A DNA stretch of 40,327 bases. Source: Faecalibacterium sp. An122. GTDB taxonomy: Bacteria > Bacillota > Clostridia > Oscillospirales > Ruminococcaceae. The notes under the pieces were generated by a model. The model saw only the letters and a program-made list of their open reading frames with translations, searched no databases and was not told the DNA's origin. Both the position numbers and the translations under genes were made by a program. Below, in pieces: positions 1 through 40,327 of the stretch. The stretch is taken from assembly GCF_002160895.1 (NCBI RefSeq), contig NZ_NFLL01000025.1, forward strand, positions 1-40,327, read 5' to 3'. How positions within the stretch are numbered: position 1 is the first letter of the stretch; every line of letters begins with the position of its first letter.

Positions 1-71
1 ACCAATATTCCTTCTGTTGTTGATCGCACCAAAACAAAAGAACTTTTGCGTCACGAAAGATAGGGTCCCTC

Positions 72-115
72 TGCGAGGGCCGGCTCTCACGAGCTGGCCC
101 TCGCATTGTTTGTTG
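72..115 (+). terminator. Strong hairpin, probable terminator of a gene left of the window
   Basis: A 15-bp nearly perfect stem (72-86 paired with 91-105, loop tcac) is followed by a T/G-rich tail. It would terminate plus-strand transcription entering from outside the window. Nothing else in 1-185 looks like a gene; the plus ORF from 17 has no ribosome site and no recognisable protein character. Confidence 0.6.
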
Positions 116-189
116 TGGGAGGAAAGGTCTGGAATAGAGAATGCACCCTGTGTTTCAGCCCTTGGGGGCGGCGGCGCAGCCGCGGGGAA

Positions 190-421
190 AGAAAAAATCC
201 CCGTTCCTGTAAAAAGGAACGGGGATTTGTGTTTTTATGAAGCTCTGCTGTGGATCAGAAAATCAGGCTATGAGGCAGTTTGCATCATACCAGGCCGCAG
301 GCCGGGAGCCTTCCTAAAGAGGCTGAGACCTGACCGCTGGCAGGGCCTTGTGAAGTTCACAGCAGTTGGTGGTACCAGTTGAAAGTCTTTTGCATCCTTT
401 TCTTCTAGAAAAGGATGGAGG
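190..421 (-). repeat. Dispersed repeat, copy R1, ending in a bidirectional terminator
   Basis: Read on the minus strand from 421, this stretch starts with a palindrome (397-420), then CAAAAG, CTGGTACC, a segment around CACAAGGCCCTGCC, and it ends at 191-238 with a hairpin ACAAATCCCCGTTCC...GGAACGGGGATT plus T tail. The same module order recurs on the plus strand at 36541-36785. An internal segment (256-303, TCAGAAAATCAGGCTATGAGG then GCATC.TACC and GGCCGCAGGCCGG) recurs at 36832-36885, and inverted at about 36495-36536. The element sits directly downstream of thrS, so its final hairpin probably also terminates that gene. Confidence 0.7.
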
Positions 422-2209
422 TTACTCGTGGGCGCGGGTGGCGATTTCGTCGCAGACCTTCTGGATGAAGGCATCCAGCTCCATGGTGGTGGTTTCGCCC
501 TTGCGGTCACGGACCGAGACGTTGCCGGCCTCGGCTTCCTTGGCGCCCAGAACCAGCATATAGGGCACGCGGTCCACCTGCTGGGCCTCGCGGATCTTGT
601 AGCCGATCTTCTCGTTGTCGCTGTCCAGAGCAACGCGGATGCCGGCGGCAACCAGCTTCTCGGTGACCTCGGTGGCGTAGTCCAGGGTCTTCTCCGAGAC
701 GGGCAGGACCTTGACCTGGGTGGGTGCCAGCCAGGTGGGGAAGCGGCCCTTGGTCTCCTCGATCAGGTAGGCCATGAAGCGGTCAATGGAGCCCAGGATG
801 GCGCGGTGCAGGACCACGGGGGTCTTTTCGGTGCCGTCGCTGTCCACGTAGGTCAGGTGGAACTTGGCCGGCAGGCAGAAGTCCAGCTGGCAGGTGGACA
901 GGGTGTACTCGGCGCCCACGGCGGGACGGACGTTGACGTCCAGCTTGGGACCATAGAAGGCAGCCTCGCCGATCTCCTCGGTGAAGTTGATGCCCAGCTC
1001 GGTCAGAACCTCGCGCAGAGCGGTCTCGGCGTGATCCCACATGGCGTCATCGTCGTGGTACTTCTTCTTGTCGGCGGGGTCGCGCAGGGACAGCACGCAG
1101 CGGTAGTCGGTGATGCCGAAGTCCTTGTACACCTCGAAAATCAGGTCACAGACGGCGGCCACTTCGCTCTTGATCTGGCTGGGGGTCACGAACAGGTGGG
1201 CGTCGTTCTGGCAGAAGTGACGGCCGCGCTCGATGCCCTTCAGGGTGCCGCTGGACTCATACCGGAAATCGTGGGCGATTTCGCCGATGCGGATGGGCAG
1301 CTGACGGTAGGAATGGGGCCGGTTGGCGTAAATCATCATGTGGTGGGGGCAGTTCATGGGACGCAGGACGTAGCTCTCGCCCTCCATCTCCATGGCGGGG
1401 AACATGTTCTCACGGTAGTGATCCCAGTGGCCGGAGGTCTTGTACAGGTTGACGGTGCCGACGCAGGGGGTCATGACGTGCTGATAGCCCCGGGCGCGCT
1501 CCTTGGCCTTGATATAGTTCTCCAGCTCCTGCCAGACGGTGTAGCCGTTGGGCAGGAACATGGGCAGGCCGCGGCCCACCAGGTCGTCGGTCATGAACAG
1601 GCCCATTTCCTTGCCGATGCGGCGGTGATCCCGGGCGCGGGCTTCTTCCTGCTGCTTCTCCCAGGCTTCCAGCTCCTCCTGGGTGCGGAAGGCGACGCCG
1701 TTGATGCGGGTGAGCATCTTGTTGTCCTTGTCGCCCTTCCAGTAGGCGCCCGACTGCTGGGTGATCTTGAAGGCCTTCAGGGCCTTGGTGTAGGTCAGGT
1801 GGGGGCCGACGCACATATCAATGTACTCGCCCTGCTGATAGAAGCTGATGGTGGCATCCTCGGGCAGATCGCCGATGTGCTCCACCTTGAACTTCTCCTG
1901 ACGGTCCTCCATCAGCTTGATGGCCTCGGGACGGGGCAGGATGAAGGCCTTGATGGGCAGGTTCTCCTTGACGATCTTCCGCATCTCTTTCTCGATGGCG
2001 GCCAGATCCTCGTCGGTCAGCTTGGTGTCGCCCAGGTCCACGTCGTAGTAGAAGCCGTTCTCGGTGGCGGGGCCATAGCCGAAGTCAGCCTCGGGGTACA
2101 GGCGCTTGATGGCCTGTGCCATGATGTGGGCGGCGGTGTGGCGCAAAACGTGCAGTTCCTGGTCCTGCGGGCACTCAGCAACGGTGCCGTCATTGTAAAT
2201 GATCTTCAT
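422..2209 (-). CDS. thrS: Threonyl-tRNA synthetase, short form without TGS domain
   Basis: Charges tRNA-Thr with threonine in the cytoplasm, and the editing domain removes mischarged serine. The editing-site motifs are visible: HTAAH (His24/His28) and later CVGPH. The class II catalytic core follows, with the three zinc ligands in RPMNCPHH (Cys), QNDAHLF (His) and VVLHRAILGS (His), and then the anticodon-binding domain (TWLAPTQVKVLPV to the end). At 595 aa it is about 45 residues shorter than the E. coli enzyme, because only some 20 residues precede the editing domain; the N-terminal TGS domain is missing. I chose the ATG at 2207-2209 because an AAAGGA site lies just upstream; the longer frame to 2242 runs back into the leader. 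It is preceded by a T-box leader and so is probably induced by uncharged tRNA-Thr. Confidence 0.97.
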   Translation of the reverse strand: MKIIYNDGTVAECPQDQELHVLRHTAAHIMAQAIKRLYPEADFGYGPATENGFYYDVDLGDTKLTDEDLAAIEKEMRKIVKENLPIKAFILPRPEAIKLMEDRQEKFKVEHIGDLPEDATISFYQQGEYIDMCVGPHLTYTKALKAFKITQQSGAYWKGDKDNKMLTRINGVAFRTQEELEAWEKQQEEARARDHRRIGKEMGLFMTDDLVGRGLPMFLPNGYTVWQELENYIKAKERARGYQHVMTPCVGTVNLYKTSGHWDHYRENMFPAMEMEGESYVLRPMNCPHHMMIYANRPHSYRQLPIRIGEIAHDFRYESSGTLKGIERGRHFCQNDAHLFVTPSQIKSEVAAVCDLIFEVYKDFGITDYRCVLSLRDPADKKKYHDDDAMWDHAETALREVLTELGINFTEEIGEAAFYGPKLDVNVRPAVGAEYTLSTCQLDFCLPAKFHLTYVDSDGTEKTPVVLHRAILGSIDRFMAYLIEETKGRFPTWLAPTQVKVLPVSEKTLDYATEVTEKLVAAGIRVALDSDNEKIGYKIREAQQVDRVPYMLVLGAKEAEAGNVSVRDRKGETTTMELDAFIQKVCDEIATRAHE

Positions 2210-2560
2210 CGCAGTATTCCTTTCTCCAAATAGGGTTTGCATGGAAAATAAAAAAGCGCTTCATCCCGCAGAACGTATGCACGGGATGAAGCGCCGGTTA
2301 TTCTTTGCCGGGAACGCTCCACGGTTCCACCCGAATTGCGCCGCCCAGGGGGCTGCGCCTCTCGATGTGCTGTAACGGGCACACCCGGCAGAGGTTCGCC
2401 TCTGCACTCCGCGGTGGTAGGGGGCGGGCTGCGCCAGGCTGCTTGCAGCACGCCGCATCGCTGCGGCGGCAGCCCTCTCTCAGGCGTCGCGGTTCTGCCC
2501 CTGTTTGTCCGCATCCGAGAGGGCGCCGGGGCCCTCTCACGCTTGGCCAGGATGAAACTG
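2210..2560 (-). promoter_or_regulatory. T-box leader of thrS
   Basis: The T-box core GGGTGGAACCGTGG is at 2319-2332 on the minus strand. About 25 nt further downstream a 13-bp hairpin (GCGCTTCATCCCG / CGGGATGAAGCGC) followed by TTTTTT forms the intrinsic terminator. Upstream are several GC-rich stems that would form stem I and its partners. Uncharged tRNA-Thr should bind and switch the terminator to an antiterminator. I could not assign the threonine specifier codon by eye. Confidence 0.88.
2248..2294 (-). terminator. T-box regulated terminator before thrS
   Basis: Stem GCGCTTCATCCCG / CGGGATGAAGCGC with the T run at 2250-2255, directly downstream of the T-box core. It is the attenuation point of the leader. 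Confidence 0.85.
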
Positions 2561-2565
2561 AGAAG

Positions 2566-2594
2566 ATTGTAGCACACCTGCGGCAAAAATGCAA
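2566..2594 (-). promoter_or_regulatory. thrS promoter
   Basis: On the minus strand TTGCAT (2589-2594), a 17-nt spacer and TACAAT (2566-2571), with a TGTGC extension just before the -10. It lies immediately upstream of the T-box leader, placing the transcript start near 2559. Confidence 0.75.
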
Positions 2595-2624
2595 GCGGGC
2601 GGGGCAAAAACCTGTCTGCCCCAG

Positions 2625-2851
2625 CAAAACAGCCCCCGCCCTGTCGGAGGCTGGGGGCGGAGGCTGCTCTGCTTTCTGCATCTGGTAAAAGGAAAGAAAA
2701 AGAAGAAGGAGAACGCCCGCGCACCGTAACCCTTGCGGCAGGGGCCGCCTCTCAGAGAGCCCTCTATTCTCCCCGAAAAGCGGAAGGCGCCGGGCCGCGA
2801 AAACAAAAAGACGCTGACAGACTCCAGTCCGTCAGCGCCTTTGCTTTCGAC
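2625..2851 (-). ncRNA. Candidate small RNA with its own strong promoter
   Basis: Transcription from the promoter at 2858-2886 would start near 2851 and immediately meet a hairpin with a U tract (2801-2845). It would then cross a structured segment (about 2700-2775, GGGAGAA pairing with TTCTCC around inner stems such as GCGGC/GCCGC) and reach a second terminator-like hairpin at 2625-2666 (CAGCC.CCGCCC / GGGCGG.GGCTG then TTTTG). No ORF with a ribosome site occurs here. I recognise no known RNA family; it may be one or two short RNAs or only the tail of the upstream gene. Confidence 0.35.
2801..2845 (-). terminator. Terminator after the DUF1622 gene, bidirectional
   Basis: The stem GCGCTGACGGAC / GTCTGTCAGCGT with a TGGA loop is followed on the minus strand by CTTTTTGTTTT. 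The flanks extend the pairing (CGAAAGCAAAG with CTTTTTGTTTTCG), so it would work in both directions. Confidence 0.7.
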
Positions 2852-2857
2852 GATGTC

Positions 2858-2886
2858 AGTATAGCTCGCTTTGTGCGAAATGTCAA
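2858..2886 (-). promoter_or_regulatory. Near-consensus sigma-A promoter
   Basis: Minus strand TTGACA (2881-2886), exactly 17 nt, then TATACT (2858-2863). It lies between the stop of the DUF1622 gene and its terminator, so no annotated protein gene is obviously served by it. Confidence 0.7.
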
Positions 2887-2965
2887 GAACGGGCGCGGCG
2901 TTTTGGGACGTTTCACAGCGTCGCCAAAAGGCGGCCCCTGCTTTTCGCCAAAATGCCCAAGCCGG

Positions 2966-3463
2966 TCACTGGGCTTCCCGCTGGTCGGGATCGTCGGAAC
3001 GGTCCGTCCCGGCGGACTCGCCGGCAGCGCCGGGTTTCCAGGGCCAGAAGGGACTGGACTCCAGTTCCGCCCGGCGCTCGGCCCGGCGTTCGTCGCGCTT
3101 GGCCTCGGCACGCTCGGCCCGCTCCGAGCGCATTTCCACCCGCAGCAGTATGCTCATCAGGGCGCGGGAACCAAAGGTTGCCACCAGCAGAAGGACGGCG
3201 TCCAGGCTGGGCAGCAGGATGGTCTTGGAGACCTCGGCCGCCATCAGGAACTCCAGCGCCGTAATCAGGCCGGTACTCATCTCCAGGTGATAGTCGTAGT
3301 CGTCGTGGAACAAAACCACCCGCAGATAGTGGTAGGTGGTGCGCAGCAGGCTGACCACGATGATGAGCAGGCCGATCAGCTCGGCGATGCCGGAAATCAG
3401 AGGGACAGAGACGGCCAGGGCGGTCTCCATCCCGGAGTCCATTTGTTCAAAGAGTTGCAGCAT
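2966..3463 (-). CDS. DUF1622-type small membrane protein
   Basis: A 165-aa protein with three hydrophobic segments, at roughly residues 14-42, 62-82 and 86-108, separated by a short charged loop (FHDDYDYHLE). The pattern fits the DUF1622 family of predicted membrane proteins, whose function is unknown. The C-terminal 50 residues are unlike the membrane part: a highly charged Arg/Glu/Ala stretch (about 112-140), probably helical and cytoplasmic, then a Pro/Gly/Asp tail. An AAAGGA site precedes the ATG at 3461-3463. It starts 52 nt after the stop of the isomerase gene upstream on the same strand, so the two may be cotranscribed. The family assignment is from memory of its sequence pattern and should be treated as probable. 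Confidence 0.8.
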   Translation of the reverse strand: MLQLFEQMDSGMETALAVSVPLISGIAELIGLLIIVVSLLRTTYHYLRVVLFHDDYDYHLEMSTGLITALEFLMAAEVSKTILLPSLDAVLLLVATFGSRALMSILLRVEMRSERAERAEAKRDERRAERRAELESSPFWPWKPGAAGESAGTDRSDDPDQREAQ

Positions 3464-3515
3464 GGGTTAGCGGTTATCCTTTCTGGGTGTGGGGTGGAAT
3501 CGGAGGGTCAGAGGC

Positions 3516-4154
3516 TCAGTCCAGCAGGGTCTTGACGTAGTCGGCCAGCTCCTGATCCTTGCAGGCGGGGAAGAACAGCTCGCTGAAGTGCTCGCCGGCC
3601 ACAGCGCCCTTGACCAGAGCGGGGTCCAGGCCCTTCAGGCAGTCGATCAGGGGCTTGAAGTTGTTGGCGCGGACGCCGTCCAGGATGATCTTGTTCCGCT
3701 GCTCGGGCTCGCGGCGCTCCTTGGGATAGCCCTGGCCGTGGCCGAAGCCGAACAGCTTCTCGAAGATGTACTCCAGGTTCAGCTCGCCGCCCCAGCCGAA
3801 GCCCTTGGCGAAGGGCAGAGCCACAGCGTTGCCGTCGTTGACGTGGGCAAAGGTGTAAGCGTCCACGGGATCTTCCACGTGGCCGCAGATGACGCCGGGG
3901 AAGCTGTTCAGGGCCAGCATGGCGCCCTCGCCGGTGCCGCAGCCGGTGATGACATAGTCGGCGGCGCCGCTGTTCAGCAGGATGGCGGCCAGGATGCCGT
4001 TCTGAACGTAGGTCAGCTGGGCGGCATCGTCGGCGGCGTACATGCCGTAGTTGACCACCTCGTGGCCCATGGGCTCCACCACCTTCTTGAGGGCGGCGAG
4101 GATGATGCCGTTCTTGGCGGCCTGGCTGTTTTCGTTGATGAGTGCGATTTTCAT
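3516..4154 (-). CDS. RpiB/LacA/LacB-family sugar-phosphate isomerase, long form
   Basis: Family members interconvert aldose and ketose phosphates, such as ribose 5-phosphate and ribulose 5-phosphate. The Rossmann-like N-terminal half and the motif GCGTGEGAMLALN carry the family's Cys base (Cys72 here). At 212 aa it is about 60 residues longer than a typical RpiB; the extra part (from about residue 130, KLFGFGHGQGYPKERREPEQ) is probably a C-terminal extension found in a subset of the family. The ATG at 4152-4154 follows GGAGG by 8 nt; the longer frame to 4187 has no ribosome site. The substrate cannot be told from the sequence. rpe at 17.1 kb acts in the same pentose-phosphate branch but is not linked. 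Confidence 0.88.
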   Translation of the reverse strand: MKIALINENSQAAKNGIILAALKKVVEPMGHEVVNYGMYAADDAAQLTYVQNGILAAILLNSGAADYVITGCGTGEGAMLALNSFPGVICGHVEDPVDAYTFAHVNDGNAVALPFAKGFGWGGELNLEYIFEKLFGFGHGQGYPKERREPEQRNKIILDGVRANNFKPLIDCLKGLDPALVKGAVAGEHFSELFFPACKDQELADYVKTLLD

Positions 4155-4266
4155 AGGGATGAACCTCCATTTCCCGGCGCTGTCCACTCCCGGGACGGCG
4201 CGGCTTTTTTCCTACGTCCCAGTGTACCGGTTTTGGACAGGAAAGTCAATGCCATGCATCCAACAA

Positions 4267-4303
4267 ACAAAAAGCGCCGCTGCAAAGGCAGATGCAGCGG
4301 CGT
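4267..4303 (-). terminator. Terminator of the Cys-rich gene
   Basis: The stem GCCGCTGCA / TGCAGCGGC on the minus strand is followed by GCTTTTTG. It lies about 10 nt past the stop of the 75-aa gene, supporting that ORF as a real transcription unit. Confidence 0.75.
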
Positions 4304-4313
4304 GGTTTGGGGG

Positions 4314-4541
4314 TCATTCGGCCTGCACCATGCAGTCAAAACCGGTGCAGTCGGGCTGGCACCAGGCAGCGTGGCGGCGCCGGCGGGCATGCCGTCCGGC
4401 GGGCTGGCCCTGATAGGGACAGTCGTAGGAAACGGCACAGCAGCCGGCAGCGCGATGGCAGCATCCGCCGTCGATGCCGGCCAGGTTTTCCGCCCCGATG
4501 GGGGCGCAGTGGGCAGGCAGATGAAGGACCGAAGATTTCAT
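4314..4541 (-). CDS. Small Cys/His-rich hypothetical protein (75 aa)
   Basis: I do not recognise a family. The protein has nine Cys (12, 27, 28, 34, 35, 41, 61, 65, 70) and five His among 75 residues, with paired Cys in GGCC and AGCC, a basic RHARRRRH stretch (50-57), and a C-terminal C-x3-C-x4-C. It has no signal peptide or membrane segment, so metal binding in the cytoplasm is the simplest guess. The gene is well supported: a perfect AAGGAGG lies 8 nt before the ATG, a promoter sits at 4574-4603, and a terminator lies directly after the stop. It might be a distant relative of the short Cys-rich DUF1540-like proteins of clostridia, but I could not line it up convincingly. Confidence 0.75.
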   Translation of the reverse strand: MKSSVLHLPAHCAPIGAENLAGIDGGCCHRAAGCCAVSYDCPYQGQPAGRHARRRRHAAWCQPDCTGFDCMVQAE

Positions 4542-4573
4542 GGAACATCCCTCCTTGGGTCTTCTCTGACTCT

Positions 4574-4603
4574 ATTATAATGGACCGCAGACCGGCCCTG
4601 CAA
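4574..4603 (-). promoter_or_regulatory. Promoter of the Cys-rich gene
   Basis: Minus strand TTGCAG (4598-4603), 18-nt spacer, TATAAT (4574-4579). The start would fall about 25 nt before the ATG, just ahead of the ribosome site. It diverges from the lipoprotein promoter at 4748-4776. The 140 nt between them hold only a GC-rich palindrome at about 4679-4697. Confidence 0.75.
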
Positions 4604-4747
4604 GGCGTCCGCTGTGGAAAAACAGATGAAATAAATTGCACCCATCAAACATGTAGATGCAGGCGGCTCATGGATCAGCGGGCCGCCCGGCGGCCCGGCG
4701 CAAAAATCGAAAAAAGGACGTATCGAATGAAAAATTCTGGGTGTTGA

Positions 4748-4776
4748 TTGACACAATCTGCCCCCTGTGATAGAAT
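4748..4776 (+). promoter_or_regulatory. Promoter of the lipoprotein gene
   Basis: TTGACA (4748-4753), exactly 17 nt, TAGAAT (4771-4776). The leader to the ATG at 4861 is about 78 nt and contains a CGGCAGC...GGGCTGC stem. Confidence 0.8.
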
Positions 4777-4860
4777 CAAACCATACCGAGACGTATGCCG
4801 CGGCAGCTTTTTCGGGCTGCAGGGCCGGTGTAACATAAGAAACGTGAAGGAGGACATCCT

Positions 4861-5553
4861 ATGTCTTGCAAAATCTCCCGCAGAAACTTTATGAGGTGCG
4901 CCGGCATAGGCGCCCTGGCTTTGGCCTCGTCCAGCCTCCTGGGCGGCTGCACCAAGTTTGACGCCGAGTATGGCCTGGGAGAGACCGTCACCTGGACCGA
5001 CAAAAATGGCGGCACGGTTTCCATGAAGATTGCCGAGGCCTGGGAGGTCACCGCCTCCAACCACACCGATGTGGCGTCCAACTATCAGCTGAAGGTGGAG
5101 GACGGCCAGCGCTATGTCTATCTTCGGATCGAGATGACCAACACCACCGACGCCGACATCGAGCTGTACAACAAGCGCTACAGCTTCGACTGGTTCGAGA
5201 CCAAGTACACCGACGAAAAGGTGCGGGATTACTTCTACCGCTGGGAGAAGAACGCCGAGGAAACCAGCGAGTATCCCACCTACCCCAACGCCAACCGGAT
5301 GGTGAAGGCCCCCGCTGTCATCTGGGGCTACAACAACGGCATGTACCTGAACGACGGCAAATTCGGCGCTGTCTGCTACACCGGTTCGGCAGGCCAGCCC
5401 CGCAAGGAGAATACATACGCCAAAGTCCCCAAGGGCGCTTCCCACATTGACTGCATCGGCCAGATCACCGAGAATCTCCAGACCCTGCGGATTGTCTACC
5501 GCCTGGAGAACAAGGAAGTCAACTTCGTCATCTATCCCAATCAGCTCACCTGA
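4861..5553 (+). CDS. Tat-like secreted lipoprotein, function unknown
   Basis: A 230-aa protein with a signal starting SRRNFMRC, which matches the twin-arginine pattern, then a short hydrophobic stretch and the lipobox LLGGC (Cys about residue 30). The mature part is therefore anchored outside the membrane. It is rich in aromatic and acidic residues and contains a segment YVYLRIEMTNTTDADIELYN, which looks like the beta-strand core of DUF4352/DUF5067-type immunoglobulin-like lipoprotein domains; this is a resemblance, not an assignment. GAAGGAGG lies 7 nt before the ATG. It is a single-gene unit with its own promoter and a shared terminator, facing a minus-strand gene. Confidence 0.88.
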   Translation: MSCKISRRNFMRCAGIGALALASSSLLGGCTKFDAEYGLGETVTWTDKNGGTVSMKIAEAWEVTASNHTDVASNYQLKVEDGQRYVYLRIEMTNTTDADIELYNKRYSFDWFETKYTDEKVRDYFYRWEKNAEETSEYPTYPNANRMVKAPAVIWGYNNGMYLNDGKFGAVCYTGSAGQPRKENTYAKVPKGASHIDCIGQITENLQTLRIVYRLENKEVNFVIYPNQLT

Positions 5554-5612
5554 TGAAGGCGGAACCGGTCCCTCTGGGGGTCCGGTTTCCCGGGAAAATC
5601 AAAAGGGAATAC

Positions 5613-5659
5613 AAAAAGAAAAGCTGCGGCAGGGCCAAAACCCTGCGGCAGCTTTTTTG
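5613..5659. terminator. Bidirectional terminator between convergent genes
   Basis: GCTGCGGCAGGG (5623-5634) pairs with CCCTGCGGCAGC (5641-5652) with one mismatch. T6 follows on the plus strand, and an A-rich flank gives T-rich RNA on the minus strand. It serves both the lipoprotein gene and the minus-strand membrane protein gene. Confidence 0.85.
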
Positions 5660-5663
5660 GTAT

Positions 5664-6737
5664 TCAGGACTGGGATTCGTCGTCGTCCTTCCGGCGCAGG
5701 CGCTCCCGCAGAGCGTCCAGGGAGAGGTGACGGCGGCCGTGGCGCATCCGGGGGAAGGCGTGGAGCAGACGGCCGGCGCCAAAGAAGGAGCCGTGCTGCA
5801 TCTGGGCCCGCATCTGGGCCTGCATTTCCTCCGAACGGGCTTCCAGCTCGGCCCGCAGGTCTTCCAGCTGGAGCAGCTCGGCGGCCCGGTCGGTGGCCCG
5901 CTCCACGGTGCCGGCGGCAGCCAGACGGGCCGCTTCGGCGGCCTCCATGGCGTTCAGACGGGCCAGCTCGCCGGCCCGGCGGGCGGCCTCGATGGCCTCG
6001 TCCGCCTTGTCACGGGCGGCACGGGAGGTGCGGCGGATCTCCTTGGCCGACAGCTTTTCGCCTGCGGTCCGCAGCTCGGCCTGGGCCAGCTTGATCTGGA
6101 GACGGCTCTCGTCCAGCTTCTGGTCGGCGTCCAGGGCGGTGGAGCCGATCAGGTCGGTCATCACATCGCTGATGTCGTGGATGCCGTCCGCAATCCGCTC
6201 CAGAGCTTCCAGCTCCTCCGCCAGGCCGGTGGCGGTGATGGTGGTGACCACCAGGTCCACGCCGTACAGGATGTACAGCAGGGCAAGGATGATCCAACCC
6301 GCGGTGGTGGGCACCATGCCCACCACCGCGGCAATGGTGGGGTGGACCAGCTTCATCATAAAGACGGCGCCCAGGCCCCAGTAGAGGGAGAATTCCAGGC
6401 AGATATAGCCGCCCAGGTTGAAGGGCCGGTCGGTGTAATCCCACCAGCGGGTGTGGTAGATCTTATACAGCAGCCAGCCGCCCGCCAGCTCGATGGCGCT
6501 GGGAATGATGACGCCTCCGATGAACAGCAGGAGATTGTTGTTCAGCAGCGGGGTCAGGAAAAACAGCATGGTCAGCATCCCGAAACCGTAGATGGGGCAG
6601 ACCGGGCCGTTCAGAAAGCCGCGGTTGACCAGCTTGCCGGTGGTGACGGCGGCATAAGCCACCTCCAGCCCCCAGCCCAGGAAAGAGTAAATCAGGAAAT
6701 ACGCTGCGATTTGATACAAGGTGAATCCAAAGATCAT
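5664..6737 (-). CDS. COG4905-type membrane protein (ABC_trans_CmpB) with coiled-coil tail
   Basis: The N-terminal 180 residues contain about five or six membrane segments and the family signature GWGLEVAYAAV, then RGFLNGPVCPIYGFG. These match the putative ABC-transporter type IV family (PF06541), a group of unknown function in Firmicutes. The remaining 170 residues are a long Ala/Glu/Arg helix-forming region (roughly 195-320), probably a cytoplasmic coiled coil, ending in an Arg-rich tail. No ATPase partner is adjacent. The ATG at 6735-6737 is preceded by GAGAGG; a TTG five codons earlier is less likely. The start lies 25 nt after the trmB stop, so the two are probably cotranscribed. Confidence 0.85.
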   Translation of the reverse strand: MIFGFTLYQIAAYFLIYSFLGWGLEVAYAAVTTGKLVNRGFLNGPVCPIYGFGMLTMLFFLTPLLNNNLLLFIGGVIIPSAIELAGGWLLYKIYHTRWWDYTDRPFNLGGYICLEFSLYWGLGAVFMMKLVHPTIAAVVGMVPTTAGWIILALLYILYGVDLVVTTITATGLAEELEALERIADGIHDISDVMTDLIGSTALDADQKLDESRLQIKLAQAELRTAGEKLSAKEIRRTSRAARDKADEAIEAARRAGELARLNAMEAAEAARLAAAGTVERATDRAAELLQLEDLRAELEARSEEMQAQMRAQMQHGSFFGAGRLLHAFPRMRHGRRHLSLDALRERLRRKDDDESQS

Positions 6738-6761
6738 AAGACAGCCTCTCAAAAAAGCCGG

Positions 6762-7517
6762 TTATTCCTCGCTGCCGGAGGCAGGGGCTTCGGCGTCGTC
6801 CTCGTCCTGGCCGCCGCGGCGCTTGGGTTCCACCCAGGTGACGCTGTCGTCGCCGGGGATTTTGCGGGCGATCAGGGCTTTGATGTTGATGCCCATTTCG
6901 GTGAACATCCCCTCGTGCTCGGTGCGGATGTTCCAGGCCGGCTCGTTCTCGTGGAGATCGTAAGTCTGCCAGGTGATTTCGTAGCCCGCCGCAGGGAAGT
7001 AGGCCAGGCTGTCCCGGAACAGGTCATCGTCGTCGGTCTTGAAATAGATTTCCCCGCCGTCCACCAGAAAATCCCGGTACTGGATCAGCTGCCGGGGATG
7101 GGTCAGGCGGTGCTTGTTGGAGGAAGCGTTCTTGCTCCAGGGGTTGCAGAAGTTGATGTAAATCCGGCTGACGGTGTCCTCGGGGGTAAACAGATTGCGA
7201 ATCCGCTCGATGTCGGCGCTCATGATCCGCACGTTGTCGATGGGACGGTTGACGGCGGCATAGGCCGCCTCGATTTTCCGCTTGGCCAGAATCAGCACCT
7301 TGTCGGTGATGTCGATGCCCAGATAGTTGTTTTCGGGGTGGGCGGCGGCCAGCTGGGAGATAAAGCCGCCCTTGCCGCAGCCCAGCTCCAGCACCAGGGG
7401 CAGTTCCGGGTTGGCGAACTGGTTGTGCCACTGGCCCTGCAGGTGGAAGGGGTCATGGATGTGGAAGTCGGCGGCGAGCAGCTCGGCCCGCGCGTAGGGC
7501 TTGAAACGCATGCGCAT
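6762..7517 (-). CDS. trmB: tRNA (guanine-N7-)-methyltransferase
   Basis: Transfers methyl from S-adenosylmethionine to N7 of G46 in the tRNA variable loop. The SAM-binding motif ELGCGKGGF, the acidic GIDI loop, the family motif NFCNPWSK (usually PDPWPK), KTDDDDLF and the C-terminal EHEGMFTEMG are all present. The 251-aa length is normal apart from an acidic C-terminal tail. AAGGAG precedes the first ATG by 9 nt; a second ATG two codons on is possible. The upstream neighbour on the same strand, 34 nt away, is an alanyl-tRNA editing gene, so this is a small tRNA-quality operon. Confidence 0.95.
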   Translation of the reverse strand: MRMRFKPYARAELLAADFHIHDPFHLQGQWHNQFANPELPLVLELGCGKGGFISQLAAAHPENNYLGIDITDKVLILAKRKIEAAYAAVNRPIDNVRIMSADIERIRNLFTPEDTVSRIYINFCNPWSKNASSNKHRLTHPRQLIQYRDFLVDGGEIYFKTDDDDLFRDSLAYFPAAGYEITWQTYDLHENEPAWNIRTEHEGMFTEMGINIKALIARKIPGDDSVTWVEPKRRGGQDEDDAEAPASGSEE

Positions 7518-7551
7518 AGGGTTATACTCCTTGTTTTATGGATTGATGATT

Positions 7552-8739
7552 TTACGAATGGGCTGCATTCTGCAGGAAGGCGGCCACTTCTTCCGGCCCG
7601 GCGGAACAGCTGCCCTGGCAGATGCCGGGCTTTCCGCCGCCCCGTCCGCCGCAGGCGGCGTTGAGGGCCTTGGTGAGGGAACGGACGTCCCCGTCCCGGC
7701 GGGCCAGACAGTAGCCGCAGCCCTTGTCGGTGGGGGTGAGGGCGGCGCACAGGCCGTCGGTGGCTTCGGTGAGCCGCACCGCCAGCCGGTGGAGCCCGTC
7801 GGGGTCCAGACCGGCCACCGTCCGGATGGCGTCCTCGTGGGGTCCCACCGCTCCGGCCAGCGCGTCAAAGAGCTGGCCGCACAGGCCGTACTGGGTGTAC
7901 TTGAGGGCGGTGAGTTCGGCGTGAACCCGGCGGACTGCGTTGGCCGTCTCGGCGGGCTTGGCGCTCAGCAGGGCCACAATGGTGCTCTGGCGGTCCTGCA
8001 TGGCCTGGACTTCGGCCAGAGCCCGGCCGCCGCAGACCACCGACAGCCGCATCCCGCCCTTGTAGTGTTCCGCTGCCAGAATCTTGATGAGACCCACCTG
8101 GCCGGTGGTGGCGGTGTGGGTGCCGCAGCAGGCGCAGACGTCGGCCCCGGGAATGGTGACAATCCGCACCTGGCCTTCGATCTCCTTTTTGCTGCGGTAG
8201 GTCATGTGGGCCAGCTCCTCCCGGCTGGGATAGCTGATCTGGACCGGCAGATCCCGCCAGATAAAGCGGTTGGCCTCCGCCTCGGCCTGGCGCAGCTCCT
8301 CGGGGCTGATGGGGACGCTGGTGTCCATCCGCACCGCCTCGCTGCCGATGTGAAAGCCCACATTCTCGGCCCCAAACAGCCGGTGCAGGGTTCCGGACAG
8401 GATGTGTTCGCCGGTGTGCTGCTGCATCTTGTCAAACCGCCACTCCCAGTCAATCTGCTGGTGGACGGGGACCCCGGCTTTGGCGTCGGGGGGCAGGAGG
8501 GACACAGTGTGCCAGATGATGCCCTCTTTTTCGTGGACGTCGGTCACCGGCAGGACGGTGCCGTCGGGCAGGGTCAGGGTACCCCGGTCGGCGGGCTGGC
8601 CGCCTCCTTCGGGATAAAAGACGGTGCCGGTCATGGCAATGCGGCCCCCGCCCTCAGCCAGAGGCTCGGCGGCCTCAATCAGGGTGTCCGCCTCGGCGCG
8701 GTAGGGGTCGGCTTCGTAAAAACGTTCGGTTGGGTGCAT
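7552..8739 (-). CDS. Alanyl-tRNA editing protein, AlaX-like, with DHHA1-type tail
   Basis: A free-standing relative of the editing part of alanyl-tRNA synthetase, expected to hydrolyse Ser- or Gly-tRNA-Ala in trans. Both halves of the zinc site are visible, QHTGEHILSG and CACCGTH, and the N-terminal FYPEGGGQPADRG loop is typical. At 395 aa it is a long form: the segment after about residue 240 ends in GGRGGGKPGICQGS, like the DHHA1 domain of AlaRS. There is no catalytic aminoacylation core. GAGAGG precedes the ATG at 8737-8739. The upstream region is made of tandem repeats that contain promoter-like sequences on this strand. Confidence 0.93.
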   Translation of the reverse strand: MHPTERFYEADPYRAEADTLIEAAEPLAEGGGRIAMTGTVFYPEGGGQPADRGTLTLPDGTVLPVTDVHEKEGIIWHTVSLLPPDAKAGVPVHQQIDWEWRFDKMQQHTGEHILSGTLHRLFGAENVGFHIGSEAVRMDTSVPISPEELRQAEAEANRFIWRDLPVQISYPSREELAHMTYRSKKEIEGQVRIVTIPGADVCACCGTHTATTGQVGLIKILAAEHYKGGMRLSVVCGGRALAEVQAMQDRQSTIVALLSAKPAETANAVRRVHAELTALKYTQYGLCGQLFDALAGAVGPHEDAIRTVAGLDPDGLHRLAVRLTEATDGLCAALTPTDKGCGYCLARRDGDVRSLTKALNAACGGRGGGKPGICQGSCSAGPEEVAAFLQNAAHS

Positions 8740-8776
8740 GATGGATTTCCTCTCTCTGAACAGCGGGAAACGGCAG

Positions 8777-9012
8777 ACAAAACCAATGGGCGCGAAGCGC
8801 TGTCATTTAGGTCAAATAGCCTATTTAAGGCTATTATACCATGTCCGCCAAAGCGGACAAAAACAAATCCGCGCATCGCGCGCACTTCTTGGTCAAATGG
8901 CTGCTCTTGCAGCCGTTATACCATGTCCGCCAGAGCGGACAAAAACCAATGGGCGCGAAGCGCTGTCATTTAGGTCAAATAGCCCGTTTAGGGCTATTAT
9001 ACCACGATTTTT
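8777..9012. repeat. Three tandem ~82-bp hairpin-rich repeats
   Basis: Units lie at about 8777-8858, 8859-8940 and 8941-9005 (the last is incomplete). Each holds three stems: a GCGC-loop-GCGC hairpin, a second one ending in GGCTATTATACC or its variant, and GTCCGCCAAAGCGGAC. In the middle unit the first loop changes (GAA to ATC) and the second stem changes from ATAGCC/GGCTAT to GGCTGC/GCAGCC while still pairing. On the minus strand, units carry TGGTATAAT or TGGTATAAC, an extended -10 type sequence, so they may act as tandem promoters for the alanyl-tRNA editing gene. No ORF with a ribosome site is present. Confidence 0.85.
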
Positions 9013-9017
9013 GCCTG

Positions 9018-9046
9018 TGGAAAATAGTTACCGGTTGTGATATCAT
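9018..9046 (+). promoter_or_regulatory. Probable malQ promoter
   Basis: TGTGATATCAT gives an extended -10 (TATCAT at 9041-9046); 17 nt upstream is TGGAAA instead of a normal -35. The same arrangement, including the TGGAAAATAG block, recurs at 10712-10740. Confidence 0.45.
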
Positions 9047-9105
9047 AAAATAGACAGGGCCGCGCATAAAAGGGCGGCACGTTTGAAAAAAGAGAGGAAC
9101 GGAAC

Positions 9106-10671
9106 ATGCGTGAAAGTGGAATTTTGATGCCGATTTCCAGCCTGCCCGGCCCCTACGGGATCGGCTGCTTCGGCGCAGAGGCTGTGAAGTTTGTGGATTT
9201 TCTGGCGGCGGCAGGCCAGAGCATCTGGCAGATTCTGCCCCTCAGCCCCACCGGCTACGGGGACAGTCCCTATCAGAGCTGTTCGGCCTTTGCCGGCAAC
9301 CCCTATTTCATCGACCTGGAAGCCCTGCAGGCCGAGGGCCTGCTCACAAAAGAGCAGCTGGAGGAAGCCGACTGGGGCGAAGCCCCCTGCGTGGTGGACT
9401 ACGGCGCCCTGTACAACAGCCGCTATGAGCTCCTGCGGGCCGCTTATAAGGCATGGCAGGCCAAGTGCGTCGGCGTCCATGGCTGCGAGACGTACTACCC
9501 CGACGACTATTACGCCTTCACCCTGACCCAGGAGGACTGGCTGGACGACTACGCCCTGTACATGGCCCTCAAGTCGGAGCAGAAGATGAAGCCCTGGACC
9601 GAGTGGCCCCGGGAATACCGTCTGCGGGACGCCGAGGCCCTCCGCCGCTACGCCGCCGAAAACCAGGATGAAATCGGCTTCTGGAAGTTCCTCCAGTATG
9701 AATTCAGCAAGCAGTGGAGCAAGCTGAAAGCCTACGCCAACGCCAAGGGCATCAAGATTCTGGGCGATATGCCCATTTACGTCTCGGCCGACTCGGTGGA
9801 CGCCTGGGTGGGCGGCAGTCTCTTTGAGCTGGACAGCGAGGGCCGTTTTGCCCGGGTGGCCGGATGCCCGCCGGACTACTTTGCCGCCGACGGCCAGCTG
9901 TGGGGCAACCCCCTCTATGACTGGGACTATCACCGCAAGACCGGCTTTGCCTGGTGGATCAAGCGGGTGCGCTACGCCACCTCGATTTATGACCTGGTGC
10001 GGATTGACCACTTCCGCGGGTTCGACACCTATTGGGCCATCCCGGCTTCCAGCGCCACCGCCAAGACCGGCAAGTGGGAGCAGGGCCCCGGCATGGAGCT
10101 GTTCCACGCCCTGGAGAACGCCCTGGGCCAGCTGCCCATCATCGCGGAGGACCTGGGCGATCTGACCGACAGCGTCCGCCAGCTGCTGGCCGACAGCGGC
10201 TTCCCCGGCATGAAGGTGCTGCAGTTTGCCTTCACCGGCGGAGACAATGAATACCTGCCCTACAACCACATCAAGAACTGCGTGGTGTACCCCGGCACCC
10301 ACGACAACACCACCATCACCGACTGGTGGGAAAACGTGGCCACCAAGACCGAAAAGCGGAATGCTGCCGCCTATCTGCACCTGACCAGCTACCTCAAGCC
10401 CACCGCGGCCCAGGCCGCCCTGGTGGAGCCCGCCGAGGCCCGTCAGGCCATTCTCCGGGCGGCCCTCAGCTCCCCGGCGGACCGGGCCATCATCGCCCTG
10501 TACGACTGGCTGGGCCTGGGCGCCGAGGCCCATCTGAACACCCCGGGCCGCCTGGGCGGCAACTGGGCATGGCGGGCCAAGAAAGGCTTCGACACCGCAG
10601 CCCTGGCCGAGCGAATCCGCCAGGAATGTGAGGTAAGCTGCCGTACCCGGGAGAATCTTTTAGCAGAATGA
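9106..10671 (+). CDS. malQ: 4-alpha-glucanotransferase (amylomaltase, GH77)
   Basis: Moves alpha-1,4-glucan segments between maltodextrins in cytoplasmic maltodextrin and glycogen metabolism. The GH77 motifs are intact: WQILPLSPTGYGDSPYQS near the N terminus, the nucleophile in VRIDHFRGFDTYW, the acid/base Glu in IIAEDLG, and YPGTHDNTT. The length of 521 aa is usual for bacterial amylomaltases. An AGAGAGGAAC site lies just before the ATG. It stands alone; no other starch or glycogen gene is in the window. A short GC hairpin (10681-10711) follows but lacks a clear T run. Confidence 0.96.
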   Translation: MRESGILMPISSLPGPYGIGCFGAEAVKFVDFLAAAGQSIWQILPLSPTGYGDSPYQSCSAFAGNPYFIDLEALQAEGLLTKEQLEEADWGEAPCVVDYGALYNSRYELLRAAYKAWQAKCVGVHGCETYYPDDYYAFTLTQEDWLDDYALYMALKSEQKMKPWTEWPREYRLRDAEALRRYAAENQDEIGFWKFLQYEFSKQWSKLKAYANAKGIKILGDMPIYVSADSVDAWVGGSLFELDSEGRFARVAGCPPDYFAADGQLWGNPLYDWDYHRKTGFAWWIKRVRYATSIYDLVRIDHFRGFDTYWAIPASSATAKTGKWEQGPGMELFHALENALGQLPIIAEDLGDLTDSVRQLLADSGFPGMKVLQFAFTGGDNEYLPYNHIKNCVVYPGTHDNTTITDWWENVATKTEKRNAAAYLHLTSYLKPTAAQAALVEPAEARQAILRAALSSPADRAIIALYDWLGLGAEAHLNTPGRLGGNWAWRAKKGFDTAALAERIRQECEVSCRTRENLLAE

Positions 10672-10711
10672 CAAAATTTCCGCAATCCGGGGGGAAAGTT
10701 GCCCCCGCGGC

Positions 10712-10740
10712 TGGAAAATAGATCCAGTCCGTGATATAAT
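10712..10740 (+). promoter_or_regulatory. Promoter of the GGDEF-like gene
   Basis: GTGATATAAT provides an extended -10 (TATAAT at 10735-10740), with TGGAAA (10712-10717) 17 nt upstream. It closely resembles the malQ promoter. Confidence 0.6.
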
Positions 10741-10901
10741 TTACATATGCTGGTTATTTAGACAAGCTGGCAAATGGATGGGCAGAGGGCCCGTCTGAGG
10801 GAATATGCAGCCGCCTTGGAGCGTGGGGAGCAAAGCCGGACGGAGGGATTTTGCCGCCGCGGCCCATGAAGAAGGACCGGCGCACAGCGGGGGAAACAGC
10901 G

Positions 10902-11705
10902 ATGAAAAAAGGATGTACGGTGCAGGACCTGCAAAGGTTGACCGAGGCTTTACAGATGGTCTTTGAGGACGTCAGCGTTGTTGCGCTGCCGCCCGAGTCC
11001 GAGGAGCATTGGCAGGATGACGCCATGCAGGTGAGTTATGAGCAGGGGGGCGGCCAGGTGAGCTGTGTGCTCCGCCGCTGCGTCAAGGTGGATGGAGCCA
11101 GCTATGGCATCCAGATGAGCGCGCCCCTGGCGGGCAACACCCTGCCCGAGGACCGGATGACCGAGCGGGAGCGGGAACTGGTGCGGGAGGACCTCAACCG
11201 GGACTTCCTGACCGGCGCTTACAACCGCCGCTATGTGGAGACGGTGTTCAGCCCCCGGCTGGATGAAATCCTCCAGGCCGGCGGCCAGGCCGCCGCGGCG
11301 CTGGTGTCGCTGGACGAGGCCGACCGCCTGCGGTACGCCCACGGGCAGCCCTCTCTGGACCAGATCGTCTGCACCATCGTCAACCAGTGGAAAAAACACT
11401 ACGACGTGCCCAACAGCCGAGTGGTCTGCCGCCTCCACGGCGGGATTCTCCTGATTGTCTGCGAGGGAATGACGGCGGCCCAGCTGGAGGAAGAAGTCCG
11501 GCAGCATTACGCCTCCATGCCCTGCAGCTGCATCGCCGGCACCGGCATGATGAGCCGGGTGGCCTTCACCCTGTCCATCGGCGTGGCAGGCACCGCTGAG
11601 CTGGCCGAGGGCCAGCGCAGCTGGGAGAACCTGTACCACCTGTGCGACAAGCGGCTGTGTGCCGCAGTGTCCAGCGGCGGCAACTGCATCTGCGCCCGGG
11701 ACTGA
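10902..11705 (+). CDS. Degenerate GGDEF-domain protein
   Basis: The C-terminal half follows the diguanylate cyclase fold: DFLTGAYNRRYVE, then SLDEADRLRYAHGQ where metal-binding DxDxFK is expected, RLHGGILLIV where RxGGDEF is expected, and FTLSIGVA near the end. The signature GGDEF has become GGILL and the metal-binding Asp are changed, so c-di-GMP synthesis is very unlikely. It may be a structural or nucleotide-sensing remnant. The N-terminal 100 residues are not recognised. Start choice is uncertain: ATG at 10902 has a GGGGG site 8 nt upstream, while a TTG at 10851 would add 17 residues but sits only 3 nt from its GGAGGG. The gene has its own promoter and terminator. Confidence 0.82.
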   Translation: MKKGCTVQDLQRLTEALQMVFEDVSVVALPPESEEHWQDDAMQVSYEQGGGQVSCVLRRCVKVDGASYGIQMSAPLAGNTLPEDRMTERERELVREDLNRDFLTGAYNRRYVETVFSPRLDEILQAGGQAAAALVSLDEADRLRYAHGQPSLDQIVCTIVNQWKKHYDVPNSRVVCRLHGGILLIVCEGMTAAQLEEEVRQHYASMPCSCIAGTGMMSRVAFTLSIGVAGTAELAEGQRSWENLYHLCDKRLCAAVSSGGNCICARD

Positions 11706-11717
11706 TATCAAACCTTT

Positions 11718-11757
11718 ATCCGGCCGGAACGGCGTCTGCCCTCCGGCCGGATTTTTT
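11718..11757 (+). terminator. Terminator of the GGDEF-like gene
   Basis: The perfect 10-bp stem ATCCGGCCGG / CCGGCCGGAT is followed by TTTTTTG, 13 nt after the stop codon. Confidence 0.9.
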
Positions 11758-11778
11758 GCGCCCCGAAACCCACGGTAT

Positions 11779-11856
11779 AAAAGCCTCCTTTTGGTACACA
11801 CTAGGAACCAAAGTCCCCCCTTGCGGGGGCGTTCCCAGACCCAAAAGGAGGCTTTT
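11779..11856 (+). promoter_or_regulatory. Long hairpin leader that can sequester the ribosome site
   Basis: AAGCCTCCTTTTGG (11781-11794) is exactly complementary to CCAAAAGGAGGCTT (about 11841-11854). The right arm contains the AAGGAGG ribosome site of the next gene and runs into TTTTT, so the same stem could act as a terminator or as a translation block. Inside it, GGAAC/GTTCC and CCCCC/GGGGG form a second stem. A TATAAA at 11776-11781 overlaps the left arm, so the exact transcript start matters for whether the stem forms in RNA. Confidence 0.6.
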
Positions 11857-11859
11857 TCG

Positions 11860-12300
11860 ATGGAACACCAGAAAAACGACAACCTGAATATGCTGGAGGC
11901 GGTCATCCAGAACACCGAGATGGGCAAAAATACCCTGGCCCAGATCCTGCCCATGACCGACGATGCCCGGTTCCGCGCCGAACTGATTCGGGAGCGGAAC
12001 GGCTATCAGGAGCTGAGCCAGGAGGCCCACAGCGACATGGAGGCCTGCGGCGGCCAGGCGCAGGGCCAGTCCGCCTTTGCCAAGATGAACACCAAAATGG
12101 GCATCAGCATGAAGACCCTCACCGACAAGTCCACCCGGAACCTGGCCGAGATGCTGTCCGAGGGCAGCAGCCAGGGCGTGATGGACTGCATCAAGTGCCA
12201 GAAGGATTATCCCAACGCCGCCCCCGGCACCAAACGGCTGATGCAGCGGCTCCAGGACTTTGAGGAGGACAACCGCATCAAGCTGGAACAGTTCCTGTAA
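11860..12300 (+). CDS. Small helical protein, function unknown (146 aa)
   Basis: I do not recognise it with certainty. The sequence is almost entirely predicted helix, rich in Met, Gln, Glu and Lys, without signal peptide or membrane segment. Its pattern (LIRERNGYQELSQEAH, then KMNTKMGISMKTLTD, then QRLQDFEEDNRIKLEQFL) suggests a four-helix bundle of the ferritin-like kind, perhaps near DUF2383-type proteins. Two Cys in DCIKCQK could bind a metal or form a disulfide. The ATG at 11860 is set by AAGGAGG 8 nt upstream. It is a single-gene unit behind an unusual hairpin leader, with its own terminator downstream. Confidence 0.8.
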   Translation: MEHQKNDNLNMLEAVIQNTEMGKNTLAQILPMTDDARFRAELIRERNGYQELSQEAHSDMEACGGQAQGQSAFAKMNTKMGISMKTLTDKSTRNLAEMLSEGSSQGVMDCIKCQKDYPNAAPGTKRLMQRLQDFEEDNRIKLEQFL

Positions 12301-12310
12301 CAAGACCCAA

Positions 12311-12351
12311 AGAAAGGCGCAGCCTCCCGGTGTGGAAGGCTGCGCCTTTTG
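12311..12351. terminator. Bidirectional terminator
   Basis: AGGCGCAGCCT / AGGCTGCGCCT stem with TTTT after it on the plus strand and CTTTCTTTGG on the minus strand. It separates the helical-protein gene from the convergent mtnN. Confidence 0.85.
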
Positions 12352-12375
12352 TCGTATGAATGATGGGGCGGGGGA

Positions 12376-13059
12376 TTACAGCCGCTGGATCATGGAGGCC
12401 ACAATCCGGGTGGCGGTGGCTACATATTCCGCAATGCTGAATTTCTTCACCACCAGAACCTCGTGGCCGTCCTCGTCGGCGTTGTCGCTCATGGCCCGCA
12501 GGATGACGCAGGGAACGTTGTTCTTGGCCGCAATCTGACTGACGGCGGCGCCCTCCATCTCCACGCAGTCGGGGTCACACTTGGCGGCGATGGCCTCCTT
12601 GGAGGCGCTGTCCCCGATGAACAGGTCGCCGGTGGCGATCTTGCCGGTGATGTACCGGACCCCGGCCTCGGCGCAGGCGGCTTCGGCCGCTGCAATCAGG
12701 GCGGGATCGCCGTGGTATTCCTTCAGATAGGGGGGATTCTGGCAGATCATGTCCAGCTGAGCGTCATGATACAGCACCGTTCCGCCGATGACCACGTCGC
12801 CGATGCCGATTTTGCTGGTCATGTTCCCGGCGATGCCCGAGAAGATGATCTGCTGGGCGGCGTATTTGGTGATCAGGACCTGGGTGGTGGCGGCGGCGTT
12901 GGCCTTGCCCATGCCGGCGCAGCAGACCACCACCTGGCGTCCGGCCAGGCTGCCGCAGTGATACTGCACGCCGCCGTAGTCCTCAACCTGCACGTCGGTC
13001 AGGCGGGCGCAGAGCTGGTCCACCTCGTCGGGCATGGCGCCCATAATGCCGATGACCAT
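12376..13059 (-). CDS. mtnN: 5'-methylthioadenosine/S-adenosylhomocysteine nucleosidase
   Basis: Cleaves adenine from methylthioadenosine and S-adenosylhomocysteine, recycling SAM by-products. The family landmarks are GIMGAMPDEVDQL (Glu12), FSGIAGN, VEMEGAAVSQIA (ribose-binding Met-Glu) and ILRAMSDNAD with the catalytic Asp. The length of 227 aa is typical. The start at 13057-13059 is fixed by AAGGAGG 8 nt upstream; an upstream extension of the frame lies inside ychF and is spurious. Only 13 nt separate it from the ychF stop, so both form one operon and mtnN depends on the ychF promoter. Confidence 0.96.
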   Translation of the reverse strand: MVIGIMGAMPDEVDQLCARLTDVQVEDYGGVQYHCGSLAGRQVVVCCAGMGKANAAATTQVLITKYAAQQIIFSGIAGNMTSKIGIGDVVIGGTVLYHDAQLDMICQNPPYLKEYHGDPALIAAAEAACAEAGVRYITGKIATGDLFIGDSASKEAIAAKCDPDCVEMEGAAVSQIAAKNNVPCVILRAMSDNADEDGHEVLVVKKFSIAEYVATATRIVASMIQRL

Positions 13060-13072
13060 TGCGTCCACCTCC

Positions 13073-14206
13073 TTAGACGTTGAACAGGAACTCGATGACG
13101 TCCCCGTCCTCCACCACGTATTCCTTGCCCTCGGTGTGCTGCATGCCCTTGGCCTTGACGGCGGCATAGTCGAAGTTGTTGGCCTCCAGATCGGCGTAGT
13201 GGATGACGCTGGCCCGGATGAAGCCCCGCTCAAAGTCGCTGTGGATCTTGCCGGCAGCCTGGGGAGCCTTGGTGCCGCGGCGGATGGTCCAGGCGCGGCA
13301 TTCCTTCTTGCCGTCGGTCAGGAAGGAGATCAGGCCCAGCAGGTCATAGCTGGCGGTAATCAGGTTGTCCAGGCCGCTGGACTGGATGCCCATTTCGGCC
13401 AGGAAGGCTTTCTTTTCCTCGGGGCTGTAGTCGGCGATGTCCTCCTCGGTGCGGGCGCAGATGGGGATGACCTTGGCGCCCTCGGCGGCGGCCCGCTGGG
13501 CCACCAGGGGAACATACTTGTTGTTCTCGATGCCCTCCATCAGGTCATCTTCGCCCACGTTGCAGGCGTACAGCACCGGCTTGGCGCTCAGCAGGCCCAT
13601 CTCGCGCAGGACGTTCTTCTGGTCGTCGCTGGTTTCGTCCCAGTCAAAGCTGCGGGCGGGCTTGCCCTCGGCCAGATGGGCGGCCAGCTGTTCCAGCCAG
13701 GCAGCCTCAGCGGCTGCGCCCTTGTTGTTGCCGCTCTTGGCGGCCTTGGCCATCCGGCCGGCCCGGTTCTGAACCACTTCCAGGTCGGACAGGATCAGCT
13801 CATAGTCGATGACGTCGATATCCGAGATGGGGTCCACGGCCTCGGCGCGGGTCACATCCTCCACCACGTGGATGATATTGTCGTCGTCAAAGCAGCGCAC
13901 CACATGGACCAGGGCGTCGCATTCCCGGATATGGCCCAGGAACTTGTTGCCCAGGCCGGCGCCCTGTGCAGCGCCCTTCACCAGGCCGGCGATATCCACG
14001 AACTCCACAATGGCGGGAGTCTTTTTGTTGGTCTGCCAGATTTCGGCCAGCTTGTCCAGCCGGCTGTCGGGCACCGCCACGATGCCGCTGTTGGGCTCGA
14101 TGGTACAGAAAGGATAGTTGGCGGCCTCGGCGTTGCGGGTCGAGGTGATGGCGTTGAACAGGGTGGACTTGCCCACGTTGGGCAGGCCGACGATACCTAA
14201 TTTCAT
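13073..14206 (-). CDS. ychF: Redox-regulated ATPase YchF (Obg-like, OLA1 family)
   Basis: A ribosome-associated P-loop ATPase of the Obg superfamily. Walker A is GLPNVGKSTLFNAIT, switch motifs are NYPFCTIEPN and DIAGLVKGAAQGAGLGNKFL, and the usual NKxD is replaced by CNVGED, the change that gives this family its ATP preference. The C-terminal TGS domain (from about residue 280, ISFLTDGKKECRAWT) ends in EGKEYVVEDGDVIEFLFNV. The length of 377 aa is about 12 longer than usual. The ATG at 14204-14206 has GGAG 9-10 nt upstream. The promoter is at 14274-14302, and a dispersed repeat begins directly upstream of its -35. Confidence 0.97.
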   Translation of the reverse strand: MKLGIVGLPNVGKSTLFNAITSTRNAEAANYPFCTIEPNSGIVAVPDSRLDKLAEIWQTNKKTPAIVEFVDIAGLVKGAAQGAGLGNKFLGHIRECDALVHVVRCFDDDNIIHVVEDVTRAEAVDPISDIDVIDYELILSDLEVVQNRAGRMAKAAKSGNNKGAAAEAAWLEQLAAHLAEGKPARSFDWDETSDDQKNVLREMGLLSAKPVLYACNVGEDDLMEGIENNKYVPLVAQRAAAEGAKVIPICARTEEDIADYSPEEKKAFLAEMGIQSSGLDNLITASYDLLGLISFLTDGKKECRAWTIRRGTKAPQAAGKIHSDFERGFIRASVIHYADLEANNFDYAAVKAKGMQHTEGKEYVVEDGDVIEFLFNV

Positions 14207-14273
14207 ACGATAATGCTCCTTTATAGCAGGCTGCGCCGTCTGCGGCACAGCGCCGGATTTTGCGTTCCTCCTC

Positions 14274-14302
14274 ATTATACTGAACCCTCGCCCCAAGCGC
14301 AA
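14274..14302 (-). promoter_or_regulatory. ychF-mtnN promoter
   Basis: Minus strand TTGCGC (14297-14302), 17 nt, TATAAT (14274-14279). The repeat element R2 starts at 14303, immediately against the -35. Confidence 0.7.
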
Positions 14303-14553
14303 CCTACTTTTTCGAGAAAAAGTAGGCAAAAGGCAGCTTTGGCTCGGCGCGTCCTGCGGACGAAACAGCCGAGCCGAAGCTGGCGCCGCGCTCCGATTTT
14401 TGCAAGTGCCCGCCGTGGCGCGCCGCAAAAACCGGCTAAGCGCAAGAGGCACAAACGTAGAGAACGAGCCGAAGCGTAAAGGCCCCGCGGAAGTGTCGGA
14501 GACCCGGAAACTGTATGGTACCCAGTGAAGCTTTTTCACGAAAAAGCCGGAAA
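14303..14553. repeat. Dispersed repeat, copy R2, MITE-like
   Basis: The left end is CCTACTTTTTCGAGAAAAAG and the right end, read on the other strand, is CCGGCTTTTTCGTGAAAAAG, giving imperfect terminal inverted repeats of about 20 bp. The first 160 bp are almost identical to 36264-36411. The right part (about 14461-14520) matches 36425-36482 in inverted orientation, and the GGTACCCAGTGAAGC end recurs at 36947-36990. It codes for nothing recognisable. It lies between the divergent ychF and response-regulator genes. Confidence 0.85.
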
Positions 14554-14676
14554 GTTCTTTATTTTGTCATATCTGTTCCGTATAATAAAGCTATATCGCA
14601 AAATGTAAAACGCAGGGGGAAGAAGATTTTGCGCGCTGCGCGCCCGCTGCGATGGGAATGGCTGGAGGAATATACC

Positions 14677-15375
14677 ATGGCAAACGAAAAGATCCTCGTC
14701 GTGGACGATGACCAGAATATCTGTGAGCTGCTGCGGCTCTACCTGACCAAAGAGGGCTTCCAGGTCACCCTCGCCTCGGACGGTGAGGACGCCCTGGAAA
14801 AGTACGCCCAGATCAAGCCGGATATGGTTTTGCTGGATGTCATGATGCCCCGGCTGGACGGCTGGGAGGTCTGCCGCCGCATCCGCAAGCAGGGCGATAC
14901 CCCTGTGATTATGCTCACCGCCAAGGGCGAGACCTTCGATAAGGTCCTGGGCCTGGAGCTGGGCGCCGACGACTATATTGTCAAGCCCTTCGACAGCAAG
15001 GAAGTGGTGGCCCGCATCAAGGCGGTGCTGCGCCGGTGCGCCGGCGGCGCGGCAGCTGAAAAGCCGGTGGAAGGCGTGGTGGAGTTTGACAACCTCCGCC
15101 TGGATATGAACAGCTACGAGCTGAAGGTCAAGGGTAAGGTGGTGGAGGCTCCCCCCAAGGAACTGGAACTGCTGTACTGCCTGGCTTCCCACCCCAACCG
15201 GGTGTATACCCGGGATCAGCTGCTGGACGAGGTTTGGGGCTTTGAGTACTACGGCGATTCCCGCACCATCGACGTCCATGTCAAGCGCCTGCGTGAAAAG
15301 CTGGCCGGCGCTTCCGACAAGTGGGAGCTGAAAACCGTCTGGGGCGTGGGATATAAATTCGAGGTGCGTCAGTAA
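14677..15375 (+). CDS. OmpR/PhoB-family response regulator
   Basis: Two-domain DNA-binding regulator of 232 aa. The receiver domain has the acidic pocket VVDDD (10-12), phosphoacceptor Asp54 in VLLDVMMPRLDG, and the conserved Thr and Lys in MLTAKGE and IVKPFD. The C-terminal winged helix (about 135-230) includes PPKELELLYCLASHPNRVYTR and a recognition region ending RTIDVHVKRLREKL. The ATG at 14677 has GGAGG 8 nt upstream. A TATAAT at 14581-14586 may be its -10, without a good -35. The stop codon overlaps the start of the histidine kinase by one base, so the two are translated together. The target genes cannot be inferred. Confidence 0.95.
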   Translation: MANEKILVVDDDQNICELLRLYLTKEGFQVTLASDGEDALEKYAQIKPDMVLLDVMMPRLDGWEVCRRIRKQGDTPVIMLTAKGETFDKVLGLELGADDYIVKPFDSKEVVARIKAVLRRCAGGAAAEKPVEGVVEFDNLRLDMNSYELKVKGKVVEAPPKELELLYCLASHPNRVYTRDQLLDEVWGFEYYGDSRTIDVHVKRLREKLAGASDKWELKTVWGVGYKFEVRQ

Positions 15376-16868
15376 TGCGCAAAAGCATATCGGTGGCTTT
15401 CTTCTCCACGGTGGCCACCCTGCTGATTCTGGCGGTGGCCGTCATGGGTCTGTCCCAGCTGGTCCTGTTCAGCAAATATTTTGCTGAGGAGCGGTTTGAT
15501 ACCCTGGACGACGTGGGCGACCTGGCCGGCCGGACGGTAGGGTATTTCTGGGACGACCTGACCGAGAGCGAGAAGATGGAGAGCGTCGTGGGTCAGGTGG
15601 ACCTGATCGGCGAGAGCGCCAACGTCTATATTTTCTTTACCGACACCGAGGGCAAGGTGGTTCTTGCTTCCAACAGCAACCACCTGACCCGGGAAAACAT
15701 TCCCCCGGAGGTTCTGGCCAATGTGGCCGGGGCCGAGGAAGGGGTATACCACGAGCTGGGCAAGATGAAGGGCTCCTTTGACGAGGAGTTCTATGTCTCG
15801 GCGCGGCCGATTCTGAGCAATTCCGAGACCGTGGGCTATATCTTTGTCTGTGCCTCGGGGCAGATGCTGGATGATTTTGTGGGGCGGTTTGCCTCCAACT
15901 TCTTCCTGTCGGCCTGCCTGATGCTGATTTGCGCCAGCGTCCTCACCATGTTCATGATGCGCAGCCTCACCGAGCCGCTGCACCGGATCAGCGAGGCCGC
16001 CCAGAAATTCGGCGGCGGTGACTTTTCGGTCCGGGTGGAGGACGTGGACGGCGACGGCGAAATCGCCGATCTGGCCCGCACCTTCAACACCATGGCCGCC
16101 AACCTGCAGCAGATTGACACCTCCCGGGGCCAGTTTATGGGCAACATCGCCCACGAGCTGCGCACCCCCATGACCACCATCAAGGGCTTCATCGACGGCA
16201 TTCTGGACGGCACCATCCCGCCCGAACTCCACAACCACTATTTGCAGCTGGTGTCCCAGGAGACGGGCCGTCTGGCCCGGCTGGTCCAGAATATGCTGGA
16301 CCTGTCCAAGCTGGAGTCGGGAGAATACCAGGTCAACGCCCGGATGTTCAACATCTGGGAAACCCTCACCGGGGTGGCCCTGTCCGCCGAACAGCGGATC
16401 AATGACGGCCAGATTGACCTGGAAGGCCTCACCATGGACGAGCGAGTGCTGGTGTACGCCGACCCCGACCTGATCCATCAGGTGGTGTATAACCTGCTGG
16501 ACAACGCCATCAAGTTCACGCCTCCCGGCGGGGTGATCCGGTTCAACGTCGAAAAGCTGGGCCCCGAGGCCGAAATTTCCATCTGGAACAGCGGCCAGGG
16601 CATCGCCGAGGACGCGCTGCCCTTTGTGTTTGAGCGGTTCTATAAAGAGGACCAGTCCCGCGGCCTCCATGCCCGGGGCGCCGGGCTGGGCCTGCATATC
16701 TGCAAGGTGCTGGTGAACCTGGCCGGCGGACAGATTCGGGTGGAGAGCAAACAGGGCGAGTGGTGCCGGTTTGTCTTTACCCTGCCGGTGGAGGTGCCGG
16801 GCCGCGGCGATCTGCTGAAATTGTCCGACGACACCACCCAGGCCGGCCCCGCCCGGCCGGCGCAGTAA
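15375..16868 (+). CDS. Membrane sensor histidine kinase
   Basis: The cognate kinase of the preceding regulator, 497 aa. A first membrane helix at about 7-32 is followed by an extracellular domain of about 140 residues (33-172), a second helix (about 174-196), a HAMP linker (197-250), the dimerisation domain with phosphoacceptor His260 in NIAHELRTPMTTIKG, and an ATPase domain with NLLDNAIKFTPPGG, GQGIAEDALPFVFERF and the G2 loop GAGLGLHICKVLV. The external domain resembles a single PAS/Cache-like sensor but its ligand is unknown. Translation starts at the ATG overlapping the regulator's TAA. No convincing terminator follows before the rpe promoter. Confidence 0.95.
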   Translation: MRKSISVAFFSTVATLLILAVAVMGLSQLVLFSKYFAEERFDTLDDVGDLAGRTVGYFWDDLTESEKMESVVGQVDLIGESANVYIFFTDTEGKVVLASNSNHLTRENIPPEVLANVAGAEEGVYHELGKMKGSFDEEFYVSARPILSNSETVGYIFVCASGQMLDDFVGRFASNFFLSACLMLICASVLTMFMMRSLTEPLHRISEAAQKFGGGDFSVRVEDVDGDGEIADLARTFNTMAANLQQIDTSRGQFMGNIAHELRTPMTTIKGFIDGILDGTIPPELHNHYLQLVSQETGRLARLVQNMLDLSKLESGEYQVNARMFNIWETLTGVALSAEQRINDGQIDLEGLTMDERVLVYADPDLIHQVVYNLLDNAIKFTPPGGVIRFNVEKLGPEAEISIWNSGQGIAEDALPFVFERFYKEDQSRGLHARGAGLGLHICKVLVNLAGGQIRVESKQGEWCRFVFTLPVEVPGRGDLLKLSDDTTQAGPARPAQ

Positions 16869-17023
16869 TTCCGGGCCGGCGGACGGGCAGAGTGGACGGT
16901 CCGGCGCGAAATTTGGACCCTGCTCGGCGGGCTTTTTGGTCCGAAAACAGGGGATTTTGTGGAAAATCTGGGCATTTGATCCGATGAATTTACGTCATTT
17001 CCGTGAAAAAGACGGCGTCGGGT

Positions 17024-17052
17024 TTGATTTTTGTGCCGTTTTCGTGTACACT
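17024..17052 (+). promoter_or_regulatory. Promoter of the rpe-rnf-like operon
   Basis: TTGATT (17024-17029), 17 nt, TACACT (17047-17052), about 76 nt before the rpe ATG. It is likely to drive rpe and the three membrane genes downstream. Confidence 0.65.
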
Positions 17053-17128
17053 AAAATGTAAGCTGCGCATGGTGCGCCGCCAACGAAACGGAATACAAAA
17101 AACTGATACAACGGAGAGTAAACATACC

Positions 17129-17779
17129 ATGGCGATCATCAGTCCATCGATTTTATCTGCCGACTTCTGCCGTCTGGGGGATGAGTGCCGCATGGCGCTG
17201 GAAGCCGGAGCCGAAATGCTCCACTTTGACGTAATGGACGGACACTTTGTGCCCAACATCAGCTTCGGCGTGCCGGTGCTGGCCAGCCTGCACCGGGGCA
17301 TCCCCAGCGCTTTCTTTGATGTGCATCTGATGATCAGCCATCCGCTGTCCTATGTGGATGCCTTTGCCAAGGCGGGCGCCAGCCTCATCAACTTCCATCT
17401 GGAGGCCGAGGACGACCCGGCTGCTGTGCTGGACGCCATCGAGGCAGCGGGCTGCAAGGCCGGCATGACCATCAGCCCGGGCACCCCGGCTGAAAAGCTC
17501 TTCCCCTGGCTGGACCGGCTGGACCTGGTCCTGGTGATGGGGGTGGAGCCTGGCTTTGGCGGCCAGAAGTTCATGCCCTCGGCCCTGGATAAGCTGGCCG
17601 CCCTCAAGGCGGAGCGTCAGGCCCGGGGCCTGGAGTTCCTGCTGGAGGTGGACGGCGGCGTCAACGCCGAGACGGCTCCTCTGTGCACTAAAGCCGGCGC
17701 GGACGTGCTGGTGGCGGGCAGCGCCGTGTTTGCTGCGGCTGACCCGGCTGCTGTGGTGCAGGCCCTGGCGGCGGTGTAA
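17129..17779 (+). CDS. rpe: Ribulose-phosphate 3-epimerase
   Basis: Interconverts ribulose 5-phosphate and xylulose 5-phosphate in the pentose phosphate pathway. The TIM-barrel motifs are complete: SPSILSADF, LHFDVMDGHFVPN with the catalytic Asp and metal ligands, DVHLMI, GVEPGFGGQKF and VDGGVN. The length of 216 aa is typical. The ATG at 17129 is preceded by GGAGAG; the longer frame to 17003 runs through the promoter and is rejected. It is the first gene of an apparent operon with three Rnf-like membrane genes, the next starting 23 nt later. That pairing is unusual, since rpe normally sits with ribosome-assembly or thiamine genes in related bacteria. Confidence 0.96.
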   Translation: MAIISPSILSADFCRLGDECRMALEAGAEMLHFDVMDGHFVPNISFGVPVLASLHRGIPSAFFDVHLMISHPLSYVDAFAKAGASLINFHLEAEDDPAAVLDAIEAAGCKAGMTISPGTPAEKLFPWLDRLDLVLVMGVEPGFGGQKFMPSALDKLAALKAERQARGLEFLLEVDGGVNAETAPLCTKAGADVLVAGSAVFAAADPAAVVQALAAV

Positions 17780-17802
17780 CTCCGTTCGGATGAGGATGAC
17801 CA

Positions 17803-18822
17803 ATGGAAGAAACAACAAGAAAAGAACAGGAGGCGGCGCTGGCCCAGACGGGCCGGTATTATAAGCACATCTGCTGGATGGCGCTGCCTCTTGTCTGCAT
17901 GTCGGCCTATCTGTATGGGCCGCGGCCGGTCGTGATGTGCCTGGTGGCCCTCCTGACCGGCAATTTGTGCGACCGTCTGGTGGCGGTGCTGCGCCGCCGC
18001 GTGTACAGCGCCTCCGACTGGTCCAATGAGAGCTTTGCCCTCGTCATCGCCCTGCTGATGCCGGCGACGGTCAGCTGGTATGTGCTGGTGGTGGCGGTGG
18101 TGGCCGGCGTCCTGCTGGGCAAGGAAGCCTTTGGCGGCTACGGCAGCTACCCCTTTCATCCCGCGGCTGTGGGCTATGTGGTGGTGGCGGTGTCCTGGCC
18201 GGAACAGGTCTTTCTGTACCCCCAGCCCTACGCCAATATCCCCCTGTTTGACACCTCGGGGGTCAACCTGGTCAGCGGCATGAGCAATACCCTGCGCAAC
18301 GGCGGCCTGCCCACCGTAGGGTCTTTGTCCCTGTTTCTGGGTGAGTTCGCCGCCCCGCTGGGCAGCGGCGCCGTCCTGATTCTGCTGGCCTGCGGGCTGT
18401 TCCTCTGCACCCAGAAAGATATCCGGCTGCCGGCTGCCCTGAGTTTCCTGGCGGCCTGCGCTGTGATTGTCTTTTTGTTCCCCCGCCAGGCCGATCTGGT
18501 CCACACCGCCGTGTGGGACAGCGTCTGGCAGCGTCTCAATCTGGTGAAATACGAACTGGTCAGCGGCGCCACCCTGTACAGCGCGGTGTTCCTGATCAGT
18601 GAGCCCTATACCTGCCCCCGGCGCAAACTGGGCCAGGTGCTGTATGGGGCTTTGCTGGGCTGCGTCAGTATGCTGTTCCGCTATGTGGGCGTGTACGAGA
18701 CGGCGGTCTGCTTTGCCATCCTGATGATGAACGGCCTGGCCGGCTGGCTGGACCGCGTGGTGGAGCGGCTGTACCGCCTGCCTGAAAACCGGCGGGCCGG
18801 CGGGAAGGAGGCTGCCTTATGA
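17803..18822 (+). CDS. RnfD-like membrane protein with altered flavinylation motif
   Basis: Homologous to subunit D of the Rnf ion-pumping complex along its whole 339 aa: about ten membrane segments, GGYGSYPFHPAAVGYVV (matching GGxGxNPFNPAxxGYVV) near 111-127, and VSGATLYSAVFLISEPYT (matching LSGATMLGAFFILTDPVT) near 256-273. True RnfD binds FMN covalently on the Thr of a DGxSxAT motif; here the aligned segment is N155-LVSGM-S161, with Asp to Asn, Ala to Met and Thr to Ser, so flavinylation is doubtful. The ribosome site GAGGATG is modest. The stop overlaps the next start by 4 nt (ATGA). rnfC is absent upstream, its usual place being taken by rpe. Confidence 0.88.
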   Translation: MEETTRKEQEAALAQTGRYYKHICWMALPLVCMSAYLYGPRPVVMCLVALLTGNLCDRLVAVLRRRVYSASDWSNESFALVIALLMPATVSWYVLVVAVVAGVLLGKEAFGGYGSYPFHPAAVGYVVVAVSWPEQVFLYPQPYANIPLFDTSGVNLVSGMSNTLRNGGLPTVGSLSLFLGEFAAPLGSGAVLILLACGLFLCTQKDIRLPAALSFLAACAVIVFLFPRQADLVHTAVWDSVWQRLNLVKYELVSGATLYSAVFLISEPYTCPRRKLGQVLYGALLGCVSMLFRYVGVYETAVCFAILMMNGLAGWLDRVVERLYRLPENRRAGGKEAAL

Positions 18823-19544
18823 AACAGAGCAAGGCGGAAGTCATCCTTCGTGACCCGGGCAAGTACGCCCATCACGACCGCATCTTTTTGAATAACCCGG
18901 TCATCATGCAGGGCATGGGCCTGGCCCCGGTGGTGGTGCTGGCCACCACCGGCCGCAACGCCCTGATGCTGGCGGTGGCGGTGGCTCTGCTGCTGACCCC
19001 CTCCCGCGTGGTGAGCTTTTTCCTCAGCAAGCTGGTGCCCCTGGAGGAGCACGCCAGTGAGGAAGAACTGCGTGCCAAACTGCTGCCCCGCGGCCTGATT
19101 TATTCCGGCACCGCGGCGGTCATGTATCTGCTGTTTTACCCCCTCATGAGCCGTCTGTTCGGGATGGAACTGCTGACCCTGGGCATCTATCTGCCCATGC
19201 TGGTGGTGGAACCCCTCATCATCTACCGCTACGGCCGCGTCCAGGAGACCCTGCGCAAGTCGGTGTCCAAGGGCCTGCGGGTGACGGTGGGCTATGCGGT
19301 GGTTCTGCTGCTGGTGGGCTGCGTCCGGGAATGGCTGGCCTCCGGCACCGTCTTTGGTTTTGCCGTGACGGCCAATACCGTGCTGCTGCCCCTGGCCTCC
19401 ATGCCGGCGGGCGGATTCATCCTGCTGGGCGTCCTCAGCGCCATCTGGCGGGCCCTGGCGGCCCGGTATCGGGCGTTCCTGGCCAATGAGGCCCGCAACC
19501 AGGTGATTGTCAACCATCAAAAGGAAGCGAGGGGAGAACCGTGA
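18819..19544 (+). CDS. RnfE/NqrD-like membrane protein lacking iron-sulphur cysteines
   Basis: It aligns with RnfE: LNNPVIMQGMGLAPV corresponds to KNNSALVQLLGLCPL, LGIYLPMLVVEPLIIYR to LGIFIPLIVTNCIVVGR, REWLASGTVFG to REIIGNGTLF, and SMPAGGFILLG to the C-terminal LPPGAFIGLG. Genuine RnfE/NqrD carries a Cys in each of the first two motifs for a [2Fe-2S] centre inside the membrane. Here they are Ala36 and Pro132, and the only Cys in the protein is elsewhere (VGCVREW). About 50 residues around SKLVPLEEHASEEELRAK differ from the family. AAGGAGG precedes the ATG. It overlaps both neighbours by 4 nt, so the three genes are translationally coupled. Confidence 0.87.
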   Translation: MKQSKAEVILRDPGKYAHHDRIFLNNPVIMQGMGLAPVVVLATTGRNALMLAVAVALLLTPSRVVSFFLSKLVPLEEHASEEELRAKLLPRGLIYSGTAAVMYLLFYPLMSRLFGMELLTLGIYLPMLVVEPLIIYRYGRVQETLRKSVSKGLRVTVGYAVVLLLVGCVREWLASGTVFGFAVTANTVLLPLASMPAGGFILLGVLSAIWRALAARYRAFLANEARNQVIVNHQKEARGEP

Positions 19545-20173
19545 ATACTGCCATCTTTGCACCGGCCGGCTCTCTTTCCGAGGCGCTGACCATCTTCTTT
19601 GGCTACGCCATGATGGCGGTTCTGGCCCAGAATGCTGTTTTTACCCGTGCACTGGGCGTCTCCCGCCTGGTGCAGCTGGTGGGAGACGAGCGGACCAACA
19701 GCGTCCTGTTCGGTATCCTGCAGTGCATCACCCAGCTTCTGCTGGCCCCGCTGGCCTGGTATGTGGGCGGCATGGCTGCGTCGTTTGGGCTGGGAGCAGC
19801 CTCCCGGCCTCTGGTCTATCTGGCCTGTATTGCGGTGGTCAGTGTGGCCGAAATGGTCTTTCTGCATCTGGTCAAGCTGCCCTGGCAGCGTCAGCTGCTG
19901 CGGATTCTGCCGCTGGCCTGCCTGAATACCTGTGTGCTGGGCACCCTGCTTCTGGGCCGGACCCAGAGCTTCAGCCTGCTGCAGTCCATGGGCTTTGGCC
20001 TGGGCAGCGGCGTGGGCTATCTGCTGGCGGTGCTGCTGGTGACGGAAGCCCAGAACCGCCTGCGCAGCCAGGCGATTCCCGCGGCCTTCCGCGGGATGCC
20101 CATTACCCTGATTTACATTGGCGTGCTGGCGCTGGCCATTTACGGCCTGACCGGCCACACCGTCATCCTGTAA
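19541..20173 (+). CDS. RnfA/NqrE-like membrane protein lacking iron-sulphur cysteines
   Basis: The 210-aa protein aligns with RnfA: QNAVFTRALGVSRLVQLVG with NNFVLVKFLGLCPFMGVSK, RILPLACLNTCVLGTLLL with IFLPLITTNCAVLGVALL, and IPAAFRGMPITLIYIGVLAL with [20 protein letters not shown]. The two cofactor Cys positions are Ser41 and Thr130; a Cys occurs one residue later (131), so at most one displaced ligand remains. It starts at a GTG (19541) overlapping the TGA of the previous gene, with GAGGGGAG upstream. A perfect 8-bp stem CCGGGCCG / CGGCCCGG follows the stop without a T run. The canonical next gene, rnfB, is missing. Confidence 0.87.
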   Translation: MNTAIFAPAGSLSEALTIFFGYAMMAVLAQNAVFTRALGVSRLVQLVGDERTNSVLFGILQCITQLLLAPLAWYVGGMAASFGLGAASRPLVYLACIAVVSVAEMVFLHLVKLPWQRQLLRILPLACLNTCVLGTLLLGRTQSFSLLQSMGFGLGSGVGYLLAVLLVTEAQNRLRSQAIPAAFRGMPITLIYIGVLALAIYGLTGHTVIL

Positions 20174-20295
20174 ACCGGGCCGAAGGCGTTTTCTGTTGGG
20201 GACACGGCCCGGGAACCGGGCTGGCTTAGAACAATATTTCACGAACGGTGGCAGGAAAAATTGTTTCCCGCCTGTAAGGGAAAGGTGAAGGAACC

Positions 20296-21432
20296 ATGCC
20301 GAAGAGAAGGCGGAACAAAAAAGTCAAGCGGTATCACCGCAGCTTTTACAGCCGGGGAATGAAGATCAAGAAGGCCCTGGGCATCCTCGTGCTGGCCGTG
20401 GTGGTGCTGGGTGTGGCCTGGCTGGCCGCGCCCTATGTGTTGGACTGGGCCACCCATACCTGGTACACGGTGGTGCGGGACAGAGACCTGCCGTCCTCCT
20501 CCGAGGCGGCGTCTTCGGAGGCCTCGTCGGCCGCATCGTCCGAGGCTGCGTCCTCCTCGTCCCAGGCGGCCAGCTCGGCGGCTTCCTCCGAGGCGGCGTC
20601 CTCCCGGCCCGAGCCGGTGGACGGCACCGCCATTCGGGATGGCAGCTGGGCCACCGTCAGCCTTTCGGCGCTGGGGGATGAGGCATCCATCCGGGCCACC
20701 GCCCAGACCCTGGCCAGCCAGGGCGTGACCTATGCCCTGGTGCCCCTGAAAGACACCAACGGCTATATCTACTATGCGTCGGCGGTGCCGGCGGCCTCCG
20801 GCAGTGTGGCCGCCAGCGTGGTGGACCCTGCCCTCATCGCCTCCATCTTCAAGGAGGAGGGCCTGGTGCCGGTGGCCGGAGTGGCCGCCTTCCAGGACCC
20901 TGTGGCCAGCTACACCGACCGCTCCATGGCCATTCAGTACAGCGGCGACGGCAATTACCTTTGGTTGGATGCAGCCAATGCGGCCGCCGGCGGCAAGGCC
21001 TGGCTGAATCCCTATGCGGCTTCGGCCATCCAGTTTGTGGGAGATCTGGTGGAAGAACTGTACAACTGCGGCTTTGAACAGGTCTGCCTGTCGGCAGTGC
21101 AGTTCCCCCAGTCCACCTCCTCCAAACAGAGCTATGGCGAGACCGGCGGCGTGGGCCGCGACGGCCAGCTGGCGGCGGACATTGCCGCATGGGACGCCCG
21201 GTTTGCGGGGCGGGTCACCCTGTGGTACGAATACCCTGTGTCCAGCTGCACCGGCGTCAGCTCCACCCTGGGGGCTCTGCCCGCCCAGCTGGGGGTGAAG
21301 AATCTGGTCATCAGCCTGCCGGCCGGGGAAGCCCAGGATCCGGCCCAGCTGGCCCAGACCGTCGCCCAGATGAAAGAGCTGGGGGCTCAGTACGTTGTCG
21401 TGCGGGACAGCGAGACCGGGAGCTTTTATTGA
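20296..21432 (+). CDS. Membrane-anchored putative glycoside hydrolase (DUF4015-like)
   Basis: A 378-aa protein with a strongly basic N terminus, one membrane helix (about residues 26-50), a Ser/Ala/Glu linker made of repeated SSEAAS-type units (about 67-104), and an extracellular domain from about 110. That domain starts with WATVSLSALGDEASIRATA and has the rhythm of a TIM barrel (YALVPLKDTNGYIYYAS, YLWLDAANAAAGGKAWLNPY, QVCLSAVQFPQ, NLVISLPAG), which matches the DUF4015-type putative glycoside hydrolases of Firmicutes. It probably acts on cell-wall or extracellular glycans; the substrate is unknown. The ATG at 20296 follows GGTGAAGGAACC. It lies 122 nt beyond the rnf-like trio, so a separate promoter is possible but not clear. 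Confidence 0.8.
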   Translation: MPKRRRNKKVKRYHRSFYSRGMKIKKALGILVLAVVVLGVAWLAAPYVLDWATHTWYTVVRDRDLPSSSEAASSEASSAASSEAASSSSQAASSAASSEAASSRPEPVDGTAIRDGSWATVSLSALGDEASIRATAQTLASQGVTYALVPLKDTNGYIYYASAVPAASGSVAASVVDPALIASIFKEEGLVPVAGVAAFQDPVASYTDRSMAIQYSGDGNYLWLDAANAAAGGKAWLNPYAASAIQFVGDLVEELYNCGFEQVCLSAVQFPQSTSSKQSYGETGGVGRDGQLAADIAAWDARFAGRVTLWYEYPVSSCTGVSSTLGALPAQLGVKNLVISLPAGEAQDPAQLAQTVAQMKELGAQYVVVRDSETGSFY

Positions 21433-21435
21433 TCT

Positions 21436-21457
21436 GACCCACAGTTTGGGTCTTTTG
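21436..21457 (+). terminator. Short hairpin, weak terminator
   Basis: GACCC / GGGTC with a 7-nt loop followed by TTTTG, just after the stop of the glycoside-hydrolase-like gene. The stem is short, so readthrough into the next gene is likely. Confidence 0.4.
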
Positions 21458-21477
21458 TGAGAGGGAGGAACCGAATC

Positions 21478-22773
21478 ATGGAAAAAACGTCCTGCTTTAT
21501 GCCGGCCCATATCCTTCTGCCCGAGGCATCCGTGCCCCTGGGACAGTGGGGCTGCATTGCCTGTGACCAGTTTACCAGTGACCGGGACTATTGGGCCAGC
21601 GCCGAGGCGGCAGCCGCCGGCGGCCCCAGCACCCTGCGGATGATCCTGCCGGAGGTGTATCTGGGGGACAAGGACCAGCAGGCCCGGGTGGATGAAATCC
21701 ACCGGACCATGGAAGAATACAGCCGCAGCGTCCTGACCCGGGCGGTGGACGGCTTTGTCTACGTAGAGCGGACCCTCCAGAGCGGCCGGATCCGTCAGGG
21801 CCTGGTGGGCCGGGTGGACCTGGAGGCGTACAACTACCATCTGGGCAGCCTGTCCCTGATCCGGCCCAGTGAGCACACGGTGGAGGAGCGGATCCCGCCC
21901 CGGATGGCGGTCCGCCGCGGCGCCTGCCTGGAGACCCCCCATGTGATGATGCTGGCGGACGACCCCGATCAGCTGCTGATTGAGCCCATCGGCCGCCAGA
22001 AGGATCGGCTGCGCCCCCTGTACGAAGGGGAGCTGATGCTGGGCGGCGGCCCGGTGGCCGGCTGGGCGGTGGAGGACCCCGCCCTGATCCGGCAGATCGA
22101 GGAGGCCATGGCGGTTCTGAGCAGCCAGGAGACTTTCCTGGCCAAGTATCCTGCGGCCCCCAATGACCGCCCCCTGGCTCTGGCCGTCGGGGACGGCAAC
22201 CACTCCCTGGCCACCGCCAAGGCCTATTGGGAGGAAATCAAAAAGACCCTGACCCCCCAGCAGCGGGAAAATCATCCGGCCCGCTGGTGCCTGGCAGAGG
22301 TCTGCAATGTGCGGTCGGACGCGGTGGAAATCGAGCCGATCCACCGGGTTCTGTTCAACACCAGCTATGAGACGGTGCTGCTGAACCTGGTTACATGGAG
22401 CGATGAAAATATGGCGGGGGTCCGCTTCGGGGAGAACTTTGAACAGAAGCTCCGCCTGACCGGCCCGCAGGACGAGTGCGCCCTCAGCTTTGAAAACCCC
22501 ACCGCCCCTCTGGGGGTGGGCACGGTGGACGAATTCGTGGAGTATTTCCTCGAAAACCACCCCGAGGCCCGGGTGGACTATGTCCACGATGAGGCCGCCG
22601 TCCGCTCCTTCTGCGCGAAGGAGGGGGCTGTGGGCCTGCTGCTGCCGCCCATGAAGAAAGGGGATATCTTCCGCGGCGTGGTGCTGGGCGGCGTGCTGCC
22701 CCGCAAGACCTTCAGTATGGGTCACGCCGAAGAAAAGCGGTACTACATGGAGTGCCGCCGCATCACCGAATAA
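21478..22773 (+). CDS. DUF1015 family protein
   Basis: A 431-aa cytoplasmic protein of the DUF1015 family (PF06245), widespread in anaerobes. No biochemical role is established that I can state. Typical features are the N-terminal PEASVPLGQWGCIACDQ segment, VGDGNHSLATAKAYWEE with the conserved DGNHS motif, the EVCNVRSDAVEIEPIHRV strand, and the C-terminal LPPMKKGDIF. Some relatives sit beside serine or D-3-phosphoglycerate genes, but that context is not seen here. The ATG at 21478 is chosen because GGGAGG lies 8 nt upstream; an in-frame start seven codons earlier overlaps the ribosome site. A clear terminator follows at 22822. Confidence 0.9.
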   Translation: MEKTSCFMPAHILLPEASVPLGQWGCIACDQFTSDRDYWASAEAAAAGGPSTLRMILPEVYLGDKDQQARVDEIHRTMEEYSRSVLTRAVDGFVYVERTLQSGRIRQGLVGRVDLEAYNYHLGSLSLIRPSEHTVEERIPPRMAVRRGACLETPHVMMLADDPDQLLIEPIGRQKDRLRPLYEGELMLGGGPVAGWAVEDPALIRQIEEAMAVLSSQETFLAKYPAAPNDRPLALAVGDGNHSLATAKAYWEEIKKTLTPQQRENHPARWCLAEVCNVRSDAVEIEPIHRVLFNTSYETVLLNLVTWSDENMAGVRFGENFEQKLRLTGPQDECALSFENPTAPLGVGTVDEFVEYFLENHPEARVDYVHDEAAVRSFCAKEGAVGLLLPPMKKGDIFRGVVLGGVLPRKTFSMGHAEEKRYYMECRRITE

Positions 22774-22821
22774 ACCATCCGGCGGCCGGGCCCAGGGCCC
22801 GGGCCGGGATATCCCTGCCTG

Positions 22822-22866
22822 TGTCATGCCCGTACGCACTGTGCCGTCCGGGCATGACGGATTTTT
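22822..22866 (+). terminator. Terminator after the DUF1015 gene
   Basis: TCATGCCCG (22824-22832) pairs with CGGGCATGA (22849-22857), followed by CGGATTTTTC. Confidence 0.75.
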
Positions 22867-22899
22867 CACCTGTTTTCCCACACGCAACCAAGGAGTAGA

Positions 22900-24822
22900 A
22901 TGACATTTCAAGAACTGAATTTATCCAAACCCATCCTGCGGGCGGTCGCCCAGGCGGGCTATGAAAAGCCGTCTCCGATTCAGGCAAAGGCCATCCCGCC
23001 GGTGCTGAAAGGCCGGGATCTGATGGGCTGCGCCCAGACCGGCACCGGCAAGACGGCGGCTTTCGCCCTGCCCATGCTGGATCTGCTGTCGGCCCGGCCC
23101 GCTTCCAACCCGGGGTCCATCCGGGCCCTGATCCTGACCCCCACCCGGGAGCTGGCCCTCCAGATTGAGGAGAGCTTTGGCCAGTACGGCAAGTACCTGC
23201 CCCTCCGCCACACCGTGATTTTCGGCGGCGTGGGCCAGGCGCCCCAGGTGGAACAGCTCAAGAAAGGGGTGGACATTCTGGTGGCCTGCCCCGGCCGGCT
23301 CAACGATTTGATCGGCCAGGGGCATGTAGACCTGTCCGGGGTGGAGATTTTCGTCCTGGACGAGGCGGACCGGATGCTGGACATGGGCTTTGTCCACGAC
23401 GTGAAAAAGGTCATCGCCAAGCTGCCGGCGCGGCGTCAGAACCTGATGTTCAGCGCCACCATGCCCACCGAAATTGAGCAGCTGGCCGCCACCATCCTGC
23501 GGGACCCCGCCTTTGTGAAGGTGGACCCGGTGTCCAGCACGGTGGACCGCATCCAGCAGAGCCTGTATTTTGTCTCCAAGGCGGACAAGCGCCGGCTGCT
23601 GCCCTGGCTGATTCAGAATCTGGAGCCCCCTGTCCGCAATGCACTGGTGTTCAGCCGCACCAAACACGGGGCCGACCGCATCGCCCGGGACCTGACCAAG
23701 CAGGGAATCACCGCGGCGGCCATCCACGGCAACAAGAGCCAGAGCGCCCGTGTGGCGGCGCTGGAGGGCTTCAAGGCGGGCCGGACCAAGGTCCTGGTGG
23801 CCACCGACATCGCCGCCCGGGGCATCGACATCAGCGAGCTGTCCCATGTGTTCAACTATGACCTGCCCGAGGTGCCCGAAACCTATGTGCACCGCATCGG
23901 GCGGACGGCCCGGGCCGGGGCGGACGGCACCGCCGTCAGTTTCTGCGCTCCTGAGGAGCGGGAGTACCTGGCGGGCATCGAAAAGCTGAACCGCAAGAAA
24001 ATCCCGGTGGTGAGCGGACATCCCTGGGACAGCCCTCAGCCCCAGGAACCCCAGAAGGAACCCAAGGCGGCGCAGCCTGTCCGGCCGGTGAAGGTGCGGC
24101 AGGTGCAGCCCCTCAAGATAGAGAAAGAGGAGACCATCATGGACGAAACCAAAAAGACCGCTCCCCGCGCCAGCGAAGGCGGGGAGAAGCGTTCCCGTTC
24201 CCGGCGCGGCCGGCGGGACGGCGGCCGCGGCAAGCAGCCCGCCCAGGGCGGCCAGAATCCGCAGCAGCCGAAATTTGACCCTCACTTCCTGACCGGCGCC
24301 GAGACGGCAGTTCTGCCGGCCAAGACGGTGGCGGGCTCGGGGGAGAAGCCCCGCACCGCCATCCAGCCCCAGAACCCCAATGGCCGCAGCGGCAAGGGCA
24401 ACGCCCAGAACGCCCGGCCCCAGCGGGAAAAGCAGGCCGAGGGCCGCAAGGAGGACAAGGAGAGCCGTTCCAACCGGAACGCCTCCAAGGGCAATGAGGC
24501 ACGCAGCGCCGAGCAGCGGACCGCCCGCGGGGAAAAGGAGAACCGCCCCGCCGCCCAGCCCAAGGCGTCCGCCCCCAAGAACGCCCCCGCCGACCACGGC
24601 GCAGGCCGCAGCCAAAACAGCCGGAACAATTCCGGCCGGGCCCAGGCTTCCAGCCAGCCCAAGGGCCGCGGCAGCCGCAGCCACGAAAGCCACAGCGACG
24701 ACCCCGGCCTGGTGCTCATCAGCCGCCGGCCGCCCCAGCAGAAGTTCTCCAGCTTTGAGGAGTATATGGAGGCCCACGGCGGCGCCACGGCGCCCATCGA
24801 GGACCACAGCCAGGATTACTGA
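22900..24822 (+). CDS. DEAD-box RNA helicase with long basic tail
   Basis: ATP-dependent RNA helicase of the RhlE/CshA type, acting in ribosome assembly or mRNA turnover. All motifs are present: Q motif ([11 protein letters not shown]...SPIQ), [39 protein letters not shown] and HRIGRTAR, within residues 1-370. The remaining 270 residues are low complexity, rich in Gly, Arg, Lys, Asn, Gln and Pro, and probably disordered RNA-binding sequence; the last 30 ([19 protein letters not shown]) look like a conserved short tail motif. AAGGAG precedes the ATG at 22900. Around 24139, GAGGAG followed by ATG could give an internal start producing only the tail; this is a guess. Confidence 0.95.
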
Positions 24823-24940
24823 GAATAGAAAAAGCGCCCCGGCTCTGTTTGGACAGAAGGGGGCAGCGTGAGGATTCGAGGCAGATTGCGCGGAGGCTCC
24901 AGGCCGCCGCGGGTCTGCCTTGAATTTTGCTTTCCTGCAC

Positions 24941-24992
24941 AAAAAGACCGGCATCCTTCGGGCAGAACGCCCAAGGGGTGCCGGTTTTTGCA
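24941..24992. terminator. Bidirectional terminator between helicase and AraC-type gene
   Basis: A long stem around CCGGCATCCTTCGGGC / GCCCAAGGGGTGCCGG with A5 on one side and T5 on the other, usable in both directions. The 118 nt between the helicase stop and this stem hold nothing I recognise. Confidence 0.85.
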
Positions 24993-25015
24993 GGGGAAGG
25001 GGAAAGGCGCGGACC

Positions 25016-25420
25016 TTATTTTCGGTCCGCGAAAGAGGAGCGGGTCAGACGGCTCATCCGGTATTCCCGGGGGCTCTGGCCATAGTGGGCCCGGAAAAGG
25101 CGGTAGAAATAGCTGGTGTTTTCATACCCGACCTGGGCAATGATCTGCTGGATGGTCATGTCGCTGCGGCGCAGCATCCGGGCCGCCGTTTCCAGACGGT
25201 GCTTTTGCAGCAGTTCTTTGTAGGTTTTGCCGGTCTCGGCCCGGACACATTCGCTGACGTAGGCCAGCGAAACCTCATAAGTACGCGCCACATTCGAGAG
25301 GTTGGCCTCCCGATAGTTGTTGACGATTTCATCGAGGGCGGCGCGGACCAGCGCCTCTTTGTTCACCGTACCGCTCCGGCCGGGGCCTGTACGCAGGTCC
25401 TTCGCTTGTAGTTCAGTCAT
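25016..25420 (-). CDS. Short AraC-type DNA-binding protein
   Basis: A 134-aa protein consisting of little more than an AraC/XylS DNA-binding domain: the first helix-turn-helix lies around LSNVARTYEVSLAYVSECVR and the second around MTIQQIIAQVGYENTSYFYRLFRAHYGQSPREYR, the family signature. The usual ligand-binding domain is missing; only about 20 residues precede the domain. GGAGG lies 6-7 nt before the ATG at 25418-25420, so the short form seems genuine and not a truncated gene; no matching N-terminal domain is seen upstream. An inverted repeat ACAGATT-6-AATCTGT at 25544-25563 upstream might be an autoregulatory site. Confidence 0.88.
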   Translation of the reverse strand: MTELQAKDLRTGPGRSGTVNKEALVRAALDEIVNNYREANLSNVARTYEVSLAYVSECVRAETGKTYKELLQKHRLETAARMLRRSDMTIQQIIAQVGYENTSYFYRLFRAHYGQSPREYRMSRLTRSSFADRK

Positions 25421-25543
25421 AGTTTCCTCCGATCGATGCAGAGCCTGGAGCTCTTTCGTTCATTCCAAATACGAAATAAGGACGAGCTTTATTGCGAAAT
25501 TGCACGTATGGAAGAACTTTTACATCTTGGCAACAGGCAGGAA

Positions 25544-25563
25544 ACAGATTGCTCATAATCTGT
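25544..25563. promoter_or_regulatory. Inverted repeat upstream of the AraC-type gene
   Basis: ACAGATT (25544-25550), 6 nt, AATCTGT (25557-25563). It lies in the otherwise gene-free AT-rich interval between the AraC-type start and the phoU terminator, and could be an operator. No clear promoter hexamers were found around it. Confidence 0.35.
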
Positions 25564-25603
25564 ACAAAAATAAGGTCCTTTTCCACGGCGCAGCCCCCAA
25601 AAG

Positions 25604-25638
25604 CGCAAAAAACGGCCCGCCGCATGCGCGGCAGGCCG
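25604..25638 (-). terminator. Terminator of the pst-phoU operon
   Basis: On the minus strand CGGCCTGCCGC-GCAT-GCGGCGGGCCG followed by TTTTTTG, about 30 nt past the phoU stop. Confidence 0.88.
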
Positions 25639-25667
25639 CCGGACCAGAGGGTCCGTTTTGAAAAAGA

Positions 25668-26336
25668 TCAGAAGAGGTTCTCGTTTTTGTACAGGCCGGT
25701 GCGGGTGAACTGGACCCATTCGGCCACGTTGACGGCGTGGTCGGCGATCCGCTCCAGGTACTTGATGACCATCAGCAGATCCAGGGCGGCGTCCACCTGG
25801 CCGGGATTGGCCGCAATCTCCTCGGCCAGGGTCCGCTTGACGGCGTTGAAGTCGTAGTCCACCTCGTCGTCGTCGGCAATCACCTTCTGGGCGGCGTTCA
25901 TGTCCTCGGCCTGGAAGGCTGCCAGGGCGTCCACCACCATCTTGTGGGCCTTCTGGCCCATCCGGATGGCGTCGCTGACGGCGGGGTCGCCGGCCTTGCG
26001 GGAGGTGAACAGGTGGGGCATGATCTCGGCGATGTCCGCAGCGTGATCGCCGATCCGCTCCAGGTCGGTGATGACCTTCATGGCGGCGGAGATCCGGCGC
26101 AGGTCCCCGGCCACCGGCTGCTGGCGGAGCAGCAGCACCATGCAGCGGTGCTCGATGTCGTGCTCCATCTCGTTGATCTGGCTGTCGTCCCGGATGATCT
26201 GGGCGGCGGCGGCGGCGTCGGTGGAGGCCAGAGCTTCCATGGCGTTTTCCACTGCGTCGGCGCAGGCCTGGCCCATCTCGGCCAGAGCCTGGTTCAGCTC
26301 GGTCAGCGCCTCATCATACTGCTTGCGAATGCTCAT
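25668..26336 (-). CDS. phoU: Phosphate signalling protein PhoU
   Basis: A peripheral protein that couples the PstSCAB transporter to the phosphate-sensing two-component system and restrains uptake. The 222-aa all-helical sequence shows the duplicated three-helix PhoU repeats with the metal-binding ExxxD patterns: MEHDIEHRCMVLL and ITDLERIGDHAADIAE in the first half, DDDEVDYDFNAVKR and IKYLERIADHAVNVAEWV in the second. GAGAAAGGAG precedes the ATG. It is the last gene of the operon, 26 nt after pstB. No phoP/phoR pair is next to it; whether the two-component system at 14.7 kb serves it cannot be told. Confidence 0.96.
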   Translation of the reverse strand: MSIRKQYDEALTELNQALAEMGQACADAVENAMEALASTDAAAAAQIIRDDSQINEMEHDIEHRCMVLLLRQQPVAGDLRRISAAMKVITDLERIGDHAADIAEIMPHLFTSRKAGDPAVSDAIRMGQKAHKMVVDALAAFQAEDMNAAQKVIADDDEVDYDFNAVKRTLAEEIAANPGQVDAALDLLMVIKYLERIADHAVNVAEWVQFTRTGLYKNENLF

Positions 26337-26362
26337 AGGTTTTCTCCTTTCTCATCAACCCA

Positions 26363-27133
26363 TTAGCCGAACCGGCCAGAGATATAATCCTCGGTCCGCT
26401 TGTCTGCGGGGGTGCTGAAGATCTCGCTGGTGGGACCCACCTCCACCAGTTCGCCCAGCAGGAAGAAGGCGGTGCGGTCGCTGATACGGGCGGCCTGCTG
26501 CATGTTGTGGGTGACGATGACCACGGTGTAGTTCTTCTTCAGCTCGCTCATCAGCTCCTCCACCTTCATGGTGGAGCCGGGGTCCAGGGCGCTGGTGGGC
26601 TCATCCATCAGCAGGACCTCGGGCTTGACGGCCAGGGCGCGGGCAATGCACAGACGCTGCTGCTGGCCGCCCGACAGGCCCAGAGCGCTCTTTTTCAGGC
26701 GGTCTTTCACCTCGTCCCACAGAGCGGCACCCCGCAGGCTGCTCTCCACGATCTCGTCCAGCTCTTCCTTTTTGCGCACGCCGTGGAGCTTGGGACCATA
26801 GGTGATGTTGTCGTAGATGCTCATGGGGAAGGGGTTGGCCTTCTGGAAGACCATGCCCACGCGGCGGCGCAGGGTGGTGAGGACCATGTTGGGTCCAAAG
26901 ATGTCCTCACCACGCAGGGTGACGTCGCCCTCGATGCGGATGCCCGGCACCAGGTCGTTCATCCGGTTCAGCGTTTTCAGAAAGGTGGACTTGCCGCAGC
27001 CCGAGGGTCCGATCAGAGCGGTGATTTCCCGCTCGCCCACGTCCAGAGAGATGGACTTGAGGGCCTTGAAGTCACCGTACCAGAGGTTCAGGTTCTTCGC
27101 CGAAATAACAGGGGTGGTGTTTTGCGTTTCCAT
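26363..27133 (-). CDS. pstB: Phosphate ABC transporter ATP-binding protein
   Basis: The ATPase of high-affinity phosphate uptake, bound to the cytoplasmic face of PstC-PstA. Walker [11 protein letters not shown]-loop [16 protein letters not shown] (the FPMS segment is typical of PstB), signature [15 protein letters not shown], Walker [13 protein letters not shown] and the switch His in [13 protein letters not shown] are all intact. The length of 256 aa is standard. GAGG lies about 10 nt upstream of the ATG at 27131-27133, and 19 nt separate it from the pstA stop. Confidence 0.98.
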
Positions 27134-27152
27134 ATCGTTTTACCTCATTCAA

Positions 27153-28022
27153 TCAGCCCTTTTGGCGGAGATGCTTCTTGGCCAGGCGGGCGGCAATGTT
27201 GATGACCAGAACCAGAATCAGCAGGACGGCGCCGATGCCCCAGGCGGAGTCGAAGTCGCCGTTTTCAAAGGCCCGCAGATACAGCAGAACCGACAGGGTC
27301 GCGCCGTTGGAGGTGTAGGCCTCGATGATGTTGCCGGCGATGACCTGGGCTGCGCCGGCGGTGAACAGCAGGGCCGCGCTCTCGCCTACGATACGGCCGA
27401 TGGCCAGGATGCAGCCGGTGACAATGCCGTCGATGCTGCAGGGCAGCACGATGGTGCGGATGATGTGCCATTTGCCGGCGCCTAGGCCCAGAGCGCCCTC
27501 GCGGTAGCCCATGGGAACGGTCTTGAGGGACTCCTGGGTGGTGCGGATGATGGTGGGCAGGGTCATGATGACCAGGGTCAGGCTGCCCGACAGCAGGCTG
27601 GTCTGGAAGCCCAGGGTCTGGGCAAAGACCAGCATGCCAACCAGGCCGTAGATGATGCTGGGGATGCCGGCCAGGGTCTCGTTGGTGAACTCAATCATCG
27701 AGATCAGGCGGCGGTTGGTGGCGTACTCGGTCAGATAGACGGCGGCGCCCACGCCCAGGGGCAGGACGATAATCAGGGTCAAAAGAATGATGTACAGGGT
27801 GTTCAGGATGGCGGGCAGGATGCCGTTGGTGCCCCGCAGGATGCTGGAGGTGGTGGTGAGGAAGGTCCAGCTGACGTGGGGCAGACCCCGCACCAGAACC
27901 ATGCCGATGATGCCCACCACCAGCGCAATCACCAGGACGGCGGCAATCCATACCGCGCAGGTGAAGAACTGGTTCCACAGGCGGCGGGAGGGAGAAAAAT
28001 CAGCGTAGCGATTACTTTTCAC
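27153..28022 (-). CDS. pstA: Phosphate ABC transporter permease PstA
   Basis: One of the two membrane subunits of phosphate uptake: six membrane helices and the cytoplasmic loop with the ABC-interaction motif around VPMGYREGALGLGAGKWHIIRTIVLP. The start is a GTG at 28020-28022 with AAGGAGG 8 nt upstream; it overlaps the end of pstC by 11 nt, so translation is coupled. The length of 289 aa is normal for the family. Confidence 0.96.
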   Translation of the reverse strand: MKSNRYADFSPSRRLWNQFFTCAVWIAAVLVIALVVGIIGMVLVRGLPHVSWTFLTTTSSILRGTNGILPAILNTLYIILLTLIIVLPLGVGAAVYLTEYATNRRLISMIEFTNETLAGIPSIIYGLVGMLVFAQTLGFQTSLLSGSLTLVIMTLPTIIRTTQESLKTVPMGYREGALGLGAGKWHIIRTIVLPCSIDGIVTGCILAIGRIVGESAALLFTAGAAQVIAGNIIEAYTSNGATLSVLLYLRAFENGDFDSAWGIGAVLLILVLVINIAARLAKKHLRQKG

Positions 28023-28941
28023 CGTTGCGGCCTCCTTTCAGGAAGAAGTTGAGGACCAGGTTGATGGCCATGATGAACAGGAACAGGATCAGGCCGATGC
28101 TGAACAGTGCCTGACGCTGCAGGCCGCTGGCATAACTCATTTCCTTGGCAATGGCGGTGGTCAGGAAGGTGACGCTCTTGAACAGGCCGGGCATGTTGGG
28201 GCTGTTGCCGGCCACCATCATGACGGCCATGGCCTCGCCCACGGCGCGGCCAATGCCCAGAACGATGCCGGCGGCAATGCCGCTCTTGGCGGCCGGGACG
28301 CTGACCTTGAACCAGGTCTCCGCCTCGGTGGCGCCCAGAGCCAGGCTGCCCTCCTCGTACTCCCGGGGGACGGCGTTGAGGGCCGTCACCGACACCGAGA
28401 CAATGCTGGGCAGGATCATGATGGACAGCACCAGGATGGCGGTCAGGAGGCAGGCGCCGGAGGCCCGGCCAAAGGCCGCGGCCACAGCGGGGACCAGCAG
28501 CTGCATGCCCAGCAGGCCGAAGATAACGCTGGGAATGCCGGACAGTAGCTCAATGGCCGAGGTGGCTGCCGTGCGCAGCTTGGGCGTGGCGGCCTTGGAG
28601 AGGAAAACGGCGGTGAGCAGGCCGATGGGGATGCCGATGAGGATGGCGCCCAGGGTGCCATACACGCTGGACAGGATGAAGGGCAGGATGCCGAAGGAAG
28701 GCTCGGCGGCGGTCGAGGCCCATTTCTGGCCGAAGAGGAATTCCACAACGCCGATCTGGCCGATGGCCGGCAGACCCGAGATCACCATGTACACGGTAAT
28801 CAGGGCCACGCAGCCGATGGCCAGAATGCCGCACAGGAAGAAGATGACGTTCATCACCAGCTCCAGCCATTCGGCTGCATTGTGGGGCTTGTTGAATTTT
28901 TTCCGGACGACGGCGCCGGAAGCGGAGTCTTGCTGTTTCAT
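28012..28941 (-). CDS. pstC: Phosphate ABC transporter permease PstC
   Basis: The partner permease of PstA, 309 aa with six membrane helices; the ABC-contact loop AVPREYEEGSLALGATEAETWFKVSVP is typical. I chose the ATG at 28939-28941 because GGGGGT lies 6 nt upstream; in-frame ATGs 4 and 9 codons earlier lack a ribosome site. A terminator-like hairpin separates it from pstS, so permease expression is probably lower than that of the binding protein. Confidence 0.95.
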   Translation of the reverse strand: MKQQDSASGAVVRKKFNKPHNAAEWLELVMNVIFFLCGILAIGCVALITVYMVISGLPAIGQIGVVEFLFGQKWASTAAEPSFGILPFILSSVYGTLGAILIGIPIGLLTAVFLSKAATPKLRTAATSAIELLSGIPSVIFGLLGMQLLVPAVAAAFGRASGACLLTAILVLSIMILPSIVSVSVTALNAVPREYEEGSLALGATEAETWFKVSVPAAKSGIAAGIVLGIGRAVGEAMAVMMVAGNSPNMPGLFKSVTFLTTAIAKEMSYASGLQRQALFSIGLILFLFIMAINLVLNFFLKGGRNGEK

Positions 28942-28983
28942 AGTAACCCCCATGGTATCAGGATGCAAAACGGCGGTCTACTC

Positions 28984-29020
28984 CCAAAAACCGCCTGGGA
29001 CCGCATGGACCCAGGCGGAG
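28984..29020 (-). terminator. Hairpin between pstS and pstC, probable attenuating terminator
   Basis: CCGCCTGGG / CCCAGGCGG with a 9-nt loop followed on the minus strand by TTTTTGG. It stands inside the operon, directly after pstS, and would let only part of the transcripts continue into pstCAB-phoU. Confidence 0.8.
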
Positions 29021-29055
29021 TATCTCAGGATTTAAGACCCGGGCTTTGGTTGGGC

Positions 29056-29964
29056 TTAGCCCTGGGCGTCAACCAGGGGCACAGCGCCGGCCAGACGGAT
29101 CAGCTCAGCAGCATCCTCGCTGGTAGCGAACTCGATGAAGGCCTTGATAGCGTCGGACTGCTCCACGGAGTCGTTGGTGATGAAGTTGAAGGGACGCTGG
29201 ACCTCATAAGTACCATCCAGAACGGTGGCCTCGCTGCACTCAACGCCGCCGACGGTCAGGGTCTTGACGGTGTCGCCCACAGCGGACAGGGAAGCGTAGC
29301 CGATGGCCAGAGGGTTGGAAGCCACAGCGGAGATGACAGCGCCGGTAGCGGTCAGCTCCTGATCGTACTGGCAAGCATCCTCCACGCCCACGATGCTCTC
29401 GAAGCCGTCGCGGGTGCCGGAACCAGCCTCACGGCCGATGACAACGATCTCGCCGTCCTCGCCGCCAACCTCGGACCAGTTGGTGATTTCCTTGGTGAAG
29501 ATCTGAGCCAGCTGATCCACGGTCAGGTCGGACACAGCGCTCTCGTTGTTGACCACGATGGCGATGCCGTCCAGGGCGACGGTGGTGGCGGTGACGCCGG
29601 TCTCATCGTCGTGCAGGCCGCGGGAAGCCAGGCCGATGTCCAGGGTCTGCTCCACAGCACCGGTGATGCCAGCGCCCGAACCGGTGGGATCGTAGCTGAT
29701 GGTGACGTTGGGAGCGACCTCGGCGAAGCCCTCGGTCAGAGCCTCGATGACGCTGTTCATCGAGGTGGAACCGCCGGTGGCGATCTTGCCGGACAGGCTG
29801 CTCAGATCACCGGCAGCGGCGGAAGAAGCAGTGGAAGAAGCGGTGGAAGACACAGCAGACGAAGCAGCGGTGGAGCTGGAAGAGCTGCCGCAGGCGGTCA
29901 GAACGCCGGCCACAGCCGCAGCGCCGCAAACGGCCAGGAAGGAACGACGATTGATCTTTTTCAT
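29056..29964 (-). CDS. pstS: Phosphate-binding lipoprotein PstS
   Basis: The extracellular phosphate receptor of the Pst transporter. The signal is NRRSFLAVCGAAAVAGVL, a twin-arginine-like pattern, ending in lipobox LTAC with Cys25. A Ser/Thr/Ala linker (26-52) follows, then the binding protein: GGSTSMNSVIEAL, the PTGSGAGITG loop, LASRGLHDDE and IGREAGSGTRDGFESI, which together make the phosphate pocket of the family. The length is 302 aa. GGAGG sits 10 nt before the ATG. It is first in the operon; its likely -10 is TACAAT at 30049-30054 on the minus strand with no -35, as expected for an activator-dependent Pho promoter. Confidence 0.96.
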   Translation of the reverse strand: MKKINRRSFLAVCGAAAVAGVLTACGSSSSSTAASSAVSSTASSTASSAAAGDLSSLSGKIATGGSTSMNSVIEALTEGFAEVAPNVTISYDPTGSGAGITGAVEQTLDIGLASRGLHDDETGVTATTVALDGIAIVVNNESAVSDLTVDQLAQIFTKEITNWSEVGGEDGEIVVIGREAGSGTRDGFESIVGVEDACQYDQELTATGAVISAVASNPLAIGYASLSAVGDTVKTLTVGGVECSEATVLDGTYEVQRPFNFITNDSVEQSDAIKAFIEFATSEDAAELIRLAGAVPLVDAQG

Positions 29965-30244
29965 AGGAATTTTCCTCCAAAATCACAGCACCGGGAATGT
30001 GTCGGCCCGGCGATCTTTTTCTTTTTGCTTTCCTCTCGGAACGACCCCATTGTACAACCAAACCGCCTCGGCTGCGACCATGACCAGGGAAAATTCACGT
30101 AAAGTTTTGGGCGGTGGTTTTGCCGAAAAGAAAAGAAAAGGTAAAATCGGGGCCAAAAGAATAGCCCTGAATTTTACATTTCCCGTGAAAGTGGAGAAAA
30201 TCGGGCCTTTTGCCCCGACAAAAAGACGAAACGCCCCCGCGGCC
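29965..30244 (-). promoter_or_regulatory. pstS upstream region
   Basis: A gene-free stretch. TACAAT (30049-30054, minus strand) is a plausible -10 without -35. Further upstream, three TTTAC/TTTTAC-containing AT-rich patches (about 30095-30185) could be Pho operators, but they do not fit a spacing rule I can defend. No ORF with a ribosome site is present. Confidence 0.4.
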
Positions 30245-30283
30245 CAAAACAAAATCCCGGCGAACGCTGCCGTTCGCCGGGAT
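30245..30283 (-). terminator. Terminator after nagA
   Basis: ATCCCGGCGAACG / CGTTCGCCGGGAT, a perfect 13-bp stem with a 4-nt loop, followed by TTTGTTTTGG on the minus strand. Confidence 0.9.
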
Positions 30284-30314
30284 GGGTTCAGGGTTTTGCG
30301 GGGGCGGAGTGGGA

Positions 30315-31442
30315 TCAGACGATCCGGACGCCCTTCTGGATGACGGACTGGATGTTCAGGGCCTTGTCCGCCAAAATGATGTTGCCGTAGCGGCCGGGAG
30401 CCAGAGAACCGTAGTCGGCCTCCAGACCGATGCTCTTGGCAGGGTTCTCGGAGGCGGCGCGGACGGCGCTCTCCAGAGGCACGCCCATATCCAGGACGGC
30501 CCGCTTCATGCAGTCATACAGGCAGGTAGCGCTGCCGGCGATGACGCCGGGGTTCTCGGTCAGGGTAGCCCGAGGACCGGTGACGGTGACCGCCTGGCCG
30601 CCCAGGCTGTACTGGCCGTCGGGCAGGCCGCAGGCCATCATGCTGTCGGCAATCAGGATCACCCGGTCGTCTCCAAAGGTGTTGAAGGTGAACCGGACCA
30701 TGGCGGGATGAATGTGGATGTTGTCGGTGATGAGCTCCACCTCGGCATGCTTTTCCAGGGCTGCAATGATGGGGCCGGGCTCCCGGTGGGAGATGCCGGG
30801 CATGGCGTTGTAGAGGTGGGTCATGTGGCTGGCGCCGGCGTCAAAGGCCTGGATGGCGGTGGCGTAATCGGTGCAGGTGTGGGCAATGGAAATCCGCACC
30901 TCGTCCTTGCACTGGGCGATGAAGTCCAGCGCGCCCTCCACCTCGGGGGCGATGTCCACCAGCTTGATGAGGCCGCCCGACCGCTTCTGCAGACGGCGGA
31001 ACATCCCTACATCGGGGCCGTGGAGATAAGCGGGGTTCTGGGCGCCCAGCTTCTGGGGGCTGATGAAGGGGCCCTCCATGTTGATGCCCACCAGGTCGGC
31101 GCCGCGGCCGTTCTTGTGGGCGGCGGCTGCGTCCATGACGCCGTTCAGAATCTCTTCGGAATAGGTCATGGTGGCGGGGCAGATGGCCAGGATGCCGCGG
31201 CTGGCCTCGAAATCGGCCAGGGCCTGAATGGCCTCCTCGCTGGCGTCACAGAAATCATGGCCCATGGCGCCGTGGAAGTGGAGGTCCAGCAGGCCGGGCA
31301 GGGCGTACAGCCCGCCGGCGTCGATGACCTCTTCCCCGGGCTGGGGGGTCAGATCGGTGACGATGCGGCCGTCACGGACGGCCAGGTCCCCGGGAACAAA
31401 GGTGTGCTCGGGGGTATAGATGAGAGCGTTTTTCAGGATCAT
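30315..31442 (-). CDS. nagA: N-acetylglucosamine-6-phosphate deacetylase
   Basis: Removes the acetyl group from GlcNAc-6-phosphate, the first cytoplasmic step after uptake. An amidohydrolase-fold enzyme of 375 aa: DLHFHGAMG, the metal-binding Glu in NMEGPFISP, the His ligands in SIAHT and MTHLYNAM, the substrate loop DNIHIHP, and the catalytic Asp in LIADSMMACGLPDG. CAGGAGG precedes the ATG by 10 nt. It follows nagB by about 100 nt with no terminator, so both are likely cotranscribed and deliver fructose-6-phosphate to glycolysis. Confidence 0.97.
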   Translation of the reverse strand: MILKNALIYTPEHTFVPGDLAVRDGRIVTDLTPQPGEEVIDAGGLYALPGLLDLHFHGAMGHDFCDASEEAIQALADFEASRGILAICPATMTYSEEILNGVMDAAAAHKNGRGADLVGINMEGPFISPQKLGAQNPAYLHGPDVGMFRRLQKRSGGLIKLVDIAPEVEGALDFIAQCKDEVRISIAHTCTDYATAIQAFDAGASHMTHLYNAMPGISHREPGPIIAALEKHAEVELITDNIHIHPAMVRFTFNTFGDDRVILIADSMMACGLPDGQYSLGGQAVTVTGPRATLTENPGVIAGSATCLYDCMKRAVLDMGVPLESAVRAASENPAKSIGLEADYGSLAPGRYGNIILADKALNIQSVIQKGVRIV

Positions 31443-31543
31443 GGGGAAATACCTCCTGCCGCTCCCGCAGGCCGGCTTGTCCCGCTGGGACCGCCTGGGC
31501 CGGGGAGCGAATCAATCCGCCGCAAAACGGCGGTGCAGTGGGA

Positions 31544-32272
31544 TCAGACCAGGCTCAGAGCCTCCTCGTCGCCCACCAGGATGAAGTCGGGGTGCATCTG
31601 CAGGATGGAAGCCGGGAGCTCGGGGGTGACCGGGCCGAAGAAAGCCTTCTTGATGATCTCGGCCTTGTTGGCGCCATTGGCCACCATCAGGACCTTGCGG
31701 GCCTGCATGATGGTCTTGATGCCCATGGTGTAGGCCTGGCGGGGAACCAGAGCCTCGTTGCCGTCAAAGAAGCGCTTGTTGGCCTCGATGGTGCTCTCGG
31801 TCAGGTCCACGCAGTGGGTGCCCAGCTCGAAGGCCTCGCCCGGCTCGTTGAAGCCGATGTGACCGTCGATGCCGATGCCCAGCAGCTGCAGGTCGATGCC
31901 GCCCACGTCGCGGATGATCTGGTCATACTCGCGGCAGGCTGCCTCGGCGTCGGGGTTGGAGCCGTCCGGCACATGGATGTGGTCGGGACGGACGTTCACG
32001 TGCTCGAACAGGTTCTTCTGCATGAAGTACCAGTAGCTCTGCTCGTGGGTGCGGGGCAGGCCGCGGTACTCGTCCAGGTTGACGGTGGTGACCTCGGAGA
32101 AGTCCAGGTCGCCCTTGTTGTACCAGTCGATCAGCTGGGCGTAGGTGCCCACGGGGGTGCCGCCGGTGGCCAGGCCCAGCACACAGGCCGGCTTCATGAT
32201 GACCTGGGCCGAGATGATGTTGGCGGCCTTGCGGGACATGTCTTTGTAATCCTTTGCGCGAATGATCTTCAT
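31544..32272 (-). CDS. nagB: Glucosamine-6-phosphate deaminase
   Basis: Converts glucosamine-6-phosphate to fructose-6-phosphate and ammonia. The 242-aa protein has GLATGGTPVGTY (phosphate loop), VNLDEYRGL with the catalytic Asp, and GIGIDGHIGFNEPG with the ring-opening His. This is the short form typical of Firmicutes. GGAGG lies 9-10 nt before the ATG at 32270-32272. Its promoter is separate from that of nagE. Confidence 0.97.
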   Translation of the reverse strand: MKIIRAKDYKDMSRKAANIISAQVIMKPACVLGLATGGTPVGTYAQLIDWYNKGDLDFSEVTTVNLDEYRGLPRTHEQSYWYFMQKNLFEHVNVRPDHIHVPDGSNPDAEAACREYDQIIRDVGGIDLQLLGIGIDGHIGFNEPGEAFELGTHCVDLTESTIEANKRFFDGNEALVPRQAYTMGIKTIMQARKVLMVANGANKAEIIKKAFFGPVTPELPASILQMHPDFILVGDEEALSLV

Positions 32273-32325
32273 AGGGATAAACCTCCGTTTCAGGGTGTGT
32301 TCCTGCTCACGTTTTGGATAATTCC

Positions 32326-32334
32326 ATTATAACA
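32326..32334 (-). promoter_or_regulatory. nagB-nagA promoter, extended -10
   Basis: Minus strand TGTTATAAT (TATAAT at 32326-32331) with TG one base before it; no -35 of quality at the right distance. It lies just after the nagE terminator. Confidence 0.6.
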
Positions 32335-32355
32335 CATCTGTATGGACAGACTGTG

Positions 32356-32405
32356 ACAAAAAGGAGCCGCCGAAAGCAGGGCTGTTCGGCCCGCCCTCGG
32401 CGGCT
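32356..32405 (-). terminator. Terminator after nagE
   Basis: AGCCGCCGA / TCGGCGGCT with a 24-nt structured loop followed by CCTTTTTG on the minus strand, 90-140 nt beyond the nagE stop. It separates nagE from nagB. Confidence 0.75.
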
Positions 32406-32494
32406 ATGAAAGGGGAGACGGGGCAACCAGTCCCCGCCGGTTTACATGGGAATGGGATGAGTGGGGCGGCGATGGCTCAGAGAGCCGGCCGCTC

Positions 32495-33964
32495 TCAGAG
32501 CATCTTCTTCAGTTCATCGTAAACGAACTGCACCTTGGGTCCGATGATGACCTGGCAGGCGTTCTTGCTGGGACGGACAACGCCGGCAGCACCTGCATTC
32601 TTAACGGCCTTTTCATCAACGGCGGTGTAGTCGTTGATCTCGAAACGCAGACGGGTTGCGCAGTACTCAACATTCTTGATGTTGCCCTTGCCGCCCACAG
32701 CTGCCAGGACGCCCGCAGCGACCTGGGTGTAGTTGTTGTTGGCCAGCACAACCTTCTTCTCTGCGTCGGTGTTCTCATCCTCGTCCTCACGGCCCGGAGT
32801 CTTGAAATCAAAGGTCTTGATCAGGACGTAGAAGGCAATGAAGAACAGAACAGCAGCCAGCAGGCCCAGAGGCAGGATCATCCAGGTCTTTTCAGCAGCG
32901 GGCAGCGAAGCGGAGAAGACCAGGTCCGTTGCACCAGCCGAGAAGGAGAAGCCTGCGCGGAAGCCGCTGTAGTAGGTGATGACGGTCATGACGCCGTACA
33001 GCAGGGCGTACACGACGTACAGGGGGAATGCCACGAACATGAAGGAGAACTCGAAGGGCTCGGTAACGCCGCAGACGAAAGCACAGACTGCAGTGGAGAT
33101 CAGCAGGCCGGCAGCAGCCTTCTTGTTCTTGGCGGTGGCGATCATGGCGGCAGCAGCAGCCGGGACACCGAACATCATGCAGGGGAAGAAGCCGGACATG
33201 TACATGCCCAGGCTCCAGGTGACGTCAGCGCTGGTCTTGCCTGCCCAGAAGTTGGTCAGGTCGCCCAGGCCGATGGTGTCAAACCAGAACACGTTGTTCA
33301 GAGCGTGGTGCATGCCGATGGGGATCAGCAGACGGTTCAGGAAAGCGTAGATGCCAGCGCCGAATGCGCCCAGGCCGACGATGGCGTCGCCCACGGCAAC
33401 CAGACCGCCGAAGACCAGAGGCCAGACGAACAGCAGGACCACAGAGGCCAGAATCGAGACCACGGCAGCGGCCATGGCGACGAAGCGCTTGCCGCTGAAG
33501 AAGGCCAGGAAGTCGGGCAGCTGCATGGTCTTAAAGCGGTTGTAGGACCAGGCACCGATCAGGCCGCACAGAATGCCGATGAAGGGGTTGGAGATCTTGC
33601 TGAAAGCGATGTACTGGGTGGAACCTTCCACGATGCTGGGCATAATGGTGGTGACCACGCCAACGCTCAGCAGCTGCTGGACCATCAGCCAGGAGGCCAG
33701 GCCAGCCAGAGCGGGGGTGCCGTCCGGCTCATCGGCCATGCCGACTGCAACGCCGATGACGAACAGGATTTGCATATTGTCGATCAGAGCGCCGCCGGCC
33801 TTCACCAGCAGGAAGCCGATGATCTGAGTCAGACCCTCGACCGAGCCGCCCTGCATGGTAGACGGACACAGCGCATAGCCGATACCCATCAGCAGACCGC
33901 AGATGGGCAGCACTGCGACGGGCAGCATCAGAGACTTGCCCAGTTTTTGCAGGTACTTCATCAT
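32495..33964 (-). CDS. nagE: PTS N-acetylglucosamine transporter, EIICB
   Basis: Imports GlcNAc (or glucose) with phosphorylation at the membrane. The EIIC domain (residues about 1-385) has eight to ten membrane segments and the sugar-binding region PIGMHHALNNVFWFDT and GVTEPFEFSFMF, which favours GlcNAc-type transporters. The EIIB domain (about 410-489) has the phosphorylated Cys in VEYCATRLRFEI. There is no EIIA domain, so a separate EIIA is needed and is not in the window. Placement beside nagB and nagA supports GlcNAc as substrate. GGAGG lies 9-10 nt before the first ATG. Regulation may involve the nested palindromes just downstream of its -10. Confidence 0.94.
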   Translation of the reverse strand: MMKYLQKLGKSLMLPVAVLPICGLLMGIGYALCPSTMQGGSVEGLTQIIGFLLVKAGGALIDNMQILFVIGVAVGMADEPDGTPALAGLASWLMVQQLLSVGVVTTIMPSIVEGSTQYIAFSKISNPFIGILCGLIGAWSYNRFKTMQLPDFLAFFSGKRFVAMAAAVVSILASVVLLFVWPLVFGGLVAVGDAIVGLGAFGAGIYAFLNRLLIPIGMHHALNNVFWFDTIGLGDLTNFWAGKTSADVTWSLGMYMSGFFPCMMFGVPAAAAAMIATAKNKKAAAGLLISTAVCAFVCGVTEPFEFSFMFVAFPLYVVYALLYGVMTVITYYSGFRAGFSFSAGATDLVFSASLPAAEKTWMILPLGLLAAVLFFIAFYVLIKTFDFKTPGREDEDENTDAEKKVVLANNNYTQVAAGVLAAVGGKGNIKNVEYCATRLRFEINDYTAVDEKAVKNAGAAGVVRPSKNACQVIIGPKVQFVYDELKKML

Positions 33965-33987
33965 AAGTGATATCCTCCCTTGTGCGC

Positions 33988-34007
33988 GAGGCGGTAACCG
34001 CCGCCTC
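33988..34007 (-). other. Hairpin in the nagE 5' leader
   Basis: GAGGCGG / CCGCCTC with a 6-nt loop, about 10 nt upstream of the nagE ribosome site. It is not followed by a T run, so it may affect message stability or translation and not termination. Confidence 0.45.
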
Positions 34008-34022
34008 TATGAAAAATAAAGG

Positions 34023-34078
34023 GCGTGCAAACACGCTTCTGGTTGCCAACGTGTTCACACTTGTGTAACAACATTGTA
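34023..34078 (-). promoter_or_regulatory. nagE promoter and cluster of small palindromes
   Basis: The -10 is TACAAT (34073-34078, minus strand) with a TGTGC extension, as in the thrS promoter; no good -35. Directly downstream are four short palindromes: 34057-34066 (ACAC-tt-GTGT), 34051-34060 (GTGT-tc-ACAC), 34042-34050 (GTTGcCAAC) and 34023-34036 (GCGTG-caaa-CACGC). They are well placed as a repressor operator. Confidence 0.5.
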
Positions 34079-34286
34079 GCACATTTGTCAAAGAAAAGCT
34101 ATAGATTTTCTGGAAAATGAAAAAATTTTTGGACGAATTGCATGAATATCGAAAAAAATACAGCCGGTTTTATTTTTGCGGGAAAAGGATTGACGAAGGT
34201 ATGAAAAATATTCAACTTCGAGCGAATAAAGATGCACCAAACTGAATAGGTGCGGTTTGGGGGTGACCGGACGAAGGGGGTTGTGG

Positions 34287-34564
34287 TATAATAGCTATAC
34301 ATGATTATTGTATCTGGAAGTGCACGCTGCGCGTGGGGACAAGGACATGATTCTTGAACCCGGAGGAGCCTGCTGGGCGCGGATGGGCTTTGGGCTGCGT
34401 TGACGGACAGGACAAACGGACACGGACGCACGGAGGCGGAGCGCCGCCCGCCGGCGAGCCGGGACAAAACAGGAAAGAAGGGACCCCGGCTGTTCCGGCC
34501 GGCGGCATTCACCTTATCATATTACAGGACAAAACCAGATTATGTTTGACAGGAGGCATATACA
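34287..34564 (+). promoter_or_regulatory. prmA promoter and long leader
   Basis: An extended -10, TGGTATAAT (TATAAT at 34287-34292), lies about 270 nt before prmA. The leader includes a possible 18-codon ORF (34347-34403), GC-rich stems around 34440-34505 (GCCGCCCGCCGGCGAGCC region), and no T-run terminator. I recognise no riboswitch family. The AT-rich 160 nt left of the -10 hold no gene. Confidence 0.45.
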
Positions 34565-35479
34565 ATGGAATGGACGGACATCCGAGTGACGGTGGCCCAG
34601 AAGGACGCCGAGCTGGCCGAAGCGGCTGCAACCATGATCGCCGAGGGCGGCATCTACATTGAGGACTACAGCGACATTGAGCAGCAGGTGGCGGAGATCG
34701 CCCATGTGGACCTCATCGAGCCCGAGCTGCTGGAAAAGCCCCGGGACGTGGTGATTATTCATATTTATCTGGAGCCGGGGGCCCAGCCTGCCGAGACCCT
34801 GGCGGCCATCGAGGCCCGGATGGAGGCCGCCGGCATCGCCTATACGGTGGAAACCGAAGGGGTAGAGCAGGAGGACTGGCAGAACGGCTGGCGGAAGTAC
34901 TATCATCCGCTGGAGATCGGCCGGCGCCTGGCGGTGGTGCCCTCCTGGCAGGAGTACGACACCGACCGGGTCAAGCTGCTGCTGGACCCGGGCCTGGCCT
35001 TCGGCACCGGCGGCCATGAGACCACCGGCCTCTGCATGGAGGCGCTGGACGAGCTGGTCCAGGGCGGCGAGCGGATGCTGGATATCGGCACCGGCAGCGG
35101 CATTCTGGCCATTGCGGCCCTCAAGCTGGGGGCAGCCAGCGCCGAAGGCGTGGACATTGACCCGGTAGCGGTCCGCACCGCCGTGGAAAACGCCGCCCTC
35201 AACGGGGTGGAGAGCCGGTTCCGCGGACTGGTGGGCGACCTGTCCGATCAGGCCAGCGGCACCTATCAGATTGTCACCGCCAACATCGTGGCCAATGCCA
35301 TCATCTCTCTGTCCCCGGCGGTGCCGGGACTGCTGGCCGACGGCGGACATTTCATTGCCAGCGGAATCATTGACACCCGCGCCGACGAGGTGGAGGCTGC
35401 TCTGAAGGCTGCCGGCCTGGCGGTGAAGGAGCGCAAAGAAAAGCGCGGCTGGGTCTGCTTTGTCTGCACCGCCGCCTGA
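34565..35479 (+). CDS. prmA: Ribosomal protein L11 methyltransferase
   Basis: SAM-dependent enzyme that methylates ribosomal protein L11. The N-terminal ferredoxin-like substrate domain (1-95) is followed by the hinge EDWQNGWRKYYHPLEI and the methyltransferase core: DPGLAFGTGGHETT, LDIGTGSGILAIAALKLG (SAM loop), GVDIDPVA, and TANIVANAI (the NxxA motif of the family). The length of 304 aa is normal. AGGAGG lies 10 nt upstream of the ATG. It is followed after 30 nt by rsmE, the common pairing in Firmicutes, here without dnaK/dnaJ upstream. Confidence 0.96.
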   Translation: MEWTDIRVTVAQKDAELAEAAATMIAEGGIYIEDYSDIEQQVAEIAHVDLIEPELLEKPRDVVIIHIYLEPGAQPAETLAAIEARMEAAGIAYTVETEGVEQEDWQNGWRKYYHPLEIGRRLAVVPSWQEYDTDRVKLLLDPGLAFGTGGHETTGLCMEALDELVQGGERMLDIGTGSGILAIAALKLGAASAEGVDIDPVAVRTAVENAALNGVESRFRGLVGDLSDQASGTYQIVTANIVANAIISLSPAVPGLLADGGHFIASGIIDTRADEVEAALKAAGLAVKERKEKRGWVCFVCTAA

Positions 35480-35509
35480 ACCTACCGATCAACAGGAGAA
35501 GAAACCAAG

Positions 35510-36259
35510 ATGCCGCACCGTTATTTTACCACCGATGTCTGGCCCGCCGAGGGCCGGGCCTTTCTGCGGGGAGCCGATGCCCATCACCTGGCCCGGGTTA
35601 TGCGGGCTAGGACAGGGGATCAGGTGATCCTCTGCGACGGCAACGCCGTGGAGTATACCGCCACCATCACCGGCTTTGGGGAGGACGAAGTGGAGTTCTC
35701 CATCCAGGAGGGGTATCCTTCGGCGGCCGAGCCCACCGTGGAAGTGACCCTGCTGGCGGGCTATCCCAAGCAGGACAAGCTGGAGCAGATCATCCGCCAC
35801 GGCGTCGAGCTGGGATGCAGCCACATCATTCCCTTTTTCAGCCGCTACTGCGTGGCGGCCCCCAAAAAAGAGGACCAGAAGAACGTCCGTTACAACCGCA
35901 TCGCCTATGAGGCGGCCAAGCAGTGCGGCCGGGGCATTTTGCCCGACGTAGGGATGCCGCTGCTCAATTTCGGAGCGGTCTGCCGCACCTTTGACCAGTA
36001 CGACCTGGTGCTGTTTTGCTATGAATGCGGCGGCGCGCCCCTGCGCCAGCTGCTGGCCGACACGCCGGCCCCTGAGGGACGGCCGCTGCGCATTGCCATC
36101 GTTACCGGTGCCGAAGGCGGCTTTGCCGCCGAAGAAGCCGAGGCCGCCTCGGCCGCCGGCGCGAAAACGGTGGGCCTGGGTCCCCGCATTCTCCGCTGTG
36201 AGACCGCGCCCCTGGCCGTCCTGGCCTCGGTCATGACCCTCACCCAAAACCTCGAGTAA
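35510..36259 (+). CDS. rsmE: 16S rRNA (uracil-1498-N3)-methyltransferase
   Basis: Methylates U1498 of 16S rRNA. A SPOUT-fold enzyme: N-terminal PUA-like domain with HHLARVMRARTGDQVILCDG, then KQDKLEQIIRHGVELGCSHIIPF, NRIAYEAAKQCGRGILP, and the knot region IVTGAEGGFAAEEAE and LGPRILRCETAPLAVLA, where SAM binds. The length of 249 aa is normal. The start is preceded by AGGAGAAG. The stop is directly followed by the repeat element R3, leaving no dedicated terminator. Confidence 0.96.
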   Translation: MPHRYFTTDVWPAEGRAFLRGADAHHLARVMRARTGDQVILCDGNAVEYTATITGFGEDEVEFSIQEGYPSAAEPTVEVTLLAGYPKQDKLEQIIRHGVELGCSHIIPFFSRYCVAAPKKEDQKNVRYNRIAYEAAKQCGRGILPDVGMPLLNFGAVCRTFDQYDLVLFCYECGGAPLRQLLADTPAPEGRPLRIAIVTGAEGGFAAEEAEAASAAGAKTVGLGPRILRCETAPLAVLASVMTLTQNLE

Positions 36260-36261
36260 CC

Positions 36262-36990
36262 CTACCTACTTTTTCGAGAAAAAGTAGGCAAAAGGCAGCT
36301 TTGGCTCGGCGCGTCCTGCGGACGAAACAGCCGAGCCGAAGCTGGCGCCGCGCTCCGATTTTTGCAAGCGCCCGCCGTGGCGCGCCGCAAAAACCGGCTA
36401 AGCGCAAGAGGATTCACTGTGTACCATAGACTTTCCGGGTCTCCCAAGGTTCCGCGGGGCCTTTACGCTCCGGCTCGCTCTCGGCGTTTGGGGCTGCGCC
36501 CCGGTACGATGCAAGGCTCAAGCATAACCTGATTTTCTCTTTTTTGAGAAAAAGCAGGCAAAAAGCTTTTCATCTGGTACCGCTGACTGCTGTGGTCCTC
36601 ACAAAGCCCTGCCGGCGGCAAGGTTTCAGCCGCTTTATCAGGTTCCCGGGCTGCGCCTCGGTGAGTCCAGGGTTTTGCGAGGCCGAATCTATAGTTTGTT
36701 TTGGTGTGCTGCTTTCTGGCACATGGAAAGTTTCATAAGTACACAAATCCCCGTTCCTGTTCATCACAGGGGCGGGGATTTTTTGTTTTAAAGTGTGGTT
36801 TTGGTTTGGTTTTGGCCGCTTTTCTGCGGTTCAGAAAATCAGGCTATGAGGTGGTTTGCATCGTACCCGGCCGCAGGCCGGACCTAACGTAAGCGCGGCA
36901 TAGTCTGCAACCTTCACAAACGGCATAAAGAGCGGCTAGAGTTGATGGTACCCAGTAAAGCTTTTTGCAAGGCTTTTTCACGAAAAAGCC
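36262..36990. repeat. Composite dispersed repeat, copy R3
   Basis: A gene-free block of several repeat modules. 36264-36411 copies R2 (14305-14452) almost exactly. 36425-36482 copies the right half of R2 inverted. 36495-36536 and 36832-36885 are opposite-facing copies of the TCAGAAAATCAGG...GGCCGCAGGCCGG segment of R1. 36541-36785 follows R1 end to end in inverted order, closing with a terminator-like ACAAATCCCCGTTCC hairpin at 36741-36785. 36947-36990 repeats the GGTACCCAGT / CTTTTTCACGAAAAAG end of R2. No coding sequence with a ribosome site is seen. Confidence 0.85.
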
Positions 36991-37066
36991 GGGTGACAAA
37001 AAATAGATCAAAAATTTGTAGATTTTGCCTGTTGCGGAAGGTACAGAAATTGCAACATTTTTATGC

Positions 37067-37072
37067 TATACT
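37067..37072 (+). promoter_or_regulatory. Probable -10 of the patatin-ptsI-like operon
   Basis: TATGCTATACT gives TATACT (37067-37072) with a TG extension; the -35 region (CAGAAA) is poor. The start would be about 85 nt before the ATG at 37163. Confidence 0.5.
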
Positions 37073-37162
37073 TAAACAATAAAATCTTGGAATGAATCCA
37101 CAGCGGACCGCTCAGGCCCCAAACGGCATGAATGCAGCCGCGCATCAAAGGAGGGAATGCAG

Positions 37163-38335
37163 ATGGGTGCAGCAGAAGAAAAGACCTGCCGCGGCCTTGT
37201 TCTGGCGGGCGGCGGAGCCCGGGGCAGCTACCAGGTGGGCGTGTGGCGCGCGCTGGATGAGCTGGGCTGGACCGCCGATGTGGTCACCGGTACCAGTGTG
37301 GGCTGTCTCAACGGTGCCATGTATGTTTTGGGCCAGTATGAGACCGCTCGGGATATGTGGCTGTCCATCCGCAGTTCCGACGTGATGGAACTGCCTGCGC
37401 CCGGCACCGGCCTGGGCGGTTTGGGGGAAGTGGTGCGGCAGTTTGTGGCCGAGGGAGGACTGGATGTCACCCCGCTGGAGGAAATTGTCAGCCGGGTTCT
37501 GGACGAAGAGGCCCTGCGGGCGTCGCCGGTGAAGTTTGGACTGGTGACGGTGGAAAAACGGGGCCTGAAACCCCGGGAACTGAGCCTGGAAGAAATCCCC
37601 GTGGGCAAGGTGAAGGACTACCTGCTGGCGTCGTCGGCCTGTTTCCCGGCACTGCGTGCCCGCAATATCGACGGGGTGGAATACCTGGACGGCGGTTACG
37701 CCGATAATATGCCCGCCGGCCTGGCGGCCCGTCTGGGAGCGGAAGAACTGGTCTGCGTGGATCTGGAAGGGGTGGGCATCACCAAACCCAACCGCACCGG
37801 CCTGCCCACCACCCTGATCCGCAGCCATTGGGAACTGGGGGATATCCTGCGGTTTGAACCCGATGTGGCTCGCCGGAATATCGAGCTGGGTTATTATGAT
37901 ACCATGCGGGCCTTTGGCCGCCTGCGGGGCGATGCGTATCCCATTTCCCTGGTGGGCAGCGCCGAGGCGGCGGCAGAGTTCCGGGGACGGTTTGACCCTC
38001 TGCGGGATCTGGTGAAAGACCGCTGGCCGGCGGCCCATATTCCCGCCGTGCTGGCTCTGGCCCTGGCCGACCTGCAGGATGAGCCGCTGGCGCCGCTGGA
38101 GGCCGCCGCCGAGGAGGCCGGCGTAGAACCCACCCAACTGTATACGGTACAGTCTCTGGGAGAGGCCTTCCTGGCCGCCTGCGACGGGGAACGGCTGGCC
38201 ACCTTTGACCCGCTGTTTGACGGGACCGGAAACGGCGCGCTGGCCGCCCGGGCCGCGCTGCTGCCGCATTTGTTTTTGCAAGCCCTTGTCCGCCGCGCGC
38301 TGACGGGGCCTCTTGTGCCGGAGGTGATCGCATGA
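37163..38335 (+). CDS. Patatin-like phospholipase
   Basis: A cytoplasmic or membrane-associated lipid acyl hydrolase with a Ser-Asp dyad. The oxyanion loop LAGGGARGSYQVGV, nucleophile elbow GTSVG, and catalytic Asp in YLDGGYADNMP are intact, so activity is likely. The family core covers about residues 10-200; the remaining 190 residues are not recognised and are Ala/Leu/Glu rich. Two ATGs are close together: the one at 37157 is only 2 nt from the AAGGAGG, so I chose 37163, which has the normal 8-nt spacing, giving 390 aa. The stop overlaps the next start by ATGA, so lipase and the Enzyme I-like protein are made together. Confidence 0.92.
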   Translation: MGAAEEKTCRGLVLAGGGARGSYQVGVWRALDELGWTADVVTGTSVGCLNGAMYVLGQYETARDMWLSIRSSDVMELPAPGTGLGGLGEVVRQFVAEGGLDVTPLEEIVSRVLDEEALRASPVKFGLVTVEKRGLKPRELSLEEIPVGKVKDYLLASSACFPALRARNIDGVEYLDGGYADNMPAGLAARLGAEELVCVDLEGVGITKPNRTGLPTTLIRSHWELGDILRFEPDVARRNIELGYYDTMRAFGRLRGDAYPISLVGSAEAAAEFRGRFDPLRDLVKDRWPAAHIPAVLALALADLQDEPLAPLEAAAEEAGVEPTQLYTVQSLGEAFLAACDGERLATFDPLFDGTGNGALAARAALLPHLFLQALVRRALTGPLVPEVIA

Positions 38336-39987
38336 AAAAATACCAGGGTGTGTCTGTTTCGTCCGGGCTGGTGCTGGGCCAAGTGAGCCTGATCAGCAAG
38401 AGCAACCGGGACAGAACCTCCATCAACCGCAATCCCCAAAACCCGGAAAAAGAGATGCAGCTGCTGGAAGATGCGATCCGCACCGCCCAGAGTGAACTGG
38501 AATCCATGGCCAACCGGGCGGACGCCAGCGAGCAGGCGATTTTCTGGTTTCAGAGCATGCTGCTGGAGGACGAAAGCTTTCTGAATGAGGTTCACTCCTA
38601 TATCCAGGCGGGCACCGGCGCGGCCGAGGCCATGAACCGGGTGGGCCAGCGCTATGCCGACAAGCTCCTGGCCATGACCGACAACACCTATCTTCGGCTG
38701 CGCAATGTGGACATTCTGGACGCCACCCAGCGGGTCATCAATATTTTGTGCGACCGGCCCCGGATGCGCCTGACGCTGGACCATCCGGTGATTCTGGCCG
38801 CCGATCAGCTGATGCCCAGCGACCTGTTCAGCATTCCGGCGGGGATGATTCTGGGCATCATTACATCCGAGGGCAGCGCCCTCAGCCATGCGGCCATCAT
38901 TGCCCGCGCCCGCAAAATTCCCAGCCTGGTGCAGGTGGGACGGGATTTCCTGGACGACTGCGACGGCCGTATTGTGGTGCTGGACGCCGACGAGGGGGCG
39001 TGCATTCTGGACCCTGACGCAGATACCCGCCAGCAGATGGTGGCCCGCATCTGTGCCGGCCAGCGGGAGGAGGAAGGCAATCTGGCAACCCCGCTGCAGG
39101 ATATGCCCTGTACCACCCGGGACGGCACCCCCTTTGAGCTGCTGGCCAACTGCTTTGGCCCTGAGGACATCGACAGCGCCATCCAGTCGGGCGCCGCCGG
39201 CGTGGGCCTGCTGCGCAGTGACTATCAGATTCTGGCCGGCGATACCTTTGACGAGCAGGAACAGTACTTTTATTATACAGCCTGTATTGCCGCCGCCGGC
39301 GGCAAACCCATTACGGTGCGGACTTTTGACTTTGGTTCCGACCGCACCCTCTCCAATGTCTACCGCGGGGACCAGTCGGCCCATCTGGGGATGCGGGGCA
39401 TCCGCAGCAGCCTGCGCAGCCCCCGCAATTTCGAGGCCCAGATCCGCGCCCTCATGCGGGCCGGTACCCGGGGCCCGCTGCGAATCGTGTTCCCCATGGT
39501 CACCAACGTGGAGGACTGGGATGCCGCCATGCGGCTGGTGGCCCATTGCCGCCAGAACCTGGACGAGCGGGGCGTCCCCTATAAGTCGGACGTGCCCTTC
39601 GGAATCATGCTCAGCATCCCGGCGGCCTGCCTGACTGCTGACGATTTCATCCGGCACGGGTGCCAGTTCTTTGTCATCGGCACCAACGACCTGACCCAGT
39701 ACACCCATGCCGCCGGCCGCGAAATCACCAGCGCCGAGCGCTATTTCCAGCCCACCAGCAAAGCCATGTACCGCCTGATCCGCATGACGGTGGATGCCGC
39801 CGAGAACGGACATATCCCCGTCACCATCTGCGGTTTGGCGGTGGGCGATTCCTCCAACGCAGTGCAGTACCTTCATATGGGCCTGCGCAGCTTCTCCATG
39901 GGTCCCCAGAACCTGCTCAGCGTCAAAAAGGCCCTGCTGGAGTCGGAGGCCCGCCCCGACCGAGAGGGTCCGCCCGAGCAGGGGTGA
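38332..39987 (+). CDS. PTS Enzyme I-like protein with altered Mg/PEP site
   Basis: Full-length homologue (551 aa) of Enzyme I, which passes phosphate from PEP to HPr. The phospho-His is His186 in SALSHAAIIARARKIPSLV. PEP-site residues kept are Arg295 (GLLRSDY), Arg330 (TVRTFDF), Arg355 (LGMRGIR), Asn452-Asp453 (GTNDLTQYT), Arg463 and the acid Cys500 (TICGLAVGD). Differences from canonical Enzyme I: the Mg-binding Glu of GxMxExP is Ser428 (GIMLSIPAA), the CGE Glu is Leu502, and the GGDK Lys is Arg338. It may be slow, act on another partner, or not use PEP. GGAGGTGATCGC precedes the ATG. No ptsH is adjacent. Whether the genome has a second, normal ptsI decides the interpretation. Confidence 0.9.
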   Translation: MKKYQGVSVSSGLVLGQVSLISKSNRDRTSINRNPQNPEKEMQLLEDAIRTAQSELESMANRADASEQAIFWFQSMLLEDESFLNEVHSYIQAGTGAAEAMNRVGQRYADKLLAMTDNTYLRLRNVDILDATQRVINILCDRPRMRLTLDHPVILAADQLMPSDLFSIPAGMILGIITSEGSALSHAAIIARARKIPSLVQVGRDFLDDCDGRIVVLDADEGACILDPDADTRQQMVARICAGQREEEGNLATPLQDMPCTTRDGTPFELLANCFGPEDIDSAIQSGAAGVGLLRSDYQILAGDTFDEQEQYFYYTACIAAAGGKPITVRTFDFGSDRTLSNVYRGDQSAHLGMRGIRSSLRSPRNFEAQIRALMRAGTRGPLRIVFPMVTNVEDWDAAMRLVAHCRQNLDERGVPYKSDVPFGIMLSIPAACLTADDFIRHGCQFFVIGTNDLTQYTHAAGREITSAERYFQPTSKAMYRLIRMTVDAAENGHIPVTICGLAVGDSSNAVQYLHMGLRSFSMGPQNLLSVKKALLESEARPDREGPPEQG

Positions 39988-40046
39988 CGCGCTGCACAAC
40001 TTTTGGAGTTATACATTTTGGATCGATCCTTACATAACGCCGCTCA

Positions 40047-40077
40047 AGCGCCTGGAAACAGGCGCTTTTCTTTTTTG
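40047..40077 (+). terminator. Terminator of the patatin-ptsI-like operon
   Basis: AGCGCCTG-GAAA-CAGGCGCT followed by TTTCTTTTTTG, about 60 nt past the stop. Confidence 0.9.
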
Positions 40078-40221
40078 CAGAAAAACCCGAACAATGAATA
40101 AATATGCAATAAGCCTCGAAAAACAAGGCCGGCTTTCCCAAGAAAAATGGCCTTGTATCCAAGATGGACCTTTCCAAACTATATAAAATAAAGCAAAAAT
40201 GGAAAATCTTGAAATCGGGTC

Positions 40222-40250
40222 TTGACACCGGGGGGGGTATGGTATTATAG
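40222..40250 (+). promoter_or_regulatory. Promoter with a G8 tract in its spacer
   Basis: TTGACA (40222-40227) is followed by CC and eight G, then TATGG, with TATTAT (40243-40248) 15 nt or TTATAG (40245-40250) 17 nt from the -35. The AT-rich 140 nt before it hold no gene. It faces the gene whose ribosome site ends the window. Confidence 0.65.
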
Positions 40251-40312
40251 GCACACAAAGGAAAGGACCTTCCTTTGAACCTGTTTTGGGTCTCTATCTT
40301 TTTACACCATTA

Positions 40313-40327
40313 AGGAGGAAAAATTCA
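40313..40327 (+). other. Ribosome site of a gene beginning outside the window
   Basis: AAGGAGG followed by an A-rich spacer at the very end. With normal spacing the start codon lies at or just past position 40328. The leader from the promoter is about 65-70 nt. The gene's identity cannot be seen. Confidence 0.75.

Follow-up and report, generated by a model that had tools for sequence, protein, structure and literature searches.

Downstream of the ribulose-phosphate 3-epimerase gene (rpe) of Faecalibacterium sp. An122 lie three genes whose products are related to the RnfD, RnfE and RnfA subunits of the Rnf complex. The electron sites of the trio appear to be lost, yet selection has kept it, which suggests that it probably has a different membrane job. 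Judging from sequence comparison, we give roughly even chances to the trio being a redox-inactive Rnf membrane core that probably acts as a gradient-driven carrier or channel for a cation (Na+ or H+), the transport role being what we infer.

The window, that is the whole stretch of 40,327 nucleotides that was analysed, holds the trio on its forward strand in the order of an Rnf operon: an RnfD-like subunit of 339 aa (17803..18822; Pfam PF03116, 1.8e-55), an RnfE-like subunit of 241 aa (18819..19544; PF02508, 6.5e-24) and an RnfA-like subunit of 210 aa with a GTG start (19541..20173; PF02508, 1.5e-19), with a 4-bp overlap at each junction. These assignments draw on the open reading frames, on alignment to solved Rnf structures and on the NCBIfam models rnfD, rnfE and rnfA, which match with scores that all fall far below the curated cut-offs. 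Structure comparison covered D and E, whose AlphaFold models (pLDDT 82.5 and 80.3) have their best PDB matches in 9eri_D (TM 0.75/0.80) and 9eri_E (TM 0.62/0.74) respectively. The E-values, the folds and the number of relatives rule out chance resemblance to Rnf. No gene for C, G or B adjoins the trio in the window, and Pfam finds PF03116 as the sole domain of the D protein, with no PF00175; the overlapping D-E-A trio without rnfC, rnfG or rnfB that a preliminary description had reported is borne out. The rpe gene (17129..17779, forward strand; TIGR01163 at 2.1e-76) is the upstream neighbour in 79/80 retrieved relatives and is separated from the trio by 23 bp, within which no terminator-like site was found; this gap and the constant synteny are the basis for the co-expression with rpe proposed earlier. 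Downstream, a gene for a DUF4015 protein (putative glycosyl hydrolase; 20296..21432, forward strand; PF13200 at 2.1e-12) was detected near the trio in 44/80 relatives and is thus frequent but not obligate, so we dropped it as a candidate functional partner.

None of the four cysteines of the RnfA/RnfE membrane [2Fe-2S] cluster is present in the window trio. Alignment to solved structures, together with that of the relatives, places Ala36 (18924..18926) at the RnfE Cys25 position and Glu131-Pro132 (19209..19214), which lie at the break between two half-helices in the model, at RnfE Asn107-Cys108. At the Cys25 and Asn112-Cys113 positions of RnfA stand Ser41 (19661..19663) and Asn129-Thr130 (19925..19930), all on the forward strand. 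The four cysteine substitutions are those named previously. Cys131 of the A subunit adjoins Thr130. The same losses recur across relatives with stripped loci, where RnfE retains Cys25 in 0/83 and Cys108 in 0/83 sequences and RnfA retains Cys25 in 0/82 and Cys113 in 26/82. As a control, 25/26 complete rnf operons keep all four, as do five further complete operons (L210-L214; 5/5). On this comparison, redox loss in the trio is well supported.

The residues around the cluster have also changed. The Asn beside the lost ligand at RnfE 107 is a carboxylate in all 24 Faecalibacterium and all 35 Gemmiger-type loci (59/59), and this is rare outside that clade (1/13 C-containing loci and 2/11 other DEA loci, L047 being counted among the latter rather than as Gemmiger-type). 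RnfE R67, the loss of which cut the activity of the Acetobacterium woodii complex to 10% (PMC11889175), is retained in 77/83 stripped-locus sequences; its partner E115 is Gly in 21/24 Faecalibacterium loci. Two RnfA residues that interact with the ferredoxin domain of RnfB in A. woodii are replaced in most Faecalibacterium loci, K32 by Gly in 23/24 and E158 by Arg in 21/24; E88 is left out of our claims, its column in the relatives' alignment being off by about one position relative to phmmer.

The picture for RnfD is less uniform. The stretch D150-S161 (18250..18285, forward strand) spans the possible registers of the flavinylation motif, three in all, and in none of them does the window's RnfD show a Thr or the full motif D-x-x-[S/T]-G-A-[S/T] (PMC12052999). 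The earlier reading is upheld to that extent, but its pairing of the flavin-bearing Thr with Ser161 is uncertain: T156 of A. woodii falls on Gly159 with MAFFT or on Leu156 with phmmer, and Ser161, as a third register, is a weak match in a column that is Ser in 17/25 Faecalibacterium loci. Of the riboflavin ligands (a role taken from PMC11889175; A. woodii numbering), N123 aligns with His119 (18157..18159) and D249 with Glu267 (18601..18603), both on the forward strand. At 63 loci of the Faecalibacterium/Gemmiger clade the former position is His in 51 and Asn in 12, and the latter is Glu in 62. Outside this clade the ligands are mostly kept, with both present in 11/11 other DEA loci and N123 in 13/13 and D249 in 10/13 CDEA loci; we therefore do not claim the loss of every cofactor there. 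The comparison strongly supports the core of the first proposal, namely that the Rnf scaffold here underlies a complex without redox function.

The trio might still be redox-active, RnfD holding riboflavin or a new metal site formed by clade-specific cysteines. The ligands kept outside the clade are consistent with this, as is the near-invariance of Cys56, Cys197 and Cys303 of D (Cys in 60, 62 and 61 of the 63 Faecalibacterium and Gemmiger-type loci respectively); two loci (L102 and L103) have SAT near the flavin site, and RnfD-like proteins lacking the FMN Thr have been proposed to be redox-active (PMC10979944). However, the riboflavin ligands are mostly replaced in the window's own clade, and with the cluster gone from E and A, and neither G nor B present, no known electron path leads in or out. 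We regard continued redox activity as distinctly unlikely.

The trio occurs in 30/31 genomes of the genus, 29/31 carrying it together with a complete rnf – the coexistence that the preliminary description had suggested looking for – and its gene order is conserved among relatives. One could still ask if the missing subunits and cofactor sites mark a decaying remnant of an rnf operon. Pairwise dN/dS lies at 0.048-0.164 for D and 0.036-0.187 for A (11 pairs) and at 0.072-0.157 for E (10 pairs), that is 0.04-0.19 overall, which indicates purifying selection in the pairs tested, in line with the earlier view that the trio is not decaying. The D frame is free of inner stops in 30/31 genus genomes, and when 13 D sequences with identities as low as 23% are aligned, 19 columns are invariant. 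Low dN/dS and open frames rule out a pseudogene, and a remnant in decay is accordingly highly improbable.

In An122 the complete rnfCDGEAB stands at a separate locus (L071), which is where the genome's C, G and B genes lie; a G or B match is missing from 80/80 stripped loci among the retrieved relatives. Wherever the second locus of a stripped-cassette genome was fetched, it was a complete rnf with all four cysteines (11/11). Not all members of the family have two copies: in other genera, 19 of the 23 listed genomes (non-matching genomes being listed only in part) show two RnfD matches, whereas three show a single match and the remaining one shows no match. One genome (G037) has two rnf copies, one complete and intact, the other cut by a contig end and keeping the D, E and A sites; four genomes show stripping and yielded no second Rnf. 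Among the best 30 loci from a class-level sample of 391 genomes, the 22 outside the order all keep both RnfE cysteines (22/22), and of the eight inside it five have neither, one has lost a single cysteine and two retain the pair. The stripped trio is therefore likely, on these sequences, to be absent outside Oscillospirales.

Such coexistence raises the possibility that the trio is a docking or assembly platform that regulates or relocates a bound partner, either a subunit of the complete Rnf (C, G or B) or some other soluble redox protein. CDEA relatives retain a C with two [4Fe-4S] motifs, and the An122 genome appears to have no second C of its own to offer, a profile search giving nothing beyond the canonical RnfC except a weak ferredoxin-like stretch; it does hold FMN_bind matches beyond the canonical RnfG (11 including the latter, none on the window's contig). 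Against this, the RnfB-contact residues of RnfA are changed as described above, loci in the DEA state lack a C, and a full-length RnfB match is absent in four genomes from a lineage that was stripped separately. We consider a platform unlikely.

We return to the cation carrier or channel. The trio is under purifying selection and keeps the folds of D and E, including the broken half-helices of the latter, and RnfD is related to ammonium and urea transporters, while the RnfA/E pair has been likened to alternating-access symporters (PMC12174285). Cation movement would use this alternating-access pair and the RnfD pore without redox. In the Faecalibacterium/Gemmiger clade the Glu131 carboxylate of E, beside the former cluster, would replace the negative charge that cluster reduction gives in Rnf for ion binding. 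Mrp antiporters offer a parallel, being ion carriers without redox function that are homologous to the membrane core of complex I, a redox pump, although they are unrelated to Rnf and the Mrp carrier is probably ancestral, by contrast with a derived trio. Counted against a carrier are the E115 to Gly change, the rarity of the carboxylate outside the clade, the clade cysteines of D as a possible other site, the riboflavin ligands kept outside the clade, the unstripped copies of G037 and the four genomes stripped without a second Rnf. If D alone were the conduit, it might act as a solute channel like its distant Amt and urea-transporter kin, E and A then serving as a scaffold. This fits the presence of His119 in the former riboflavin pocket and the weak resemblance that Foldseek finds between D and the Rh (E 0.012) and urea (E 0.027) transporters. 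The TM to Rh and urea transporters is only about 0.40, though, as compared with 0.75/0.80 to RnfD, so the structural match is not significant; the His119 position is Asn in some clade loci, and E and A are as strongly conserved as D. A solute channel is thus quite improbable.

Among known systems, Rnf itself (RnfCDGEAB; A. woodii 9eri, C. tetanomorphum 7zc6, A. vinelandii 8ahx) shares homologous D, E and A subunits, the same fold where tested (D and E) and the D-(G)-E-A order; the trio differs from it in lacking C, G and B, all four [2Fe-2S] ligands and the FMN-Thr, and in its altered RnfB contacts. Each of the three subunits also has a homologue, at a greater distance, in Na+-NQR (NqrB/D/E), which has itself been proposed to have arisen when rnfB was lost from a duplicated rnf operon (PMC4014512), but Na+-NQR is redox-active and no NqrA, NqrC or NqrF is present at the trio. 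In NQR/RNF-like two-gene systems (PMC8238504, PMC10979944) an NqrB/RnfD-like protein likewise lacks the flavinylation Thr; these systems have a NAD-binding domain and a flavinylated NqrC/RnfG-like partner, proposed to export electrons, and no E/A pair, whereas the trio has the pair and no redox domain. In Faecalibacterium duncaniae A2-165, 'rnfDEA' has been listed beside rnfCDGEAB as a second putative operon of a redox-driven, proton-pumping rnf (PMC10781979, 2024); the section of that paper that lists it makes no mention of missing cofactor sites in 'rnfDEA'. We found no published account of the cofactor loss in the open-licence literature searched, in which we found one paper that names the trio. 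The missing sites make it unlikely that the trio is part of a proton-pumping rnf, and so affect how energy metabolism should be read in a common gut commensal. There is debate over whether RnfD or the RnfA/E pair is the part of Rnf/NQR that moves ions (PMC12174285), and with a natural core that keeps D, E and A but has no E-A cluster, the ion path could be examined separately from electron transfer.

As to how the trio arose, relatives span the states CDGEAB, CDEA and DEA, between a complete operon and the trio. RnfC from CDEA cassettes has eight invariant Fe-S cysteines and lacks the GGAGFPT-type signature (seven sequences aligned). An rnf operon next to rpe may have been stripped by steps, with redox pumping left to a complete rnf elsewhere in the genome; G and B would have gone first, along with the cluster and C's flavin/NAD site, and C itself later. 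In midpoint-rooted trees of E, A and D, one further lineage (f7) has its D inside the canonical branch, and its E and A join the base of that branch on long branches. This lineage likely reached C-D-E-A independently, though this is not proven because of the long E and A branches and a warning, in the A run, of long branches meeting. More tentatively, a redox pump may have become a redox-free cation carrier at least twice in Oscillospirales, and in the Faecalibacterium/Gemmiger clade a fixed carboxylate may have replaced the cluster, so that a chemical gradient would drive the RnfA/E gate; we think this rather unlikely. One complete operon (L055), the lone exception among the 26, is a further intermediate, having lost two of the four cluster cysteines.

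The RnfD-, RnfE- and RnfA-like genes of the window (D, 17803-18822; E, 18819-19544; A, 19541-20173) together span 17803-20173 on the forward strand, each overlapping its neighbour by 4 bp. D matches PF03116 (1.8e-55), while E and A match PF02508 (6.5e-24 and 1.5e-19); the NCBIfam rnfD, rnfE and rnfA models also match, with scores far under the curated cut-offs, as expected for divergent paralogues. The nearest solved sequences are RnfD, RnfE and RnfA from A. woodii, C. tetanomorphum and A. vinelandii, and NqrB and NqrE matches were also obtained with D and A. AlphaFold models, covering the D and E subunits (pLDDT 82.5 and 80.3), have 9eri_D (TM 0.75/0.80) and 9eri_E (TM 0.62/0.74) as top structural matches. 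The preliminary description of three overlapping RnfD/E/A homologues is thus borne out. In Rnf the membrane cluster is reported to be held by half-helices (PMC12174285), and the E model predicts similar helix breaks, at residue 32 and 130-131.

The stripped trio is real and conserved. The genome to which the window belongs as contig C18 (3.26 Mb, 99.9% complete) also has a complete rnfCDGEAB operon, hereafter canonical, on its contig C23 (locus L071, 6566-11537). Among 31 genomes of the genus, the trio D is present in 30, canonical RnfD in 30 and both in 29, the two exceptions (G002 and G023) being 77% and 80% complete. Elsewhere in the family a second copy is common rather than universal, with two RnfD matches in 19/23 among the genomes listed. 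A contig scan for relatives, from which the best 80 of 172 were taken, spans Faecalibacterium, Gemmiger, Subdoligranulum, Ruthenibacterium, Pygmaiobacter, Bittarella, Massilioclostridium, Ruminiclostridium, and Oscillospiraceae or Clostridia. Within these best 80 of 172, no locus has a G or B match, C occurs at eight, and E and A are absent at four only, all at a contig end; the ribulose-phosphate 3-epimerase gene rpe is upstream in 79. Of these, 61 have it <200 bp from D and 10, which show no C match, have it 266-748 bp away, while in 8 it lies on the far side of C. Conservation of the trio without C, G and B, and its coexistence with a complete operon, had both been put forward for checking, and both are seen here. 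At the Gemmiger-type loci inspected (e.g. L107, L109, L113 and L121) the RnfE-like ORF has a Pro/Ala/Arg/Gln-rich N-terminal extension, which in these four covers ~100-260 residues on a stop-to-stop reading and is probably disordered.

In A. woodii, whose numbering we use for ligand positions, the membrane [2Fe-2S] ligands are given as RnfA C25 and C113 and RnfE C25 and C108, with FMN on RnfD T156 and riboflavin bound by RnfD N123 and D249 (PMC11889175). By alignment, the cluster positions are occupied in the window by Ser41 and Thr130 of RnfA and by Ala36 and Pro132 of RnfE; RnfD has no Thr at the FMN site, and His119 and Glu267 stand at the riboflavin positions. Stripped loci (CDEA or DEA cassettes) were aligned as 87 D, 83 E and 82 A sequences, comprising the window, 78 of the best 80 relatives (L148 and L151, copies of L040 and L038, were omitted) and eight further loci; five are incomplete beyond D owing to contig ends, L042 lacking A only. 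Cys occurs in 0/83 at both RnfE C25 and C108, in 0/82 at RnfA C25 and in 26/82 at RnfA C113, so that the replacement of cluster cysteines first described in the window extends, for three of the positions, to all stripped loci aligned. As a control, 25/26 complete operons from the same order have all four Cys, and 25/26 the RnfD Thr; the four Cys are also present in 5/5 further complete operons. Among the best 30 loci of a class-level sample, both RnfE Cys are kept in 22/22 outside the order. The T156 column holds Thr in 8/87 stripped rows, in a region that is difficult to align, and SAT lies close to the flavin site in L102 and L103. Two patterns for a flavinylation-like motif match 22 or 25 of 26 canonical D sequences versus 2 or 13 of 87 stripped ones, and those inspected among the 13 fall elsewhere in the segment, off the flavin site. 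Redox loss in the trio is well supported. It is possible that a residual cofactor is retained or a new one present, since RnfD outside the window clade mostly has both riboflavin ligands (in CDEA and other DEA loci together, N123 in 24/24 and D249 in 21/24) and since, across 63 loci of Faecalibacterium and Gemmiger type, D positions C56, C197 and C303 are Cys in 60, 62 and 61 (among six canonical rows, Cys is at the C56 and C197 positions in none and at C303 in two).

The trio is not decaying. NG86 dN/dS on close pairs (11 for D and A, 10 for E) is 0.048-0.164 for D, 0.072-0.157 for E and 0.036-0.187 for A, values far from 1 that uphold the earlier view that this is no random decay; neighbouring genes give 0.028-0.252 (rpe), 0.020-0.181 (DUF1015) and up to 0.329 (DUF4015). 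The window DUF4015 protein (20296-21432) combines a hydrophobic N-terminal stretch with a long Ser/Ala/Glu linker and is probably surface-exposed.

The function of the trio is the interesting part of the finding. Cluster reduction in Rnf is described as drawing Na+ into a buried site formed by the backbone at RnfE V106 and RnfA T111, adjoining RnfE N107, with a gate modulated by RnfE R67 and E115 (PMC11889175). Position 107 is Glu/Asp in 59/59 Faecalibacterium/Gemmiger-clade loci (24/24 and 35/35) and position 108 is Pro in 57/59; in the 26 canonical operons position 107 is Asn, and position 108 is Cys in all but L055. R67 is retained in 77/83 stripped loci; E115 is kept in 35/35 Gemmiger-type loci and is Gly in 21/24 Faecalibacterium loci, where RnfA positions contacting the RnfB ferredoxin domain are also changed (K32 to Gly in 23/24, E158 to Arg in 21/24). 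We infer that the RnfA/E pair no longer has an electron donor and has acquired, at the former place of the cluster, a charge that is either fixed or protonatable. A cation carrier or channel driven by a gradient would require such a charge, and the pair may act as one. This leaves unexplained the loci without a carboxylate at RnfE 107, which is acidic outside the clade in 2/11 other DEA and 1/13 CDEA loci. The trio may instead be a docking partner for other proteins.

Some relatives carry a complete rnfCDGEAB at or close to the same spot, ordered rpe, an unassigned ORF, CDGEAB, DUF4015 in L044 and CDGEAB-DUF4015 in L049 and L052; DUF4015 lies downstream of canonical rnf in these three and downstream of the trio in the window. 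Others are rpe-C-D-E-A (L037-L041, L137, L138, L140, L147, L149, L153, L174, L175, L215 and L216, and L042 up to its contig end), and D-E-A only is the state of the window genus and others. The seven aligned C proteins (L037-L043) all have the eight Cys that make up two [4Fe-4S] motifs, and the GGAGFPT signature, which we take to be part of the FMN/NAD site of RnfC, is absent from them. The second loci fetched from stripped-cassette genomes (G000, G007, G009, G021, G027, G032, G034, G036, G050, G058 and G059) are complete operons with all four Cys in 11/11. Genome G054 has two complete operons, L163 and L055 (contig C9, 3390-8850); in the latter RnfE C108 and RnfA C25 are both Gly, an apparent early step of stripping. 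Genome G037 counts against a simple rule that two copies lead to stripping: D, E and A are intact in both of its copies, L161 (cut by a contig end) and L162.

In trees with midpoint roots only, all canonical D rows, A. woodii, L043, L051 and L161 lie behind one branch (100/99), with the rpe-linked stripped rows outside it; in the A tree a branch (100/99) divides the rows into 24 stripped and 34 other ones, and the E tree gives the same split apart from L040 (97/86). L051 (genome G052, contig C16, 5622-8423) is a C-D-B set in which G, E and A are not detectable; its C is without the GxGG..FP signature and its D keeps the flavin-site Thr.

Stripping of the same kind seems to have taken place separately in a second lineage (L043, L207, L208 and L209), C-D-E-A loci with all four cluster Cys replaced, because L043 D sits inside the canonical branch and full-length RnfB was not found in the four genomes (G042, G066, G085 and G130; 90-98% complete), being present in 4/5 other searched genomes of their family; long E and A branches leave doubt. 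The E ORF of L043 is 505 aa.

One study assigns F. duncaniae two putative operons for a proton-building NADH:ferredoxin oxidoreductase, 'rnfDEA, CG447_09840-830' and rnfCDGEAB (PMC10781979); no other paper using the term rnfDEA was found in the searched open-licence literature, and no title or abstract listed there concerns a cofactor-less RnfA/E. Two-gene NQR/RNF-like systems are described with an RnfD-like subunit without the FMN Thr, but as proposed redox systems with an NAD domain (PMC10979944, PMC8238504). NQR itself has been proposed to have arisen by duplication of an rnf operon and loss of rnfB (PMC4014512). The window genome also contains 11 FMN_bind (PF04205) matches, on contigs C7, C12, C20, C23, C25, C34 and C78, one being canonical RnfG and several sitting in ~700-aa open frames, which suggests many flavoproteins in this Faecalibacterium.
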